DNA from: Halorarius halobius
GTDB lineage: Archaea; Halobacteriota; Halobacteria; Halobacteriales; Haloarculaceae
Direction: 5' to 3'
Length of the DNA: 64,000 nt
Assembly (NCBI RefSeq): GCF_024298865.1
Contig: NZ_CP101161.1
Location: 2,749,227-2,813,226 of the forward strand
Part shown: one piece after another, positions 1-64,000 of the stretch
Layout of the letters: every line of letters begins with the position of its first letter
How positions within the stretch are numbered: position 1 is the stretch's first letter
The notes under the pieces: generated by a model
Database searches by the model: none
What the model saw: only the letters and a program-made list of their open reading frames with translations
Told to the model about the DNA's origin: nothing
Program-made: the position numbers and the translations under genes

Positions 1-912
1 GACTGCGAGTGGCCGGAACCGCTGGCCACCTCCTTTCCCGGCCCGCAGTTCGGGAGCGACGTGCTGACCGAGAAACTGGACGCCGGCGGCCGCCCCGGAC
101 TGGCGACGGTCCCGAAGCCGAAGGTCGGCCTGCCGACCGAGGAACACGCCCGCGTCGGCTACGAGGCCTGGACCGGCGGCGTCGACCTGCTGAAGGACGA
201 CGAGAACCTCACCGACCAGAACTTCAACCCGTTCGAGCGCCGGGTCACCCAGTCGTTCGAGATGCGCGACCGCGCCGAATCCGAGACGGGCGAGCGGAAG
301 GACTACCTCGTCAACATCACCGCCGAGACCGACGAGATGGTCCGCCGCGCCGAGTACGTCGACGACCACGGCGGCGGGTTCGTCATGGTCGACATCATCA
401 CCGCCGGCTGGTCGGCGCTCCAGACGGTGCGGCGCCGCACCGAGGACCTCGACCTCGCCATCCACGCCCACCGCGCGATGCACGCGGCGTTCGACCGCCT
501 CGACCACCACGGCGTCTCGATGCGCTGTCTCGCGCAGTTCTCGCGGCTGGCGGGCGTCGACCACCTCCACACCGGCACCGTCGGCCTCGGCAAACTGGCG
601 AACGAGGACACCGTCGGCATCAACGACTGGCTCAAGTCGGACCTCTACGGGATGACCGACGTGTTGCCGGTCGCCTCCGGCGGCCTGCACCCGGGCATCG
701 TCGACACCCTGCTCGACCACACCGGTCCCGAGGTGATGGTGCAGGCTGGCGGCGGCATCCACGGCCACCCCGACGGGACGAAGGCCGGCGCGCAGGCGCT
801 CCGTGCGGCGGTCGACGCGTGGACGGACGGGGAATCGCTCGACGCCCGGGCGGAGGACGTCCCCGCACTGCGGACGGCGCTCGACAAGTGGGGCACCGAG
901 TCGCCACGGTAG
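1..912 (+). CDS. rbcL: Form III ribulose-bisphosphate carboxylase, large subunit (5' end outside window)
   Basis: This enzyme carboxylates ribulose-1,5-bisphosphate to two 3-phosphoglycerates; in archaea it serves nucleotide salvage rather than a Calvin cycle. The frame is open from base 1, so 303 residues are seen and the N-terminal domain lies upstream. Visible in fragment numbering are the KPKVGL substrate/acid-base lysines (K39, K41), GGVDLLKDDE with the lysine that is carbamylated (K65) and the Mg ligands D67/E68, an HAHRA active-site histidine, HTGTVGLGKL (loop 6 lysine), and ASGGLHPG that binds a phosphate. A GTG at 61 is internal and not the start. Only 12 bases separate its stop from the convergent channel gene. 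Nucleoside-breakdown genes at 51-59 kb could feed this pathway. Identity is very secure; the physiological role is from knowledge of the family. Confidence 0.95.
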   Translation, partial: DCEWPEPLATSFPGPQFGSDVLTEKLDAGGRPGLATVPKPKVGLPTEEHARVGYEAWTGGVDLLKDDENLTDQNFNPFERRVTQSFEMRDRAESETGERKDYLVNITAETDEMVRRAEYVDDHGGGFVMVDIITAGWSALQTVRRRTEDLDLAIHAHRAMHAAFDRLDHHGVSMRCLAQFSRLAGVDHLHTGTVGLGKLANEDTVGINDWLKSDLYGMTDVLPVASGGLHPGIVDTLLDHTGPEVMVQAGGGIHGHPDGTKAGAQALRAAVDAWTDGESLDARAEDVPALRTALDKWGTESPR

Positions 913-924
913 CGCGGCCGGCCG

Positions 925-1569
925 TTACGGGCTCGCGCCGTCCGCCGTCTCGATGCTCTCGACGAGCCGCGAGTTCAGCGTCGCCGTGATGGGAACGAGC
1001 AGGAGCCAGCTGAGCATCGCCCACGACGGGTCGACCGCGGCGACGACTATCGAGAGAAGGAACACGATGGGCGAGGCCAGAAACCGGGCCGCCTGAATTC
1101 CGACCAGCCGCGAGGTGAGTCCCGCTTCGAGCAACCGTTTGCGCGAAGCGTACAGCCAGAGCACCGCGAGCGAGAGGCCGGTGAGTGCGAGCAGTGCGGC
1201 GATGAACGACACGCCGAGCTGGTCGGGGTACGTGCTGAACACGCTGGCCCCGTAGGGGACGAACGCGACGAACAGCAAGAACAGCAGGTTCAGCCAGAGG
1301 ACGCCCTGGTCGTGCTCCTCGATGTGGACGAACACTCGCCGGTGGAGAATCCAGTAGTTCCCGACGACGAGGAAGCCCACCACGTAGCCGACGAACGGCA
1401 CCCACTGGTCGAAGACGACGGCCTGGATGCGCGCCGTCTCCGTGCCCAGCGGCGCCTCGGGTACAGTGATTTCGAGCACCAGCAGCGTGATTGCGATGGC
1501 GATGACGCCGTCCGAGAGTGCGAGCAGTCGGTCGGTCTCCGCGGCCTCGCGCTGGAACGAGAGGGCCAT
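925..1569 (-). CDS. TMEM175-family (DUF1211) potassium-channel-like membrane protein
   Basis: This 214-residue protein has about six hydrophobic segments. The first helix carries RLLALSDGVIAIAITLLVLE (from residue 14), matching the R...FSDG signature of TMEM175-like proteins, where an isoleucine/leucine gate in this helix makes the pore of bacterial and archaeal K+ channels. Length fits the single-repeat prokaryotic form, which acts as a tetramer. It is transcribed leftwards towards rbcL and lies between two genes of unrelated function, so it is probably monocistronic. Potassium conduction is a family inference; haloarchaea depend on very high cytoplasmic K+, so a leak or repolarising channel is plausible, but some DUF1211 members have no proven channel activity. 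Confidence 0.8.
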   Translation of the reverse strand: MALSFQREAAETDRLLALSDGVIAIAITLLVLEITVPEAPLGTETARIQAVVFDQWVPFVGYVVGFLVVGNYWILHRRVFVHIEEHDQGVLWLNLLFLLFVAFVPYGASVFSTYPDQLGVSFIAALLALTGLSLAVLWLYASRKRLLEAGLTSRLVGIQAARFLASPIVFLLSIVVAAVDPSWAMLSWLLLVPITATLNSRLVESIETADGASP

Positions 1570-1617
1570 GATGCGTGGCTACGTCGCCATCCATCAACAG
1601 TGTGAGCCCCGTGGAGC

Positions 1618-3408
1618 TCAGTCGTCGGCGGGCGCCAGTTCGCTCTCCAGTTCCGCCGGGTCGACCCGGCCGTAGCGGGCGATAGCGTCGAACCCCGCCA
1701 TCCCGGAGCGGTCGCCGCTGGTGACGCCGTACGCCTCGTCGGAGCCGAACCGGTCATTGACGAAGAACTCCGCGACCAGGGCCTTCCGCGCGTCGTCGTC
1801 CTCGTCGATGTTGGTCTGGGCCTCGTCGAGCAGGACGGCGGCCGTCACCACGTCGAAGAGGAGGTCGGCCAGCCGTTTGGCGTGGTACTGGGCGTACTCC
1901 TCGTCCTCGCTGGCCATCGTGAGGAGCGCCTCCTGGAGTTCGGCGAACCGCTCGTCCACGTCGTCCGCGAGGTCGGCGAGGAACGGGTGGTCCACGTCTA
2001 GCAAGTCGCGGACGTGCGGCAGGAGCGCCTCGTGGGCGGCCTCCCGGTTGAGGACCCGGAGCACGTCGAGCGAGAGGATGTTCGAGGTGCCCTCCCAGAT
2101 GGGAAGCACCTGCGCGTCCCGAAGGAGCTGTTCGGTCGTCCAGCCGTTGACGTAGCCGTTGCCCCCGAGCACCTCCATCGCGTAGGAGGCCGTGTCGACG
2201 GCCATCCGCGCGGTCTTGTACTTGGCGACGGGGACGAGCAGTCGCATCAGTTTGAACGCCGTCTCGGGGTCTGGGGCGTCCTCGCGGGGGGAGTCCGCGC
2301 GCATATACTGGTCGTAGAACTTCGTCGCCTCGAACGTGAACGCCGCCGCGGCCTCGTAGTCGACGGTCATCTCCACGAGGTCCCGCTGCATCAACGGGTA
2401 CTCCTGGATGGTCTCGCCGAACGCCTCGCGGTTCGCCGCCCGGACCTTCGCTTCGACGAGCGAGCGACCCATGTTGCCGACGGCGCCGGTGGCGTTCGTC
2501 AGCCGCTCGAAGTTCATCATCTCGGCCATCGCCCGGAACCCCTCGCCCTCCTCGCCGACGAGATACGCCTCCGCGCCCCGGAACTCGATTTCGCCCGTCG
2601 GGACGTTCTTCGTGCCGAGTTTGTCCTTCAGCCGTCGGAACAGCGAGTCGTTCAACTCGCCGTCCGGTTTCACGCGGGGGACGAGGAACAGCGACAGCCC
2701 TTCGGTGCCGTCGGGTGCGTCGGGTGTGCGAGCCAGCGCCAGCGCACCCTGTGCGTCGATGTTCGAGCAGAACCACTTCTCGCCGTACAGTTCGTACGTG
2801 CCGTCGCTTTGCGGTTCCGCCCGCACCTCGTTTGCGCCCACGTCCGAGCCACCCTGCTTCTCGGTGAGGAACATCGCGCCCTCGATGTGGTCGTCGAGTT
2901 CGGCGGCCGTGAGCCCCTGGAAGTAGTCGTCGAGACTCCCGTCGTCGAACTTCTCGAGGACGATGGCCGCGCCGGTGGTCATCGACGCCGGGCAGACGAA
3001 CCCCGCGCCCACGAACGACAGCAGGGTCTGCTGGGTCAGCGTGTGGACGAGCCCGACCGGTTCGTCTCGGTCCGGCGGCGCGTGGAATGCGTCGTGGGTC
3101 AAGCGGAACTCCTCGTAGGCGGTGCGTTCGAGTTCCTCTATCTCCGCCGGATACTTCACCTCGTTGCGCACCTCTCCGTGCCGGTCGTACGTGCGCAGTT
3201 CCATTCCGGTCCGGTCGGCCTCGGCGGCGGCGTCCGCGAGTCGGTGGCCGGTGGCGTGACCGAGTTCGGAGAGGTCGGCCTCGGCCCACGCGAACTCCTC
3301 GTCGGGGTAGACGCGCTCGGCCTCGCCACGGAGCGTCGGGTCGAGGTCCCAGTAGTTGCAGTCGCGTCCCCGCTCGAAAGCGCCGAAGTCGATGGGGTCC
3401 GTCGCCAT
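1618..3408 (-). CDS. AidB-like long acyl-CoA dehydrogenase
   Basis: A 596-residue flavoprotein, longer than ordinary acyl-CoA dehydrogenases (about 380), with the AidB/long FadE layout. Landmarks are MFLTEKQGGSDVGANEV in the FAD/acyl-binding middle domain, WFCSNIDAQ, NFERLTNATGAVG on the helix that carries the base in isovaleryl-CoA dehydrogenase, EVLGGNGYVNGW, and PIWEGTSNIL, whose glutamate aligns with the classical MCAD catalytic base. A C-terminal helical extension of about 150 residues follows. It probably oxidises an acyl-CoA to the enoyl-CoA with electrons passed to ETF; true AidB proteins have weak activity and DNA binding, so the substrate is open. The start at 3408 (MATDPIDFG) is preferred over 3435. 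The divergent neighbour is a crotonase, the next beta-oxidation step. Confidence 0.85.
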   Translation of the reverse strand: MATDPIDFGAFERGRDCNYWDLDPTLRGEAERVYPDEEFAWAEADLSELGHATGHRLADAAAEADRTGMELRTYDRHGEVRNEVKYPAEIEELERTAYEEFRLTHDAFHAPPDRDEPVGLVHTLTQQTLLSFVGAGFVCPASMTTGAAIVLEKFDDGSLDDYFQGLTAAELDDHIEGAMFLTEKQGGSDVGANEVRAEPQSDGTYELYGEKWFCSNIDAQGALALARTPDAPDGTEGLSLFLVPRVKPDGELNDSLFRRLKDKLGTKNVPTGEIEFRGAEAYLVGEEGEGFRAMAEMMNFERLTNATGAVGNMGRSLVEAKVRAANREAFGETIQEYPLMQRDLVEMTVDYEAAAAFTFEATKFYDQYMRADSPREDAPDPETAFKLMRLLVPVAKYKTARMAVDTASYAMEVLGGNGYVNGWTTEQLLRDAQVLPIWEGTSNILSLDVLRVLNREAAHEALLPHVRDLLDVDHPFLADLADDVDERFAELQEALLTMASEDEEYAQYHAKRLADLLFDVVTAAVLLDEAQTNIDEDDDARKALVAEFFVNDRFGSDEAYGVTSGDRSGMAGFDAIARYGRVDPAELESELAPADD

Positions 3409-3479
3409 GTCGTACTCTGTTGCTGTGGCCCGCAATCAACGTTCGGTTCGACCCACCGACAACTTCCAGCGCGACTTTC

Positions 3480-3492
3480 CTCGTTCAACGAG
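3480..3492. promoter_or_regulatory. Inverted repeat in the dehydrogenase/crotonase divergent promoter
   Basis: A perfect 6-base inverted repeat with one central base, CTCGTTCAACGAG, sits about midway between the divergent start codons (3408 minus, 3553 plus). Its form and place suit a dimeric regulator controlling both fatty-acid genes. No regulator gene lies beside it, so the assignment is positional only. Confidence 0.3.
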
Positions 3493-3552
3493 TTTCTCGT
3501 TTTACCCGTTCCAAAAGAGGCTTCATGTGGGGGTGTCACGCTCCCCGTACGT

Positions 3553-4359
3553 ATGGTATCCGGCGACGAACTCACGAACGAGGACCTCGCCGTCGATGTC
3601 GCCGACGACGGGCTCGTGATACGGGCGACCATCGACCGCGCGGACCAGCGCAACGCCTTGAACGACAACGTCATCGGCGGCCTCGAGGAGGTGCTGGCGG
3701 CCGCCGACGGGGGTGACGCCCGCGTCGTCGTGATTCGCGGCGCCGGCGGCACGTTCTGTGCCGGCGGCGACATCAAGAGCATGGCCGGCAACATCGGCCA
3801 GGGCCCGATGGCCTACCGCGAGGGCTTTTCGGGGATGGCGACGCTCATCGAGGAAATCGTGGACACGAACGCGCTCGTCGTCGCCGCCGTCGAGGGGTAC
3901 TGTCTCGCCGGCGGGATGGGCCTCGCGGCCGCGTGCGACGTGATTCTCTCCTCGGACGAGGCCACCTTCGGCACGCCCGAGACGGACATCGGCCTGTTCC
4001 CGGCGCAGGCCTTGGTTCCCATCATGCGGACGGTCAACGAGAAGCAGGCGCTCCACCTGCTTTTCACCGGTGAACACATCGACGCCGACGAGGCGTACGA
4101 CATCGGCTTCGCCACGGACGTGGTCGACGCCGACGCCTTCGAGGACGAACTCGACGAGTTGGTCGACTCGCTGGCGAACTCCTCGCCGGTGATGATAGAG
4201 ATGGGGAAGCAGGCGTACTACGACCAGCGGGACATGTCGTTCGACGGGGCCCTCTCGCACATGAAGGAGGTCATCTCGCTCATCGCGATGAGCGACGACA
4301 CCGAGGAGGGCATCAACTCGTTCCTGATGGACGAGGAACCCGACTGGAAGGGCCGATAG
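3553..4359 (+). CDS. Enoyl-CoA hydratase/isomerase family protein (crotonase fold)
   Basis: A 268-residue crotonase. RNALNDNV and GTFCAGGDIK (residues 67-75) form the CoA and oxyanion-hole region. Of the two glutamates used by classical enoyl-CoA hydratase, the second is present (E144 in FGTPETDIG) but the first is replaced by glycine (G124 in LAGGMGLAAACD). One-glutamate crotonases are often isomerases, dehydratases or lyases, so hydration of a 2-enoyl-CoA should not be assumed. The start is the ATG at 3553; a longer in-frame opening upstream overlaps the dehydrogenase antisense and is not coding. It is followed after 36 bases by a beta-keto acid cleavage enzyme, suggesting one transcript for acyl/keto-acid breakdown. 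Confidence 0.85.
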   Translation: MVSGDELTNEDLAVDVADDGLVIRATIDRADQRNALNDNVIGGLEEVLAAADGGDARVVVIRGAGGTFCAGGDIKSMAGNIGQGPMAYREGFSGMATLIEEIVDTNALVVAAVEGYCLAGGMGLAAACDVILSSDEATFGTPETDIGLFPAQALVPIMRTVNEKQALHLLFTGEHIDADEAYDIGFATDVVDADAFEDELDELVDSLANSSPVMIEMGKQAYYDQRDMSFDGALSHMKEVISLIAMSDDTEEGINSFLMDEEPDWKGR

Positions 4360-4395
4360 CACAGCATCTGACCGACATCCACCGATACCACACCC

Positions 4396-5280
4396 ATGCA
4401 ACAGGACTCAGTCAAGGGGAACGACCCCGACAAGGCAATCATCTCGGCAGCGCTCACCGGCGCGCTCACGACGCGCGACCAGTGTGAACACATCCCGTAC
4501 ACGCCCGAAGAGATAGCGGAGGACGCCGCACAGGCCCGCGAGAACGGTGCGGCCGTCGCGCACATCCACGCGCGCACGGAGAACGGCTCTCCCACGTTCG
4601 ACGAGGAGGTGTACCAGGAGATATACGACGAGGTTCGCGACCGGACGGACATCCTCATCAACTTCTCGACGGGCGCGCTCCACGAACCCGCCGAGTCGCG
4701 CATCGAGTACGTGAAGGGCGTCGAACCGGACATCGCGGCGCTCAACATGGGTTCGATGAACTACTCGAAGTACTCCGACTCGCGGGACGACTTCGTGTTC
4801 GACATGGTGTTCGAGAACCCGTTCGGCGAGATTCGGGACATGCTTCAGGCGATGAACGACGCCGGTGTGAAGCCCGAACTGGAGTGTTTCGACACCGGAC
4901 ACATCGGCAACATCCGACCGTTCCTCAAATCCGGGGAACTCGAACATCCCATCCACTTCTCGCTCATCATGGGCGTGCTCGGCGGTATCCCCGCCAGCAT
5001 CGAGAACCTCGCGCATCAGGTGCGCCAGCTACCCGACGACGCCAACTGGCAGGTCATCGGCATCTCCCGCGACCAGTGGGAACTCGTCGGCGGCGCGCTC
5101 TCGATGGGCGGGAACGTCCGCGTCGGCCTCGAGGACAACTTCTACAAACCGAACGGGGAGATGGGCACGAACCCCGAACTCGTCGCGGAGGCCGCGGACC
5201 TCGCGGCGAAGGTCGGTCGCGACACCGCGACGCCCGCTGAAGCGGCCGAGATAATGGAGATAGACGCGCCGCACCTGTAG
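4396..5280 (+). CDS. Beta-keto acid cleavage enzyme (BKACE, DUF849 family)
   Basis: A 294-residue TIM-barrel enzyme of the family typified by 3-keto-5-aminohexanoate cleavage enzyme, which condenses a beta-keto acid with acetyl-CoA to give acetoacetate and a new acyl-CoA. Zinc ligands are visible as HIHAR (H56, H58) and the glutamate of VRVGLEDN near residue 247; GMGTNPELV and FDTGHIGNI are further family blocks. The N-terminal strand IISAALTGALTT matches the family start. It follows the crotonase by 36 bases and its stop touches the stop of the convergent MFS gene. The keto-acid substrate cannot be read from sequence; candidates include dehydrocarnitine, beta-ketoadipate-like acids and lysine fermentation intermediates. 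Confidence 0.88.
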   Translation: MQQDSVKGNDPDKAIISAALTGALTTRDQCEHIPYTPEEIAEDAAQARENGAAVAHIHARTENGSPTFDEEVYQEIYDEVRDRTDILINFSTGALHEPAESRIEYVKGVEPDIAALNMGSMNYSKYSDSRDDFVFDMVFENPFGEIRDMLQAMNDAGVKPELECFDTGHIGNIRPFLKSGELEHPIHFSLIMGVLGGIPASIENLAHQVRQLPDDANWQVIGISRDQWELVGGALSMGGNVRVGLEDNFYKPNGEMGTNPELVAEAADLAAKVGRDTATPAEAAEIMEIDAPHL

Positions 5281-6558
5281 TCAGTCGTCGACGGCCGCGG
5301 TCGCGTCCTCCCGGTCGCTCCCGGCGTGGCGGCCGTCGAGACGGAGTCTCCCCACGAGCGCCAGCCCCGCGAGCACCGGCACCGCGACGAACATCGCGGA
5401 CGCCTCGACGCCGTAGACGGACAGCACCTGCGCGCCGACGACGCTGGCGGCGACGGCGCCCACCTGCGACAGCGAGAGGATGACGCCGGCCATCGTTCCC
5501 ACGTGCGCGGCCTCGATGTCCGCGAGTTCGCCCGGCAGGAGATAGAACATCGCGTTGAGGCCGCCCCCGAACAGGCCGGCGACGGCCATCCCGAGCACGA
5601 ACGCCGGCAAGGAGGGCGCGAACCCGGTGAGCAGAATCCCACCCGAGAGGCCGACGATGCCCATGTTGAGCCCGAGGCGTCGGCTGTACCGGTCCGAGAG
5701 CACGGGGAGTCCGACGGCGCCGACGGTGGCGAGATACAGCGGCGTCCCCAGCACGACTTCGGGGACGGCGTAGGCGTGGGCGTCAGCGAACTCGGGGAGG
5801 ACCGCCAGCGAGCCGAGGATGGCCCAGAACGCCAGCGCCGACAGCGCGACCGCCCACGGCGTCGACGGCGACCGCATGACCGCCGGCAACGACTCCCGCA
5901 ACGGGACCCGCTCGTCGGTGGTGAACGCGGCGCCGGTGTCGGGGTTCCGCGGCCGCTCCTCGCCGCGCGGTGAGCGCACGAGCAGGAGCCACAGCAGGCC
6001 CGCCGCGGCTGTCAGCCCGCCGTACAGCATGAACACCGCCTGCCACGTCCCGAGCGTTCCGAGCGCGACCCCGGCCGACAGCGACAGCGCTAGCCCCGAC
6101 GCGAGCGTGTTGCCCGACATGAGGATTCCCTGTCCGAGTCCGAGCTGGCCGCTCGGGAACCACTCGGTGACGACCTTGATGAGGTTGGGATTGACGAGCC
6201 CCATCCCGACGGCGGCGACGACGCTGACGAGTAGCTGGCCCGCCAGCGACGGCACGGCGAACCGCAGGACCGTGGCCGCGCCCGCGAGCACCGCGCCGAG
6301 ACCGACGACGAACCGGACGGGGTACTTGTCGCCGAGCGCGCCGCCGGGCAACTGGGTGAAGACGAGGCCGAAACTGATGGCCGCGTACACCGCGACGACC
6401 CGCTGCCAGGGCGTCCTCAGGTCGGGCGCCATCGCCTGCTTCAGCGGCGGCACGGCCTGCCAGATGAGCGCGATGCAGGTCGCGTGGACGAGGAACGCCA
6501 CGAGGAGCACCACCCACCGATAGCGGACGCCGCCCTCCGTTCGCGGGGGCCCGGCCAT
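5281..6558 (-). CDS. MFS transporter
   Basis: A 425-residue carrier with twelve hydrophobic segments and a charged central loop (SPRGEERPRNPDTG) between the two six-helix halves. GGALGDKYPVRFV after the second helix is the MFS motif A position. The gene starts at 6558 (MAGPPRTEGGVRYRW). It converges with the keto-acid cleavage gene with no base between the stops and lies downstream of a second acyl-CoA dehydrogenase, so it may import or export a carboxylic acid handled by this block. Substrate is not predictable from sequence; the family ranges from organic acids to drugs. Confidence 0.85.
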   Translation of the reverse strand: MAGPPRTEGGVRYRWVVLLVAFLVHATCIALIWQAVPPLKQAMAPDLRTPWQRVVAVYAAISFGLVFTQLPGGALGDKYPVRFVVGLGAVLAGAATVLRFAVPSLAGQLLVSVVAAVGMGLVNPNLIKVVTEWFPSGQLGLGQGILMSGNTLASGLALSLSAGVALGTLGTWQAVFMLYGGLTAAAGLLWLLLVRSPRGEERPRNPDTGAAFTTDERVPLRESLPAVMRSPSTPWAVALSALAFWAILGSLAVLPEFADAHAYAVPEVVLGTPLYLATVGAVGLPVLSDRYSRRLGLNMGIVGLSGGILLTGFAPSLPAFVLGMAVAGLFGGGLNAMFYLLPGELADIEAAHVGTMAGVILSLSQVGAVAASVVGAQVLSVYGVEASAMFVAVPVLAGLALVGRLRLDGRHAGSDREDATAAVDD

Positions 6559-6704
6559 ACTGCGAGAGGTTCACACGCACGGGTAAAACTTGCCCCGGGT
6601 ATCTCCGAGTACTGAACACGTCGAGCGGCGGTGGTTTCGCCGTCGAGCATCCGCGAGAGCGGAGCGAGCCGCCGGGCTTTTTCGTGCAGATTTTTTGCGC
6701 GAGC

Positions 6705-6721
6705 GGTCGCCGCAGGCGACC
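6705..6721. other. Short perfect hairpin between acyl-CoA dehydrogenase and MFS gene
   Basis: GGTCGCC-GCA-GGCGACC forms a 7-base-pair stem with a 3-base loop. On the minus strand it follows a run of five T (6730-6734) just beyond the stop of the dehydrogenase at 6740. This may mark transcript ends or RNA processing between the two minus-strand genes. It is short and G+C rich, so chance is possible. Confidence 0.3.
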
Positions 6722-6739
6722 CGAGCGGAAAAAGGTGCG

Positions 6740-7906
6740 TCAGTAGGAGCGTTCCATCCCGAGTTCGTGTTCGCCGATGTAGTTGAGCACCATCTCGTTG
6801 GAGACGGGGGCCGTCTGTGTGAGCCGGAGGTTCTGCCAGATGTCGTACACCTCGTACTCGCGGGTGAACCCGTTGCCGCCGTGGGCCTGAATCGCTCGGT
6901 CCGCCGCCTCGGTGCCGAACCGCGAGGTGAGCAGTTTGGCGGCGTTGGCCTCCATCCCGCAGTCCTCGTCCTCGTCCCACTTCTTGGCGGCCTTGTAGGT
7001 GACCTCGCGGGCCGCCGTGAGTTTCGCGTACGACTCCGCGATGGGGTGCTGAATGCCCTGGTGGGAACTGATGGGAGCGCCGAACACCTCCCGCTCGTTG
7101 GCGTACTCGACGGCGAGGTCCACGGCCCGCAGACCGCCACCGAGCGCGGAGGCGGCGCCGCCGATACGCTCGGTGTTGAGCGTGTCCCACAGCAGGTAGA
7201 GGCCGCCGTCGACCGCACCGAGCACGTCCGACTCGGAGACGTGGAGGTCGTCGTAGTGGACCTGGTACTGTTTCTCGAACCACGGAACCGTCGTGTCGAG
7301 TTCCGACAGCGAGACGGCCTCGCGTTCGGCGGGGTCGTCCACGAGGAACAGCGTGACACCGTGGGTCGGGTTCGAGGGGTCGAACTCCGAGGTGCGGGCG
7401 ACCAGAAGCATCGTGTCGGCGTTCTCGACGCCCGAGATGAACGTCTTCTCGCCGTTCACGAGCCAGCCGTCCTCCGTCTCCTCGGCGCGGGTGTCGATGT
7501 TGAGCGTGTTCGTGCCCGCACGCGGCTCGGTCAGCGCCATGCAGAAGCGCATGTCTCCGTCCGCTATCTTCGGGAGATACTCCTGTTTCTGCTGTTCGCT
7601 CCCGTGGCGGGTGATGCCGATGCCGCCGAACACGGGCGTCAGGACGAACACGATGCCTCCCTGGCCGCCGCCCCGGGATAGCTCCTCGATGATGATAGTC
7701 ATCTCCAGCATCCCCATACCCTCGCCGCCGTACTCCTCAGGGATGGCGACCCCGAGCCAGCCGTCGTCCGCGAGCGCCTGCCAGTACTCCGTCGGGAACT
7801 CCTCCTCGTCGACGTGCTCTCGCCAGTACTCGCGGTCGAAGTCGCCCGCGATGTCGCGTACCGACTCGCGGATCATGTCGTGCAGTTCGGTCTCGCCGAG
7901 TGCCAT
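6740..7906 (-). CDS. Acyl-CoA dehydrogenase with relocated catalytic glutamate
   Basis: A 388-residue acyl-CoA dehydrogenase of standard length: N-terminal helical domain, MALTEPRAGTNTLN and ISGVENAD in the middle domain, and EREVFGAPISSHQGIQ plus AIQAHGGNGFTREYEV in the C-terminal domain. The MCAD catalytic motif YEGT is absent; the aligned C-terminal stretch reads RLTQTAPVSNEM. A glutamate is instead present in TLNTERIGGAASALG, where isovaleryl-CoA dehydrogenase carries its base. This suggests an enzyme of the branched-chain/alternative-base group, forming an enoyl-CoA and reducing ETF. The ATG at 7906 lies 25-33 bases from a core-promoter-like element; an in-frame codon at 7924 is less likely. 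It is divergent from the carboxyltransferase gene. Confidence 0.88.
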   Translation of the reverse strand: MALGETELHDMIRESVRDIAGDFDREYWREHVDEEEFPTEYWQALADDGWLGVAIPEEYGGEGMGMLEMTIIIEELSRGGGQGGIVFVLTPVFGGIGITRHGSEQQKQEYLPKIADGDMRFCMALTEPRAGTNTLNIDTRAEETEDGWLVNGEKTFISGVENADTMLLVARTSEFDPSNPTHGVTLFLVDDPAEREAVSLSELDTTVPWFEKQYQVHYDDLHVSESDVLGAVDGGLYLLWDTLNTERIGGAASALGGGLRAVDLAVEYANEREVFGAPISSHQGIQHPIAESYAKLTAAREVTYKAAKKWDEDEDCGMEANAAKLLTSRFGTEAADRAIQAHGGNGFTREYEVYDIWQNLRLTQTAPVSNEMVLNYIGEHELGMERSY

Positions 7907-7930
7907 GCCCCGTGTTGTACACACCCGCGG

Positions 7931-7939
7931 TTAGAGTTT
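7931..7939 (-). promoter_or_regulatory. Core promoter element of the acyl-CoA dehydrogenase
   Basis: On the minus strand this reads AAACTCTAA and lies 25-33 bases before the ATG at 7906, the place of a TATA box for a leaderless transcript. The same nine bases occur before the divergent carboxyltransferase gene at 8048-8056, both preceded by an A-rich BRE-like stretch. Confidence 0.45.
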
Positions 7940-8047
7940 TCTGCCGCAGATTCGCGGCCCGGGACCGACCCGGTGCCCCGAGAGAACCGCCCTGACCCAT
8001 AGATATTTGCCCCATCGCGGAAAACAGCACGGCACACGCGCGCCGAG

Positions 8048-8064
8048 AAACTCTAAACTAGAGT
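8048..8064 (+). promoter_or_regulatory. Carboxyltransferase promoter with embedded inverted repeat
   Basis: AAACTCTAA (8048-8056) repeats the element of the divergent dehydrogenase promoter. It overlaps a perfect inverted repeat ACTCTA-AAC-TAGAGT (8050-8064) ending 10 bases before the ATG at 8075. A dimeric regulator bound here would cover the core promoter and start site, so repression is the simplest reading. Confidence 0.45.
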
Positions 8065-8074
8065 CAAATTTACT

Positions 8075-9772
8075 ATGGAGATAAACATCGAGGACGACAC
8101 TGACGAGGAGATCGCACAGGCCATCGCCACCGCCATCTCGGAGCATCTCGGCACAGATGTCGAACTCGTCGACGGCGAGGGGGAGGTCGCCGCGGCCGGC
8201 CGGGACTGGAGCGAGGAGGGAGCCATCGTCACCGAGCGCGAAGAGGAGATACGCGAGGAGATAGAGGCGATACTGTCGGGGGGGCCGGACCGCGGGTTCG
8301 AGAAGATAGAGGACCTCGGGAAGGTGTTCGTCCGCAACCGCCTCGACCTGATTTTCGACGAGATAGAGTACGAGGACGGCACGTTCGCCCGCCACGGCGA
8401 CGACGACGAACTGCCGGCCGACGGGCTAATCACCGGCATCGGCACCATCGACGGCCGGAAGGTGGCGTTCACGGCCAACGACTACACCGTGAAGGCGGGG
8501 TCGCTCGGGCAGATGGGCGTCGAGAAGGTCATCCGCATCCAGGAGCGGGCGATGGACCTCGGCATCCCGATGTTGCGGCTCGTGGACTCCACGGGGGCGC
8601 GGCTCAACGCCGAGGAGCGGGAGCCCGGCGACACCCACATGGACCGCTATCGGGGCGGCAAGATGTTCTACAACCAGTGTCTGCTCTCCGGGAAGGTACC
8701 CCAGATCGGCGTCCTCTACGGCCCGGACGTGGCGGGGTCGGCGTACACGCCGGTGTTCTGTGACTATCTCGTGATGGTCGAGGACATCGCCGGCATGGCC
8801 ATCGCCTCCCCGCGCATCGTGCAGGCGATGACCGGCGAGGACGTCGACATGCAGGAACTCGGCGGTCCGGAGGTCCACGCCAAGCACTCGGGGAGCACGG
8901 ACCTCGTCGTCCCCGACGAGGAGACGGCCGCCCAGCGGGTCAAGGACATTCTCCGGCTTCTGCCGGACAACTACCGCAACCAGCCGCCCGAACAGCCGTC
9001 ACAGCCGCCGAAGAAGAACCCCTACGGGCTGGACGCGGTCATCCCCGACGAGCCGAACAAGGCCTACGACGTCCACGAGGTCATCGACCGGGTCGTCGAC
9101 CGCGACTCGTTCATCGAGATGAAACCGGACTTCGCGCCCGAACTCGTGACCGGGCTCGGCCGCATCGACGGGCAGGTGGTCGGCATCGTCGCCAACCAGC
9201 CGGAACACGTCTCGGGAGCCATCTTCCCGGATTCGGCCGACAAGGGCGCGGGGTTCGTCTGGACCTGCGACGCGTACAACATCCCGCTGGTGTACCTGTG
9301 TGACACGCCGGGCTACATGATCGGCTCGCAGGTCGAGAAGGAGGGCGTGCTCCGGAAGGGCCGCAAGTTCATCTACGCCACATCGAACGCGCAGGTGCCG
9401 AAGTTCTGCGTCATCACGCGGAAGGCGTACGGCGCGGGCATCTACGCGATGGCCGGCCCCTCCTTCGGCCCGGACGCGACGCTGGCGCTCCCGTCCGCGG
9501 AGATTTCCGTGATGGGTCCCGACGCCGCCGTCCACGCGCTGTTCGGCGGTCAACTCGAGGATATGGACGAGGCCAGCAAGGAGGCGTTCATCGAGTCCGC
9601 CAAGGAGGAGTTCGACAAGTACATCGACATCCGCAAGCAGGCCGGGCAGATGCAGGTCGACGAACTCGTCCCCGCGGGCGACCTCCGGGAGCAACTGGAG
9701 AGTCGCCTCGACGTCTACAAGACGAAGGAGCGAGACCCCGTCGACCGCCACCACGGCACCGTGTTCTTTTAA
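8075..9772 (+). CDS. Acyl-CoA carboxylase, carboxyltransferase subunit (PccB/AccD-like), with N-terminal extension
   Basis: A 565-residue protein with the two crotonase-like halves of biotin-dependent carboxyltransferases. The N half carries VKAGSLGQMGVEKVIRIQE and VDSTGARL (usual form DSGGAR); the C half carries VSGAIFPDSADKGAGF, DTPGYMIGSQVEKEGV and LPSAEISVMGPDAAV. It ends DPVDRHHGTVFF, like family members ending KHGNIPL. The oxyanion-hole segment reads GPDVAGSAYTP instead of the usual CAGGAxYSP, and about 60 acidic residues precede the family core. No biotin carboxylase or biotin carrier gene is nearby. It probably transfers CO2 to or from an acyl-CoA; propionyl-CoA is the default guess, but a decarboxylase or another substrate fits the altered motifs. 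Confidence 0.85.
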   Translation: MEINIEDDTDEEIAQAIATAISEHLGTDVELVDGEGEVAAAGRDWSEEGAIVTEREEEIREEIEAILSGGPDRGFEKIEDLGKVFVRNRLDLIFDEIEYEDGTFARHGDDDELPADGLITGIGTIDGRKVAFTANDYTVKAGSLGQMGVEKVIRIQERAMDLGIPMLRLVDSTGARLNAEEREPGDTHMDRYRGGKMFYNQCLLSGKVPQIGVLYGPDVAGSAYTPVFCDYLVMVEDIAGMAIASPRIVQAMTGEDVDMQELGGPEVHAKHSGSTDLVVPDEETAAQRVKDILRLLPDNYRNQPPEQPSQPPKKNPYGLDAVIPDEPNKAYDVHEVIDRVVDRDSFIEMKPDFAPELVTGLGRIDGQVVGIVANQPEHVSGAIFPDSADKGAGFVWTCDAYNIPLVYLCDTPGYMIGSQVEKEGVLRKGRKFIYATSNAQVPKFCVITRKAYGAGIYAMAGPSFGPDATLALPSAEISVMGPDAAVHALFGGQLEDMDEASKEAFIESAKEEFDKYIDIRKQAGQMQVDELVPAGDLREQLESRLDVYKTKERDPVDRHHGTVFF

Positions 9773-9892
9773 CTCGGAGCCGGCGGCCTTACACCGTTAA
9801 CTCAGCGCGCCACGTCGGGAACACCGATTCCCCGCTGGCCGAAGGAACGAACCACCGTAAACCTCGTCGGGGGTTTCGCGCTTCCGATAACC

Positions 9893-9905
9893 CACGATTT
9901 ATGAT
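9893..9905 (+). promoter_or_regulatory. TATA-like box of the MTH865-family gene
   Basis: CACGATTTATGAT precedes the ATG at 9932 by about 27-35 bases, the spacing of a leaderless haloarchaeal transcript. This favours 9932 over an in-frame opening at 9917. The rest of 9773-9931 shows no coding frame. Confidence 0.5.
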
Positions 9906-9931
9906 GTATCGGTAGGTTGGTTCGAGTGGCT

Positions 9932-10183
9932 ATGGCAGACAAAGAGGAACTCCGCCAGCAGATGATCGACGCGTTCGAAGGCGCCGACTACCCGATCAAC
10001 AGCCCGATGGACCTCGTCCCCGCGCTCCCGAACGGGCCGTCGACGACGTTCGAGTCCGGCGACTTCTCGATGACCGCCATGGAGCTCAACACGAAGCTCG
10101 GCGGCGGCGACTTCCCGTACGACTCGCCGGAGGCGTTCGTCGACGACATCATCGAACAGCTCGAGGACGAAGGCCACATCTGA
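9932..10183 (+). CDS. MTH865-like small protein
   Basis: An 83-residue protein with the layout of the MTH865 family, named after a Methanothermobacter protein of solved EF-hand-like fold and unknown function. Recognisable blocks are EGADYPINSPMDLVPALPNG and the repeated GGGDFPYDSPEAFVDDII, two similar halves each containing (D/F)YP(I/Y)(N/D)SP. It is acidic, soluble and has no signal peptide or cysteine. The gene stands alone with its own TATA-like box. Biochemical role is unknown. Confidence 0.8.
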   Translation: MADKEELRQQMIDAFEGADYPINSPMDLVPALPNGPSTTFESGDFSMTAMELNTKLGGGDFPYDSPEAFVDDIIEQLEDEGHI

Positions 10184-10456
10184 GGCTCCCCGCCGTTCGT
10201 TTCTCACCCCTACACGTAAGCCGGTAGAGCCCGTCGCCCGCCATCCCGATGTCGAACCTGTCGACTAGCGTCCGGGCCGTTTCCGGGAGCAGCGAACGCC
10301 GCACACGCCGTCCTCGTCGTCGGATACTCGTCGCTACGGCCGCGAGCAACGTCCGTCTGAAAGGCACCGACGGGTGGGTGGTCGACCACCGGTGAACGTC
10401 TCGTGTCGGATGAACCGTACCCGAGGTTGAAGTCGTCCGGGGCTGACGAGCGGCGC

Positions 10457-10711
10457 ATGGACACGACTGACATCGTACAGCGCGCGCTCATCCTGCCGTT
10501 CCTGCTGGGGCTTCTCGGCGTGTTCGTGTTCGGGGGCCGCTACACCGGCGTCGGCCACCTCGATTCGCCGGCGACGGTGCTCGGGTTCGGCGAGTACGAC
10601 ACCGCCGGGTTCGTCGTCAGCGTCGTCCTGCTTCTCGGGAGCGCGTACCTGTTCAGTTACGTCACGCCCGAGTCCGAACTCGAGGAACTGGACGAGTCGT
10701 CGACCGAGTGA
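10457..10711 (+). CDS. Small two-helix membrane protein, unknown function
   Basis: An 84-residue protein with hydrophobic segments at about residues 8-27 and 47-68 and an acidic C-terminal tail (ESELEELDESSTE). The ATG at 10457 gives a compact membrane protein; the longer opening at 10403 adds a sequence with no such character. Its stop lies 9 bases from the stop of the convergent acyl-CoA synthetase. The region 10184-10456 before it holds no convincing gene. Not recognised as a named family; the acidic tail and codon pattern support real coding. Confidence 0.6.
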   Translation: MDTTDIVQRALILPFLLGLLGVFVFGGRYTGVGHLDSPATVLGFGEYDTAGFVVSVVLLLGSAYLFSYVTPESELEELDESSTE

Positions 10712-10720
10712 GGCTCCCGT

Positions 10721-12364
10721 CTACAGTTCCTCGCTCGACGAGAGCGGCCCGTCGAGTCGTTGTTCGGCCTCCTCCTCTAGCTTGTAGCGCTGGACCTTCT
10801 GGGTGGCCGACCGCGGCAGTTCGTCGACGAAGAACACCCGCCGCGGATGGGCGTACGTGGCGACGTGGTCGAGCGTGAACTCCCGCAGGTCCGCTTCGGT
10901 CGCGTCGCTTCCCTCCTCGAGGACGACGAACGCCACCGGCGCCTCACCTTTCACCTCGTGGGGTGCGGCGACGACGGCCGCCTCGGCCACGTCGGGGTGC
11001 TCGTACAGCGCGTTCTCGACCTCCGCCGGGTAGATGTTCTCCCCGCCGGCGATTATCATGTCGTCGGCGCGGTCGACCATCCAGAAGTAGCCGTCCTCGT
11101 CGACGCGGGCGATGTCCTCCGTGTAGAAGAACCCCTCGTCGTCGAACACCTGCTCGGTCTTCTCGGGCAGGCCGAAGTACCCCTCGAACACGTTGGGCCC
11201 GCGGATGGCGATTTCGCCGGTCACCTGCTCCTCGTCGTCGAAATCGATGTCGTCGTCGGGGAACGGCGTCAACTGCTCGTAGCTGACCCGCGTCTCGCGG
11301 GTCTCGGGGTCGACGAGCTTCATCTCGATGTTCTCCAGTGCCGGGCCGATACAGCCAGCCGGCTTCCGAACGCCGTGGGCCGGCTCCACGGTGCCGGCGG
11401 GTGCCGTCTCCGTCATCCCCCACCCCTCTATCATCGGGACGTTCCACGCCTCCTCGATGGTGCGGCGCACCTCGTCGGCGAGCGGCGCGGCCGCGCAGTT
11501 GACGTACCGCAGTGCCGAGAGGTCGTACTTCTCGGGGTTCTCGCGGTACTCCCGCCACATCATCGTGTACATCGCGGGGACGCCGGCCATCGTCGTCACG
11601 TTCCTCTCGGTGAGCGCGGTGAGCATCTGCTCGCCGTCCGGTTCGGGCTGGAGATGCATCGTCGCGCCCTTCGCCAGATACGTGCCGAGGATGGCGTTGA
11701 GCGCGTAGATGTGGAACAGCGGCAACACGAGCACGATGGAGTCGTCGGCGTCCACCGCCAGCCCGCCTTTCGTGTACGCCTCCACCGACGACAGCAGGTT
11801 CTCGTGGGTCAACAGCACGCCCTTCGGGTTGCCCGTCGTCCCCGAGGTGTACGGCTGGCAGGCCACGTCGTCGTACGCCCGGTCGGGGCGGTCGAACTCG
11901 ACGTCGGCCTCGGCTTTCGCCTGCGAGTAGTTGACGACGCCGTCGCCGGAGACGCCCGAGAGCAGGAGCGTCCCCACGTCCGCGGCGGCCGCGAGGTCCT
12001 GTGCCTCGTCGGCCAAAAGCGGCGAGGCGACCACGTGGTCCGCCTCGGAGTTGTCGAGCACGTACACGAGCGTGTTCGGGTCCATCCGGAGGTTCAGCGG
12101 GACGGGGACGGCGCCGGCCCGGATGGCGCCGAAGTACGCCTCCGGGAACTGCGTCGTGTTCGGGATGAACAGCCCCACCCGGTCGCCCGGGTCGACGCCG
12201 TGGTCGACGAGCACGTTCGCCACGCGGTTCGCCGCTTCGTCGAGTTCGCGGAACGACATCGACTGTCCGAACGCGGTAAACAGCGTCTCGTCGCCGTAGC
12301 GGTCGGCGGCCATCGCAGGGAGGTCCCCCATGTGCCGGAGCGGAGCGCCTTCGAAGTGATCCAT
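10721..12364 (-). CDS. AMP-forming acyl-CoA synthetase / CoA ligase
   Basis: A 547-residue ANL-superfamily enzyme that activates a carboxylic acid with ATP and joins it to CoA. The phosphate-binding loop YTSGTTGNPKG spans about residues 172-182; further motifs are GWGMTETAPAG, FYTEDIARVDEDGYFWMVDR (adenine/ribose binding) and DDMIIAGGENIYPAEVE (hinge). The catalytic lysine lies in LPRSATQKVQRYKL near the end. The ATG at 12364 (MDHFEGAPL) is preferred over the TTG at 12379; ATAAATTTAT on the minus strand near 12395-12404 can serve as TATA box. Substrate chain is not predictable, but the gene block at 1.6-9.8 kb could use the acyl-CoA it makes. Confidence 0.9.
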   Translation of the reverse strand: MDHFEGAPLRHMGDLPAMAADRYGDETLFTAFGQSMSFRELDEAANRVANVLVDHGVDPGDRVGLFIPNTTQFPEAYFGAIRAGAVPVPLNLRMDPNTLVYVLDNSEADHVVASPLLADEAQDLAAAADVGTLLLSGVSGDGVVNYSQAKAEADVEFDRPDRAYDDVACQPYTSGTTGNPKGVLLTHENLLSSVEAYTKGGLAVDADDSIVLVLPLFHIYALNAILGTYLAKGATMHLQPEPDGEQMLTALTERNVTTMAGVPAMYTMMWREYRENPEKYDLSALRYVNCAAAPLADEVRRTIEEAWNVPMIEGWGMTETAPAGTVEPAHGVRKPAGCIGPALENIEMKLVDPETRETRVSYEQLTPFPDDDIDFDDEEQVTGEIAIRGPNVFEGYFGLPEKTEQVFDDEGFFYTEDIARVDEDGYFWMVDRADDMIIAGGENIYPAEVENALYEHPDVAEAAVVAAPHEVKGEAPVAFVVLEEGSDATEADLREFTLDHVATYAHPRRVFFVDELPRSATQKVQRYKLEEEAEQRLDGPLSSSEEL

Positions 12365-12411
12365 GGTAGCGTTCGGCAATCCCGTCGTCCGGTAATAAAT
12401 TTATGTCCCGA

Positions 12412-12900
12412 CTACGGTCCCGCGAGCAGTAGCGCGGCGGCGGTGGCGAACACCCCGAGCGCGAGCAGGCCCCAGTTGGCGAGCGTGTTGCTCGCGCGGG
12501 CAACCCCCAGCGTGTACGACTCGCCGGACAGCGGCCACAGGAAGGGGACGCCGGCCGGCGTGAGCGCGTCCGCGAGTAGATGTGAGCCGACGCCGATGAC
12601 CCCGACGCCGGCCCCGAACGCCGCCGCGCGAGTCGGCCCGCCCAGCGGCCGGTAGCTCCCCTGGCCGAGTTGCCAGCCGACCGCGCCCAGAAGCGCCGCG
12701 ACCCCAAGCAGGAACAGTAGCGTATGCGTGATGCCGCGGTGACTGACGAACGGCACACGGAGGTCGTAGTCGGGAAGCGTCGCCAGAAGCAGGACGCCCG
12801 CCCCGCCGACGAACGCCAGCGTCGGGTCCGACGCCAGGAGCAGGTAGCCGACGGGGGCGTACGCCAGGAGCGCCGCCCCGTAGTGCCCGGTCGCGTACAT
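12412..12900 (-). CDS. YdjM/DUF457-family membrane-bound metal-dependent hydrolase
   Basis: A 162-residue membrane protein with about five hydrophobic segments. It shows the family pattern of histidines at membrane borders: ATGHYGAALL at the N-terminus, ATLPDYDLRVPFVSHRGITH in the middle and GSHLLADALTPAGVPFLWP, whose H/D residues are thought to bind metal. DUF457 proteins (E. coli YdjM is LexA-controlled) are assigned as putative phosphoesterase-like hydrolases; no activity is proven here. The ATG at 12900 (MYATGHYG) gives the family start; a longer frame upstream is unsupported. It sits 47 bases downstream of the synthetase start and divergent from a tiny membrane ORF. Confidence 0.75.
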   Translation of the reverse strand: MYATGHYGAALLAYAPVGYLLLASDPTLAFVGGAGVLLLATLPDYDLRVPFVSHRGITHTLLFLLGVAALLGAVGWQLGQGSYRPLGGPTRAAAFGAGVGVIGVGSHLLADALTPAGVPFLWPLSGESYTLGVARASNTLANWGLLALGVFATAAALLLAGP

Positions 12901-12983
12901 ACCGGGACGCGGGCCCCCTCCCGCTTGAACGTACGGGCCGCCGAAACCGACGCTCCTTTTCTGTCTCCGGCCGAAGGCGGAGC

Positions 12984-13106
12984 ATGCTCGACGCCCTCGT
13001 GGCCGCGTTCGGCCCGTTTCTCGTCCCCGCGGTGCTGTTCGGCGTCGGCGTCGTCGGCTACCTCCTTCTGTATCTCCTCTCCCGCCTGCTGGGGGACGAA
13101 CAGTAA
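12984..13106 (+). CDS. Tiny single-helix membrane protein (40 residues)
   Basis: An ATG at 12984 opens 40 codons: MLDALVAAFGPFLVPAVLFG, then a hydrophobic stretch and a short polar end SRLLGDEQ. About 30 of the residues form one transmembrane helix, perhaps kinked at the proline. A possible operator-free G+C-rich leader precedes it, and it ends 26 bases before the start of the peroxidase-like gene, suggesting one transcript. Function unknown. Short length makes this a moderate call. Confidence 0.5.
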   Translation: MLDALVAAFGPFLVPAVLFGVGVVGYLLLYLLSRLLGDEQ

Positions 13107-13132
13107 AGGCCGGGGGCGTTCCACACGTCGGC

Positions 13133-13702
13133 ATGGCCGACGAACCGATGGGCCGCTTCGACGCGCCCGACGTCGAGGACCTGCCCGACGACATCCGCGA
13201 GCGAATCGCCGAGGAACGCGAGGACGCGGGGTTCACCCCGAACGTCTTCGCGGCGATGGGGTACAAGCCGAGTCATTTCCGGCCGTTCTTCGAGTACCAC
13301 GACGCGCTGGTCGAAGACACGGCCCTACAGCGCCACGAGATAGAGATGCTCGTCGTCACGGTTTCGGGCATCAACGACTGCCTCTACTGTGTGGTCGCCC
13401 ACGGCGCCCTGGTTCGCATCTACGCGAAGGACCCGAAACTCGCGGACCAACTCGCCACCAACCACCGGAGTGCGGACCTCTCGAAGCGCCATCGGGCGAT
13501 GCTCGACTTCGCCGAGAAGTTGACCGAATCGCCCGGCAAGGTGGGCGACGCCGACGTTCAGGCGCTCCGCGAGGTCGGATTTTCGAAGGAAGCGGTCTGG
13601 GACATCACAAGCGTCGTCGGCTTCTACAACCTCTCGAACCGGCTGGCCGTCGTCACGGACATGCGCCCGAACGACGAGTTCTACACGCTCGGCCGGGAGT
13701 AG
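13133..13702 (+). CDS. Peroxidase-related carboxymuconolactone decarboxylase (AhpD-like) protein
   Basis: A 189-residue all-helical protein of the CMD/AhpD superfamily, peroxidase-related subgroup. The active motif is CLYCVVAHG, with C83 and C86 as the redox pair and H90 as proton relay; TPNVFAAMGYKPSHFRPF near the N-terminus and VGFYNLSNRLA near the end are subgroup blocks. Such proteins reduce peroxides with help from a dithiol partner, or act as structural relatives with no enzyme role. Its stop codon touches the stop of the convergent DUF4396 gene. Start ATG 13133 is unambiguous. Confidence 0.85.
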   Translation: MADEPMGRFDAPDVEDLPDDIRERIAEEREDAGFTPNVFAAMGYKPSHFRPFFEYHDALVEDTALQRHEIEMLVVTVSGINDCLYCVVAHGALVRIYAKDPKLADQLATNHRSADLSKRHRAMLDFAEKLTESPGKVGDADVQALREVGFSKEAVWDITSVVGFYNLSNRLAVVTDMRPNDEFYTLGRE

Positions 13703-14368
13703 TCAGGCGGCCGCTTCCTTCGGGTTCTGCATGCCTTCCTTGACGCCCTGGCTGACCAACAGGACGTTCACGGGGTACGCGACGACGAGGCCGATGGTCA
13801 GCGAGAATATCAGCGCGGACCAGAACAGCACCTGCCCGATGTGGGCCTCGCCGGCCAGCCAGACGTCCGTGCCGATGGCGGCTATCTCCATCACGGTAAT
13901 CGAGGGCGTCTCCGTGTAGAGAGCGTCCGTCATCGCGGTGGCGAACGACTCGCCCTCCTGCATCAGTGGGCCGACGGTCAGCGAGTAGCCGAGGACGTAC
14001 GCACAGCCGAACGTGATGGCGATGACCCAGTGGCTCGCTAACGCGAGCAGGCCGGCGGCGACGGTGACGCCGATGACCTCGCCGGCACCACACCCCGAGT
14101 AGCAGTGGGCGACCGACCGGAAGCCGCGGCGCCACAGCGAGTCGTGGTCGATGGCCGACCGTCCGGAGTAGGCGTAGATGGCGAGACCGAGCGGCCCCGA
14201 GTAGAGGACGGTCAGTCCCCACACGAACTTCATCAGCGGCGCGATACCCGAGTTGTTCGCGCGCAGGTCGTACGCGAGCGCGAGGAGCGAAACGGCGACG
14301 AGAGCGCCCCACACGGCGAGTACCTGCGGGTTCGTCAACACGGCCTGGAGAGTCTGCTCGACACTCAT
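13703..14368 (-). CDS. DUF4396 membrane protein
   Basis: A 221-residue protein with about six hydrophobic segments. HCYSGCGAGEVIGV around residues 87-100 matches the DUF4396 hallmark HCxSGCxxGD/E, with two cysteines and a histidine that could bind a metal at a membrane face. The gene is divergent from the copper ATPase with 155 bases between them, which fits the frequent presence of such proteins near heavy-metal genes, but no transport role has been proven. The start at 14368 gives MSVEQTLQAVL before the first helix. Confidence 0.7.
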   Translation of the reverse strand: MSVEQTLQAVLTNPQVLAVWGALVAVSLLALAYDLRANNSGIAPLMKFVWGLTVLYSGPLGLAIYAYSGRSAIDHDSLWRRGFRSVAHCYSGCGAGEVIGVTVAAGLLALASHWVIAITFGCAYVLGYSLTVGPLMQEGESFATAMTDALYTETPSITVMEIAAIGTDVWLAGEAHIGQVLFWSALIFSLTIGLVVAYPVNVLLVSQGVKEGMQNPKEAAA

Positions 14369-14468
14369 CGTGTGTCCATGTTCTCGCGCCCGACTTTTGC
14401 CGTTTGGGGGCCGGGTATCTGCCCCGAGAGTGGTGAATTGCTTTTGACTCTAGATTCTGCATGTGGGT

Positions 14469-14521
14469 ATACTTTGGAATCCTCGTGACAAACCGCATTA
14501 ACGGTGAGGCCCTACGTAGGG
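14469..14521 (+). promoter_or_regulatory. Copper ATPase promoter with abutting palindrome
   Basis: TATACTTTGG at 14469-14478 is a TATA-like box on the plus strand. The perfect 12-base palindrome CCCTACGTAGGG (14510-14521) ends two bases before the ATG at 14524. It lies downstream of the box, so it could be a repressor operator or a small hairpin hiding the start. The 14369-14523 gap also serves the divergent DUF4396 gene and holds GACTCTAGATTC at 14447-14458. Confidence 0.45.
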
Positions 14522-14523
14522 AC

Positions 14524-17088
14524 ATGACACATCGCTCACCGTTGCAGTTGACCGGCATGTCCTGTGCCAACTGCGCGGGCACCATCGAGGAGTCCGTCGG
14601 AAAACTCGACGGGGTCGAGGAGGTGGACGCCAACTACGCCACGGACGAAGGGAGCGTCACCTACGACCCCGACCGCGTCTCGCTGGCGGAGATATACGAC
14701 GCCGTCGAGGACGCGGGCTACGGCGTCGTCGACGAGCGCGTCGAGGTCGCCATCACGGACATGACCTGTGCGAACTGCTCGGAGACGGTCGAATCGGCGC
14801 TCCGCGACGTGCCGGGCGTCATCGAGGTCGACGCCAACTTCGCCACCGACGCGGCACAGGTCCGGTTCAACCCCGCCGAGACCGCTCGGGGGGAGCTGTA
14901 CGACGCCATCGAGGCGGCCGGCTACACGCCCGTCCGGCCGGAGGCAGGCGACGAGGAGGCCGACGCCGACAGCGTCGACGCCGCCCGGAGCGAGGAGATA
15001 CGCCACCAGAAGCGGCTGACCCTGTTCGGCGCGGTGCTGGCGGCGCCGCTGGTCGGGATGCTCGTCGCGGAACTGTTCGCGCCCGGGGTGCTCCCCGAGC
15101 ATATCCCGGGGACGACCGTCTCTATCGGCTGGGTCGCGTTCCTGCTCGCTACGCCGGTCCAGGTCGTGCTCGGCCGCGAGTTCTACGAGAACTCCTACAA
15201 GGCGGTCGTGAAGAACCGGACCGCGAACATGGACGTGCTCATCGCGCTGGGCTCGACGACGGCGTACGGCTACTCCGTCGTCGCCCTGCTGGGCGTGTTG
15301 CCCCAGGCGGGGCTCTACTTCGACACCGCGGCGCTCATCCTCGTATTCATCACGCTGGGCAACTACCTGGAGGCCCGCTCGAAGGGCCAGGCCGGCGAAG
15401 CGCTCCGGTCGCTGCTGGAGATGGAAGCCGAGGAAGCGACCCGCGTCGACGAGGATGGAAACGAGGAGACCGTTCCGCTGGAGGATATCGAGGTGGGTGA
15501 CCGGCTGAAAGTCCGGCCGGGCGAGAAGATACCGACGGACGGCGTCGTCGTGGAGGGGGACTCGGCCGTCGACGAGTCGATGGTGACCGGCGAGTCGGTC
15601 CCCGTCTCGAAGGACCCCGGCGACGAAGTCGTGGGCTCGACCGTCAACACCAACGGGGTGCTCGTCGTCGAGGCCACGAAGGTCGGCTCCGAGACCGCCA
15701 TCCAGCAGATAGTGTCGATGGTGAAGGAGGCACAGTCTCGCCAGCCCGACATCCAGAACCTCGCGGACCGCATCTCGGCGTACTTCGTCCCCGCGGTCAT
15801 CCTGAACGCGCTGGCGTGGGGTGCAGTCTGGTATCTGTTCCCCGAGGCGCTCGCGGGGGTCGTCGGCGGTCTCCCGCTGTGGGGGCTGGCCGCGGGCGGC
15901 CCCGCCGCGGTGGGCGTCGTCGAGTTCGCGGTGCTGGTGTTCGCGTCGGCGGTGCTCATCGCCTGCCCGTGCGCGCTTGGGCTGGCGACGCCCGCCGCGA
16001 CGATGGTGGGCACGTCCATCGGCGCGCAAAACGGCGTGCTGTTCAAGGGCGGCGACGTGCTCGAACGCGTCCGCGACACCGACACCGTCGTGTTCGACAA
16101 GACCGGCACGCTCACCGAGGGTGAGATGACGCTGACCGACGTGCGGCCGCTCGGCCCCGCAGCGGACGGGGCGGGTCTCGCCGTCGACGAAGCCGACGCC
16201 GAGACGCGTCTGCTGTCGGTCGTCGCCACCGCCGAGCACGGAAGCGAGCACCCAATCGCCGAGGCCATCGTCGCGGGCGCCCGCGACCGCGGCATCGAGG
16301 TGGGCCAGCCCGACGCGTTCGAGAACGTGTCGGGGCGTGGCATCCGCGCGACGGTCGACGGCCAGTCTGTCGTCGTGGGCAAGCCGGACCTGCTGGCCGA
16401 GGAGGGCGTCGCCGTCGAGCGGGCCGACGAAGCCGTCGAGTCGCTCGAATCGGCGGGGAAGACGGTCGTGCTCGCGGGCGTCGACGGCGAACTGCTCGGC
16501 GCGGTCGCCGTCGCCGACGAGGTCAAGGAGTCCGCACGCGAGGCCGTCGCCGCGCTCCGCGAGCGGGGCGTCGAGACCCGGATGATAACGGGCGACAACG
16601 AGCGGACCGCCCGCGCGGTCGCCGAACAGGTCGGCATCCCCGCCGAGAACGTCCGGGCGGGCGTCCTCCCCGAGGACAAGGCCGACGCCGTCGAGTCCAT
16701 CCAGGCGGACGGCTCCCGGGCGATGATGGTCGGTGACGGCGTGAACGACGCGCCCGCGCTGGCGGCGGCGTTCGTCGGCGTCGCCATCGGGAGCGGGACG
16801 GACGTGGCCATCGAGGCGGCGGACGTGACGCTGATGCGCTCGGACCCGCTGGACGTGGTGAAAGCCATCCGGGTGAGCGAGGCCTCGCTCCGGAAGATAA
16901 AGCAGAACCTGTTCTGGGCGCTCGGCTACAACACGGCGATGATTCCGCTGGCGTCGCTGGGTCTGCTTCAGCCGGTGCTTGCGGCGGGTGCGATGGCGCT
17001 GTCGTCTGTGTCGGTGCTCGCAAACAGCCTGCTGTTCCGGGGGTACACCCCCGACCACGACTACGAACTGTTCGGGTTCCTGCGGTAG
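14524..17088 (+). CDS. copA: Copper-transporting P1B-type ATPase (CopA-like)
   Basis: An 854-residue heavy-metal ATPase that exports Cu+ from the cytoplasm using ATP. Two N-terminal HMA domains carry MSCANC (C14, C17) and MTCANC (C82, C85). The membrane region holds the CPC ion motif (C481-P482-C483), the P-domain DKTGT (phosphorylated D525), a histidine-proline pair in SEHPIAEAI of the nucleotide domain, and GDGVNDAP (737-744). YN in the helix after the P domain ([10 protein letters not shown]) and [13 protein letters not shown] in the last helix are Cu+-site residues of the P1B-1 subtype. The ATG at 14524 is preferred to 14461, which lies in the promoter. Silver could also be a substrate. 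Confidence 0.95.
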
Positions 17089-17131
17089 CGCCCCCGATTT
17101 TTACCCGTCACGGGCGCGTCACGCCCGGAGC

Positions 17132-17401
17132 GTGACCGACCAGGACCCGAAGACCGTCCGCGACTACCCCGAAACGCTCGACGACGAGAACGGCTCACAG
17201 CTCGTCGGCGTGACCGCCGACGGGGAGCCGCAGTACTACGACCCCGTCCAGAACCGCATCGCCCCCGCGTTCGACGCGGACGGCGAACTCCTACCGTCGT
17301 GGGAGGAGGGTCGTGAGCTCTCGCCGGGCGAGACGCTCCAGGACGCGATAGACGACATCGAGGAGCGGGTCGGCTGGGAGAGCCTGACCGACGACGATTA
17401 G
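17132..17401 (+). CDS. Small acidic haloarchaeal protein, unknown function
   Basis: An 89-residue protein read from a GTG at 17132 (VTDQDPKTVRDYPETLDDEN). It is strongly acidic and soluble, with no cysteine, helix-spanning segment or known motif; TADGEPQYYDPVQNRIAPAF suggests a small beta-rich fold. A run of five T at 17098-17102 lies between copA and this start and could end the copA transcript or act as promoter. Its TAG overlaps the TAA of the convergent HMG-CoA reductase gene. Coding is supported by haloarchaeal composition; function not recognised. Confidence 0.55.
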   Translation: MTDQDPKTVRDYPETLDDENGSQLVGVTADGEPQYYDPVQNRIAPAFDADGELLPSWEEGRELSPGETLQDAIDDIEERVGWESLTDDD

Positions 17402-19014
17402 CGATTGCGGCCGAGTTCGTCGTGGCTGGTGACCCAGTCCGACGCCGAGATGGCCGACGCCAGCGACAGTTCGCCCGCGAGCACGACGGCCGCGGCGATT
17501 TCGGCGAACTTGTTGACGTTGCCGGCGCCGTTGCAGTCGAGCATCTCGAGACACTCCGACTGCGTCGGCAGGTTCGTGCCGCCGCCGTAGGTGGCGACGA
17601 TGAGCGACGGGATGGTGACCGAGACGTGCAGTGAGTTGTCGTTCAGGAGCGTCGTGTTCACCATCGCGGCCGACGACTCCGCGACGTTCGCCTCGTCCTG
17701 CCCGCAGGCGATGAACAGCGCCGCCAGTCCGTTGGCCGGGTGGGCACCGTTCGTGTTCGCGCCCGAGAAGAACGACCCGAGCGTCGCCACCTGCGCGTGG
17801 TGGTGGATGCTCTCGGGTTCGACGCCGAGATGGTGGAGCATCGTCTCCTCGTCGAGCGTCACTTCGGCGGTGACGCGCTTCCCGCGGGTGTTGAGGTCGT
17901 TGACCTTCGAGGCCTTCTTGTCGGTGGCGAAGTTCCCTTCGAGGTAGAAGTTCTCGACGTAGCCGTCGTACTCGCTGAGCACCCAGTTGCAGGCCGCGAA
18001 CGTCGCCTTCCCGACCATGTTCTGCCCGGCGGCGTCGCCCGTCTCGAAGTCGAACCGGAGGTGGACGTGGTTGTTCGTGAGATAATCCTCTATCTCGACG
18101 AGTTCCGCGACGCTTGACGTCTCCTCGGCCTTCTGTTTGACCGTCTCGTAGTGGTCGAACACCCAGTCGCGGAAATCACGCGCGTTGCGTGCGTCCTCGA
18201 ACACGAACACCGGGGCGCGGTTCATGTTGTCGTCGACGACGGTCACCTTCGCGCCGCCGGAGAGGTTGATGGCCTTCATCCCCCGCGAGTAGGAGGCGAC
18301 GAGCGTCCCTTCCGTCGTCGCCAGTGGGATAGGGTACTCGCCGTCGGCGTGTTCGCCGTTCACCTTCACGGGGCCGGCGAGGCCCAGCGGCATCTGGGCG
18401 ACGCCGACGAAGTTCTCGATGTTCCCCTCGGTCACCTCGGGGTCGAACGAGTGCTGGCCGACGTGTTCCAGTTCGGCGCCCGTCTCCTCTTTCACGAACT
18501 CGTGGCGGCTCTCGATGGCCTCCTGCGAGTAGTTGTCCTCCCCGTTGCGCGGGATGCCGCCGACCATCTCCTCGTCGCGAATGGTGTCCTCGACTTCGAG
18601 CGTGAGTTCGCCGAACGGTTTCGCGGTGAACTCGACGGTGATGGAGTGGCTTCCGGTCGTCAGCGTCACGCCGTCGATACGGACGATGACGGTCCGACCG
18701 ACCGGGAAGTTGACGTACTCCTCCTCGGTGAGGTCGTCGAGTTCGATTGTCGTCTCGTCGTGGGTGACGAGTCGCACGTCCGCGAGGTCGACCCGCTCGC
18801 CGTCGACGACGACGCGTGACACGCCCGTCAGTTTCGCGTCCTGCAACCGGTTCTTTATCTCGAACTGTGCGCCCGACCCGGTGTCACGAAGGCTCCCGTA
18901 GGTGTAGAGCCGTTGCAGGATGCGGTCCGGGATGTCGAGCGAGAACCGCCCCGACCCGACGAGGTTCGCGTAGAGTCGCTTCAACACGCCGCTGTCTGGA
19001 GTTGGAATCACCAT
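17398..19014 (-). CDS. hmgA: HMG-CoA reductase with an extra N-terminal domain
   Basis: It reduces HMG-CoA to mevalonate, the first committed step of archaeal lipid synthesis. Residues about 160-538 form the class I catalytic region: ATTEG (catalytic E235), FATDKKASKVN (lysine K366/K367), ACGQDEAN (D440) and a C-terminal SHDELGRN histidine (H531). Usual haloarchaeal enzymes are near 400 residues; here about 150 residues come first, rich in predicted beta strands (FEIKNRLQDAKLTGVSRVVV, VNFPVGRTVIVRIDGV). They have no membrane helices, unlike eukaryotic reductases. The ATG at 19014 is the likely start. Its stop overlaps the convergent gene. The catalytic assignment is firm; the N-terminal role is unknown. 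Confidence 0.92.
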   Translation of the reverse strand: MVIPTPDSGVLKRLYANLVGSGRFSLDIPDRILQRLYTYGSLRDTGSGAQFEIKNRLQDAKLTGVSRVVVDGERVDLADVRLVTHDETTIELDDLTEEEYVNFPVGRTVIVRIDGVTLTTGSHSITVEFTAKPFGELTLEVEDTIRDEEMVGGIPRNGEDNYSQEAIESRHEFVKEETGAELEHVGQHSFDPEVTEGNIENFVGVAQMPLGLAGPVKVNGEHADGEYPIPLATTEGTLVASYSRGMKAINLSGGAKVTVVDDNMNRAPVFVFEDARNARDFRDWVFDHYETVKQKAEETSSVAELVEIEDYLTNNHVHLRFDFETGDAAGQNMVGKATFAACNWVLSEYDGYVENFYLEGNFATDKKASKVNDLNTRGKRVTAEVTLDEETMLHHLGVEPESIHHHAQVATLGSFFSGANTNGAHPANGLAALFIACGQDEANVAESSAAMVNTTLLNDNSLHVSVTIPSLIVATYGGGTNLPTQSECLEMLDCNGAGNVNKFAEIAAAVVLAGELSLASAISASDWVTSHDELGRNR

Positions 19015-19339
19015 CGCGTCTCTGTCGGCATCTCCGACCAAGCCGTGAAAAGGGTTGTGCGAGCCATAACCTGTAACTCTTGTAGTAGGTAACGCACCCG
19101 ACGGACCGACGGGCTGTGGCCAGTTGACACGGTGCGTGCGCCGGGTCTTCACCGTCTCCACGTGACCTCGACGGCTCCCGAGAGTCGTATTCGTCTTCTT
19201 ATGTGTCTGGCGACCCCCGCCGACCCCCGGCTGGCGACGGGAGTGGCCGTCCCCGCCGGACCGTGGCGGCCCCCGAGCAGTTGTATTGCACTCTACACAC
19301 AATACTTATCGGCCTCCGATAGCTACTGGTCGTCACACG
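19015..19339. promoter_or_regulatory. Divergent promoter region between hmgA and the DUF2270 gene
   Basis: These 325 bases hold no convincing gene. Before the plus-strand gene, ATACTTAT (19302-19309) is a TATA-like box about 33 bases from the ATG at 19340. It overlaps one arm of an inverted repeat, GTATTG (19283-19288) and CAATAC (19300-19305), which would suit an operator. The hmgA side has a purine/pyrimidine mix with AACCCTTTTCACGG on the minus strand and no clear box. Confidence 0.4.
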
Positions 19340-20011
19340 ATGGGAGGTCCCGACCAGAAGCTCGGCGGCGACATGTTCGAGGGCGACCCGGGGTCGCCGC
19401 TTGCGCATCTGTACCGCGGCGAGATTCACCGGATGAAGCTCTGGCGCGAGCGGCTCGACCGGACCACGAACTGGGCAGTCACGGTGCTTGCGGCGGTGCT
19501 GACGTGGGCGTTCACCAGCGAGCAGAACCCCCACTACGTCATCCTGGTCGGGGGCGTGATGCTCACGGTGTTCCTGTGGATAGAGGCCCGTCGCTACCGC
19601 GGCTACGACATGTGGCGCTCGCGGGTCCGCACGCTCCAGGAGAACGTGTTCGCACACGCGCTGGACCCGCCGGAGGGCATCGAACACGGTACGTGGCGCG
19701 AGCGACTCGCCGCCGACTACCGTTCGCCGGACCCGAAGATAACGTACGATGAGGCGCTCGCGCACCGGCTCAGGCGCGTCTACCTCCCGCTTCTGGGTGT
19801 CGTCGTCGGGGCGTGGACGTTCCGCGTGACCGCGTTCCACGGCGCCGACTGGCCGACGAGCGCCGCCGTCGGCGTCGTTCCCGGGAGTATCGTCACCGGC
19901 GTCGTCGCGCTCGCGGTGCTCGGTGCGCTGGCCGTGGCGTGCCGTCCCCGGCGCTGGCGAGCCAAGGGAGAACTCCGGAGCGAGGAGGTCGTCCCCTGGG
20001 ACGACGATTGA
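19340..20011 (+). CDS. DUF2270 membrane protein
   Basis: A 223-residue protein of the DUF2270 family, with a cytoplasmic N-terminus (PLAHLYRGEIHRMKLWRERL) followed by paired hydrophobic segments at about 48-65 and 67-84, an amphipathic middle (RRYRGYDMWRSRVRTLQENV) and two more segments near 150-205. The opening block ending RLDRTTNWAV is characteristic of the family. Function is unknown. The ATG at 19340 follows a TATA-like box; the longer frame from 19286 runs through the promoter. A rhodanese fusion gene begins 45 bases after its stop, but a shared role is not evident. Confidence 0.75.
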   Translation: MGGPDQKLGGDMFEGDPGSPLAHLYRGEIHRMKLWRERLDRTTNWAVTVLAAVLTWAFTSEQNPHYVILVGGVMLTVFLWIEARRYRGYDMWRSRVRTLQENVFAHALDPPEGIEHGTWRERLAADYRSPDPKITYDEALAHRLRRVYLPLLGVVVGAWTFRVTAFHGADWPTSAAVGVVPGSIVTGVVALAVLGALAVACRPRRWRAKGELRSEEVVPWDDD

Positions 20012-20055
20012 GCGAGACGAACAATACTTTACCGCTCGGGCACGGACTCCGGGGT

Positions 20056-21180
20056 ATGGCACGCAGTATCTCCGCCGAGCGACTCCGGGACGTGCTCGAC
20101 TCCGACGAGGAGTTCGCGCTCGTCGACACACGCGACGCCGAGAGCTTCGAGGCGTGGCACATCCACGGCGCCCTCCAGTACGAGTACAAGCCGTTCCAGA
20201 CGTTCGACCCCGCCGACTTCCGCGAGCAGACCGACCTCACCGAAGAGACTCCCATCGTCACCATCTGCGCGAAGGGCATCTCGTCGGAGGATTTCGCCGC
20301 GGAACTGGAGGCCGACGGGTTCGAGGACGTCCGCGTCGTCGAGGGCGGGATGGAGGCGTGGTCCGCCGTGTACGACCACGTCGACCTCGACGTCGATGGC
20401 GTCGAAATCGTGCAGGTCCAGCGCCGCGCGAAGGGCTGTCTCGGCTACGTGGTCGGCGACCCCACCACCGGGCAGGCGGCGGTCGTCGACGCGACCCGCC
20501 ACACCGACGAGTTCCGCGCGGCGGCCGACGAGCGCGGCTACGACATCGTCCGCGTGCTCGACACCCACGTCCACGCGGACCACATCTCGGGCGGCCGGAA
20601 ACTGGCGGACGAACTCGACGTCCCCTATCATCTCGGCGCGAACGCCACCGACCGGGGCGTCGCCTACGAGTACGAACCGCTCGACCGCAACGAGGTCGTC
20701 CAGGTGGGCACCGTCGACGTGAAGGCGCTGTTCACGCCCGGCCACACCAGCGAGATGGTCAGCTACCTCGTCGACGACGCGGCCGTCTGCACTGCCGACA
20801 CGCTGTTCGTCGACGGCGTCGGCCGCACGGAACTCCAGTTCGGCGAGAGCGACGCCGCGACCGGCGCCGAACTGCTGTACGAATCGCTCCACGGCACCCT
20901 GCTCGCGGAACCCGACTCCGTGACCGTACTCCCGGGCCACGAGTCGGGGGTCCTGCGGGCGGAGCCCGTGACGGCGACGGTGGGCGACCTGCGGACGGGG
21001 CTGTCGGTGCTCCAGCGCGACGAGGACGCCTTCGTCGAGTCGCTGACCGAGACCGTGCCGGAGAAACCGCCCAACTACGAGTCCGTCATCGACACGAACA
21101 GGGGCCACGAGACGCCCGAGGACGAGGAGGCGCTCCAGTGGGAACTCGGCCCGAACAACTGCGCGGCCGCCGGCGACTGA
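20056..21180 (+). CDS. Rhodanese / metallo-beta-lactamase fusion (persulfide dioxygenase-like)
   Basis: A 374-residue fusion. Residues 1-105 are a rhodanese domain with active-site cysteine C71 in TICAKGISSEDF. Residues about 115-330 are a metallo-beta-lactamase domain with DTHVHADHISGG (H171, H173, D175, H176) and later GHTSEMVSYL and PGHESG metal ligands, matching the glyoxalase II/ETHE1 branch that oxidises glutathione persulfide with a single iron. In haloarchaea gamma-glutamylcysteine would replace glutathione. Natural fusions usually place the dioxygenase first; here the rhodanese is N-terminal. Its likely task is sulfur transfer and sulfide/persulfide detoxification. The stop touches that of the convergent photolyase. 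Confidence 0.85.
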   Translation: MARSISAERLRDVLDSDEEFALVDTRDAESFEAWHIHGALQYEYKPFQTFDPADFREQTDLTEETPIVTICAKGISSEDFAAELEADGFEDVRVVEGGMEAWSAVYDHVDLDVDGVEIVQVQRRAKGCLGYVVGDPTTGQAAVVDATRHTDEFRAAADERGYDIVRVLDTHVHADHISGGRKLADELDVPYHLGANATDRGVAYEYEPLDRNEVVQVGTVDVKALFTPGHTSEMVSYLVDDAAVCTADTLFVDGVGRTELQFGESDAATGAELLYESLHGTLLAEPDSVTVLPGHESGVLRAEPVTATVGDLRTGLSVLQRDEDAFVESLTETVPEKPPNYESVIDTNRGHETPEDEEALQWELGPNNCAAAGD

Positions 21181-22704
21181 CTACAGGTCCCCGTCGCGGG
21201 CGGCCTCGCGGACCGCGGCCGCGCGCTCCTGGATGGCGTCGAGTTCCTCGCCCCGCTTGTCGTCGAGATGCGAGTACACCAGTCCCATCCGGTGGTTCTC
21301 GCGCAACTCGGCTTCGTTGCGGTCTAGAAACGCCCAGTAGAGGCTGTTGAACGGGCAGGCGTCCGCACCGACCGTCGCGTCGGGGTCGTACCGACAGTCG
21401 CCACAGTAGTCGGATAATCGGTCGACGTAGTTCGCGCTCGCGGCGTACGGCTTCGTGGCGAACGCGCCCGCGGCGTACGACCCCATCTCGACGACGTTCG
21501 GCGTCGTCACCCAGTGGTAGGCGTCGACGTAGCCGGCGTGGAACCAGTCGTTCAACTCCGCGGGGTCGACTCCGAGAAGCAGGGCGAAGTTCGACAGCAC
21601 CATCAGCCGCTCGATGTGGTGGCTGTACCCCCGTTCGCGGACGCCCTCGACCACGTCGCCCAGACAGGCCATCGCCGTCTCGCCGGTCCAGTACGCCTCC
21701 GGAAGGGGTTCGGTCGCGTTTAGCTGGTTTGCGTCCTCGAGGTCGGGCATCGTCTCCCGGTAGACGTGGCGGGTGAACTCCCGCCAGCCGACGACCTGCC
21801 GGACGAACCCCTCGACGCTGTTCAGGGGCACGTCTTCGCGCTCGCGTGTCGCCTCCAGTACCGTCTCGACCACCTCTGCGGGGTGGAGGAGGCCGACGTT
21901 GATGGCCGCCGACAGCAGGCTGTGGTGGAGCGCCCACTCGTCGCGGACCATCGCGTCCTGGTAGGGGCCAAACATCGCCAGCCGGTCGTCGACGAACCGG
22001 TCGAGCGCGTCCAGCGCCGCTTCCCTGGTCACCGGCCAGCGGAACGGTTCGGGGTCGGCCCAGTCGTGTCCACCCTCCGCGTACGGTCCGTCGAACGTCT
22101 CGCGAACCCACTCGCTCACCTCGCGAGTCGTCTCGTCAGGCTCGTAGCACGGGGGTGCGGGCGGCTCGTACTCGGCGGGCGGCGTCTCCCTGTTCTGTTC
22201 GTCGTAGTTCCACTCCCCGCCCACGGGGTCGCCGTCGGCCATCAGATACCCCGTCTCGCGGCGCATGTGCCGATAGAACGCCTCGTGGCGATACGGCGGC
22301 TCGCGGTCGCCGGCGTACGCCCGCCAGCGGTCGCGGTCACACAGAAACAGGTCGTTTTTCACGACCTCCAGCGTCCCGCCTCGGGCCTCGACCAGGTCGG
22401 TCAGCCGGTCGCCCGCGCCGTGGCTGGCCGGTTCCATCACGACGAGATGGTCGGCCGGATGCGCCCCGAAGTGGGCGCCGAACCCCTCCGCGAACGTCTC
22501 GCAGGTGTGATACTCGACCGCGACTCCCCGGTCCCGGAGACGGTCGCGGAACTGCCGCATCGCCGCGAACACGAGCGTCAGTTTGTGCGGGTGGTACGGC
22601 TTCCGTCGCGCGAAGCCGTGCGCCTCTACCATGAGGACCTCGTCGGCGTCCGCGACCGGGCCGCGGTCGGGGTGCAACTGGTCGCCCAACACGAGGACGG
22701 TCAT
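21181..22704 (-). CDS. Iron-sulfur cryptochrome/photolyase (PhrB/CryB type)
   Basis: A 507-residue flavoprotein of the FeS-BCP group (deoxyribodipyrimidine photolyase-related), which repairs (6-4) photoproducts or acts as a photoreceptor. It opens with MTVLVLGDQLHPDRG, the antenna domain start. The four cysteines that hold the 4Fe-4S cluster are all present: C347 (AMACLGD), C434 and C437 (YCGDC), and C450 (ACPFN), with the same spacing as in Agrobacterium PhrB. YSHHIERLMVLSNFALLLG and DAYHWVTTPNVVEMGSYA line the FAD pocket. The ATG at 22704 is clear. Strong sunlight in brines explains its use. It converges head-on with the rhodanese fusion with no intergenic base. Confidence 0.93.
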   Translation of the reverse strand: MTVLVLGDQLHPDRGPVADADEVLMVEAHGFARRKPYHPHKLTLVFAAMRQFRDRLRDRGVAVEYHTCETFAEGFGAHFGAHPADHLVVMEPASHGAGDRLTDLVEARGGTLEVVKNDLFLCDRDRWRAYAGDREPPYRHEAFYRHMRRETGYLMADGDPVGGEWNYDEQNRETPPAEYEPPAPPCYEPDETTREVSEWVRETFDGPYAEGGHDWADPEPFRWPVTREAALDALDRFVDDRLAMFGPYQDAMVRDEWALHHSLLSAAINVGLLHPAEVVETVLEATREREDVPLNSVEGFVRQVVGWREFTRHVYRETMPDLEDANQLNATEPLPEAYWTGETAMACLGDVVEGVRERGYSHHIERLMVLSNFALLLGVDPAELNDWFHAGYVDAYHWVTTPNVVEMGSYAAGAFATKPYAASANYVDRLSDYCGDCRYDPDATVGADACPFNSLYWAFLDRNEAELRENHRMGLVYSHLDDKRGEELDAIQERAAAVREAARDGDL

Positions 22705-22845
22705 GGGGGAGGTAGGGGCCGCAGGGGCAAAACCCCCGGTCACGCCTCCGCGGGAACAGATCGGCGTCTGGAGCATTCGAGACCGACGTTTGGACGCGTT
22801 TGTCAGAACCTTTCTTGGGTGGCTGGGAGTGCGTGTCGGTATCCC

Positions 22846-24981
22846 ATGGAGCGAGACGACATGACCGACGCGACGCGGCGTGCGGTGCTGAAGGCGACGG
22901 CGGGCGCGCTCGGCGTGGCCGCCACCGGCACGGCGAGTGCCCACGAGTGGGGGTCCAGTTCGACGACGGGCGTCGAGTCCTCCCCCGAGGACGCGTCCGA
23001 CCGGCCCGGCGGCCACGCGAACGCCACCCCGGTCGGCTACCACGCGCTCGGCGACGCTGGCGCCCCGAAAGCCAACCCGAACGCGGAGTCCCGTGACCCC
23101 CACTACGGCGGCATCACCGAGATACGGACGCGCGGCGACTACGCGTACGTCGCCTTCTTCTCCTCGGACCGGCCGACGCCCGGTCGCGGAATGGCGATAC
23201 TCGACATCTCGGCGTTCAACGCCGCCGATGACCCGAGCGACCTCGACGGCCGGAGCGTGTCGGTCGTCTCCTTCCTACGGAACAACAACGGCGCGGCGGC
23301 GGTGATGGACCTGAAGGTGAGCGACGACGGCGACTACGTGTTCCTCGGCACCCAGCCGTACACGGCGCTGTTCCCCTCGCCGACGGCAGACCCGGTGGGC
23401 GCGGCCTCGCGGAGCGAGGCCCGCGACCCGACGCCGAACCTCGACGACCACTCGGCGACCATCGCACCCGGTGCCGTCGTCGCGGTCGACGTCTCCGACA
23501 AGGGGAACCCCGAACTCGTCGGCGCGTTCGAGGTGTCGGGCACCGGCGTCCACAACCTCTACCACCACCGCATCGGCGGCGACGAGTACGTGTTCGCCAT
23601 CCACGACACCGGCGACGGCACCACCGGGATGTACGTGTTCCGGTTCGACCGGACGAGCGGCGGCCTCGAGTTGGTCAACCGGTGGGCGCTGTCGGGCGAC
23701 ACGCGGCAGGGCGAGGTCGGCGCGGACCTCGCGTACATCCACGACGTCGAACTGCAGGACGACCCCGTCACGGGCAAGCCGACCCTGTATCTCTCCTACT
23801 GGGGCAACGGACTGCAGATACTCGACGCCTCGAACCCCGAGGACCTCGAGCTCGTCGGCCACTTCGACATGAACGGCACCGGCCGCTGTCACTTCGCCAG
23901 CCCCGCACCGGAACTCGTCGAGACGGACGCCGGCCTCAAGCGGTTCTGCGTCGCCAGCCACGAGACGCCGACCGCGGCCGACGACGCCGACGGCACCGGC
24001 AACGTCTACCTCGTCGACGCCTCCGGGCTGTACGACGCGGACGCCGAGGCCGGGCTGGCGGTCGACCTCCAGTCCGACGGCGACGTGGTCGAACTCCGCG
24101 ACGTCGGCTCCTGGGAGTGGCAGAAGAAAAGCGACGGCGACGACACGGCGTTCTCGTTCGGCAACTTCGAGCTGTCGCCGCACAACTCCGACGTGGCCGT
24201 CCACGACGGCGAACTCTGGGTCCATCAGGCTCACTACCACGGCGGCGTTCGGTTCCTCAAGATGACCGAGCCGTCGCCCGGAGCCTTCCGTCTCGAAGAG
24301 CAGGGCTACTCCCGGCCGAAGTACAGCACGCCCGAGGCGTCGCGGATGCAGGGGCTCACGACGGTCGTTCCGAACTGCTGGGGCGCCGTCCAGTCCAACG
24401 GCGTCACGTTCGCCTCCGACATCAACCAGGGCGTCCACGCCATCAAGGCGGAGGGCGTCCCGCTGGGCGGCGCACCGGCCACCGCCAGCGTCGACGTGAG
24501 CGACGACGGCTCGCTTTTCACCGCCGGGCAGACGAACCAGACGGTCCTCGACGTGTTCCCGGGCCGGTACGACGAACTGACGGTACGGGACCGCCTCCCC
24601 TCGTCGTGGTCTGTCGTCGGGGGCGACGACCTCGGCCAGTCGGGTGTCGCCGCAGGAGCGGGCGACCGTACGAACGACGACGGCACCTACGACGGCGGTG
24701 GGTCCACGTTCGTCGAGTTCGCCGCCGACGCCGGCGTCGGTGACAGCCTGAGCTACTTCGTCGAGGCGCCCGCCGAATCCGGCGCCTACACGTTCGGCCC
24801 CGTCGAGGTGAGCCCCGACGGCGGCGACACCTGGTACGCGGTTCCCGGCACCATCCGGAGCAACGTCGTGGCCGGCGCCAACACGAACCTGGCCGCGGGC
24901 GCGGCCGCCGCGGGCGTCGCCGCTCACCAGCGCGACCGCATCCGTGACCGCGTGGCGCGGCTACTGGACCGCGGAGAGTAA
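22846..24981 (+). CDS. Tat-exported LVIVD-type beta-propeller protein
   Basis: A 711-residue secreted protein. The Tat signal is TRRAVLKATAGALGVAATG followed by an ASA-type cleavage site before HEWG. The body holds repeats of the LVIVD kind (GRGMAILDISAF, VVAVDVSDKGNPELVGAFEV, GLQILDASNPEDLELVGHF, GNVYLVDASG), each a blade of a predicted propeller, with conserved histidine-rich strands (VHNLYHHRI, AHYHGG). The C-terminus turns into an Ig-like segment (DSLSYFVEAPAESGAYTFGP) and ends with a basic helix (HQRDRIRDRVARLLDRGE). Start is at 22846, or 22861 at a second ATG. A halocyanin follows 97 bases later. Surface binding or redox support is possible; no catalytic motif is seen. Confidence 0.75.
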   Translation: MERDDMTDATRRAVLKATAGALGVAATGTASAHEWGSSSTTGVESSPEDASDRPGGHANATPVGYHALGDAGAPKANPNAESRDPHYGGITEIRTRGDYAYVAFFSSDRPTPGRGMAILDISAFNAADDPSDLDGRSVSVVSFLRNNNGAAAVMDLKVSDDGDYVFLGTQPYTALFPSPTADPVGAASRSEARDPTPNLDDHSATIAPGAVVAVDVSDKGNPELVGAFEVSGTGVHNLYHHRIGGDEYVFAIHDTGDGTTGMYVFRFDRTSGGLELVNRWALSGDTRQGEVGADLAYIHDVELQDDPVTGKPTLYLSYWGNGLQILDASNPEDLELVGHFDMNGTGRCHFASPAPELVETDAGLKRFCVASHETPTAADDADGTGNVYLVDASGLYDADAEAGLAVDLQSDGDVVELRDVGSWEWQKKSDGDDTAFSFGNFELSPHNSDVAVHDGELWVHQAHYHGGVRFLKMTEPSPGAFRLEEQGYSRPKYSTPEASRMQGLTTVVPNCWGAVQSNGVTFASDINQGVHAIKAEGVPLGGAPATASVDVSDDGSLFTAGQTNQTVLDVFPGRYDELTVRDRLPSSWSVVGGDDLGQSGVAAGAGDRTNDDGTYDGGGSTFVEFAADAGVGDSLSYFVEAPAESGAYTFGPVEVSPDGGDTWYAVPGTIRSNVVAGANTNLAAGAAAAGVAAHQRDRIRDRVARLLDRGE

Positions 24982-25078
24982 GCGGTGCCAGCGCCCGCGT
25001 CAGATTCACACGAACCTGTGACACGGTAGCGTTCGCCTCCTCCCCGTTCTTGCCCATCGCCTACCAACTACTATCCGT

Positions 25079-25612
25079 ATGCACGAGACATCGTTCGGCC
25101 GGAGAGGATTTCTGAAGGCGAGCGGCTCGGCGGCACTGCTGGCGAGCGTCGCCGGCTGTACCGGGACCGGTGGCGGGAACGGCGGCAACAGTCCCACGTC
25201 GGGCAGTGATGGGTCGCCGGCGGACCGCGTCGCGGCGTTCCTGAACGCCGACCCCGCGGCGGGGAACTTCGAGGGTACCGTCGTCGACGAGACCGGAACG
25301 GACGAGGTAGTGGTGGAGGTCGGTGCGTCCGGCAACGGCGGCAACTTCGCGTACGCTCCCGCGGCGGTCCGCATCGATGCGGGAACGACCGTCTCGTGGC
25401 AGTGGACCGGGAAGGGGAGCCTCCACAACGTCGAGTCGGTCGCCAGCGACTCCTTCGAGGGTGAGTTCCAGTCGGACTTCGACTTCACCAGTGGCGACCC
25501 CAAGGAGTCCGGCGACCCCTACGAGCAGTCGTTCGACGACGCCGGGGTCGCTCTCTACTTCTGTGGTCCGCACAAGAGCCTCGGCATGAAGGGCGGCATC
25601 GTCGTCGAGTAA
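25079..25612 (+). CDS. Halocyanin-like blue copper lipoprotein
   Basis: A 177-residue exported electron carrier. RRGFLK (8-13) and the lipobox SVAGC (C27) show Tat export with lipid anchoring. A Gly/Ser/Asn-rich linker (28-48) precedes a plastocyanin-like domain whose copper ligands are H116 (GSLHNVES), C162, H165 and M170 (FCGPHKSLGM). A preceding helical region near 48-62 (ADRVAAFLNADPA) fits halocyanin domain starts. It would shuttle electrons on the outer membrane face between respiratory complexes. The start at 25079 gives the shortest complete signal peptide. It follows the beta-propeller gene and may be cotranscribed with the UDG-like gene 32 bases downstream. Confidence 0.92.
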   Translation: MHETSFGRRGFLKASGSAALLASVAGCTGTGGGNGGNSPTSGSDGSPADRVAAFLNADPAAGNFEGTVVDETGTDEVVVEVGASGNGGNFAYAPAAVRIDAGTTVSWQWTGKGSLHNVESVASDSFEGEFQSDFDFTSGDPKESGDPYEQSFDDAGVALYFCGPHKSLGMKGGIVVE

Positions 25613-25644
25613 CGCTTTTCGTCCGCGCTCGCGTCCTCACGGGC

Positions 25645-26250
25645 GTGGAGAACGTCACCGAGGAGACGAGCAACCCGTTCGGCATGCGGGTCGACGGCCG
25701 GGCGGTGTACGGCTACGGGGACGCCAACGCCGACTTCCACGTCGTCGGGGAGTCCCCGTACGCCCACGGTGGTGCCGACACCGGTGTGCCGTTCACCGAC
25801 TCGCTGGCGGGCGAGCGTATCCAGTCCGTCCTGCACGAGGTGGGACTGCTGGCCGAATCGTACGCCGACGACCCGGACGCGGAGAACCTGTATCTCTCCT
25901 ACGCCCACCCGAAGGTGACCGACGGCCCGCCGACGGACGCCGGGTTCGCCGACATGGAGCGGTTCCTCGACGCGGAACTGCGTGCAATCAACGCCCACAT
26001 CCTCCTGCCGGTGGGCGACCGTGCGCTCGACTACTGTCTGCGTGAACACACGTCGCTGGCCCGGAAACTGCCGAGCGACGCGGCCGCGCTCCACGCGCGG
26101 CAGGTGCGGGGCCGCGGCTTTCTCGTCGTCCCCGTCAGGGACCCCGAGGAGTGGGAAGCCGGCGACCGGGAGCGTCTGCTCGGCACGCTCCGGGCGATAC
26201 TCGACTCCGACTACCGGCAGACGAAGGGCGTGGCGACGACCGTCGGCTAA
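25645..26250 (+). CDS. Uracil-DNA glycosylase superfamily protein
   Basis: A 201-residue protein read from a GTG at 25645 (VENVTEETSNPFGM). FHVVGESPYAHGGADTGVPF resembles motif 1 of family 4/5 uracil-DNA glycosylases (GExPG...G.PF), followed by LAGERIQSVLHEVGL. YLSYAHPKV and ILLPVGDRALDYCL fit the core beta sheet. The four cysteines of the family 4 iron-sulfur cluster are not visible (only C133 region), and the C-terminal HPS motif is not obvious, so a specialised or non-glycosylase member is possible. Its TAA overlaps the stop of the convergent dehalogenase-like gene. Confidence 0.7.
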   Translation: MENVTEETSNPFGMRVDGRAVYGYGDANADFHVVGESPYAHGGADTGVPFTDSLAGERIQSVLHEVGLLAESYADDPDAENLYLSYAHPKVTDGPPTDAGFADMERFLDAELRAINAHILLPVGDRALDYCLREHTSLARKLPSDAAALHARQVRGRGFLVVPVRDPEEWEAGDRERLLGTLRAILDSDYRQTKGVATTVG

Positions 26251-27140
26251 CTGCGGTCGACGAACGCGACGATGCGGTCGGCTATCTCCTCGCCGGCGTC
26301 TTCCTGCAGGAAATGCATCGCGCCTTCGACCCAGACGTCCGGCTGGTCGCTGGCCGTCGGAATCAGGTCCCGGAGCGGGTCGCGGTTGCCCCGCGTGATT
26401 GGGTCCGAGTCCGCGAACAGCACGAACGCCGGCTTCTCCCACTCCTTCAGCCGAGAGGCGGCCGCGCGGGTCATCTCGGCGCCGTCGCCGCCGCCCTTCC
26501 GGGGCACCATGTCGGGCCACTCGCGGGCGCCGGCCTTCGAATCCTCGTCCGGGAACGGCGCCTCGTAGGCCGCGAGCACCTCGTCGGACAGCTCCGTCGC
26601 AGTGGCGTTCTGGATGAGCATGCCGATGGGGAGCTCCTCGACCCCCTCGACGAACTCGCGGAACTGCTCCCACTCCGGGGGCATCTCCTGTGTGCCCTGC
26701 GGGATGCCCGTGTTCATCGGCACCAGCCGGGCGAACCGTTCCGGGTGGTGGCCCGCGAGCGTCAGCCCCAGGATGCCGCCCCAGTCCTGGCAGACGAGGG
26801 TGATGTCGTCGAGGTCCAACTCCTCGAGGAACCGCTCGAACGCCGAGTAATGCATCTCGAAGCTGTACTCGTCGCGCTCGGTGTACTTGTCCGAGCGGCC
26901 GAACCCGATGGCGTCGGGGACGACGACGCGGCCCCGCTCTGCCAGCCGGTCGACCATCTTCCGGTAGAGGAACCCCCAGGTCGGCTCCCCGTGGAGACAC
27001 AGGAACGTCTCCTCGCCATCGCCCTCGATGTCGACGTACGCCATCTCCGCGCCGTCGTCGGTCACCTCGACCGTCTCGTGTGGGTAGTCGTAGTCAGGGA
27101 CGTCGTCGAACCGGGTCTCGGGCGTGCTCGTGAGGCTCAT
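26247..27140 (-). CDS. Haloalkane dehalogenase-like alpha/beta hydrolase (HLD-I type)
   Basis: A 297-residue alpha/beta hydrolase. HGEPTWGFLYRKM (H50-M62) holds the oxyanion/halide glutamate E52; the nucleophile is D119 in VCQDWGG, followed by W120, the halide-binding tryptophan of DhlA. The acid is D246 (FADSDPITRG) and the base H276 (GAMHFLQEDAGE). This aspartate-nucleophile set is that of haloalkane dehalogenases, which release halide and an alcohol without cofactors. Epoxide hydrolases share the aspartate but lack HGEPTW and the adjacent tryptophan. The start at 27140 (MSLTSTPETRFDD) is clear. Natural substrate is unknown; brines contain biogenic halocarbons. Confidence 0.85.
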   Translation of the reverse strand: MSLTSTPETRFDDVPDYDYPHETVEVTDDGAEMAYVDIEGDGEETFLCLHGEPTWGFLYRKMVDRLAERGRVVVPDAIGFGRSDKYTERDEYSFEMHYSAFERFLEELDLDDITLVCQDWGGILGLTLAGHHPERFARLVPMNTGIPQGTQEMPPEWEQFREFVEGVEELPIGMLIQNATATELSDEVLAAYEAPFPDEDSKAGAREWPDMVPRKGGGDGAEMTRAAASRLKEWEKPAFVLFADSDPITRGNRDPLRDLIPTASDQPDVWVEGAMHFLQEDAGEEIADRIVAFVDRS

Positions 27141-27209
27141 GGTAGATCGAGCGGCCGGCTCGGTTAAAATTGTTTCCCAGAACGGGAAGCGAGTTTAACG
27201 CTGTTCGGG

Positions 27210-29189
27210 CTACGACGTGGGATTCGGGAGGTTCGGCACGTCGAACGACGAGTCGCGGTCCTCGCGGTAGGCGTCGTACCCCTCGGGGTCGCCGTACAGC
27301 GGCGAGTCGTCTGCGCCGCCGCGGTCGTTCCCCTCGTAGTCGGGGTCGAGGGGCGCGACCGGGAGGTGGACCCGCGACCCCTTCCGACCGCACGCGACCC
27401 GGACCGTGCCGCCCTGCTCGGAGGCGAGGGTTCCGCCCGCGGCCGCGGAGACGCGGAACGCGAGTCGGTGGCCCGCCGGCACCACGAGGTCGGTGTACAG
27501 CGACCCGAACGTCACCTCCTCCAGTTCGCCGGGGTTGAGCGCGTCGCCCGCCGTAGGCGTCGAGCGACCGCGCATCGGGACGCTGTCGCGGTACCACGCC
27601 CGCATCCAGGCGTAGGAGGCCAGCAGGGGCTGGTCGCGGTCCGGCGTGTGTTTCACCGTCGTCGGGTCGCTCGGCTCCGCCCCCGGCGGCACGTCCAGCA
27701 CCTCGACGGCCGTGGTGGCATCGGTACCCTCGGGGATGATGCCGAGATGGAACCCCAACTGGCCGGAGAGCCGGAGGTCCTGCTCCAGCGGCTCCGTCAC
27801 CCACGTCACCGACTCCGGCGCGTCGGATGCGGGGCCGTCGGCGTACGCGGCCGTTCCACCCTCCCCGCTCGATGCCGAGAGCGTGCCGTCGGGGTTCAGA
27901 TACAGCGTCCGGTCGCGTTCGGCGGCGGGGTAGGCGCCGCCGTTCTCCCACGACCCGTCCTCACGCTGGACCTCGAACTCCGGGTCGGCGTGAGCGCCCG
28001 CGTCGATATCCTTGAGATGCTGGGCGAACCAGCGGTGGGTCGCCTCGACGAACTTCTCCCGGAAGGGGTGCGTTATCTTCGCGCCCCCCTCGCTCTCGGG
28101 GACGTGGGGGTCGCCGTGCTTCCCGTTGTAGAGCCACAGTTTCGTCGGCAACTCGTCGGGAAGCGCCTCCCACAGGTAGCCGACGTTGTGGCTCTTGACG
28201 TTGTAGTCGAACAGCCCGTGGATGATGAACGTCGCCGCGTTGATGCCCGCGGCGTCCTTGGTGAACGACCGCTCGCGCCAGAAGTCGCGTTTCGCGTCCT
28301 GGTAGGGGTTGGCGTGACCTTGCGAGACCGCCGCGCCGAACGTCCCCATGCAGGCTTTCCGTTCGAGGACGTGCAGGGGGTAGCGGTCGTCGTCGAGGCC
28401 GCTGTTCTGCGTGTCGGCGGCCGGGAGCACCTCCGTGAACAGCGACGGCGTGACGAGCGACTGGCCCTGTATCTGGGCGCCGTTGACGAACGCGTAGTCG
28501 TACCAGCGACCGATGGCCCGGATGGGGATGACGGCCTTCAGCGCCTCCGGGTGGCGACCCGAGATGGGCTGTTCGGCGGCCGCGCCGATGGCCATCGTCC
28601 CGTCGTAGGACCCGCCGGTCATCCCGACGGCGCCGTTCGACCAGTCCCGCTCGACGAGGTGGTCGATGCTGTCGACGATGTCGTACACCTCGTCGCGGTC
28701 GCCGTACTTCTGACAGCCCGAGGAGTTGCGGGTCCCCCGCAGGTCCAGCAGGGCGACGGCGTACCCCCGCGGCACGAAGTACTCGTCGTACCACTCGGGG
28801 AACGGGACCGACTCGCCGCCACCCAGTCCCGGGACGCCCGGCGAGGTGGGCACGTCACGCTGGTCCCAGTGGGGGTCCTTCAGTTGCCGGCGCCAGCCGC
28901 GTCCGAGCGTGTTGAAGTACGGCGACGCGACCATGATGGTCGGTACCTCCTCGTCGGTGTCCGGGCGCACGATGTCCACCCAGATATCGGCGCCCGTCCG
29001 GGTCGATATCTGCTCGTACTCGACGACGGCGTCGTCGTAACTGAACCGTTCGGGGTCCACCTCGTCGAGGTCCGGCTTGTCGTCGCTGGCCTGCACGGCT
29101 CCGGCCGACCCCATCGAGAGCGTGGTCCCGAGGCCAGCGGCCGTGGCTCCCTTCAGGAGTCGGCGTCGCGAGAGCGGTCGCTCGTCCAT
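27210..29189 (-). CDS. Tat-exported CocE/NonD (X-Pro dipeptidyl-peptidase S15) family hydrolase
   Basis: A 659-residue secreted hydrolase. The Tat signal SRRRLLKGATAAGLGTTLSM ends near AVQA-S. The alpha/beta domain holds GGSYDGT (nucleophile S194), GLFDYNVKSHN (D328) and NGKHGDPH (H358), the catalytic triad, with VALLDLRGTRNSSG as oxyanion region. Residues about 400-640 are the C-terminal jelly-roll domain (LRLSGQLGFHLGI, YTDLVVPAGHRLAFRVS). Members cleave X-Pro dipeptides, cocaine or beta-lactam-type esters; extracellular peptide scavenging is a good guess. Its start at 29189 is divergent from the SAMP gene, and it lies upstream of the dehalogenase-like gene with 69 bases between. Confidence 0.88.
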   Translation of the reverse strand: MDERPLSRRRLLKGATAAGLGTTLSMGSAGAVQASDDKPDLDEVDPERFSYDDAVVEYEQISTRTGADIWVDIVRPDTDEEVPTIMVASPYFNTLGRGWRRQLKDPHWDQRDVPTSPGVPGLGGGESVPFPEWYDEYFVPRGYAVALLDLRGTRNSSGCQKYGDRDEVYDIVDSIDHLVERDWSNGAVGMTGGSYDGTMAIGAAAEQPISGRHPEALKAVIPIRAIGRWYDYAFVNGAQIQGQSLVTPSLFTEVLPAADTQNSGLDDDRYPLHVLERKACMGTFGAAVSQGHANPYQDAKRDFWRERSFTKDAAGINAATFIIHGLFDYNVKSHNVGYLWEALPDELPTKLWLYNGKHGDPHVPESEGGAKITHPFREKFVEATHRWFAQHLKDIDAGAHADPEFEVQREDGSWENGGAYPAAERDRTLYLNPDGTLSASSGEGGTAAYADGPASDAPESVTWVTEPLEQDLRLSGQLGFHLGIIPEGTDATTAVEVLDVPPGAEPSDPTTVKHTPDRDQPLLASYAWMRAWYRDSVPMRGRSTPTAGDALNPGELEEVTFGSLYTDLVVPAGHRLAFRVSAAAGGTLASEQGGTVRVACGRKGSRVHLPVAPLDPDYEGNDRGGADDSPLYGDPEGYDAYREDRDSSFDVPNLPNPTS

Positions 29190-29309
29190 GCATCGGAGAA
29201 AACCGCCCGACAGAAAGGGTTTGAGCCGGGTCACTCCGTGGGTATTTGCCGTGGCGCCGGGGCCACGTGCCGCCCGAACGTTGATGGCCGACCGCACCGA
29301 GGTCGGCCC

Positions 29310-29585
29310 GTGCAGGTCGACTGCGAGTTCTACGCGACGGTCCGCGACGCCGTCGGCACGAAACGCCGAACCCGGGAGTTCGAGGCCGGAACGACCGTCC
29401 GCGAGGCGCTCCACGCGCTCGCCGACGCGCACGAGGGGCTCGGCCCACTGCTGTTCGACGGGGACGGGGACGTCCGCCCGACCATCGCCGTCTCGGTGAA
29501 TGGCGACCCCGTGGGCGAGGCGTTCGACCGGGTGCTCTCCGGTGGCGACACGCTCATAGTCGCCCCCGGCGTCGCTGGAGGATAG
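29310..29585 (+). CDS. Ubiquitin-like small archaeal modifier / MoaD-family protein
   Basis: A 91-residue beta-grasp protein starting at a GTG at 29310. CEFYATVRDAVGTKRRTREF and GTTVREALHALADA match the MoaD/SAMP fold, and the chain ends GVAGG, the diglycine that an E1-like UbaA adenylates for sulfur transfer or for isopeptide linkage to lysines. Haloferax SAMPs are the model. The inserted LLFDGDGDVRPTIAVSVNGDPV is the usual loop. The next gene, a metallo-beta-lactamase hydrolase, begins directly after its stop (0 bases), with GGAGG at the end of this gene acting as ribosome site. So the two are coexpressed. Role could be molybdopterin, thiolation or conjugation. Confidence 0.88.
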   Translation: MQVDCEFYATVRDAVGTKRRTREFEAGTTVREALHALADAHEGLGPLLFDGDGDVRPTIAVSVNGDPVGEAFDRVLSGGDTLIVAPGVAGG

Positions 29586-30623
29586 ATGGACGTGCCCTCG
29601 CTCCCGTTCGAGATGAAGCAGGTACAGCTCGGCAACCACGAGTTCGAGGGGCAGAACAACTGCTACGTCCTCGGGACCGAGCCGGGGGCCACCCTGACGC
29701 TCGTCGACACCGGCATCGCCCACCCCGACACGCGCGAGCAACTGGAGTCCGACCTCGCGGCCCACGGCCTCGAGTTCGCCGACGTCGAGCGGGTCCTGCT
29801 TACCCACTGGCACCAGGACCACGTCGGCCTCGCGGGCGAGATACAGGCCGAATCGGGCTGTTCGGTCCACGCCCACGCCGAGGACGCGCCGCTCATCGCC
29901 CAGGACACCGAGGCCCAGGAGTCGATGAACGCGCGACTCCGCCGACTCACCGAGGAGTGGGGGATGCCCGACGGGAAGCGCGAGCAACTGCTCGGCTTTC
30001 TCACCAGCGAGGACGGCGAGGGCCGGCCACCGGACGTGACGACGTTCACGGACGGCGACCGGTTCGACGCCGGGAGCGTCGACCTCGAGGTCGTCCACCT
30101 CCCGGGTCACAGCGCCGGCCTCTCGGGGTTCGCGTTCGACGGCCGCGACGGGGAGGAACTGTTCCCCGGGGACGCGCTCCTCCCGTACTACACGCCGAAC
30201 GTCGGCGGCGCGGACACCCGCGTCGAGGCCGCCTTGAGCAAGTATCTCGACACGCTCGCGGGCGTCGTCGACCGAGGGTACACCCGCGCGTGGCCCGGCC
30301 ACCGCGGCGCCATCGTCGACCCGCCGGGCCGCGCGGCCGACATCATCGCGCACCATCGCCATCGGACCGGTCGGGTCGTCGACGTGCTCGACGAGACGGG
30401 CCCGGCGGACCCGTGGACAGTCGGCGCCCACCTGTTCGGCGACCTGCACGGCATCCACATCCTGCACGGCCCCGGCGAGGCACACGCACATCTCGTCCAC
30501 CTGACCGACGCGGGCGTCGTCGAACGCGACGGCGACGACTACGCGCTGGCCGACCCGGAGGCGGACCTCGACGCGCTGTTTCCGGACGTGACCGGGGCGC
30601 TCGCGCCGGAGCGACAGCCCTGA
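29586..30623 (+). CDS. Metallo-beta-lactamase fold hydrolase with C-terminal winged helix (LACTB2-like)
   Basis: A 345-residue hydrolase. The zinc motif THWHQDHVG gives H74, H76, D78, H79; further ligands lie in HLPGHSAGL, FPGDALLPYYTP and WPGHRGAI. The C-terminal 100 residues (AHHRHRTGRVVDVLDETG, HLFGDLHGIHILHGPGEAHA) resemble the winged-helix part of LACTB2/glyoxalase II-like hydrolases, some of which are RNases. It is translationally coupled to the SAMP gene: its ATG follows the TAG directly. The coupling is unusual and may mean it acts on a thioester, a thiocarboxylate or another product of the modifier pathway, but the sequence alone does not show this. Confidence 0.82.
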   Translation: MDVPSLPFEMKQVQLGNHEFEGQNNCYVLGTEPGATLTLVDTGIAHPDTREQLESDLAAHGLEFADVERVLLTHWHQDHVGLAGEIQAESGCSVHAHAEDAPLIAQDTEAQESMNARLRRLTEEWGMPDGKREQLLGFLTSEDGEGRPPDVTTFTDGDRFDAGSVDLEVVHLPGHSAGLSGFAFDGRDGEELFPGDALLPYYTPNVGGADTRVEAALSKYLDTLAGVVDRGYTRAWPGHRGAIVDPPGRAADIIAHHRHRTGRVVDVLDETGPADPWTVGAHLFGDLHGIHILHGPGEAHAHLVHLTDAGVVERDGDDYALADPEADLDALFPDVTGALAPERQP

Positions 30624-30630
30624 GACGCGG

Positions 30631-31380
30631 CTACCGCCAGGCCAGGTCGACCACGACCGGGTCGTGGTCAGACGGGTAGCCACCGTCGGGCCGCGCGTCC
30701 AGCACGTCGAACCGCTCGACGCGGAGTTCGTCGGTCAGGAGGACGTAGTCGAGTCGTCGCCCGCCGTCCGGTCCGCCGAAGTCGGTGAACGTCGGCACGC
30801 TCGACGCGGCGCCGTCGGTCCTCCCGGCGTCGGCCAGCGGTCCCTCGTCCACGAGCCGCGCGTGTGGGGGGTCGTGGGGCTCGCAGTTGAGGTCTCCCGC
30901 GAGAGCGACCGGCTCCTCGCGGTCGGTCACCCAGTCGGCGAGCAGGTCGGCGCTCTCCCGGCGTGCCCGCTCGCCCTCGTGGTCGAAGTGGGTGCTGACG
31001 GCGGTGAGCGACCGGTCGCCGTCCCACAGTCGCGCCCACGTCGTGACCCGTGGAAGCGCGGCGTCCCACCCCGGCCGCTCGGGGGCCTCGGGCGTCTCCG
31101 AGAGACCGAACGCACCCCAGTCGTCGAGCGCGAAGCGGTCGGCGTCGTAGCCGACGGGCGTGTGTTCGCCGCCGGCCACCGAGCGGCCGACCCAGGCGTA
31201 GTCCGGTAGTCGCTCGCGGAGGTCGGTCAGTTGTCCGCGCCACACCTCTTGGAGACAGAGCACGTCCGGTGTCGCCCTCGCGACGACGCTCGCGACGGCG
31301 TCGCGTCGCCGCTCCCACGCCCGGTCGCCCGTATCGAGTCCGCTGTATCGGACGTTGAACGACAGCAGGGTCACGGCCAT
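30631..31380 (-). CDS. Endonuclease/exonuclease/phosphatase family protein
   Basis: A 249-residue EEP-fold enzyme. Landmarks are TLLSFNVRYSGLD (first strand and metal asparagine), CLQEVWR (metal glutamate), GEHTPVGYDADRF, THFDHEGERARRESADLL, LAGDLNCEPHDPPH (catalytic aspartate/asparagine) and PSDHDPVVVDLAWR at the end with the catalytic histidine. Members hydrolyse phosphodiesters of DNA, RNA, nucleotides or phospholipids; the small size without extra domains fits a general metal-dependent phosphodiesterase. The ATG at 31380 is preferred, as the frame up to 31554 is arginine-rich and unlike coding. Seven bases separate its stop from that of the convergent metallo-hydrolase. Confidence 0.85.
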   Translation of the reverse strand: MAVTLLSFNVRYSGLDTGDRAWERRRDAVASVVARATPDVLCLQEVWRGQLTDLRERLPDYAWVGRSVAGGEHTPVGYDADRFALDDWGAFGLSETPEAPERPGWDAALPRVTTWARLWDGDRSLTAVSTHFDHEGERARRESADLLADWVTDREEPVALAGDLNCEPHDPPHARLVDEGPLADAGRTDGAASSVPTFTDFGGPDGGRRLDYVLLTDELRVERFDVLDARPDGGYPSDHDPVVVDLAWR

Positions 31381-31416
31381 GGACCGGGTAGCGGTCGCGC
31401 GGTAGAATCGCTTTCG

Positions 31417-31434
31417 GCGGGCGGTTTCGCCCGC
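31417..31434. other. Hairpin in the phosphodiesterase/P450 divergent region
   Basis: GCGGGCG-GTTT-CGCCCGC forms a 7-base-pair stem and four-base loop in the 176-base gap between the divergent genes (31380 and 31557). It lies 37 bases beyond the EEP start. An operator for one or both genes is possible. The P450 start is preceded by TACGTGTTCGTGTC, with no strong TATA box. Confidence 0.3.
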
Positions 31435-31556
31435 GGAGCTACGCCGTCTGACGGTCTCGCGCCGGTCTGCCTCCGTCCCGGATTGACGCCTCGGCGTGCG
31501 GTCCGTCGGCGAACCACCGTGAGACACATACGTGTTCGTGTCAAACGTTAACATTC

Positions 31557-33134
31557 ATGGCACTTCCGTACCGTCGCGTCCTGCCGGCGCTGGGCGACTC
31601 GACGCTTCCGGCGGTGTTCGAGTTGGTGCCGTCGCTGGTCAACGACGACCCGGTGGTGTTCGCTCGGCTCCTCAGGGAGCGATACGGCTACCGGGTGTCG
31701 CTTCCCGCGATACATCCCGCGCTCGACGCGAACGTGACCCTGCTGTCGCACCCGGACGACGTACAGTTCGTCCTCCAGCGGAACCCGGAGACGTTCCGGG
31801 CGCTCGACGTTCCGGGGTCGCGGGACTTCGGGCGGGTCGTCCAGGACAGCATCGTGAGTCTCACCGCCGACGACGGCGGCGGCGAGTGGGTCAAGCGGCT
31901 CCGACTGGTCAACCCCGAGTTCACGGCGGCGGCCGCCGCCAGCGCCGTTTCCGACCAGGTCGGGACGACGCTGGCGACGCTGGCGGAACTGGCGGACGAC
32001 GACTCGCCCGGCGGACCGGTGACGGTGCCCGACGGCGCTCGCATCCGGACGGCAGGCGGCGAGGGTGTACGGCTCCTGCCGGCGATGCGGCGGCTCTCGC
32101 TTCGTCTGCTCGGGGACACGCTGTTCGGCCCGGACGTGCGCGCCCACGAGGTGGCGATAATCGACGCGGTCGACACGCTCCGCGACGAGTTCAAGCGCCG
32201 GCAGCTCCAGCTCGTCACGAGCCACGTCACCCGTCACGTCCCCGCGGAGATTCACCTCCCTGCCAGGGTGCGCGACGCCATCGGCTCGGACCCCCACGTC
32301 GCGCTACCACGGCGACACGACCGCCGCGTCGAGGAGGCCATCGAGACGCTCCGGACCGCGGCGGCGGCCATCATCGCCCGGCGAGAGCGGACGCCCCTGG
32401 CGTTCGACGACGCGCTCGGCGCGTGGCTCCGGCGGCCGGACCCGGTCACCGGCGACCGCGTGACGCCCGAGACGCTCCGCCACGAGGTGATGGGACTGCT
32501 CATCGCCGGCCACGCGACCACCAGCGCCGCGCTGACGTGGGCGTTCTACCTGCTGGCCGCCCACCCGGAGGTCCAGGAGCGCGTTCACGGCGAGGCCCGC
32601 GAGACGGTGCTGTTGGGCGACCTGCCGGATGCCGATGCCGCGATGTCCGAGAAGCCGTCGCCCGAGACGGGCGAGGAGTTCCTCGACGCCGTCCCGTTCA
32701 CGCGGCAGGTATGGCAGGAGACGCTCCGGCTCTACCCCGCGCTCCCCGTCTTCGGGCGGACGGTCGCCGAGCGGGTGACGCTCACCGACGGGGAGACGAC
32801 GCTCGCCCCCGGGTCGCACGTCCTCCTCAGCCCGTACGTCACCCACCGCGACGACGCGTTCTGGTCGGAGCCGGACCGATTCGACCCGGACCGGTTCGAC
32901 GGCGGTGGCCGCCACGAGTTCGCCTACTACCCGTTCTCCGGTGGCCGCCACGCCTGTCTCGGGGAGTCGCTCGCCACGACGGAGGCGGCCGTCGTGCTGG
33001 CGACGACGCTCGCGACCCACCGCGTCGAGTTCGTCGGCGACGAGCCACACGACGCGCCCCCGGTCGACGTGGACTCGGCCATCAACCTCCAGCCGGACCG
33101 CGACATCGCGGTCCGGTTCGTCCCCCGCGAGTGA
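31557..33134 (+). CDS. Cytochrome P450
   Basis: A 525-residue haem monooxygenase. The cysteine ligand is C467 in FSGGRHACLGESLA; the oxygen-activating I-helix motif is AGHATTS (317-323); the ExxR pair is E388-R391 in QETLRLYP; a PERF-type segment is FDPDRFDGGGRHEF. It is longer than soluble bacterial P450s (about 400), with acidic insertions (VTVPDGARIRTAGGEG; PDADAAMSEKPSPETGEEF) near 155 and 360 that look like haloarchaeal surface loops. There is no signal peptide; a short hydrophobic N-terminus is not a membrane anchor. No ferredoxin or reductase gene is next to it. Substrate could be carotenoid, lipid or xenobiotic. Confidence 0.93.
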   Translation: MALPYRRVLPALGDSTLPAVFELVPSLVNDDPVVFARLLRERYGYRVSLPAIHPALDANVTLLSHPDDVQFVLQRNPETFRALDVPGSRDFGRVVQDSIVSLTADDGGGEWVKRLRLVNPEFTAAAAASAVSDQVGTTLATLAELADDDSPGGPVTVPDGARIRTAGGEGVRLLPAMRRLSLRLLGDTLFGPDVRAHEVAIIDAVDTLRDEFKRRQLQLVTSHVTRHVPAEIHLPARVRDAIGSDPHVALPRRHDRRVEEAIETLRTAAAAIIARRERTPLAFDDALGAWLRRPDPVTGDRVTPETLRHEVMGLLIAGHATTSAALTWAFYLLAAHPEVQERVHGEARETVLLGDLPDADAAMSEKPSPETGEEFLDAVPFTRQVWQETLRLYPALPVFGRTVAERVTLTDGETTLAPGSHVLLSPYVTHRDDAFWSEPDRFDPDRFDGGGRHEFAYYPFSGGRHACLGESLATTEAAVVLATTLATHRVEFVGDEPHDAPPVDVDSAINLQPDRDIAVRFVPRE

Positions 33135-33194
33135 CTCCGTGACGGGCTCACACGGCACCACAAGAGCCTTTCCGGGCCACCGACTCCCAGCGAC

Positions 33195-34154
33195 ATGGAC
33201 GACGACGAACGGGTCTCTGCCGCCCTCCAGGCCGCGTTCCCGGACCGCACAGTCGACCGCGTCGGCGCGGCCGGCCCGTCGTGGAACGACGCGAACCACA
33301 CGGTCGGCGTCGAGTTCGCCGACGGCGACCGGTGTTACCTGAAGATCGCCAGCGACGGCGACGGCATCCGCATCGCCCGCGAGCGCGCCGTCGTCGAGCG
33401 CGTCGACGGCGTCCCGGTCCCCGACGTGCTCGCGGCCGACGCCGGCGGCGACCCGCCGTATCTCGTCACCCGTCCCGTCGACGGCGACCCGCTGATTCGT
33501 CGGTGGGACGACGCGGACGCCGACGGGCGACGCGGCCTCGCGCGCCGCGTCGGTCGGTCGCTCGCGACCGTTCACGACCACCGGTTCGACAGCCACGGCC
33601 ACGTCGTCGGTGGCACCGGCGACGGCCTTGACGTCGACGCCGCGCCGTGGTCGGAGGTGCTCGTCGACACGGTTCGGAACCTCCAGTCGCGTGCGCCCTG
33701 CGACCGACGGAGCGAGCATTTCGAGGCCGTCGTCGCGGCGGTCCGGGACGCCGCACCCCTCCTCGACGACGCGCCCGCCGCACTCCTGCACGGCGACCCA
33801 GCCCAGCCCAACTGCTTCGTCGTCGACGACGAGGTCGGCTTCCTCGACTGGGAGATTGCCCACGTCGGGGACCCCGCCCGTGACGTGGTCCGGGCGCGCG
33901 ACCAACAGTTCGACCCGCTCCGGGGCGAGGCCCCTCCGGCGGTCGTCGACGCCTTCCACGACGGCTATCGCGAACGTGCTGGCGGCCTCCCGGAGGGGTT
34001 CGAGCGCCGCCAACCCCTGTACGAGGCGGTCCGCCTGCTCGGGGTGTCGGGCTACCTCGACCGGACCGCGGAGTTCGTCGACGAACCGGTCGGGGAATTG
34101 ACCGCGTGGCTCGACGTGGAGCTAAACCGGCGCCTCGACCGGATTCCGGTCTGA
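33195..34154 (+). CDS. Aminoglycoside phosphotransferase-like (APH/choline kinase fold) protein
   Basis: A 319-residue protein kinase-like enzyme that phosphorylates a small hydroxyl substrate. The catalytic loop is LLHGDPAQPNCF (H199, D201, N206), the metal-binding aspartate is in GFLDWEIAHVGDPARD, and the N-lobe has NHTVGVEFADGDRCYLKIAS with the ATP-binding lysine. It begins 60 bases after the P450 stop, so a shared transcript is likely, and ends before the repeat array next to tRNA-Arg. Many APH-like proteins in halophiles phosphorylate sugars or homoserine-type compounds rather than drugs. Substrate unknown. Confidence 0.85.
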   Translation: MDDDERVSAALQAAFPDRTVDRVGAAGPSWNDANHTVGVEFADGDRCYLKIASDGDGIRIARERAVVERVDGVPVPDVLAADAGGDPPYLVTRPVDGDPLIRRWDDADADGRRGLARRVGRSLATVHDHRFDSHGHVVGGTGDGLDVDAAPWSEVLVDTVRNLQSRAPCDRRSEHFEAVVAAVRDAAPLLDDAPAALLHGDPAQPNCFVVDDEVGFLDWEIAHVGDPARDVVRARDQQFDPLRGEAPPAVVDAFHDGYRERAGGLPEGFERRQPLYEAVRLLGVSGYLDRTAEFVDEPVGELTAWLDVELNRRLDRIPV

Positions 34155-34205
34155 GCCGCGTCGGGGCGGGAGCGTCCGTGCCGAGAGTGAAAGGAGGCGA
34201 GCGGA

Positions 34206-34307
34206 GCGGACGTGGCAGGAGAGAGGGAGCGGACGTGGCAGGAGAGAGGAAGCGGACGTGGCGGGAGTGAGCGCACGCGGAGCGTGCGCGAACTACGCCA
34301 CGTCCGC
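34206..34307. repeat. Repeated tRNA-Arg 3'-end fragments with a central hairpin
   Basis: Three direct copies starting GCGGACGTGGC(A/G)GGA begin at 34206, 34229 and 34252, exactly 23 bases apart. The same sequence is the 3' end of tRNA-Arg at 34333-34347. A perfect hairpin GCGCACGC-GGA-GCGTGCGC (34271-34289) follows, then an inverted copy, CGCCACGTCCGC, at 34296-34307. The array lies on the 3' side of the tRNA. It looks like repeated att-site or tRNA-end duplication, for example scars of past element insertions. No integrase is present in the window. Confidence 0.7.
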
Positions 34308-34333
34308 GAGTGAGGAGCGAAGCGACGAACGAG

Positions 34334-34407
34334 CGGACGTGGCGGGATTCGAACCCGCGTTCTAGGGGTTAGGAACCCCTCGCCCTGGTCCACTAGGCCA
34401 CACGTCC
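34334..34407 (-). tRNA. tRNA-Arg (anticodon CCU)
   Basis: On the minus strand the gene folds as a full cloverleaf: acceptor arms GGACGTG/CACGTCC pair over seven bases, the D arm holds GCCTAGTGGACCAGGGC, the anticodon stem AGGGG/CCCCT encloses TTCCTAA with anticodon CCT, and the T arm is GCGGGTTCGAATCCCGC. The CCA end is not encoded. No intron is seen. It decodes AGG, a rare arginine codon in G+C-rich haloarchaea. The 3' end sequence recurs four times just beyond the gene. Confidence 0.95.
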
Positions 34408-34492
34408 CACCGGGAGCACCGCCCCCCGCGAGAAAACGGTTGCGGAGCACCGCCGCTGTCCGGTGGCGTCGAGAGAAGTGGTGGGGTACCCG

Positions 34493-34786
34493 TCAGTTCT
34501 GGGTCGTCTCGTCGGTCTCGGTGGTCGTCTCCGCTGTGGACTCGGTGGTCGTCTCGGAGGTGGTCGTCGTCTCCGTCTCCGAACCCGTCGCGCCCTCGCG
34601 CATCTCGTTGAGCTCCTGTTCGACTTCCTCGCGTCCCTTCTGGAACTCGCCCATGGCCTCGCCGGTCGAGCGTGCCAGTTTCGGAATCTTGTTCGCGCCG
34701 AACAGCAGCACGGCGATGAGCAGGATGACCAGCAGCTCAGGCCCGCCGGGGATGCCGAGCTGCGCCGGGGTGAGTAGTTCGAGCAT
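34493..34786 (-). CDS. tatA: TatA-family Tat translocase subunit (copy 2)
   Basis: A 97-residue membrane protein that oligomerises to let folded proteins through the Tat system. One N-terminal helix (GGPELLVILLIAVLLFG), the hinge NKIPKLARS and the amphipathic helix TGEAMGEFQKGREEVEQEL are typical. The tail is an acidic Thr/Glu stretch (residues 68-97, TTTTSETTTESTAETTTETD). It sits 27 bases after the other TatA copy in the same direction, so they form one transcript. The first 63 residues differ at only four positions; tails diverge. Haloarchaea export most proteins by Tat, so extra TatA copies are plausible. Confidence 0.92.
   Translation of the reverse strand: MLELLTPAQLGIPGGPELLVILLIAVLLFGANKIPKLARSTGEAMGEFQKGREEVEQELNEMREGATGSETETTTTSETTTESTAETTTETDETTQN
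34614..34714. repeat. Near-identical 101-base segment shared by the two tatA genes (copy in tatA 2)
   Basis: Bases 34614-34714 match 34899-34999 with one mismatch (34634 T versus 34919 C), including all third codon positions. Flanks and tails of the two genes differ much more. This marks recent duplication or gene conversion. Confidence 0.85.
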
Positions 34787-34813
34787 CTATGTGCGTGGAT
34801 TACCCGCTCCCGA

Positions 34814-35071
34814 TTATAGGCTTTTTCCTGACGAGCCGTCGCTCGCGGTCTCCGTCGCGGGGGTCGTCGACGCGTCACTCCCGCGCATCTCGTCCAGTTC
34901 CTGTTCGACTTCCTCGCGCCCCTTCTGGAACTCGCCCATGGCCTCGCCGGTCGAGCGTGCCAGTTTCGGAATCTTGTTCGCGCCGAACAGCAGCACGGCA
35001 ACCAGCAGGACCAGCAGTAGCTCCGGTCCGCCGGGGATGCCGAGCTGTGCCGGGGTCAGTAGTTCGAGCAT
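34814..35071 (-). CDS. tatA: TatA-family Tat translocase subunit (copy 1)
   Basis: An 85-residue TatA with the same N-terminal helix (GGPELLLVLLVAVLLFG), hinge NKIPKLARS and amphipathic helix as its downstream copy, and a shorter Ser/Thr-rich tail (TTPATETASDGSSGKSL). The start ATG at 35071 gives MLELLTPAQLGIPG, identical in both copies for 19 residues. It is the first gene of the pair, with 100 bases to the divergent peroxiredoxin gene that must hold both promoters. A TatB role is unlikely since archaea mostly use TatA and TatC only. Confidence 0.92.
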   Translation of the reverse strand: MLELLTPAQLGIPGGPELLLVLLVAVLLFGANKIPKLARSTGEAMGEFQKGREEVEQELDEMRGSDASTTPATETASDGSSGKSL

Positions 35072-35171
35072 CACCCGACCGTTCGGGAGGTGACTTGTAG
35101 GCCTTTCTCCGAGTTGTAAGTCTTCTGCCGGAGCACGAACCCTCTTGACAGCCCGGCGGCAAGTCTGGCGT

Positions 35172-35663
35172 ATGGTAACCGAAGGCGACGACGCACCCGA
35201 GTTCACCGCGCCGCTTGCGACCGGCGACATCGAGTCGTTCACGCTCTCCGAGCGAATCGAGGACGGTCCCATCGTGCTCGCGTTCTTCCCCGGCGCGTTC
35301 ACCAGCGTCTGCACCGGCGAGATGCGGACGTTCCGGGACCGTATCGACGAGTTCGCGGGCGAAGCGGCGGTGTACGGCGTCTCGACGGACCCGCCGTTCG
35401 CCCTCAACGAGTTCCGTGACCAGGAGGACCTCCCGTTCGACCTGGTGAGCGACGTGACCGGCGAGGTGAGCGAGGCGTACGGGGTGGCGATGGACCTCGC
35501 GGGGCTGGACGTGCCCGGGGTCGAGACTGGCGAGGCCAGCGTCGCGGAGCGGGCGGTGTTCGTCGTCGACGGCGACGGTACGGTCTCGTACGCCTGGGTC
35601 GGCGACCATCCCGGCAAGGAACCGGACTACGACGCGGTCGCGGACGCCGCGGAGGCCGCCTGA
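35172..35663 (+). CDS. 1-Cys peroxiredoxin (AhpC/TSA, AhpE-like)
   Basis: A 163-residue thiol peroxidase. The active motif FFPGAFTSVCTGEM gives T44 and peroxidatic C47; R in the later strand (AVFVVDGDG, upstream VAERA) completes the pocket. It is the only cysteine in the protein, so no internal resolving cysteine exists; the sulfenic acid would be reduced by a partner thiol, thioredoxin or gamma-glutamylcysteine. Length fits the AhpE/PrxQ branch. It is divergent from the tatA pair, and the HD gene begins 40 bases after it, possibly in one transcript. Confidence 0.9.
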   Translation: MVTEGDDAPEFTAPLATGDIESFTLSERIEDGPIVLAFFPGAFTSVCTGEMRTFRDRIDEFAGEAAVYGVSTDPPFALNEFRDQEDLPFDLVSDVTGEVSEAYGVAMDLAGLDVPGVETGEASVAERAVFVVDGDGTVSYAWVGDHPGKEPDYDAVADAAEAA

Positions 35664-35703
35664 GGCCCGAATCCTTTTCGCGCCGCGCCCCCTCGGGTCC
35701 GAC

Positions 35704-36510
35704 ATGAGCGACGTCGAAGCCGGGGGTCGTGAGTACGACCCGAGCGCCACTCACGCGTTCCCCGACGAGCGGGTGAACCGCGTGCTCGAGTTCGTTCAAA
35801 ACGACCCCGAGATACGGACGTATCTGCAGGCCCAGAACGTCAACCCCGTCAAGCGGAAGGGGTACAACGACCACGGCGAGACGCATATCCAAATCGTCCG
35901 CCACCGCGCTCTGTGTCTGTACGACCTGCTGAAGCGCGGCGGCGTCGAGTTCAACGGCGCGGCCGACCAGGGGCTCGAGGAGGCCGACGAGGCGGTCATC
36001 ATCGCGCTGGCGGCGACCCTGCACGACATCGGCCACGTCGTCCACCGCGACGAACACGCCTACTACTCCATCCCGCTGGCCGCCGACGTGCTCGACCGCA
36101 TCCTCCCGGAGTTCTACGACGCCGGCGAGGCCGTCCGCGTCAAGGGGGAGACGCTCCACGCCATCCTCTGTCACCACACCGAGGAGGACCCGCTGACGAC
36201 CGAGGCGGGCGTGATGCGGGTCGCGGACGCGCTCGACATGGAACGGGGTCGCTCGCGGATTCCCTACGAGCGGGGCGGGAGGGGCATCAACACGCTCTCC
36301 TCGCAGGCCATCACGCGGGTCACCCTCGCGGAGGGCGACGACCGGCCGGTGCTCGTCGAGATAGAGATGACCGACGCGGCGGGCGTCTACCAGGTGGACG
36401 AACTGCTGAAGGCGAAACTGCAGGACTCCGGGCTGGAGGACTGGGTCCGCATCGTCGCCATCAACACCCACGAGGAGGACGAGCGCCTCGTCGAGCGCAT
36501 CGAACTGTAG
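35704..36510 (+). CDS. HD-domain metal-dependent phosphohydrolase
   Basis: A 268-residue HD-superfamily protein. Metal ligands are H57 (NDHGETHIQIV), H107 and D108 (TLHDIGHV), with further histidines in DEHAYYSIPLA and CHHTEEDP, and the closing aspartate in VMRVADALDMERGRSR. The C-terminal 80 residues (TRVTLAEGDDRPVLVEIEMT) form a beta-rich domain. HD enzymes of this type hydrolyse nucleotide or cyclic dinucleotide phosphates. Substrate unknown; tail domain may bind RNA or ligand. It follows the peroxiredoxin by 40 bases and is followed by a C/T-rich repeat at 36518-36550. Confidence 0.8.
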   Translation: MSDVEAGGREYDPSATHAFPDERVNRVLEFVQNDPEIRTYLQAQNVNPVKRKGYNDHGETHIQIVRHRALCLYDLLKRGGVEFNGAADQGLEEADEAVIIALAATLHDIGHVVHRDEHAYYSIPLAADVLDRILPEFYDAGEAVRVKGETLHAILCHHTEEDPLTTEAGVMRVADALDMERGRSRIPYERGGRGINTLSSQAITRVTLAEGDDRPVLVEIEMTDAAGVYQVDELLKAKLQDSGLEDWVRIVAINTHEEDERLVERIEL

Positions 36511-36517
36511 GGGTCAC

Positions 36518-36550
36518 CTTTCCGTCCGCTTTCCGTCCGCTTTTGGTCCG
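36518..36550 (+). terminator. Three tandem 11-base pyrimidine-rich repeats after the HD gene
   Basis: CTTTCCGTCCG (36518-36528), the same again (36529-36539), then CTTTTGGTCCG (36540-36550). Runs of T at the head of each unit give a staggered U-rich tract eight bases after the stop, the kind used for archaeal termination. It also lies 21 bases before the next gene's start and might act in its control. Confidence 0.45.
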
Positions 36551-36570
36551 CCGCCGAGTCACTCGAGGTA

Positions 36571-37866
36571 GTGTCGTCGCTCCGTGCGTTCCGCGACCCG
36601 GAGTTCCTCGCGCTGTCGGGGACGGCGTTCGCTCGCGCGCAGTCGTACTCGACCATCGCCATCGCGCTGGCGCTGTACGCCGACGCCTTCGGCACCACCT
36701 CCAGCGTCGAGGGGCTGTTCGGGACGGCGTTCGCCGTCGTCCAGTTGCTCATCGTGCTCCCGCTCGGTCGGAAGATAGACACCGGCAACGCGAAACGGTG
36801 GTTGCTGGCGGGGCTCGTGCTCAACGTCGCGGTGTTCGTCGGCTACGCGCTGATTTCGAGCGTGGCAGACGTGATTCTGATGCGCGTCGTACAGGGGGTG
36901 GGAGCGAGCCTCCTGTGGATAACCGGGTCCACCGTCGTCGGGGAGATAGCACCCGACGACGGTCGTGGGCTGTGGCTCGGCACCTACAACCAGGTGGGCG
37001 CGTTCTCGTCGCTGTTCGGTGACCTCGTCGGCGGAGCGATGCTGGCCGTCTACGGGTTCACGGAGGCGTACGCCCTTCTGGCGGCGGTGACGGTCGTCGC
37101 GTTCGCCGCGGTGTTTCTCGTGCTCCGTGACAACCCCGGCGGACGGACGGATCCCGAGGAGGCGACCGGCACGGAGACGCTCCGGACGCTGTTGGGTCGG
37201 GGGCCAGTGCGCGCGCTCGTCACCTTCCGGCTCGGGCTCTCCTTCGGGAAGATGTGCGTCATCACCTTCCTCCCCATCTACGCCCGGACCGCTTTCGGGA
37301 TGAACCCGTTCGTCGTCGGCGGCCTGCTCGCGGGCGGCAAACTCACGAAGGCGCTCACGCAGGGGGTGGTCGGCGACGCCACCGACCGCCTCGGCAACAA
37401 ACATCTGTTCGTCGCGGTCGGGGCCCTGCTGTACGCGCTCGGGACGGTCCTCATCCCGCTGGCGGAGTTCGCCCCCGCGGTGTTCCCGACGATGCGCGTC
37501 TCGTTGCCGACGTTCGGGGGTGCAATCGCGGCCGGGTCGCTACTGCTCCCGCCGGCGTTCTTCGTGCTCGCGGGAGCCTACGCCGTCTGTGGCGTCGCCG
37601 ACAGCATCCGACTCCCGGCGAGCATGGCGCTGTTCGTCGAAGAGGGCGAGGCGTTCGACGCCGTCGCCGGATCGATGTCGCTCCGCTCGGTCGCGTGGAA
37701 GGTCGGGCAGGTGGCCGGCCCCGTCACCGTCGGCGTCGTCTGGGACGCCACCTCCGTCGGCGTGGCGTTCGGCGTCGCCGGTGCGTTCATCGCGGCCGCC
37801 ACGCTCGTGTTCCTCTTCCTGTACCAGGAGTCGTCGCCCGCGCCCGGAGCGGTGCCGGGCGACTGA
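36571..37866 (+). CDS. MFS transporter
   Basis: A 431-residue carrier with twelve hydrophobic segments, started at a GTG at 36571. PLGRKIDTGNAKRW after helix 2 is motif A; RVVQGVGASLLWITGSTVVG in helix 4-5 resembles drug:proton antiporters. The middle loop RDNPGGRTDPEEATGTET is acidic. Helices 7-12 include FNKxx-type LLAGGKLTKALTQGVVGDAT, a second motif A, and LPASMALFVEEGEAFDAVAGS. Likely an efflux carrier, substrate unknown. Its stop lies three bases from the stop of the convergent RecA-like gene. Confidence 0.85.
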   Translation: MSSLRAFRDPEFLALSGTAFARAQSYSTIAIALALYADAFGTTSSVEGLFGTAFAVVQLLIVLPLGRKIDTGNAKRWLLAGLVLNVAVFVGYALISSVADVILMRVVQGVGASLLWITGSTVVGEIAPDDGRGLWLGTYNQVGAFSSLFGDLVGGAMLAVYGFTEAYALLAAVTVVAFAAVFLVLRDNPGGRTDPEEATGTETLRTLLGRGPVRALVTFRLGLSFGKMCVITFLPIYARTAFGMNPFVVGGLLAGGKLTKALTQGVVGDATDRLGNKHLFVAVGALLYALGTVLIPLAEFAPAVFPTMRVSLPTFGGAIAAGSLLLPPAFFVLAGAYAVCGVADSIRLPASMALFVEEGEAFDAVAGSMSLRSVAWKVGQVAGPVTVGVVWDATSVGVAFGVAGAFIAAATLVFLFLYQESSPAPGAVPGD

Positions 37867-37869
37867 CCG

Positions 37870-38484
37870 CTACGCGTCGGCGTAGCCGGTGCCCCGGAGG
37901 TCGACGCCGTCGCCGGTGATGGTCGCCTCCGCGTCGAAGATGGCCCGGACCGTGTTCGTCGCCTTGTCGTCGTGCATGTCGGGATGGAGCGCGAACAGCC
38001 CGAACAGCTCCGCCGAGCGGATGCGCGAGGTGAACACGTGCAGGAACCGGAACACCGTCTGGAGTTCGCCGTACATCATCAGCGTGGAGACGGACAGCAG
38101 ACCCACCCGCACACGGTCGGCCTGCCCGGCCGACTCGAACCGTTCGAGGTGTTTGGCGAACTCCAGGCTGATGCCCGTCAGGTCGCTGGGCGAGGATAGC
38201 TGACTCACCTGCACGCCCTCCACCTCGGTCGCACCCTTGTCGTTCGTCACGTCGACGATGCCGACCCGAGCGGGGTCGACTCCCCCGCGGTCGTCGAGCG
38301 CGTCGACGATGCGCTCGGCCGAGCGGTCCGCCGTGATGAGAAGCACCGTCTCGCCCTCGCGCAGGCCCTCGGCCGTCGCGTCCAGCACTCGCTCGCGGAC
38401 CGGCGGCGCTTCGCCGGACATGAGCAGGCTCGTCCCGGGGTCGAACGAGAGCCCATCGGAGATGTCCCCCGCCGGATACGTCAC
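37870..38484 (-). CDS. RecA/KaiC-like protein without Walker A (DUF7504-type), coupled to response regulator
   Basis: A 204-residue protein resembling the haloarchaeal RAD55/KaiC-like family (ETVLLITADRSAERIVDAL, DRVRVGLLSVSTLMMYGELQ, VFRFLHVFTSRIRSAELFGLF). The N-terminal phosphate loop is degenerate: LLMSGEAPPVRERVL has no GK(S/T), so ATP binding is probably lost. It overlaps the end of the HalX response regulator by four bases (ATGA), so both proteins are made together. A signalling or scaffold role next to the pilus operon is inferred. Family name is from memory of similar haloarchaeal proteins. Confidence 0.7.
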   Translation of the reverse strand: MTYPAGDISDGLSFDPGTSLLMSGEAPPVRERVLDATAEGLREGETVLLITADRSAERIVDALDDRGGVDPARVGIVDVTNDKGATEVEGVQVSQLSSPSDLTGISLEFAKHLERFESAGQADRVRVGLLSVSTLMMYGELQTVFRFLHVFTSRIRSAELFGLFALHPDMHDDKATNTVRAIFDAEATITGDGVDLRGTGYADA

Positions 38485-39068
38485 TCTGACCCCCTGCGGC
38501 TGGCCTCGTCCTCTATCTCACGGACCATCGCCACGAACTCCCCGTCATCCATCGACGACATCGACGTCTCAAGTTCCTTCCGGATGTCGCCCATGCGCCG
38601 TTCCAGTTCCTCGAACTCCTCGCTGTCGTTTAGTTCCGCCGGCGACTTCGACGACTGGAGCGCCGCACGCTTCGATGCGAGCGCGTACAGCTCCCGCTCC
38701 AGTTCCGCGTGAGTCCCCCGCTCCAGTAACCCCTCGACCGTCTCCAGCAGTTGCTCGTGCCCGACCGGCTTGGTGAGGTAGTCGTCGAACCCCATCTCCA
38801 GGATGTCGAAATCGGGCTCGACCGCGGTCACCATCGCCACCCGACACTCGCTCGTCCGCCCGCGAATCCGACCGAGCACCTCCTCGCCCGTCATCCCCGG
38901 CATCAAGCGGTCGAGCAACACCACGTCGACGCTCCCGTCGAGTCGCTCGAGCGCCTCCTCGCCCCCGTTCGCGGTGCGGACTTCGTACTCCTCCGTGAGC
39001 CAGTGGGTGTAGATCTCGACGAGCGCCTCCTCGTCCTCGACCACCAGCACCGTGGCTTGCTCACCCAT
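38481..39068 (-). CDS. HalX-type response regulator
   Basis: A 195-residue two-component receiver followed by a HalX domain, a haloarchaeal C-terminal helical module. Receiver residues are E11/D12 (VVEDEE), phosphorylated D53 (VVLLDRLMPGMTGEE), T80 (MVTAVEP) and K99 (YLTKPVG). The HalX part (residues about 115-190) is a coiled region with ELYALASKRAALQSSKSPAE and EEFEELERRMGDIRKEL. No DNA-binding domain is seen, so output may be by protein contacts. No histidine kinase lies in the window. It lies downstream of the pilin gene by 175 bases and shares a transcript with the RecA-like gene. Confidence 0.92.
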   Translation of the reverse strand: MGEQATVLVVEDEEALVEIYTHWLTEEYEVRTANGGEEALERLDGSVDVVLLDRLMPGMTGEEVLGRIRGRTSECRVAMVTAVEPDFDILEMGFDDYLTKPVGHEQLLETVEGLLERGTHAELERELYALASKRAALQSSKSPAELNDSEEFEELERRMGDIRKELETSMSSMDDGEFVAMVREIEDEASRRGSE

Positions 39069-39243
39069 GTACCTTCACGAGGGGTTGGACCCCATCTGTA
39101 ATGAAAGGGTGGTCTATGTCGTGTGGGAAGTGTGGTCCGAATCGGACGCAACTTGCACTTTCCGGATTCACCCTGCTGTTCACGGCGATATCGAGTCCAG
39201 TAACGGAGAGACAGCCGATAATCCGAGAAAGATTACCGGGTTG

Positions 39244-40929
39244 CTACGCTTCGTTGGCGAACAATTGGACGCTGTATGTCTCGCTATAGCCGCTGTCGTA
39301 GACGATTGTCATTTCTAATATAATTGCATCACCTGAATCTGTGTCAAGTGGGACTTCTTCGTCAAATTGTAGCGTGAGCTGTGAACTACCACTTGGGACA
39401 GTGGGCCCACTGCTGAGAACAACTGGTCCAGATTTTTCCACGATATTGGTGCTAGTTCCATTTAGTTCTGTAATCTTATCTGGACCATCTTTTAGAGCGG
39501 TTGTGCCAGTCGCTGTTAGACTAGCATCTTCACAACTTCCAGTGAGAAGACTTGCAAGGTCACATGCTGTGCCACCTACCAGGCTCGGGGCTCCTGCAAC
39601 TGTCTTGTTATCGGCATATGATATATGTGCGAGAGTAATGCTAGAAATCTGTCTTGTCGAGCCCGTATTAACCAATTCGATAGTTAGCTCATCATTGTTT
39701 GCCTGGCTGGCATCACCCAACACTATCGGGGCATCTTTGCCACCAAAGAAGCCATCCAATTCCTCAAGCTTAGGCTCTACCGTTCCACTATTGTTCAAAT
39801 CCTCTGAGAACTCAACCGTCGTCGCGGTAGCGCCAACTCGTTCTACCGTGGCTACGCCGTTCGGGCCGGTCGTGACACGGACGCTTTGCGCGGAAACGGT
39901 CCCGTTGGAGAGAGTGCCGGACGAGGTGTTCGCCCACAGCGTCACGCCGCCAACCGGATTGTGAAACTCATCGCGGACAATGACCCCGGCAGTCGACCGT
40001 TTGTCCGTCACTGTAGTAGTCAGGTATCTCGGCCCAGGGTCGCCCCCGGTCCCGAACCCGACCTTCGCCGTACGGAAGGTGTACTGGCCGGGCTCCAAGA
40101 CGACCGTCAGGTGGTTGAACTCGCCGGAGCGCGGCTTGTAGCGCACCGCGGAGATGTGGCCGTTGCCGGCGACGGTCCCGCTCCCATTCACCGACGCGCC
40201 CGAGGGGGTGTACTCGTCCGACAGCGTCTCGTTCCACTTCTCCAGCGAGAGCTTCGTCGGCACGGTGACGTTGATGGGGCCGCTGGCGTTGTTCGAAACC
40301 TCGTACTCGCTCATTGGCCCCGACAGCGACTTCGCCGTGACGGCCTCGGCGGTGACGCCGCCCTCCGAGTAGTTGCCACCGACCGCGACGAGGCTTATCT
40401 CGCGGCCGTCGATGAACGAACTCGACTTGACGAGCGTCTCGTTGTCGAACCGCTCGTAGTAGGCCGTCGGCTCCAGCGTCCGGACCGGTTCGCTCCCGTA
40501 CACGTTGTAGTTGATGTCGTAGGTGAGCGCCTTCGTCCCGACGCGGTACACCGGGACGTTGTCGAACAGCGTGCCGGCCTGCGTCGAACTGGTGACGTTC
40601 TCGACGGTGATGTTCGCCCTGTCGGTCGTCGAGAGTCTACCGCTCGCTGGCGGGGGGTTGTAGAACAGTAGCCGCGCGGGGTAGTCGACGCCGAGTTTGA
40701 CCGCGGCCTCACGGCTGTTGCCGCTGGCGACGGCCTCCCAGGTGGCGACCCGGAGGTTCGCCATGTCGTTGGTCACCTCCTGGCTGTGGTCGAACTCGAT
40801 TTCGGCGTTCGCGTCAGGGACGGCCTGCACCTGGATGACCGAGATGACGGCCACGAGAAGCCCGAACACGAGGATGGCACCGATGGTTTCGCTGACTGCA
40901 CGCGAGTCGAGAGTGAGTTCGTCGAACAT
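39244..40929 (-). CDS. Large pilin-like surface glycoprotein with AT-rich C-terminal region
   Basis: A 561-residue exported protein. N-terminal DSRAVSETIGAILVFGLLVA is a type IV pilin/archaellin-like signal, cut by prepilin peptidase before the hydrophobic helix that packs in the filament. The rest is extracellular and has about thirteen N-X-S/T sites (for example NIT, NVT, NYS, NGS, NTS, NKT), so heavy N-glycosylation is likely. Two cysteines (ACDLASLLTGSCED) may form one disulfide. Residues beyond about 367 are coded by DNA much richer in A+T than the rest (23 G+C of 60 at 39301-39360). It follows PilC by two bases: stop and start nearly touch. Role as major or tip pilin is inferred. Confidence 0.8.
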   Translation of the reverse strand: MFDELTLDSRAVSETIGAILVFGLLVAVISVIQVQAVPDANAEIEFDHSQEVTNDMANLRVATWEAVASGNSREAAVKLGVDYPARLLFYNPPPASGRLSTTDRANITVENVTSSTQAGTLFDNVPVYRVGTKALTYDINYNVYGSEPVRTLEPTAYYERFDNETLVKSSSFIDGREISLVAVGGNYSEGGVTAEAVTAKSLSGPMSEYEVSNNASGPINVTVPTKLSLEKWNETLSDEYTPSGASVNGSGTVAGNGHISAVRYKPRSGEFNHLTVVLEPGQYTFRTAKVGFGTGGDPGPRYLTTTVTDKRSTAGVIVRDEFHNPVGGVTLWANTSSGTLSNGTVSAQSVRVTTGPNGVATVERVGATATTVEFSEDLNNSGTVEPKLEELDGFFGGKDAPIVLGDASQANNDELTIELVNTGSTRQISSITLAHISYADNKTVAGAPSLVGGTACDLASLLTGSCEDASLTATGTTALKDGPDKITELNGTSTNIVEKSGPVVLSSGPTVPSGSSQLTLQFDEEVPLDTDSGDAIILEMTIVYDSGYSETYSVQLFANEA

Positions 40930-40931
40930 GG

Positions 40932-42953
40932 TCAGATGAACAGGAACACCGCAAGCGCAAGCGCGACGAGCGCGATGCTGTACTTCAGGCCGGCGAGCAC
41001 GTCGTTGTCGGCGAGTTTGCCCGCCAGTAGTCCGCTCCCGATGCCCTGGATGAGCGCCGAGTGGAAGAACACCGTCCGGTAGGCGTCGACGGGCACCTTC
41101 GTGATGTCGACGAGTCCGGCGTTGGCGGTGCCCGAGGCTTCGCCGGCCATCTCCCCGATGGGGCCGAGATACGACGTATCGAGCAGAACGATGACCGCCA
41201 GGTACACCAGAAAGCCCATGATGACGATTGCGGTGTAGGCTTTCATCTCGCTTTTCCGCTTGGACTCTATCTGGTGGCGGTTGCGGGTGTCCTCGGCGGC
41301 GATGGAGATTATCTTCGCCAGGTCCGACGAGGAGCGCGAGCCCTTGGCGATGAGGTTCATCGTCCGGGTTACCTGAGGCACCTGGAGGCGGTTGGCGAAC
41401 GACAGCAGCGCGCGCTGGACGTCGTAGTTCCAGTTGATGTCGTTGCGGACCTTCCGCAGTTCCTCGGCCATCGTCCCCTCGGACCACCGGGAGACGAGTT
41501 CGAACGAGTCGACCAGCGGGATGCCCATCTGGTTCGCGCTCGAGAGGATGTTGAGCGTGTCGGGGAACCGCTTGGCGATTTTTCGGCGGCGCCGGCGCTG
41601 TATCTCGTAGAACACCGTCAGCGGGAGCGCCGTGATGAGGAACGGGACGACGAAGTAGCCGATGGTCGCCGGAATCGCGTTCTGGGTGATGCCCTGGACC
41701 GACAGCGGGACCTGCCCGGACGCCACGAGCACGCCGACCGCCAGGAACGCCAGCGGCACCGTTCCCACCAGCGACAGCAGGGGGTTCTGGTTCTTGAGGT
41801 GGTCGATGGGGTTCGTCGCCGTTTCCCAGAGGTCGTCGCGGCGCTTGCGCTCCTCGTACTCGGCGAACAGGGGGTGTCCCTCGACCGCGTCGGACGAGAC
41901 GTCACCGCCCCGGTCGGCGGTCGAAATCTCCACCTCGCCGGAGTTCTGCGCGTACGGCCGCGAGAGGTAGTCGACGACGACGAGAAAGCCCGCCATCGCC
42001 AGCGGCAACACCGCGTAGATGATGATGTACGTGGGCGTCAGCGAGTTCGCGCCGAGCAGGCTGATGACCAGAAGCGTCACGATGAGGAACAGCGGCGCGG
42101 CGACGAACAGGACGACGAACACCTCCGACAGCACCGACAGGGTGTCGAGGAACTCGTCCTGTTTCTGCCGTGCCTCGTCCATGTACGATTCGGCCTCGTC
42201 CTCGAGGAAATGCGAGAAGTCACTGCCGGAGTCGAGCACCGAGATGGTGTCGTCGAGGAACTGCTCGAGGTTGTCCGACGGCGTCAGGTTCCGCGCGTCG
42301 CGCAACGCCGTGAACAGGTCGTTGCCGAACAGCTCCACGTCGCGGACTATCATGTCGAACTCCTTTGACACCTCGCCGTAGACGCCCTCGGCGTCCGCGA
42401 GTTCCTCGAACACCTCGAACGTGTTCATCCCCCCGTGGCTGAGTGCGTACATGTAGACGATGGCGTGGGGCAGTTGGATGTCGATGGAGTTGCGCCGACT
42501 CGCCACCACGTTCCGCGGGTAGTAGTACAGGCCGAGAAACGTGCCGGCTCCACAGACCACGACGAAAAGCACCGTCAGCAGGCTCCCGACGAGGTAGGTC
42601 GTCACCGACGCGCCGGTCCCGGCGACGCCAGCGAGGCGGGCGAACGCATCCATGCTGGCTAGCTGGGCGGCAAGCGCCGCACCGACGAGCAGGCCGACGA
42701 CCGCCGCCAGTGCGGCGTAGCGGACCGCGCGGGCGAGGTAGACGTCGTAGGTCTCGCCGAACCGCGCCTGATTGAGCCACCGCTGGATGTCGCGGAACGA
42801 CTCCGGCCGCGTCTTGAAGAACGTCCGCACGTAGCCGTGCTGGTCGCGGAGGCGGTCGCGCTCCTCGCTCGAGAGGTCGCGCTGGTCCGGGAAGTACTGG
42901 TCCAGTTCGTACTCGGGGACGGGGGCCGAGTCGTCGACGTTGGGCTGGCTCAT
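40932..42953 (-). CDS. pilC: Type IV pilus membrane platform protein PilC/TadC-like (system A)
   Basis: A 673-residue membrane protein with about nine hydrophobic segments and two GspF-type cytoplasmic domains. The first (residues 165-295) has QLPHAIVYMYALSHGGMNTF and LDSGSDFSHFLEDE; the second (455-580) has KRFPDTLNILSSANQMGIPL and ASEIS-like TRTMNLIAKGSRSSSDLAK. It anchors the assembly ATPase and turns its motion into pilin insertion. The start overlaps the end of the ATPase gene by four bases and the pilin gene begins two bases after its stop, one operon: ATPase, platform, pilin. Confidence 0.92.
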   Translation of the reverse strand: MSQPNVDDSAPVPEYELDQYFPDQRDLSSEERDRLRDQHGYVRTFFKTRPESFRDIQRWLNQARFGETYDVYLARAVRYAALAAVVGLLVGAALAAQLASMDAFARLAGVAGTGASVTTYLVGSLLTVLFVVVCGAGTFLGLYYYPRNVVASRRNSIDIQLPHAIVYMYALSHGGMNTFEVFEELADAEGVYGEVSKEFDMIVRDVELFGNDLFTALRDARNLTPSDNLEQFLDDTISVLDSGSDFSHFLEDEAESYMDEARQKQDEFLDTLSVLSEVFVVLFVAAPLFLIVTLLVISLLGANSLTPTYIIIYAVLPLAMAGFLVVVDYLSRPYAQNSGEVEISTADRGGDVSSDAVEGHPLFAEYEERKRRDDLWETATNPIDHLKNQNPLLSLVGTVPLAFLAVGVLVASGQVPLSVQGITQNAIPATIGYFVVPFLITALPLTVFYEIQRRRRRKIAKRFPDTLNILSSANQMGIPLVDSFELVSRWSEGTMAEELRKVRNDINWNYDVQRALLSFANRLQVPQVTRTMNLIAKGSRSSSDLAKIISIAAEDTRNRHQIESKRKSEMKAYTAIVIMGFLVYLAVIVLLDTSYLGPIGEMAGEASGTANAGLVDITKVPVDAYRTVFFHSALIQGIGSGLLAGKLADNDVLAGLKYSIALVALALAVFLFI

Positions 42954-44746
42954 TCTGTCAGGTCAGCGGGGCTGAGCGTTCCTTCCTCTATCTGCCGCAT
43001 CAGTTCGACCTCCTCGTTGCCGAACGCGTGGATGGCGTTCGTCACCTCGTGGTAGCCGGTGATGTCGTTCTCGAGCAGGTACTGGAGGAACTCCTCGCGC
43101 TTGCGGCGCTCCTGGGCGAGTTCCTTCTTCGACCAGCCACGGTCGTCGGCGATGTCCTGGAGCACCTGCGAGTTGTTCATCTTCTGGTGGGCGTCGGCGT
43201 CGGCGTCGCGGTTGAACACGTCGATGGCCCGCACCGTCTCGCCGCCGTCGTCGCCCGCGCGTATCTCGGTCACCCCGTCGTTGCGGCGCACCCGGTCGCC
43301 GTCGAGGAACGTCTGCTTCTGGACGGAGATGATGTCCAGGTCGAGTATCATCTGGGTCGGCACCGACAGCGGGTCGTTCTCCAGTCGGTTCAACACGCCC
43401 GCGACGCTCTCGGCATGGATGGTCGTGTAGGCGGTGTGGCCCGTCCCGATGGCCTGGAAGAACGTGAACGCGACGTTCTGTTCGGTCCGTATCTCCCCGA
43501 CCAGCAGGTACTCGGGGCGCTGGCGGAGCGCGGCCTGGAGCAGTTCGTACATCGACACCTCGCCGCGACCCTCCGAGGTGATGGAGTCGCGCGTGAGGCT
43601 CTGAATCCAGTTGTCGTGAGGGAGCGTAATCTCGCGGGTGTCCTCGATGGAGACGACCTTCGAGTCCTCGGGGATGAACATCGAGACAGCGTTCATCGAG
43701 GTGGTCTTCCCCGACCCCGTCCCGCCGGAGAAGATGAGCGAGCGGTTGTTCTCGATGGCCATCCAGAAGTACGCCATCTGCTCGACCGAGAACGTTCCAC
43801 GCTCGATGAGGTCGACCGGCGTGAACGGGATGTTGGCGAACTTCCGGATGGTGAAGTTCGACCCTCGGGTAGAGACGTCCGAGCCGAACGTCAACTGCAC
43901 GCGGGAGCCGTCCGGCAGGGTACCGTCCATCAGCGGCTCCGACACCGATATCTGCTCGCCGGCACGCTGGGCAAGCCGCAGAGCGAACGACGACAGCTCC
44001 TGGCCGTCGAAGGTGATGTTCGTCGGCAGGTCGCGGTGCTCGAAGTGGTAGACGTAGACGGGGATGTCCACCCCGTCACAGGAGACGTCCTCGATGTTCG
44101 GGTCCCGCATGATGGGGTCGATGGGACCGAGGTGGACGAAGTCGCGGATGAGGTAGTACTTCAGTTTGTGGAGGGTGCCGTCCTCGACCGTGGCGGCGGC
44201 GTGGTCGTCGATTATCTCGTCGACTTTCCGCTCGAAGACGGCCTCGCGGTCGTCGCCGTCGTCGAGGTCCTGGTACATCAGTGAGTTGCGGAGTATCTTC
44301 ACCAGGTCCTCGCGGACGTACTCCTCGAACTCCGTCAGTATCGGCTCGTGGACGTGATAGCGGAGTTTGTCGGTCTGTGGGTCCCGCAGGATGGAGACGT
44401 ACGCGAACGGTTTGTTCACCCAGATGCGCTCTACCTCGTCGTAGCTGTCGAGATACGAGAAGTCGAACAGTTTCGTCTTGATGAAGTTCGTCGACGGCGC
44501 GGTGGCGAACGTCTCGTCGAGGTCCGCGTCGTTGAACCACGCCTTCGCCTCGCGGAGCACCTCCCCCTTTATCGGGTGGTCCGCGACGAGACCGCGGTCC
44601 TGCTCGGGCGGCTCCTCGGGCTCTCGCCCGTCGACCGCCTCGGTGTCGTCCGTCGTCTCCGCGTCGGCCTCGGACGCGACGGCGGTCCCGCCGTCGGTCG
44701 CCTCTTCTCCCCGCTCGTCCGCGTCATCCCATGAGAAGTCTGCCAT
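42950..44746 (-). CDS. pilB: Type IV pilus assembly ATPase PilB-like (system A)
   Basis: A 598-residue type II/IV secretion ATPase. An acidic N-terminus (1-55) precedes the family core. Walker A is GGTGSGKT (341-348), the Asp box lies in VVSIEDTREI, Walker B in YLLVGEIRTEQN, and the His box is TGHTAYTTIHAESV. The FTIRKFANIPFTPVDLIERG block is typical of haloarchaeal PilB. The ATG at 44746 is preferred; upstream codons to 44929 run through the AT-rich promoter. It powers pilin polymerisation. Operon with pilC and the pilin-like gene is certain by overlap. Confidence 0.93.
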   Translation of the reverse strand: MADFSWDDADERGEEATDGGTAVASEADAETTDDTEAVDGREPEEPPEQDRGLVADHPIKGEVLREAKAWFNDADLDETFATAPSTNFIKTKLFDFSYLDSYDEVERIWVNKPFAYVSILRDPQTDKLRYHVHEPILTEFEEYVREDLVKILRNSLMYQDLDDGDDREAVFERKVDEIIDDHAAATVEDGTLHKLKYYLIRDFVHLGPIDPIMRDPNIEDVSCDGVDIPVYVYHFEHRDLPTNITFDGQELSSFALRLAQRAGEQISVSEPLMDGTLPDGSRVQLTFGSDVSTRGSNFTIRKFANIPFTPVDLIERGTFSVEQMAYFWMAIENNRSLIFSGGTGSGKTTSMNAVSMFIPEDSKVVSIEDTREITLPHDNWIQSLTRDSITSEGRGEVSMYELLQAALRQRPEYLLVGEIRTEQNVAFTFFQAIGTGHTAYTTIHAESVAGVLNRLENDPLSVPTQMILDLDIISVQKQTFLDGDRVRRNDGVTEIRAGDDGGETVRAIDVFNRDADADAHQKMNNSQVLQDIADDRGWSKKELAQERRKREEFLQYLLENDITGYHEVTNAIHAFGNEEVELMRQIEEGTLSPADLTE

Positions 44747-45092
44747 CTGTCTACTGCCCCCCGAACGGAGTTGACCGATGGTCGGTTCGTGTAGGATTAA
44801 ACATTCGGGTCTGAACGGAGATTCGACTCGACCGTTAAATCGTATTCGGTATTTTCGACGGCTGTATCCCGGACTGACGGCCGAATCGCTCCCGTCCGGA
44901 ATTATAAAAGCCCGGGTATTTTTGGGCATTGAAACGACCCGCCCGGCCCACTTGATAAAAATGGCCGCCGATAACTGGTCGTCTACTGTTCTGTTCGATG
45001 TCCGATGTTATCGAACGACCCCACCCCTCCCATACAGGAGTCACCACCGACGAACTCCGAGTCCAGGGCGGGGTAGCCCCGTTCGGCAGGAA
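44747..45092. promoter_or_regulatory. AT-rich upstream region of pilus operon A
   Basis: About 346 bases without a convincing gene. TATA-like boxes are visible on the minus strand: GTTTAATCC at 44794-44802, about 50 bases from the ATG at 44746, and CTTTTATAATTC at 44899-44910, about 155 bases away. Both could drive the pilB-pilC-pilin operon. The second would give a long leader, rare in haloarchaea. GCCCGGGTATTTTTGGGC at 44910-44927 is a weak hairpin (GCCC/GGGC). The rest reads into tRNA-Gly. Confidence 0.4.
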
Positions 45093-45163
45093 TGCGCCGG
45101 CCGGGAATTGAACCCGGATCGTTGGCTTGGAAGGCCAAAGTCATACCATTAGACCACCGGCGC
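45093..45163 (-). tRNA. tRNA-Gly (anticodon UCC)
   Basis: The minus strand folds into a cloverleaf of 71 bases: acceptor GCGCCGG/CCGGCGC, D arm GGTCTAATGGTATGACT, anticodon stem TTGGC/GCCAA around CTTCCAA (anticodon TCC), T arm CCGGGTTCAATTCCCGG. CCA is not encoded and no intron is seen. It decodes GGA/GGG. It lies between the two pilus operons, a common place for genome rearrangement. Confidence 0.95.
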
Positions 45164-45271
45164 GCTTGCCGACGGCGAGTGCACCCGGGCTCGCGGTTCC
45201 GTCGGAACCGCTCACCACCGGCGCCTCACCGACGACGTGTGGTCTCGCACCGGCCCGTACTCCGCCTCCGC

Positions 45272-45916
45272 CTATGTGCGTTTCCCTTCGGGACCGACGA
45301 CGGCATAGCAGTTGCCGCTGGCGAGAAAGGAGCGTTCGACGGACAGTGCGCTCGCCGCCAGGTCACGCTCGAACTCGTCGGGGTCGTAGATGTGATAGAA
45401 CCGACCGACGGTCTCGCCGTCGGGGAGCGTCCAGTCGACGGTGGTGTCGAACCCCGACTCGCGGTCGAACGTGTCGTGGGTGGTGCTCCACGCGCTCACG
45501 AGCGCGCGGCCGTCCGGCGAGAGCACGCGCCCCAGTTCGTCGAGGCTCGCCACGCGCAACGCCCGCGTGGGGAGGTGGTGGACGGTCGCCACGTAGACGG
45601 CCATGTCGACGACGCCGGTCCGGACCGGGAGCCGCGCGGCGTCGCCCTGCACCAGGTCGACGTCGAAGCCGCGCTCCGCCGCGCGCTCGACTGCGGCCCG
45701 GAGCAGTCCCCGCGAGAGGTCGACCCCGACCACCCGGTCGGCGTGGGTCGAAAGCGACTCGGCGTGCCGGGCGTTCCCACAACCGATGTCGAGCGCGAGC
45801 GCGCCCGTTCGCCCGTCGAGGAACTCGCCGACCTCCGGCCACGGGTACTCGCGGGTGGCGGCGAAGTGGCCGGCGATGCGGTCGTAGGTGTCACGCACCG
45901 CCCGTCGGTCGTCCAT
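45272..45916 (-). CDS. SAM-dependent methyltransferase (Trm9-like candidate)
   Basis: A 214-residue class I methyltransferase. Motif I is LALDIGCGNARHAE (about residues 41-53), followed by VVGVDLSRGLLRAAV, DAARLPVRTGVVDMAV (motif IV region) and LSPDGRALVSAW. The N-terminus YDRIAGHFAATREYPWPEV and the total size resemble Trm9/ALKBH8-type tRNA wobble-uridine methyltransferases; that would fit the nearby tRNA-Gly(UCC), but the family is broad. It lies on the minus strand between tRNA-Gly and the second pilus operon, whose end is 39 bases upstream. Confidence 0.75.
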   Translation of the reverse strand: MDDRRAVRDTYDRIAGHFAATREYPWPEVGEFLDGRTGALALDIGCGNARHAESLSTHADRVVGVDLSRGLLRAAVERAAERGFDVDLVQGDAARLPVRTGVVDMAVYVATVHHLPTRALRVASLDELGRVLSPDGRALVSAWSTTHDTFDRESGFDTTVDWTLPDGETVGRFYHIYDPDEFERDLAASALSVERSFLASGNCYAVVGPEGKRT

Positions 45917-45955
45917 ACGGGCCGGAGGTCGCCGCCGGGGAAATGTCGCCCGGTT

Positions 45956-48043
45956 TCAGAGCGGCAACAGCGCCAGCGGTGCCGCCGTCGCGCTGACGCT
46001 CTGTGCGTACAGGAGCGCGAGGTACGCGACACCGAGCAGGATGCTCGCGTGTTTCGCCCCGTCCTTGATGGAGCCGCCGCTCATCTGCCCGCCGACGAGC
46101 CCCGACAGCATCGCCTGGACGAGCCCGGCGTGGAAGAAGGCCAGCCGGTAGGCCCGTATCTCCGCTTCCGAGACGGTGATGCTCCCCGGGACCGAGGCCC
46201 CCAGCCCGCTCCCGCCGGTCGGGAGCGCCGGGATGAGGATGAAGTTTATCGCGGCGATGACGACGAGAAACACCAGGAACGCGACGTAGATGACGAGCAC
46301 GTAGGTGAACATCTCCTGGTTGCGCTGTTCCTTGAGCCGTCGGTCGTTGCGCGCCTGTTCGGCGGCGATACGCAACACCGGGCCGATTTCGTTCGACGCA
46401 CGCAGGGCGTTCGTGATGAGCGTCACCGTCCGCGTGACCGACGGCGTCCGGACCCGCGATTCGAACCGTTCGAGCGCGTCCGTCACGGTCGCACCCCACT
46501 GGATGTCCCGCCAGATGCGTTCGACCTCCTCGTCGAGCGCACCCACGTCGCTCTCGCGGACTCTGTCGAACGAGGAGACGACGGCCACGCCGGCCTCGTT
46601 GAGGCTCGCCAGCCGCTCCAGCAGGTCCGGCACGGCGTCCTCGAGCCGTTCGAGCCGCCGGCGCTGTATCTCGTAGACGACGGCGAACGTCCCCAGCACG
46701 AACAGGGTCGCCTGCACGAGCACGTCGTCGAACGCCCCGACGCTGAACGCCCCGGCGCTCAACATCGCCTGGACGCGGACGGCGACGAACCCGACCGCGA
46801 GCGGGACCGTCGCGTACAGAAGCAGGGTCGGCTCCGATATCAGCGCCTCGAACGGGTTCGAGAGCGTCGACAGCAGTCCCTTGAGCCGACGGTACGCGTG
46901 CAGTCGGTCGCGGTTCCGGAGCGAGCGCTCCGACAGCACGCCGGCACCATCGGCCCGCACCGGCTCGACCCCGTCTCCAGGACGGTCGCCGGCTCCCGGC
47001 GTCTCCTCCTCGAGGGTATCCTTGCTCGCTCGGAGCGGCTGTGTTATCTCGGTCAGGTACGCGATGAACAGCACGTTCGTCGCCGGGAGCACGGCGTAGG
47101 TGAGTATCTGCAACACCAGTAGCATCCCGCCGCTGGTGAGACCGATGATGAGCAGGATGGTGAGTAAGAACAGCATCCCCGCGACGACGACCGTGACGTA
47201 CACCTCGGCGGTCGTCGCAAGCAGGTCGAGGATGCGCCGCTGTTGGTCCTCGGCGGCTTCGCTGTACCGTTCGTACTCGTCACGCAGGAACGTCGACAGG
47301 TCCTGACCGGACTGGAGCACGCTCGAGAGGTTCTCGGTGAACTTCTGGAACTGGTCGGAGGGGGTCCGCTGGGCGAGGTCACGCACCGCGGTCACGAGGT
47401 CGTCGCCGAACAGGTCGATATTCCGGACGCCGACGCCCATCTCGTCTGCCGCGGTCCCGAACACCCCGCGGTTGCGGTCGAGCGTCCGCATCACGTCGGG
47501 AAACGCCATCCCGCCACGCGAGAGCGCGTACACGAACGCGATGGTGCGGGGCATCCCGGCCTCTATCTGTCGCTGACGGGTGTTCGCACGGATGCTGGGC
47601 ACCTGCCACCGGATGGCGTACATGAGTGCCGCGGTCAGGAGGCCGAACAGGGCGCTGGCCAGGACAAGCACCGTGAAGTAGCCCGGTTCTGCGCTGGCGG
47701 CCCAGTCCGGAACTACCCCGGCCGCGGTTTCGACGAGGCTCGTCCCGGCTTCCGTCGTCTCCACCACGCTGATGACGGCGGCGCCGACGTAGATGCCGAG
47801 CACCGCGCCGCTGAGCGCGCCGACCAGCGTGAACAGGTTGGTCTTTGCGGCGTACACGCGGTACGGCGTCCCGATGCCGGCGCCACGGAGGCTCCGTTCG
47901 CGCCGCCGGTCGTCGAACTCGAGGCGGCCGAACAGCGCCCACGACAGCCGGGTGGCGATGCGGTCGAGCCACGAGGAGACCGTCGTCACCGCGAGCGCCG
48001 CGAGCAACAGAAGCGCCAGCCCCAGAGGGACGAAGACCCACAT
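45956..48043 (-). CDS. pilC: Type IV pilus membrane platform protein PilC-like (system B)
   Basis: A 695-residue protein with two GspF-type domains and about nine hydrophobic segments. Landmarks are QRQIEAGMPRTIAFVYALSR and SVLQSGQDLSTFLRDEYERY in the first half, and EDAVPDLLERLASLNEAGV and TRTVTLITNALRASNEIGPV in the second. A Gly/Pro-rich cytoplasmic segment (EEETPGAGDRPGDGVEPVRA) links them. The start overlaps the ATPase stop by one base (TGATG). Unlike system A no pilin gene follows; the downstream gene is a methyltransferase. It probably works with pilins coded elsewhere. Confidence 0.9.
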   Translation of the reverse strand: MWVFVPLGLALLLLAALAVTTVSSWLDRIATRLSWALFGRLEFDDRRRERSLRGAGIGTPYRVYAAKTNLFTLVGALSGAVLGIYVGAAVISVVETTEAGTSLVETAAGVVPDWAASAEPGYFTVLVLASALFGLLTAALMYAIRWQVPSIRANTRQRQIEAGMPRTIAFVYALSRGGMAFPDVMRTLDRNRGVFGTAADEMGVGVRNIDLFGDDLVTAVRDLAQRTPSDQFQKFTENLSSVLQSGQDLSTFLRDEYERYSEAAEDQQRRILDLLATTAEVYVTVVVAGMLFLLTILLIIGLTSGGMLLVLQILTYAVLPATNVLFIAYLTEITQPLRASKDTLEEETPGAGDRPGDGVEPVRADGAGVLSERSLRNRDRLHAYRRLKGLLSTLSNPFEALISEPTLLLYATVPLAVGFVAVRVQAMLSAGAFSVGAFDDVLVQATLFVLGTFAVVYEIQRRRLERLEDAVPDLLERLASLNEAGVAVVSSFDRVRESDVGALDEEVERIWRDIQWGATVTDALERFESRVRTPSVTRTVTLITNALRASNEIGPVLRIAAEQARNDRRLKEQRNQEMFTYVLVIYVAFLVFLVVIAAINFILIPALPTGGSGLGASVPGSITVSEAEIRAYRLAFFHAGLVQAMLSGLVGGQMSGGSIKDGAKHASILLGVAYLALLYAQSVSATAAPLALLPL

Positions 48044-49722
48044 CAGTCGTCGGCGGCCTCCGCTTCCGGTTCGGCCGCCGACTCGCCGATGCGCTCCATC
48101 ACCCGCTCGGGGTCCGCGTAGTATCGGTTGACCATCGCCGTGAACTGCTGATACTGGGTCACGCCCTCCTCCCAGAGGTGGTTCAGGAAGCGACGGCGCC
48201 GCTGCATCTCCCGGAGCAGTTCCGACTGTGACCAGCCCCGCTCCTCGCGTATCTCGTCGAGCAGGCTCCGGTTGCCCTCCCTGAAGGAGTCGTCGGTAGC
48301 GAGCCACTCGTAGGCGTTCGAGTAGTCGAGTTCGCCCGTGCGCTGGTCGATGCCCTCGATTTCGGCGACGGTCTGGGCGCGGCGGACCCGCTCGCCGCCG
48401 AACCGTGCGAGCACCTGCACGCAAAGCACGTCCAGCGACTGCACCATCGCACGGGGCACGTTGATGGGTTCGTTCTCCAGGCGGTTGATGACCGTCTGAA
48501 CCGAGTCGGCGTGCATCGTCGACAGCGTCGTGTGGCCGGTGTTCATCGCCTGGAACAGCGTGATTGCCTCTTCGCCGCGCACCTCGCCGACGAGGATGTA
48601 CTCGGGGCGGTGTCGCAACGACGACCGGAGCAGGTCGTACATCGTGATGTTCGACTCCTCGTCCAGTCGTTCTCGCGTCACCGCGGACAGCCAGTTGTCG
48701 TGGTGCAACGCGAGTTCGCGCGTGTCCTCGATGGAGATGAGCTTCGAGCGCGGCGGGATGAACATCGAGATGGCGTTCATCGAGGTGGTCTTCCCCGAGG
48801 CGGTGCCGCCGGCGAAGATGATGTTCTTGTTGTTCTCGATGGCGAGCCAGAGGTACGCCATCTGTTCCAGCGAGTACGTGCCGAACTCCAGCAGGTCGAT
48901 GGGCGTGAACGGCTCCTCGCTGTACTTGCGGATGGTGAACGCCGAGCCGCGGGGCGTCACCTCCTCGCCCAGCGCCAGCTCCGCCCGCGAGCCGTCCTCG
49001 AGGGTCGTCTCGACGACCGGGCTACCGACCGAGATATGTCGCCCGGCCTGCTGGGCCAGGCGGACGACGAACGAGTCGAGTTCCTCCTTCCGGAAGGTGA
49101 CGTTCGTCTCGATGTCCTGGTAGTCCTCGTGGTAGGCGTACAGCGGAATGTCGTAGCCGTCACACGAGATGTCCTCGATGTGCGGGTCGTGCATCAGGGG
49201 GTCGATGCGCCCGAAGCCGCGGAACCGCCGCCACAGGTAGTAGAACAGCCGGTAGAACCCGTTCGTGTCGGTCTCGATACCGAACTCCTCGAGCCGGTTG
49301 CGGAGCTCCGTCCGCAGGAGCGTCTCGGGGTCGCCATCGTCGTCGGCGTACAACAGGGGGTTGCGGACGTCGTCGTACAGCGTCTCGAGCAGGTCCTCCT
49401 CGGCGGCGTCGAGTCGGGGTTCGACGACGTGGTACTGGTGCTCGTTCTCCACGGGGTCGTGGAGAATCGAGACGTACGCGAACGGTGCGTTGAGCCAGTA
49501 GCGGTCGACTTCCTCCAGGTCAGTCGGGGGGCTCTCGCTCACCAGCGAACCGTGTTTCGCCGGGTCGTACGTCTCGAGGCTGAGGTGGGTGCCCCGGAGC
49601 ATCTCGACGGCTCGTTTCAGCTGGTCGACAACGTTACCCGTAGAACCCCCGTCGTCCGGTTCTGACATTGTTTCGTCGGTCGATTCCCCCACGTTCGTTG
49701 GGTGTTCAGGTTGACGAGACAT
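48043..49722 (-). CDS. pilB: Type IV pilus assembly ATPase PilB-like (system B)
   Basis: A 559-residue secretion ATPase. Walker A is GGTASGKT (305-312), Asp box KLISIEDTREL, Walker B YILVGEVRGEEA, His box TGHTTLSTMHADSV. The block FTIRKYSEEPFTPIDLLEFG aligns with system A. The N-terminus is short and acidic, with a second possible start at residue 19 (49668). It lies 25 bases after the stop of a small membrane protein gene in the same direction and overlaps pilC by one base. It powers filament assembly by the second platform. Confidence 0.92.
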   Translation of the reverse strand: MSRQPEHPTNVGESTDETMSEPDDGGSTGNVVDQLKRAVEMLRGTHLSLETYDPAKHGSLVSESPPTDLEEVDRYWLNAPFAYVSILHDPVENEHQYHVVEPRLDAAEEDLLETLYDDVRNPLLYADDDGDPETLLRTELRNRLEEFGIETDTNGFYRLFYYLWRRFRGFGRIDPLMHDPHIEDISCDGYDIPLYAYHEDYQDIETNVTFRKEELDSFVVRLAQQAGRHISVGSPVVETTLEDGSRAELALGEEVTPRGSAFTIRKYSEEPFTPIDLLEFGTYSLEQMAYLWLAIENNKNIIFAGGTASGKTTSMNAISMFIPPRSKLISIEDTRELALHHDNWLSAVTRERLDEESNITMYDLLRSSLRHRPEYILVGEVRGEEAITLFQAMNTGHTTLSTMHADSVQTVINRLENEPINVPRAMVQSLDVLCVQVLARFGGERVRRAQTVAEIEGIDQRTGELDYSNAYEWLATDDSFREGNRSLLDEIREERGWSQSELLREMQRRRRFLNHLWEEGVTQYQQFTAMVNRYYADPERVMERIGESAAEPEAEAADD

Positions 49723-49746
49723 AAATCCACCCCGAGATTTCGGCAG

Positions 49747-50259
49747 TCACGACGGCGTATCGGTTCGTTCGACGGCCAGAAGCACGCCGCCCAGCACGGG
49801 GACGATGACCGCCCCCACCGGGGCGGTGAGCCCGAAGTACCCCTGCCAGAGCAGGACCGTGCTCGCGGCGAGCAGGACGCCGGCGACGCCGAGCAGGACC
49901 CCCATCAGCCGAACCGGGTCCACCCGGCCCGCCTCGATGCGCTGTTCCCATCCGTAGTACGCCACCGCGAGCAGGAGTGCGGCCCCGAGCACGGCGGCGG
50001 CGGCGAGCCACGCGAGATACGCCAGCCGGTTCGTCGGGTTCGAGGCCAGCGCCGGCATCGCCGTGACCAGGTGGAACGGCTGGGCCGCCGACCCCAGATC
50101 GAGGCCGAACAGGAACTGGAACGTGAACAGCGGGAACCGGATGACGACGAAGCTCACGCCGCGCTGTGTGGTGACCGACACCGTCCACGGGAGGAGGGCG
50201 CTCAGCCACGCCGCGACGACGGCGAGTTCGCCAGCGTACTCCGACCGGACCCAGGCCAT
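49747..50259 (-). CDS. Four-helix haloarchaeal membrane protein upstream of pilus system B (DUF7549-like)
   Basis: A 170-residue protein with hydrophobic segments near residues 10-25, 38-53, 82-105 and 120-162. It begins MAWVRSEYAGELAVVAAWLS, a start seen in a haloarchaea-only family without known function (DUF7549-like by memory). It is the first gene of the pilB-pilC system B transcript (25 bases to pilB), though it could simply be a neighbour. No catalytic motif, cysteine or signal cleavage site is seen. Confidence 0.65.
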   Translation of the reverse strand: MAWVRSEYAGELAVVAAWLSALLPWTVSVTTQRGVSFVVIRFPLFTFQFLFGLDLGSAAQPFHLVTAMPALASNPTNRLAYLAWLAAAAVLGAALLLAVAYYGWEQRIEAGRVDPVRLMGVLLGVAGVLLAASTVLLWQGYFGLTAPVGAVIVPVLGGVLLAVERTDTPS

Positions 50260-50361
50260 ACGCGGACGGCGACCGGGTGGGAATAAAAGCTGTCGGGAGC
50301 GGCCGACGACCCCCGGAGGCGTTACGTTCTTGCCGCCTGCCGTCGAACTGTACGGTACGGA

Positions 50362-50796
50362 ATGAGGCGTGACTACTTCACCCTGGAGGTCACCGACGAC
50401 GACCCCTCCGGGTTACCGACGGTCCACGTACAGTTCGACGGGCCGTCAGACCGACTCGTCGACCGCCTCACCGACGACTCGGGGGACCCACTCGACGCCG
50501 GGGCACTCGACGTGGCGTACAGACTCCAGAACGGCGACGGGGGCGTGCTCGGGGTGACCAACCGCATCACCGGCGAGTTCATCCTCGAGGTGAACGCACC
50601 GAAAGAGGAGCTGTTCGCGTTCATCCGCTCGGCCCGCGGGGGCGACGAGGCCGACGAGGAACATCGCTACCGGCTCGTCGTCACCGTCGACGGCGAGACG
50701 ACGCTGGACCACGAGAAGGGGACGCTGCTCGTCTACGGTCCCGACGGTGACCTGCGCCGCTCGGATTCGCTCATCCCCAGCGGGGTCGAACTCTGA
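50362..50796 (+). CDS. DUF5793-type small haloarchaeal protein
   Basis: A 144-residue acidic, soluble protein beginning MRRDYFTLEVTDDDP. It is predicted mostly beta (LPTVHVQFDGPSDRLVDRL, GVLGVTNRITGEFILEVNAP, YRLVVTVDGETTLDHEKGTL), with no cysteine and no membrane segment. This start and strand pattern match a haloarchaea-specific family I recall as DUF5793. Function unknown. The phosphosugar mutase gene starts 44 bases after it, and the intervening palindrome suggests separate control. Confidence 0.7.
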   Translation: MRRDYFTLEVTDDDPSGLPTVHVQFDGPSDRLVDRLTDDSGDPLDAGALDVAYRLQNGDGGVLGVTNRITGEFILEVNAPKEELFAFIRSARGGDEADEEHRYRLVVTVDGETTLDHEKGTLLVYGPDGDLRRSDSLIPSGVEL

Positions 50797-50824
50797 GCCT
50801 GCGAGAACAGAGATAAGTGCCCGA

Positions 50825-50838
50825 GGGGAGTTCTCCCC
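50825..50838 (+). promoter_or_regulatory. Palindrome abutting the phosphosugar mutase start
   Basis: GGGGAG-TT-CTCCCC is a perfect inverted repeat ending two bases before the ATG at 50841. AGATAAG at 50813-50819, about 25 bases before the ATG, is a weak TATA box. The repeat thus spans the likely start of transcription and could be an operator or a 5'-end hairpin. Confidence 0.4.
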
Positions 50839-50840
50839 GT

Positions 50841-52184
50841 ATGGACCTCTTCGGAACCGCCGGCATCCGCGGTGACGTCCGCGAGCGCGTCACCCCGGAG
50901 CTAGCGCTCGCGGTGGGGCGGGCGGCCGGCCGCGACGGCGACGAGTTCGTCGTCGGCCGTGACGGCCGCGAGACCGGCGCCGCGCTCGCCGCGGCGCTCG
51001 AAGCCGGACTGACCTCCGCGGGCGCCCGGGTCGTCCGCGTCGGGCAGGTGCCCACCCCGGCGCTGGCGTCCGCCTCCCGCGGCCGCCGTGGCGTGATGGT
51101 GACCGCCAGCCACAACCCGCCCGGCGACAACGGGCTGAAACTGTTCGTCGACGGCGAAGAGTACGACCGCGACGCCGAGCGGCGCATCGACGAACGGGTC
51201 GTCGACGACGCCCCGCCGGCCGAGTGGGACGCCTGGGGCGACACGGAGCGGGTGGACGTCCTCGCGGAGTATCGGAGCGCAGTCGTCGAGTACGCGAACT
51301 CCCACGGGGCATCGCTCGACGGGCTCTCCGTCGCCGTCGACTGCGGGACGGGGATGAGCGCCGTGGCGACGCCCCAGGTGTTGCGCGCGATGGGGGCCCA
51401 CGTCGTCGCACTCAACGCACAGGTCGACGGCCACTTCCCCGGCCGGGAGTCGAAGCCGACGCCCGAGAGCCTCGGGGACCTGCGGGCGTTCGTCCGCGAG
51501 GGGGAGTTCGACCTCGGAATCGCCCACGACGGCGACGCCGACCGGGTCGTCGTCGTCGACGGCGACGGCGAGGTGGTCCACGAGGACACCGTCGTCGCCG
51601 TGCTCGCGGCGCATTTCGTCGCCGCGAGCGACGCGGCCGACCCGGTGGTGGTGACGACGCCGAACGCGTCCGGGCGCATCGACGAGCGGGTCGACGCCGA
51701 GGGCGGCCGAGTCGAGCGCGTCCGACTGGGGGCGCTCCACGAGGGAATCGCCAGCGTCCGTGCCGCCGGTGACGACGAGACGGTGGTCGTGTTCGCGGCC
51801 GAACCGTGGAAGCATATCCACCCGGTCCACGGACCGTGGATCGACGGCGTCGCCAGCGCCGCAGTGTTCGCACGACTGGTCGCCGAGCGCGGCCTCTCCG
51901 GGCTCCGGGAGCCGGTCGCGGAGCGACCCTACCGGAAGCTGTCGGTTCCCTGTCCGGACGACCGGAAGGCGGAGGCGATGACGGCCATCGAGACGGCACT
52001 CCCCGAGGCGTTCCCCGACGGCGAGGTGGACACCGACCACGGCGTCCGCATCGACCGCCCGGACGGCTCGTGGGTGCTCGTCCGCCCGTCTGGGACGGAG
52101 CCGTACGTCCGCATCTACGCGGAGAGCGACGAGGTGGACGCGCTCGTCGACCGGGCCCGCGCCGTCGTCGAGCGAGAGCTCTGA
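50841..52184 (+). CDS. Phosphohexo/phosphopentomutase family protein with altered sugar loop
   Basis: A 447-residue alpha-D-phosphohexomutase-superfamily enzyme. Active serine S90 is in VMVTASHNPPGDNG; the Mg loop is HDGDADR (D230, D232, D234); the phosphate loop is RPSGTEP (415-421). The sugar-specificity loop, usually GEESGH in glucose/mannose mutases, reads AAEPWKHIHP (E321, K324, H325). That change argues for a different sugar. The gene lies just before nucleoside uptake and phosphorolysis genes, so conversion of ribose-1-phosphate and ribose-5-phosphate is a good hypothesis; archaeal phosphopentomutases of this superfamily are known. Start at 50841. Confidence 0.82.
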   Translation: MDLFGTAGIRGDVRERVTPELALAVGRAAGRDGDEFVVGRDGRETGAALAAALEAGLTSAGARVVRVGQVPTPALASASRGRRGVMVTASHNPPGDNGLKLFVDGEEYDRDAERRIDERVVDDAPPAEWDAWGDTERVDVLAEYRSAVVEYANSHGASLDGLSVAVDCGTGMSAVATPQVLRAMGAHVVALNAQVDGHFPGRESKPTPESLGDLRAFVREGEFDLGIAHDGDADRVVVVDGDGEVVHEDTVVAVLAAHFVAASDAADPVVVTTPNASGRIDERVDAEGGRVERVRLGALHEGIASVRAAGDDETVVVFAAEPWKHIHPVHGPWIDGVASAAVFARLVAERGLSGLREPVAERPYRKLSVPCPDDRKAEAMTAIETALPEAFPDGEVDTDHGVRIDRPDGSWVLVRPSGTEPYVRIYAESDEVDALVDRARAVVEREL

Positions 52185-52213
52185 GAAATTCCGATAGAGA
52201 GGGCGAGGCGGGG

Positions 52214-52268
52214 TTATATAGTCGAACCGGGGGGAACTTTCGCAGACCTTATGCCGGGGTGGCCCGGC
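52214..52268 (+). promoter_or_regulatory. Promoter and leader hairpin of the nucleoside transporter operon
   Basis: TTATATAG (52214-52221) is a strong TATA box; transcription should begin near 52243, giving a leader of about 38 bases. It contains GCCGGG-GTGG-CCCGGC (52253-52268), a 6-base-pair hairpin 12 bases before the ATG at 52281. Most haloarchaeal first genes lack leaders, so this may be a control element. It is too short for a known purine riboswitch. Confidence 0.45.
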
Positions 52269-52280
52269 TCTTGAACCGAG

Positions 52281-53453
52281 ATGCCACTGGACAGGCGGCG
52301 GTTCGTCACGGCAACGGGTATCGCAGGCCTCGCGGGGCTGGCAGGATGTACGGGGGGACCGTCGAGCGACGACGGTTCGCCGACCGACACCGACGGGGGC
52401 GGTGACGACGAGACCACCGACACGGACGACGGGGGCGACAGCATGGAGACGGCGGCCCACATCGGCATGGTGTACGCCACGGGTGGACTCGGCGACGGCT
52501 CGTTCAACGACCAGGCCCAGCAGGGGGTGCAGGCGGCCGAGGAAGAACTGAACGTTCAGTACCAGTCCGCACAGCCGGAGGAGGTGTCGGAGTTCGGGAC
52601 GTTCCAACAGCAGTTCGCCCAGTCGCAGGACCCCGACTACGACCTGGTGTCCTGCATCGGGTTCCTGCAGGCGGACGCGCTCTCGGAGACGGCGCCGCAG
52701 TACCCCGACCAGCATTTCCAGATAGTCGACTCCGTCCCGATGAAGGACACCGACGACGACGGCGAGGGCGACGAGCAGTTCGACAACGTCGCGTCCTACG
52801 TGTTCGCCGAGGAAGAGGGGTCGTACCTCGTCGGTCAGTTGGCGGGCCTGCTCACGACCCGGAGCTTCTCGGCGGGAGCCGGCTCCACCCAGTCCGACTC
52901 CACGAACGTAGGCTTCGTCGGCGGCGTCGAGTCCGGTCTCATCAAGAAGTTCGAGGCCGGCTACACGGCCGGCGTGAAGGCCGCGGACGGCGACGTCGAC
53001 GTGCAGACGGCGTACGTCGGCTCGTTCAACGACCCCGGGGCCGGCCGGGAGGCCGCGCTGTCGATGTACAACAGCGGTGCCGACGTCGTCTACCACGCCT
53101 CCGGCAACACCGGCACCGGCGTGTTCCGGGCCGCCCAGGACCAGGGCCGGTTCGCCATCGGCGTCGACCGCGACCAGTCCGTGACGAAGTCCTCGTTCAA
53201 GAACGTCATCCTCGCGTCGATGGTCAAGCGGGTCGACACCGCCGTCTACAACGCCATCGAGGCGGAGGTGAACGGCGAGTTCGAGGGCGGAACGACGACC
53301 GCACTCGGCCTCGACGACGACGGCGTCGCCGCGGTGTACGGCCAGCAGCTCGGTTCGGAGATTCCGTCGTCGGTGAAAGACGAGATAGCGTCGTCGCGGC
53401 AGTCCATCATCGACGGCGACATCGACGTTCCGACCGACCCCGAGAACGTCTGA
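52281..53453 (+). CDS. BMP-family nucleoside-binding lipoprotein
   Basis: A 390-residue substrate-binding protein of the BMP (PnrA/TmpC) family, which captures nucleosides for ABC import. The Tat signal RRRFVTATGIAGLAGLAGC ends in a lipobox with C26-27 as lipid site. A Gly/Asp/Thr-rich linker follows. HIGMVYATGGLGDGSFNDQA is the family start; VSCIGFLQADALSETAPQYP, VGFVGGVESGLIKKFEAGYTAG and VYHASGNTGTGVFRAAQDQG outline the two lobes, with DRDQS at the ligand cleft. It is the first gene of a six-gene transcript (binding protein, ATPase, two permeases, deaminase, phosphorylase). Confidence 0.93.
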   Translation: MPLDRRRFVTATGIAGLAGLAGCTGGPSSDDGSPTDTDGGGDDETTDTDDGGDSMETAAHIGMVYATGGLGDGSFNDQAQQGVQAAEEELNVQYQSAQPEEVSEFGTFQQQFAQSQDPDYDLVSCIGFLQADALSETAPQYPDQHFQIVDSVPMKDTDDDGEGDEQFDNVASYVFAEEEGSYLVGQLAGLLTTRSFSAGAGSTQSDSTNVGFVGGVESGLIKKFEAGYTAGVKAADGDVDVQTAYVGSFNDPGAGREAALSMYNSGADVVYHASGNTGTGVFRAAQDQGRFAIGVDRDQSVTKSSFKNVILASMVKRVDTAVYNAIEAEVNGEFEGGTTTALGLDDDGVAAVYGQQLGSEIPSSVKDEIASSRQSIIDGDIDVPTDPENV

Positions 53454-53457
53454 GCGG

Positions 53458-55056
53458 ATGACCGAGGCCGTCCACCTCGACGGGATAACCAAGCGGTTCC
53501 CGGGCGTCGTCGCCAACGACGACGTGACGCTCGAAGTCGAGGCGGGGAGCGTCCACGCCCTCCTCGGCGAGAACGGCGCCGGGAAGACGACGCTGATGAA
53601 CGTCCTCTACGGGCTCTACCAGCCCACGGCGGGCCGCGTCGTCGTCGACGGCACCGAGCGCCAGTTCGACTCGCCGCGGGACGCCATCGACGCCGGCGTC
53701 GGCATGATTCACCAGCACTTCATGCTCGTGGACACGATGACCGTCGCCGAGAACATCACGCTCGGCAACGAGCCGCGCAAGTGGGGCGGGCTGGCGGTCG
53801 ACCGCGAGCGCGCGCGCCGTGAGGTCCGGGAGTTGAGCCAGCGGTACGGGTTCGACGTCGACCCCGAGGCACGCATCGAGGACGTCAGCGTCGGCGTCCA
53901 ACAGCGCGTCGAGATACTGAAGGCGCTGTACCGGGGGGCCGACGTACTCATCCTCGACGAGCCGACGGCGGTGCTCACTCCCCAGGAGGTCGAGGACCTG
54001 TTCGACGTGTTCGAGGAACTCACCGCGGAGGGGAAGACTATCATCTTCATCACCCACAAGTTGGGCGAAGCGATGGCCGCCGCGGACGACGTGACGGTCC
54101 TGCGCGACGGCGAGAACGTCGGGACGGTGCCCGCGGCCGACACCACCCGCGAACAGCTCGCGGAGCTGATGGTCGGCCGGAAGGTGTTCATGGAGGTCCG
54201 CGAACCGGAACGGGAGCCCGGGAGCGATACGCTCGCGGTCGAAGGGGTCGGGGTCACCGACGACCGGGGCGTCGACGTCGTCGACGACGTCTCGTTCCGC
54301 GTCCGCGAGGGCGAAGTGTTCGGCATCGCGGGCGTCGACGGCAACGGCCAGACCGAACTGGTCGAGGCGATAACCGGGCTGAGCGAGCCGTCGAGTGGGC
54401 GCGTGGGTCTGAGTGGGACGGACGTGACGAACTGGTCGCGACGCGAGCGCATCGCCGCTGGGATGGCCTACGTCCCCGAGGACAGACAGGAACGCGGCCT
54501 CGTGATGGAGTTCGACCTCGTGGAGAACGGCTTGCTCGGCAACCAGCACGACGACGAGTTCGCGGACCGCGGCCGCATCGACTGGCCGGCGACCCGCGAC
54601 CACGCCGAGACGCTCATCGACGAGTACGACGTGCGGCCGCCGGACGCCGACGCCACCGCGGCGTCGCTGTCGGGCGGCAACCAGCAGAAGTTCATCGTCG
54701 GTCGCGAGTTCGAGCGCGACCCTTCGCTTCTGGTCGCCACCCATCCCACCCGCGGGGTCGACATCGGCTCGACCGAGTTCATCCACGACCGCCTGCTCGA
54801 CATGCGCGACGAGGGGGCCGCAGTGCTTCTGGTCTCCTCGAAACTGGAGGAGGTGCAGTCGCTGTCCGACCGCCTCGCGGTGATGTACGAGGGCGAGTTG
54901 ATGGCCGTCGTCGACCCCGACGACGTGACCGAGGAGGAACTCGGTCTGCTGATGGCCGGTGAACGGCCCGACCGGGACCTGGGCTCGCGGCGACTGACCG
55001 AGACAACCGAGCAGGCGGCCGCCTCCGGGACGGCGGCCGACGGAGGGGCCGAATGA
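53458..55056 (+). CDS. Double-domain ABC transporter ATPase for nucleosides (NupO/RbsA-like)
   Basis: A 532-residue protein with two fused ATPase domains. The first has LLGENGAGKTTLMNVLYGLY (Walker A, residues 34-53), GMIHQHFMLVDTMTV (Q loop), ISVGVQQRVEI-type signature VSVGVQQRVEILKAL and LILDEPTAVLTPQE. The second has GVDGNGQTELVEAI in place of a canonical Walker A (GxxGxGxTxL), SLSGGNQQKF signature and LVATHPTRGVDIGS. Such tandem ATPases serve BMP-linked nucleoside permeases. It begins four bases after the binding protein stop and overlaps the first permease by four bases. Confidence 0.93.
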   Translation: MTEAVHLDGITKRFPGVVANDDVTLEVEAGSVHALLGENGAGKTTLMNVLYGLYQPTAGRVVVDGTERQFDSPRDAIDAGVGMIHQHFMLVDTMTVAENITLGNEPRKWGGLAVDRERARREVRELSQRYGFDVDPEARIEDVSVGVQQRVEILKALYRGADVLILDEPTAVLTPQEVEDLFDVFEELTAEGKTIIFITHKLGEAMAAADDVTVLRDGENVGTVPAADTTREQLAELMVGRKVFMEVREPEREPGSDTLAVEGVGVTDDRGVDVVDDVSFRVREGEVFGIAGVDGNGQTELVEAITGLSEPSSGRVGLSGTDVTNWSRRERIAAGMAYVPEDRQERGLVMEFDLVENGLLGNQHDDEFADRGRIDWPATRDHAETLIDEYDVRPPDADATAASLSGGNQQKFIVGREFERDPSLLVATHPTRGVDIGSTEFIHDRLLDMRDEGAAVLLVSSKLEEVQSLSDRLAVMYEGELMAVVDPDDVTEEELGLLMAGERPDRDLGSRRLTETTEQAAASGTAADGGAE

Positions 55057-56384
55057 CGTGGCGCGACCGGCTCCGCCGAGCGTACGCCCGACTGGTGACG
55101 GCTTCGGGGTTCGAGCGGCTGGCCATCAGCGTCGCGGCGCTCGTCGCCTCCATCGCCGTCGGGACTGTACTGGTGCTCGTCGCCGGCCGGATGACCGACT
55201 GCACGCAGGCGGCGTTCGTGCTCACCCACCCGACCCCGTTCGGGTTCCCGCGGCTGTTCTCCGTGGGGTTCTGTTACGACCCCGTCACCGTCTACGACCG
55301 GCTGTTCGTGGGCGCGCTCGGCGACCCGCTCAAGGAGGGCTGGGGACCGCTCACGCCGTTCCGTGGCGGCCCGGTCGTCCCGTTTCGCGCGGGCTACGAT
55401 CCGCTGAACGCACAGATGGCGGTCACGCTCCGGGAGGCGACCGTGCTGGTGTTCACGGGGCTGTCCGTCGCCGTCGCGTTCCGCGCCGGCATCTTCAACA
55501 TCGGGACGCAGGGCCAACTCGTCGTCGGCGCCCTCGCGAGTGCCATGTCGGTGCTGTGGACCGCGCCGTACGTCTCCGGCGTCGCTGGCACGCTGTTGCT
55601 GGTGCCGCTCGGACTGCTTGCGGGCGCGACGTTCGGCGGGCTGTACGGCGCCATCCCCGGCTTGCTGAAAGCGTACGCCGACGCCAACGAGGTCATCACC
55701 ACCATCATGCTGAACTTCGTGGCGACGGGTGTGGTCGGCTACCTCGTGCTCAACCACTTCAAGGACCCCAACAGCGCCGCGACGCAGACGCGGTCGCTCC
55801 CGGCGTACGCGGATTTCCCGCATCTCATCTTCGACCCGCGGACCGACTTCTCGCTGGTCGCGCTGGCGCTCGGGCTCCTGCTCGTCGCCGTCATCTACTA
55901 CGTGCTCGAACACACGACGTTCGGCTACGACGTGCGGACCAGCGGCATCCAGCCGCGCGCGGCGGAGTACGGCGGCGTGGACGCCGAGCGAACGGTCGTC
56001 TCCAGTCTCGTCCTCTCGGGGGCGCTCGGCGGCATCGGCGGGGCGCTGTACGTGATGCTGATACTCGGCAAGTACCAGACCGGGGTGCCCGCCTACGGGT
56101 TCGACGGCATCACCGTCTCCATCCTGGCGGGCAACAACCCGCTCGGCGTCGTGTTCGCGGCCTTGCTGTTCGGCGTGTTGAAGTCCGGCGCCATCGTGGT
56201 CGACTTCGCCACCGACGTGCCGCCACAGCTAGTGAGCGTCCTCCGGGGGCTCATCATCCTGTTCGTCGCCATGCCGGAGTTCTTCCGGATGCTGGGTGCG
56301 CGACTGCCGTTTGCTCCCAGCGTGGAGACGGACCGCCAGGTCGCGGCCGACGGGGGCGAACAGGGAGGTGGCGCCGATGAGTGA
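55053..56384 (+). CDS. Nucleoside ABC transporter permease 1 (NupP-like)
   Basis: A 443-residue inner-membrane permease of the BPD_transp_2 family with about nine to ten hydrophobic segments. FRAGIFNIGTQGQLVVGALA is the family signature, followed by LYGAIPGLLKAYADANEVITTIMLNF (EAA-like coupling). About 110 N-terminal residues with a short extracytoplasmic loop (FGFPRLFSVGFCYDPVTVYD) are larger than in bacterial homologues. It overlaps the ATPase by four bases and the second permease by eight. Confidence 0.93.
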   Translation: MTWRDRLRRAYARLVTASGFERLAISVAALVASIAVGTVLVLVAGRMTDCTQAAFVLTHPTPFGFPRLFSVGFCYDPVTVYDRLFVGALGDPLKEGWGPLTPFRGGPVVPFRAGYDPLNAQMAVTLREATVLVFTGLSVAVAFRAGIFNIGTQGQLVVGALASAMSVLWTAPYVSGVAGTLLLVPLGLLAGATFGGLYGAIPGLLKAYADANEVITTIMLNFVATGVVGYLVLNHFKDPNSAATQTRSLPAYADFPHLIFDPRTDFSLVALALGLLLVAVIYYVLEHTTFGYDVRTSGIQPRAAEYGGVDAERTVVSSLVLSGALGGIGGALYVMLILGKYQTGVPAYGFDGITVSILAGNNPLGVVFAALLFGVLKSGAIVVDFATDVPPQLVSVLRGLIILFVAMPEFFRMLGARLPFAPSVETDRQVAADGGEQGGGADE

Positions 56385-57570
56385 CCTCTCGACGTGGCTC
56401 CGGTTGCGTGCGGATGCCCTCGCTCCCGAGCAGGTCGGCCGCCGCCTCATCGGCGTCGCAGTCGTCGCCGCGGCCGTCGTCACAGTCGTCGTGCTCGGGG
56501 TCGTGCTCCCGGACTCCATCTTCGGGACGCTGTTGTCCATCGTCGTCACGGAGTCGGTGGTCGGGTCGGCGCTCCGGCTGTCGGTTCCCATCGCGCTTGC
56601 GGCCGTCGGCGGTATCTTCGCCGAGAAGTCGGGCGTCATCAACATCGGGCTCGAGGGCCTCCTCATCATCTCGGCGTTCGTCGCCGTCTGGATGACGGAG
56701 GTGACGGGGAGCCTGCTCGTCGGCTTCCTGCTCGGCGTGCTCGCGTCGACGCTCCTGGCGCTGGTGTTCGCCGTCGTCTGCATCGAGTTCCGCGCCGACC
56801 AGATAATCGCGGGACTTGCCGTCTGGCTCATCGCGCTCGGCCTCGCCCCGTTCGCCTCACAGGTGGTGTACGGGGGCCCCAACACCCGGAGCGTCCGGAC
56901 GATTCCCACCCTGCCCGAACTGCTCGGGTTCCTCCCCGCGGAGGGGACCATCCCCCAGCGACTCGGTGCGCCGGACCTCGGTGTCCCCCTCGTGGACGGC
57001 CTGCTCCAGTCGGCCGTGGAGATACTCAGCCGACCGCCGCTGTTCGTCGCGGACGTCCTGCTGGGGGCGTCGCTGTCGGTGTATCTGATGTTCCTGATGG
57101 TCGGCGTCGGCTGGTATCTGCTCAATCGCACCTCGTTCGGGCGGTGGGTCCGCGCGTCCGGTGAGAACCCCAAGGCGCTCGACACCGCGGGCGTCAGCGT
57201 CTCCCGCGTCCGCTACGCCGCGGTGACGCTGTCGGGCGTGTTCTCCGGCCTCGGCGGTGGCGCGCTGGCGCTGTCCATCGGGCAGTTCACCGGCAACGGC
57301 CCGACGATGGTCAACGGCAAGGGGTTCATCGCCATCGTCGCGTACCTGTTCGGCAACTACAACCCCGTGGGTGCGTTCCTCTCGACGCTGTTGTTCGCGG
57401 GGCTGGACGCCATCCAGGTGACGCTCCAGACGAGCGGCACGACCGGCCTGCCGCCGTCGCTCGTCCGCATCATCCCGTTCGTCACCGTCATCCTCGTGCT
57501 GGCGTTCGTCGGGAAGACGCGCATCCCGGAGGCCGCCGGCGACCACTACGAGTCGGGGGAAGACGGGTAA
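56377..57570 (+). CDS. Nucleoside ABC transporter permease 2 (NupQ-like)
   Basis: A 397-residue permease. EKSGVINIGLEGLLIISAFV is the family signature; ADQIIAGLAVWLIALGLAPF follows in the coupling region. A loop between helices (RTIPTLPELLGFLPAEG) is outside. GGGALALSIGQFTGNGPTMVNG and LFGNYNPVGAFLSTLLFAGL complete the fold. The ATG at 56377 lies inside the end of permease 1, with GGAGGTG ten bases upstream as a ribosome site, which decides this start over 56296. It pairs with permease 1 to form the channel. Confidence 0.93.
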   Translation: MSDLSTWLRLRADALAPEQVGRRLIGVAVVAAAVVTVVVLGVVLPDSIFGTLLSIVVTESVVGSALRLSVPIALAAVGGIFAEKSGVINIGLEGLLIISAFVAVWMTEVTGSLLVGFLLGVLASTLLALVFAVVCIEFRADQIIAGLAVWLIALGLAPFASQVVYGGPNTRSVRTIPTLPELLGFLPAEGTIPQRLGAPDLGVPLVDGLLQSAVEILSRPPLFVADVLLGASLSVYLMFLMVGVGWYLLNRTSFGRWVRASGENPKALDTAGVSVSRVRYAAVTLSGVFSGLGGGALALSIGQFTGNGPTMVNGKGFIAIVAYLFGNYNPVGAFLSTLLFAGLDAIQVTLQTSGTTGLPPSLVRIIPFVTVILVLAFVGKTRIPEAAGDHYESGEDG

Positions 57571-57631
57571 CCCCCACCTCCTGCGGCCGGGCGTCCGGTG
57601 GCTATTTTTGCCGTCTCGTCGAACGCCGCCC

Positions 57632-58021
57632 ATGGACGAGTTACTCGACGCCGCACGCGACGCGCTCGATTCGGCGTACGTCCCCTACTCGGAGTACCGG
57701 GTCGGCGCCGCCATCCGAGCGTCGGACGGGTCGGTGTTCGTCGGCTGTAACCTGGAGAACGCGAACTACTCGAACTCACTGCACGCCGAGGAGGTGGCCG
57801 TCGCGGAAGCCGTCAAGAACGGCCACGAGTCGTTCGACGCGCTGGCCGTCGTCTCGGGGAACCGCGACGGCGTCACGCCCTGCGGGATGTGCCGGCAGAC
57901 GCTCGCGGAGTTCTGCGACGGGTCGCTTCCAATCTACTGTGACGAGGGCGATACAGTGAGCGAGTACACGCTGGGCGAACTGCTCCCGAACGCCATCTCG
58001 CCGGAGACGCTGGGCAAATGA
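57632..58021 (+). CDS. cdd: Cytidine deaminase
   Basis: A 129-residue deaminase turning cytidine and deoxycytidine into uridine forms. NxxxxPYS-type AYVPYSEYRVGAA and FVGCNLENANYSNSLHAEE match the family. Catalytic glutamate is E53; zinc ligands are H51, C84 and C87 (TPCGMCRQ). Short tetrameric enzymes normally carry cysteine at the first ligand (CAE); here it is histidine, as in the long dimeric E. coli enzyme. The product suits the uridine phosphorylase whose start overlaps its stop by four bases. It lies 61 bases after the permease and is part of the uptake operon. Confidence 0.93.
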   Translation: MDELLDAARDALDSAYVPYSEYRVGAAIRASDGSVFVGCNLENANYSNSLHAEEVAVAEAVKNGHESFDALAVVSGNRDGVTPCGMCRQTLAEFCDGSLPIYCDEGDTVSEYTLGELLPNAISPETLGK

Positions 58022-58842
58022 CGGGCGACAGCGAGAACCCCAACGACGACGTCCAGTACCACCTCGGCGTCGGTCCGAACGACGTCGACGGCCCGGTGCT
58101 CCTGCCGGGCGACCCCGAGCGCGTCCCGAAGATCGCGGCGTTCTGGGACGACAGCGAGGAGCGGGGCCACCACCGCGAGTACCGAACCGCGACGGGCACG
58201 TACGACGGCGCGCCCGTGACGGTCACCTCGACGGGCATCGGCTCGCCGTCGGCGGCCATCGCCGTCGAGGAGCACGCTAACATCGGTACGGAGACGTTCA
58301 TGCGGGTCGGTTCCTGTGGCGCGATTCAGCCGGGGATGGACGTGGGTGACCTCGTCATCACGACCGGTGCGGTCAGACAGGAGGGCACCTCCGACGAGTA
58401 CGTCCGCGAGGACTACCCGGCGACGGCCGACAGCGAGGTGGTGACGGCGCTGGTCACGGCCTGCGAGGAACTCGGCTACGACTACCACACCGGGGTCACC
58501 TGCTCGACGGACTCCTTCTACGCGGGACAGGGGCGCCCCGGCCACGGCGGGTTCGAGGCGCAGGGCGCGGAGGCGCTCGTCGATGAACTCCAGAACGCCG
58601 GCGTGCTGAACTTCGAGATGGAGGCGGCGGCCATCCTGACGGTGGCGAACCTCTACGGCCTTCGGGCGGGCGCCGTCTGTACGGTGTACGCCAACCGTGT
58701 CACCGGGGAGTTCCGCACCGAGGGCGAACGGCGTGCGGGCGAGGTTGCGTCGCGTGCGGCGGCCATCCTGCGGGAGATGGACGAGACGAAAGCCGAGGCG
58801 GGCGCGGACCGCTGGCACGCGGGGCTGTCGCTGGACAGGTAG
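58018..58842 (+). CDS. udp: Uridine phosphorylase / nucleoside phosphorylase
   Basis: A 274-residue NP-I family phosphorylase that splits uridine with phosphate to uracil and ribose-1-phosphate. Phosphate-binding VLLPGDPERVPKI near the N-terminus, STGIGSPSAAIAVEEH, FMRVGSCGAIQPGMDVGDLV and the ribose-binding LNFEMEAAAILTVANLYG are all intact. DSFYAGQGRPGHGG is the base-binding region. E and R residues for uridine are present, but purine nucleosides cannot be excluded. It is the last gene of the operon; deaminated cytidine from Cdd is an obvious substrate, and ribose-1-phosphate could enter the RuBisCO pathway. Confidence 0.92.
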   Translation: MTGDSENPNDDVQYHLGVGPNDVDGPVLLPGDPERVPKIAAFWDDSEERGHHREYRTATGTYDGAPVTVTSTGIGSPSAAIAVEEHANIGTETFMRVGSCGAIQPGMDVGDLVITTGAVRQEGTSDEYVREDYPATADSEVVTALVTACEELGYDYHTGVTCSTDSFYAGQGRPGHGGFEAQGAEALVDELQNAGVLNFEMEAAAILTVANLYGLRAGAVCTVYANRVTGEFRTEGERRAGEVASRAAAILREMDETKAEAGADRWHAGLSLDR

Positions 58843-58878
58843 CCGCGTCGATAAGTCGCTCCGGCCCGTTGGACGGGT

Positions 58879-59847
58879 ATGAACGCCATCGAGGTCGCCG
58901 GACTCACCAAGCGGTACGGCGAGGTGACGGCCGTCGACGACCTCACCCTCGACGTGGAGGCCGGCGAACTGTTCGGTCTGCTCGGCCCGAACGGCGCGGG
59001 GAAGACGACGCTCGTCAACACGCTGTGTACGCTCACCAGACCCACCGCGGGGACGGCCGCCGTCGCCGGCCACGACGTCCGCGCCGCCCCGGCGCAGGTC
59101 CGAGAGGCCATCGGCGTCGTGTTCCAGGAACCAGCACTCGACGAGGAACTCACCGGCGTCGAGAACCTCCGGTTCCACGCCCGACTCTACGGCATCACCG
59201 GCGACCGGCGGCGCGACCGCATCGAGGAGGTGCTGGCGCTGGTGGACCTCGGCGACCGCCGCGACGAGAAGGTGGGCGACTACTCCGGCGGGATGGCGCG
59301 CCGCCTCGAACTCGCGCGGGGCCTGCTTCACGAACCGGAGGTGCTGTTCCTCGACGAGCCGACCGTCGGGCTGGACGCCGGCACCCGGAAGGACGTCCGC
59401 GAGTACGTCGCGGCGCTCAACGACCGCACCGGCGTCACCGTCGTCCTCACGACCCACTACATGGAGGAGGCCGACGCGCTCTGTGACAGAATCGCCATCG
59501 TGGACCGGGGCCGGGTCGTCGCCTGCGACGCGCCCGCCGCGCTGAAGCGGGGGCTCGGCGGCGACGCCGTCAGCCTCGCCGTCTCGGACGGGGCCGCCGT
59601 GGCCGCTCGCGTCCGCGAGTTCCCCTGGGTCGAATCCGTCGCCGACGCGGGCGACGGCTTCCGGGTCGTCGTCGACGACGGGGAGCGCCGGGTTCCCGCA
59701 CTGGTCGTCGCCGCGGGGGAGGTTGCCGACGTGACCGGCGTCAGCGTCGAGGCACCGACGCTCGAACGCGTGTTCCTCGAACTGACGGGTCGCCCGGTCG
59801 CTCGAGTTCGGGAGGAACCGGTCGCCGCACCGGCGGGGGCCGAATGA
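58879..59847 (+). CDS. ABC-2 type exporter ATPase (DrrA-like)
   Basis: A 322-residue ATPase. Walker A LLGPNGAGKTTLVNTLC (about residues 34-50), Q loop VVFQEPALDEELTGVENL, signature DYSGGMARRLELARGLLHEP, Walker B VLFLDEPTVGLDAGTRKD and switch histidine TTHYMEEAD are all present. The last 90 residues form the DrrA-type C-terminal domain (RVREFPWVESVADAGDGFRV). It overlaps the permease by four bases. Members export drugs, lipids or antibiotics; no substrate gene is beside it. It starts 36 bases after uridine phosphorylase but is probably a separate function. Confidence 0.92.
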   Translation: MNAIEVAGLTKRYGEVTAVDDLTLDVEAGELFGLLGPNGAGKTTLVNTLCTLTRPTAGTAAVAGHDVRAAPAQVREAIGVVFQEPALDEELTGVENLRFHARLYGITGDRRRDRIEEVLALVDLGDRRDEKVGDYSGGMARRLELARGLLHEPEVLFLDEPTVGLDAGTRKDVREYVAALNDRTGVTVVLTTHYMEEADALCDRIAIVDRGRVVACDAPAALKRGLGGDAVSLAVSDGAAVAARVREFPWVESVADAGDGFRVVVDDGERRVPALVVAAGEVADVTGVSVEAPTLERVFLELTGRPVARVREEPVAAPAGAE

Positions 59848-60614
59848 TGCTCCGGGTCGACCCGCTGGCCGTCTACGGGCTCTGGATACGTGACCTCCTC
59901 CGGTTCCGGCGCTCGCGCTCCCGGGTCATCGGGGCCTTCCTCACGCCGCTTCTCGTCTTTGCGTTCTTCGGGTTCGGGTTCCGTGGCGTCCAGTTCGGCG
60001 GCGTCCCGGGCGACGTGAGCTACGTCGAGTATCTCGTGCCGGGCATCCTCGGGTTCACCATGCTGTTCTCGGCGTCGTTCACGGGACTCGCCGTGCTCTC
60101 GGACCGCGAGGTGGGGTTCCTGAAGGAGATACTCGTCGCGCCCGTGCCGCGGACGAGCATCGTCCTCGGGCGCGTGCTCGGCGGCGCGACGACGGCGCTG
60201 ATACAGACGGGGCTCATCCTCGCGGGCACCGTCGTGCTCGGGTTCCGGCCGCGACTCCTCGGCCTCCCGCTGGCGGCGGTGATGCTCGTCGCCATCGCGG
60301 TCACGTTCATCGGTTTCGGTCTCGCGCTGGCGACCCTCTTTTCGGACACGCAGGGGTACAACCTGCTCGTCAACTTCACGCTGTTCCCGCTCGCGTTCCT
60401 GTCGGGAGCGTTCTACCCGCTGTCGAACCTCCCGACGGTCGTCCAGTATCTCGGGTATCTCAACCCGCTCACGTACGGCATCGACGGCCTCCGCGGGGCG
60501 CTGGTCGGCTACTCGCAGTACCCGCTGTGGCTGGATTTCGGCGTCGTGGCGCTGTCCGGTGTGGTGATGGTGACGGTCGGCGCGGCGGCCTTCGGACGGT
60601 TCGAGGTGGACTGA
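59844..60614 (+). CDS. ABC-2 type exporter permease (DrrB-like)
   Basis: A 256-residue permease with six hydrophobic segments. FRRSRSRVIGAFLTPLLVF is the N-terminal helix entry and NLLVNFTLFPLAFLSGAFYPLSNLP is the ABC-2 signature in helix 5 region. LSDREVGFLKEILVAPVPRT is the coupling segment that contacts the ATPase. Six helices with a long cytoplasmic start match DrrB. It works as dimer with the upstream ATPase dimer. Start ATG at 59844 overlaps the ATPase stop. Confidence 0.92.
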   Translation: MMLRVDPLAVYGLWIRDLLRFRRSRSRVIGAFLTPLLVFAFFGFGFRGVQFGGVPGDVSYVEYLVPGILGFTMLFSASFTGLAVLSDREVGFLKEILVAPVPRTSIVLGRVLGGATTALIQTGLILAGTVVLGFRPRLLGLPLAAVMLVAIAVTFIGFGLALATLFSDTQGYNLLVNFTLFPLAFLSGAFYPLSNLPTVVQYLGYLNPLTYGIDGLRGALVGYSQYPLWLDFGVVALSGVVMVTVGAAAFGRFEVD

Positions 60615-60655
60615 CGACCACGACATTCTTGCCGGCGCGTGACGAGACACCGTCC

Positions 60656-60913
60656 ATGCGCCTCGCGCGCGACGATTCGCTCGTCGGGACGGTGGTCGTC
60701 CCGCTGGTCGTGGGTGCTGTGGGGTTCGTCGCCGGACTGTTCGTCGGGCCGGCCTGGGCCGCGCTTGGCTTCGTGACCGGGACCGGACTCGCGCTCGCCG
60801 TCGGGGCGAACGTGGACAGCGAGGAGAGCCGAATCGACGAACTCGAAACCCGGGTCGCGGAACTCGAAGCGGAACGGGAACGGCGGTCCGACGAGGGGAA
60901 AACGGAGTCCTGA
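60656..60913 (+). CDS. Small membrane protein with C-terminal coiled coil
   Basis: An 85-residue protein. Two hydrophobic segments (about 11-28 and 33-50, VVVPLVVGAVGFVAGLFVG and AALGFVTGTGLALAVGA) are followed by a charged heptad-like tail, SRIDELETRVAELEAERERR. This suits a small anchored protein that assembles through a coiled coil. It lies 42 bases after the exporter permease and could be in the same transcript. Function unknown; I know of no named family. Confidence 0.6.
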   Translation: MRLARDDSLVGTVVVPLVVGAVGFVAGLFVGPAWAALGFVTGTGLALAVGANVDSEESRIDELETRVAELEAERERRSDEGKTES

Positions 60914-60936
60914 GACGCAGTTCGCCGGGGTGACAG

Positions 60937-62109
60937 CTACATGTCGCCCCAGGCCTTCAGCGCGGCGGAGGGCCCGGCGACGTCGTTTATCCAGCGGGCG
61001 GCGATACCCTTCTTGAGCATTTCGGCGACGGGGCCGCCGAACGTGTCGATGACGCTGTCGAGATACATCACGTCGTGGGCGACGGCCTCGTCGCCGACCG
61101 AGATGACCGTCCCCTTGTCCTTGTGGGTCCAGGTGTCGAGCGACTGGCCGCGGGCGGCCCGCGCGAGGTTCTCGCCGGCGACCTCGGCGGCCTGCCAGGC
61201 GGCCTGTGCGGTCGGCGGCGCGGGCATCTCCTGGCCGGGTTGGTCGACGAGCGCCGCGTCGCCGATGGCGAACACCCGCTCGTCGCTCGTCCGGAAGTCG
61301 GCCTCCGCGTTGATGCGGTGCGAGCGGTCGTCCTGGTCGACCTCGATTTCGCGGGCGGCGTCCTGGCCGGTGATGCCGCCCGTCCACAGCAGTACGTCGT
61401 AGTCGAGTTCGGCGTCGTCGCCGACGTAGACGGTCTCCTCGTCGACCTCGCCGATGAACTCGCCGGTCAGGACGTCGACGTCCTTCTCCTCCAGCAGTTT
61501 GGCGAGTTTCGCCTGCACGACGGGGTCGTTGTTCGGGAACACGTTGTCCAGCCCCTCGACGAGTTTGATCTCGATGGGCGCCCGATGCTTGTCGCGGAAC
61601 TCCGCTATCTCGCCGGCGGCCTGGATGCCGGAGAGCCCGGCACCGCCGACGACCACCTGCGCGGGGTCGTCGCGCGTGGCCTCCTTCGCGGCCGTCTTCA
61701 CCTCCTCGTGAATCTCGAGGGCGTCGTCGAGCCCCTTCAGCGTCAGCGAGTGCTCCCGGAGCCCGTCGATGCCGAAGAAGGCGGTCTGGGAGCCGAACGC
61801 GACCAGCACGTAGTCGTAGTCGACCGTGGAGTCGTCGTCGAGATGGACCGTCCGGGCGTCGGTGTCGAGGTCCTCGACGCTTGCGTTGATGAACCGCGTC
61901 GAGGGGGACTTGATCTCCTCACACGGGAAAGTTATCTTGTCCTGCACGTCCGGATTCCGGATACAGCGGTGCGACTCGTGGAGTACGAGATGGTGGTCGA
62001 CGTCCGAGATCCAGGTGAGGTCCGCCTCGTCGTCCAGCTCGCGTTCGAGCTTCAGCACCGCACCGGTCCCGGCGTACCCCGAGCCCAGCACGACGACGTC
62101 GTCTGTCAT
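60937..62109 (-). CDS. Type II NADH dehydrogenase-like FAD oxidoreductase
   Basis: A 390-residue two-dinucleotide-domain flavoprotein. DDVVVLGSGYAGTGAVLKLE binds FAD and AQVVVGGAGLSGIQAAGEIA binds NAD(P)H; DERVFAIGDAALVDQPGQ is the second FAD contact, and PAPPTAQAAWQAAEVAGENL follows, which lines the quinone site in NDH-2 enzymes. The C-terminus (MLKKGIAARWINDVAGPSAA) is a short amphipathic helix able to touch the membrane. It probably passes electrons from NADH to menaquinone without pumping. Sulfide:quinone reductase relatives need extra cysteines not seen here. Start at 62109 (MTDDVVVLG). Confidence 0.85.
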   Translation of the reverse strand: MTDDVVVLGSGYAGTGAVLKLERELDDEADLTWISDVDHHLVLHESHRCIRNPDVQDKITFPCEEIKSPSTRFINASVEDLDTDARTVHLDDDSTVDYDYVLVAFGSQTAFFGIDGLREHSLTLKGLDDALEIHEEVKTAAKEATRDDPAQVVVGGAGLSGIQAAGEIAEFRDKHRAPIEIKLVEGLDNVFPNNDPVVQAKLAKLLEEKDVDVLTGEFIGEVDEETVYVGDDAELDYDVLLWTGGITGQDAAREIEVDQDDRSHRINAEADFRTSDERVFAIGDAALVDQPGQEMPAPPTAQAAWQAAEVAGENLARAARGQSLDTWTHKDKGTVISVGDEAVAHDVMYLDSVIDTFGGPVAEMLKKGIAARWINDVAGPSAALKAWGDM

Positions 62110-62241
62110 GCCCGAGGCTGGGTGGTCATCGGATACAAACCCTGCGGAATCGCCCCATGGAGCCGGCAAGCCTTGCGCGTTCGGCACGCTCGGCTCGTGG
62201 TGTTAGAACGTACCAATCGAAGAGAAATACTCTTCAGTTCG

Positions 62242-62781
62242 TCAGTGGGCGGGCTCCTCGCCGCCGGCGGGTGCCTCCATGTTGTCGATGGTGAGGATGA
62301 GGCTGTTGTTGGTGTCGTCCTTGCCCTCGAGGGTGCCCTCGATGAGCAGTTTCGACAGCGGCGTCGGGCCGACGCTGATGGAGTCGCCCTCGTGGAAGTC
62401 GCCGATGGAGCCCTGGAGGCGAATCTCCGCCCGGCAGAGTTCGGGGTGGTGGACGCTCGTCAGGTCTATCTCCTGGACGTTCGCGCCCTCGACGAGTTCG
62501 TCGTTGTGTCGGAACGGGACGTCGGCCGCCTGGTCCATCTCCTGTATCTCGAGGGCGTCGTACGCGTTGCCCGTCGGCTTGTAGCCACCCTTCGGCCCGG
62601 GTACGCCCTCGACCAACTGCAGTGCCTTCAGACTCTGCATCTGGTTGCGGATGGTGCCCGGGTTCCGGTCCACTTCCTCGGCGATGTCCTCGCCTTTCAC
62701 CGCGGATTCGGTGTCACGGTAGAGGTTGATGAGCGCCTCGAGTATCTTCTTCTGCGAGGGGGTGAGTTCGATTGATGACAT
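62242..62781 (-). CDS. Winged-helix transcriptional regulator (Rrf2-like) with C-terminal ligand domain
   Basis: A 179-residue protein. Residues 1-75 form a winged helix (TPSQKKILEALINLYRDTES, EVDRNPGTIRNQMQSLKALQ, VPGPKGGYKPT). The remaining beta-rich half (AEIRLQGSIGDFHEGDSISV, LLIEGTLEGKDDTNNSLILT) may sense a ligand. A single cysteine (ELCRAE) is present, so it is not an iron-sulfur Rrf2. It is conserved in haloarchaea and methanogens by my recollection. CTTAAG at 62806-62811, about 28 bases before the ATG, is a TATA-like box. Target genes are unknown; the divergent epimerase is a candidate. Confidence 0.8.
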   Translation of the reverse strand: MSSIELTPSQKKILEALINLYRDTESAVKGEDIAEEVDRNPGTIRNQMQSLKALQLVEGVPGPKGGYKPTGNAYDALEIQEMDQAADVPFRHNDELVEGANVQEIDLTSVHHPELCRAEIRLQGSIGDFHEGDSISVGPTPLSKLLIEGTLEGKDDTNNSLILTIDNMEAPAGGEEPAH

Positions 62782-62952
62782 TAACTTTAATTCGGTACTC
62801 CGTCCCTTAAGTCCGGCGGTGAATCTCCCGCCCCCCGTTCCGGGTGAATCGCCGCCGCCCCTGACCGTGATGCTACGGTGATTTATCAAATTCTCGTCAA
62901 CCTCTGGGACGGGGACCGACACGCACTTGTCGTCGGGCCTACCGCACCCGGT

Positions 62953-63864
62953 ATGAACGGCGAACGCGTGCTCGTGACGGGGGGTGCAGGGTTCATCGGC
63001 TCGAACCTCGCCAACCATCTCGCGGGCGACAACGACGTCATCGCACTCGACGACTGCTATCTCGGCACGCCCGAGAACCTCGACGACGACGTGGAGTTCG
63101 TCGACGCCTCGGTGCTGGACGACGACCTGCCGGCGGACGTCGACGTCCTGTTCCATCTGGCGGCGCTGTCCTCGCGGGCGATGCACGAGGAGGACCCCGC
63201 CCGCGGCGCGCGGGTCAACGTCGAGGGGTTCATCAACACGGTCGAGCAGGTGCGCGAGGAGGGCTGTGACACCGTCGTGTACGCGTCCACCTCCTCCATC
63301 TACGGCGACATGACCGAGCCGTCGCCCGAATCGATGGACGTCAAGGCCCGGACCGGCTACGAGGCGTCGAAACTCGCCCGGGAGCGCTACGGCGAGTACT
63401 ACTCCAACTTCCACGGCATGTCGATGGCCGGGATGCGGTTCTTCTCCGTCTACCAGGGGTTCGGTGGCGCCGAGGAGCACAAAGGGGAGTACGCCAACCT
63501 CATCGCGCAGTTCGCCGACGAGATAGCCCGCGGGGAGTCCCCCGAAATTTGGGGCGACGGGACGCAGACCCGCGACTTCACCCACGTCGACGACATCGTG
63601 CGCGGTTTGGAACTCGCGGCCGACGAACGGCTCGACGGCGTCTACAACCTCGGCACCGGCGAGTCCTACTCGCTGAACGAACTCGTCGAGCGGCTCAACG
63701 ACGTGCTCGGCACGGACGTCGACCCGGTGTACGAGGAGAACACGATGCGCAACTACGTCCACCACACGATGGCCGACCCCTCGAAGATGCACGAGGCGAC
63801 GGGATGGGAGCCCGAAATCGGATTCGACGAGGGGCTTCGTCGCGTCTGCGACCAGTATCTCTGA
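62953..63864 (+). CDS. NAD-dependent sugar-nucleotide epimerase/dehydratase
   Basis: A 303-residue extended short-chain reductase. VLVTGGAGFIGSNLANHL binds NAD; STSSIYG, and YEASKLARE give the catalytic Ser/Thr, Tyr and Lys (YxxxK). GDGTQTRDFTHVDDIVRG and NLGTGESYSLNELVE are UDP-sugar contacts as in GalE-like proteins. It would interconvert a UDP- or dTDP-sugar, possibly for N-glycans on S-layer or pilins. Start at 62953 is favoured over 62878, which lies in the promoter. TTTATCAA at 62882-62889 is a weak TATA box. It is divergent from the winged-helix gene. Confidence 0.9.
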   Translation: MNGERVLVTGGAGFIGSNLANHLAGDNDVIALDDCYLGTPENLDDDVEFVDASVLDDDLPADVDVLFHLAALSSRAMHEEDPARGARVNVEGFINTVEQVREEGCDTVVYASTSSIYGDMTEPSPESMDVKARTGYEASKLARERYGEYYSNFHGMSMAGMRFFSVYQGFGGAEEHKGEYANLIAQFADEIARGESPEIWGDGTQTRDFTHVDDIVRGLELAADERLDGVYNLGTGESYSLNELVERLNDVLGTDVDPVYEENTMRNYVHHTMADPSKMHEATGWEPEIGFDEGLRRVCDQYL

Positions 63865-64000
63865 CGGTCGAGACGCGCCGCCTGCCCGTCCCCCTCGGAC
63901 ACCTGCTGGTCGACGAACTCGACGGTGACGACGACCGGCTGGTCCGCCCGCACCGTCACCTCCTCGTCGATGGTCGTCGCGAACCTGGGGTAGGCCCACC
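63753..64000 (-). CDS. Possible 3' end of a gene entering from the right
   Basis: The minus frame is open from the window edge to a stop at 63753. The outer part, WAYPRFATTIDEEVTVRADQ and PVVVTVEFVDQQVSEGDGQA, reads like a real beta-rich acidic protein. From about 63860 the frame runs antisense through the epimerase end and looks non-coding (RRSPSSNPISGSHPVASC). So either the gene ends inside the epimerase or a frameshift or sequence error hides the true stop near 63865. The identity is unknown. Confidence 0.3.
   Translation of the reverse strand, partial: WAYPRFATTIDEEVTVRADQPVVVTVEFVDQQVSEGDGQAARLDRQRYWSQTRRSPSSNPISGSHPVASCIFEGSAIVWWT

Follow-up and report, generated by a model that had tools for sequence, protein, structure and literature searches.

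The pilus locus and its large pilin

The window, a stretch of 64,000 nucleotides from Halorarius halobius, contains a large type IV pilin-like gene (39244..40929; 561 aa, ATG start) which begins 2 nt past the stop codon of pilC; all features of this locus lie on the minus strand. Directly upstream are pilC (40932..42953; T2SSF family, Pfam PF00482, E 8.3e-32) and then a gene for a pilB-like assembly ATPase (42950..44929; T2SSE, PF00437, E 1.4e-33; PilB3_C, PF23989, E 1.4e-11), the true start of which may lie inside the annotated frame, and this order links the pilin genetically to pilus assembly genes. With its uniform GC content at third codon positions (GC3, 0.93/0.91), pilC was used as a control gene. 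Downstream of the pilin lies a gene (38481..39068) whose product, going by its sequence, we take to be a response regulator; it adjoins the pilin in the listed orthologous loci, with 62-71% identity (tblastn), and marks the syntenic locus. Elsewhere in the window, the list of open reading frames includes a near-identical tandem DNA repeat at 34393-35100, one copy of which reads as what is presumably a TatA-like protein; the repeat probably represents two adjacent tatA genes.

The layout of the protein is that of an archaeal type IV pilin, and the AlphaFold2 model (mean pLDDT 65) is a helix followed by beta-rich domains. The hydrophobic N-terminal helix (residues 9-69; 40723..40905) has a pilin-like start (SRAVSETIGAILVFG) and several invariant alignment positions, and the beta-rich body begins with strands from residue 73. 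A first beta-rich domain (residues 73-291, model strands 73 to 292; 40057..40713) is conserved among orthologues and is followed by an Ig-like middle domain (residues 301-375, from model strands; 39805..40029), with a D...NP motif (D320, N324, P325) that is invariant in all seven aligned sequences and a match to Pfam Big_1 under the cut-off (E 0.016). The third beta-domain, hereafter the tip, covers residues 402-557 and is weakly modelled (block pLDDT 28-65 from residue 401); no Pfam family matched it. The last 20 codons (542-561; 39247..39306) encode a closing beta-hairpin common to the tips designated type A below and alike in the alignment of the Haloglomus and Natronomonas members.

Profile matches to the whole pilin fell below threshold, both for Pfam Pilin_N (E 0.067, 14.5 bits, cut-off 25.2) and for DUF7289 (18.5 bits, gathering cut-off 27), and NCBIfam gave no match up to E 1. 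A fold search of the model returned generic beta chains with several domains, such as complement and FN3 pairs; normalised by query length, the TM-scores were 0.10-0.19 among the 50 matches listed, and the result was not used. Pilin matches were found in 45 of the 58 genomes searched, own genome counted. From its sequence and its neighbours, the gene is predicted to encode a large pilin, probably a minor one, belonging to a type IV pilus locus with pilB and pilC.

A sharply bounded low-GC tract

The original prediction described the C-terminal coding part of the gene as strikingly AT-rich, counting 23 G+C of 60 bases at both 39301-39360 and 39601-39660. Both counts are exact, and the G+C content of 39244-39830 is 47.2%, as against 65.1% for 39847-40929 and 67.9% for the window. 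The shift had been placed within the one open frame, near residue 367, and here too the prediction holds well; maximum-likelihood segmentation of third codon positions with two breakpoints gives codon 362 for the upstream edge (2-log-unit support 357-363). The low composition does not, however, run to the end of the gene, a point absent from the original prediction. The downstream edge is at codon 541 (support 539-543), and a tract internal to the gene is 6.6 log units better supported than one that extends as far as the stop, so that the last 20 codons are back at host composition.

The tract thus delimited (codons 362-541; 39307..39846) is about 540 bp long with a GC content of 46.9%, and encodes most of the distal type-A tip, spanning most of the third beta-domain of the AlphaFold2 model. 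GC3 is 0.89 for codons 1-361, 0.36 for 362-541 and 0.80 for 542-561. Taken per 30 codons, it is 0.77-0.97 up to residue 300, 0.63 and 0.83 for 301-360, 0.50 at 361-420, 0.20-0.43 at 421-540 and 0.77 from 541 to the stop; none of 2000 codon shuffles matched this drop. The upstream edge falls within the conserved Ig-like unit and the downstream edge within the closing hairpin, and these two segments would be the upstream and downstream anchors of an exchange.

Composition relative to the host genome and the pilin family

The codon usage of the tract is not that of the host. Its codons have a mean log-likelihood of -1.21 under a model of low-GC haloarchaeal pilins (G042) as against -2.23 under one of host pilB/pilC, and the same models are reversed for the N-terminal part (-1.50 and -0.92, respectively); for the 20-codon tail the values are -1.08 under a mid-GC pilin model and -1.20 under the host model, the segment being too short to discriminate. 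The protein encoded by the tract is rich in acidic residues (28 D+E vs 8 K+R), as is expected of proteins in salt-in halophiles, and a donor of the tract would therefore probably be a halophile; taken with the composition, this suggests a low-GC halophile.

Tracts were ranked in a host sample of 511 kb, made up of 20 stretches of 20 kb each at even spacing, together with three paralogue loci and the window, from which the gene picker removes genes with low GC3 throughout. Among the 356 coding-like genes so sampled the pilin ranks first by tract strength (log-likelihood gain 79.3, the next being 44.2), and in no other gene does the best tract combine a drop of 0.4 or more with a length of 100 codons or more. 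The genome has five other pilin paralogues, and two of them (L033 and L032) are in the top eight of this ranking, with C-terminal tracts. The C-terminal GC3 of these two is 0.67 vs 0.92 in L032 (6642-8399) and 0.62 vs 0.89 in L033 (9791-11749).

Across 61 family genes, a set without genes open at a locus end, genes under 380 aa and near-duplicates, the difference in GC3 between N- and C-terminal parts is largest in the window pilin (about 0.52-0.53, the next being 0.28), and its drop lies 5.1 s.d. above the other 60. A lower GC3 in the C-terminal part is nonetheless common in the family (46 of 61 genes; median difference 0.065), and among the orthologues at the locus the 14 others that have a tip range from -0.05 to 0.28, five of them at 0.15-0.28; part of the drop may therefore reflect a general trend. 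The trend belongs to the pilin rather than to its neighbour, as the mean loss of GC3 in the last 36% of the gene is 0.127 for the pilin and 0.001 for pilC over 11 loci, with the pilin drop the greater in 10 of these (Wilcoxon p 0.003, or 0.006 with the window left out). The general drop at the locus could stem from recurrent import of tips with lower GC or from codon selection that is weaker in tips.

All three of these observations would be expected if nothing had been imported and a fast-evolving native tip had drifted to A+T under relaxed or reversed codon selection. However, the edges of the tract are sharp on both sides, and other orthologues come nowhere near a drop of about 0.52-0.53. 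Furthermore, a loss of codon selection would be expected to shift third positions towards the intergenic value and not far below it, and of the 98 fourfold-degenerate sites in the tract only 34 are G or C, as against an intergenic GC of 0.647 over 255 gaps of the window genome, to which this comparison applies (binomial p 1.4e-9). We consider native drift a distinctly unlikely explanation.

Tip types at the orthologous locus

An alignment-based scan of genome contigs identified 14 loci; a scan with a single protein found none. The comparison was based on 16 orthologues, defined as distinct pilins beside both pilC and the response-regulator gene (duplicates and other loci left out), this adjacency being the basis of selection and not independent proof of a link to the pilus. 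Tips, taken as the sequence beyond window residue 380, were clustered on their blastp hits under single linkage; six genomes have type A, three type B and five type C, and one tip is unmatched and one absent. Type A comprises the window pilin and five from the Haloglomus clade, type B Halorarius litoreus and two members of the Natronomonas genus group, and type C five members of the latter group. The window tip had no direct hit to that of L060 in the grouping and was linked to it via other Haloglomus tips; a direct hit (E 1e-5) appears in the set with the unlinked Natronomonas pilins added. There is also a weak hit across types, from C to A (L138-L163, E 0.006).

Conserved flanks with non-homologous middles are thus found at one orthologous locus, which is the pattern of a mosaic surface subunit. 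Between the window and H. litoreus (BND22), the N-terminal parts are 52% identical and the pilC proteins 77%, and the tips are unrelated (A vs B); the genus is represented in this comparison by two genomes, with one same-genus genome searched and one genome per species. A conserved N-terminal half joined to unrelated C-terminal halves, which the original prediction had looked for among relatives, is accordingly seen in this pair, and again within the Natronomonas genus group. The Haloglomus orthologues align with the window pilin end to end and have type-A tips at normal GC, so that the shift is not one common to the orthologues.

Natronomonas pilins not linked to the locus also have type-A tips, again of normal GC. 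In Natronomonas, L055, L056 and L154 hold a second pilin with a type-A tip, and the pilC-linked pilins of the genus group carry others; no match to pilC was found beside L055 or L056. These unlinked pilins are a possible reservoir of type-A tips. The unmatched tip is that of L133, which has the same length, start and GC3 as L057 of Natronomonas gomsonensis; their drop in GC3 (0.66 to 0.38) is the second largest of the 61, and this tip is perhaps another that has been replaced. In L134 (G077, Natronomonas genus group) the syntenic pilin is 373 aa long and ends past the Ig-like domain, the tip being absent.

The loss of recognisable homology in the tail is not peculiar to this pair. In the wider family set (59 of the 61 family genes, two Methanoperedens entries left out), tail homology is detectable in 14 of 67 pairs with an N-terminal identity of 0.45-0.60, and such loss is therefore common at this distance; by itself the count does not separate fast divergence from replacement.

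Trees and the ancestral tip

In the tree of N-terminal parts (16 orthologues), the two Halorarius pilins are paired with support of 100/100 and Halorarius groups with Haloglomus at only 82/81. The five tip labels need five changes on this tree, the minimum being four, and none of 200 shuffles was as low; tip types are therefore mostly stable within lineages. A second tree included three of the five unlinked Natronomonas pilins listed, the other two starting and scoring like two of those used, and here Halorarius groups with the unlinked type-A pilins (97/94). The tip tree likewise places the window and the unlinked Natronomonas pilins apart from Haloglomus (81/91) and is not in conflict with the N-terminal tree, so that the trees are compatible with the tip protein having descended vertically; in a plain blastp search the window tip scored 62 bits with Haloglomus and 44 bits with the unlinked Natronomonas pilins.

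On these midpoint-rooted trees type A looks ancestral for Halorarius, and the change of type was therefore probably in H. litoreus, which would have acquired B. This bears on the prediction of a swapped surface domain. Unrelated tips do occupy one locus, but the event in the window more likely exchanged the tip for a low-GC one of its own type. The whole distal tip might instead be a new type, imported from a foreign low-GC source in place of, for example, type B. In favour of this, the tip of the congener H. litoreus at this locus is the unrelated type B, the composition breaks some 30 codons ahead of the end of homology to H. litoreus, and N. gomsonensis combines an unmatched tip at this locus with the second largest GC3 drop of the 61 genes. 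The presence of type A at the locus in Haloglomus and in the unlinked Natronomonas pilins, and the rooted trees that favour A as the ancestral state, speak against it, and we regard the arrival of a new type as unlikely.

Searches for a donor and for silent copies

The tip was searched for in overlapping sets of 145 relatives, 392 genomes from the order and 294 from the phylum, and in plasmids, phages and viral contigs, and no close match was found. Beyond the genome of the window even the best matches are no more than 35% identical, a profile search of the 392 genomes of the order gave nothing closer, and a near-identical tip common to separate lineages was not found in the genomes searched.

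The original prediction also raised silent C-terminal cassettes elsewhere in the genome and a comparison with variable archaellins. Programmed switching of the tip from such cassettes, as in antigenic variation, might be imagined in a genome with five other pilin paralogues. However, when this genome was searched with both tips, A and B, and with the Ig-like region (residues 290-393), no silent copy of any of them was found; the matches were the gene itself and one known paralogue, and for the Ig-like domain nothing outside the known pilins was better than E 0.2. Two hits at about this value, on C3 and C5 and with stop codons in frame, were taken as chance. The repeats around the gene are short and chance-like, and the tip types mostly follow lineage; for this reason too the locus is one of slow replacement and not of switching, and we think a cassette system highly improbable.

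The genome has a contamination score of 6.96%, which might raise suspicion of an assembly or contamination artefact. This is scarcely credible given that the gene is one open frame inside a 3.74-Mb contig, that the locus is syntenic with H. litoreus on both sides, and that the same-genus genome scores similarly (6%).

Origin of the tract

The explanation we favour, and hold to be somewhat better than an even bet, is that the tip was replaced via recombination with a homologous pilin of a low-GC halophile. A conserved beta-rich body and Ig-like domain would carry a fast-evolving distal beta-domain. One crossover would have occurred near codon 360, in the conserved Ig-like domain, and the other near codon 541, in the last beta-hairpin, and homologous recombination between both flanks would then have swapped about 540 bp, the incoming DNA deriving from a halophile of much lower G+C which carried a homologous type-A pilin tip. 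This explanation should be treated with some caution as the donor was not found and tip matches do not exceed 35% identity. Flanks only about 50% identical at the protein level, as they are to the nearest genome in the set, would recombine poorly, and a donor must therefore have been closer than that genome.

The case matters because the tip of an archaeal pilin has apparently been replaced within sharp bounds, at a locus with several tip types in 16 genomes. The tip is presumably exposed at the surface and may act in the binding of targets by the pilus or in the use of the pilus by viruses; the specificity of haloarchaeal pili for surfaces, partners or viruses might then lie in domains that can be exchanged, which is testable by tip swaps in one gene. 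A broader and rather doubtful proposal is that a pool of low-GC pilus tips, in unsequenced low-GC halophiles or mobile elements, repeatedly feeds the pilB-pilC-pilin locus of high-GC haloarchaea, the tip being a pilus specificity type which moves between species independently of the host.

Comparison with known systems

The pilin resembles, by description, arCOG02911, a predicted minor pilin of euryarchaeal pili of about 250-550 aa which is all-beta, variable in length and prone to duplication, and for which an Ig fold has been suggested; the parts of that account concerned mention neither tip replacement nor composition (PMC4858521). Among archaeal pilins with a variable region is also UpsA of Sulfolobus, a major pilin from another archaeal group, in which this region sets the self/non-self specificity of cell aggregation (cited in PMC8416519); a role of that kind for the window tip is putative.

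The VARTIG Ig protein of the Thermococcales is, similarly, an archaeal secreted multi-Ig protein in which the distal C-terminal Ig domain varies, apparently through recombination between species (PMC8416519). Its gene neighbourhood is shuffled, whereas that of the pilin is conserved, and it is not described in the available part of that account as lying beside pilB/pilC; the text makes no use of the term 'GC content'. Rhs proteins offer a parallel in composition, with a G+C-rich core and an A+T-rich, exchangeable C-terminal region in one gene, as in the Serratia example (core 67.7%, tip 46.4%), and displacement of one tip by another (PMC2935791). Rhs exchange leaves displaced tips downstream, of which none is seen at the pilin, and unlike in Rhs, host-like composition resumes ahead of the pilin stop codon.

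For the hypervariable regions of flagellins, spread by recombination has been proposed, with the ends of the donor fragment in conserved regions (PMC7018530). The likeness is in the conserved ends and unrelated variable middles at one locus; the flagellins, however, are mainly bacterial and many forms occur inside one species, whereas here an archaeal pilin was compared between species with one genome each. Among the literature matches listed (titles and starts of abstracts, mostly from non-subscription sources), no report concerned tip exchange in haloarchaeal pilins. Set beside these systems, the pilin adds a haloarchaeal example to a process already known, and its signature in base composition is unusually clear.
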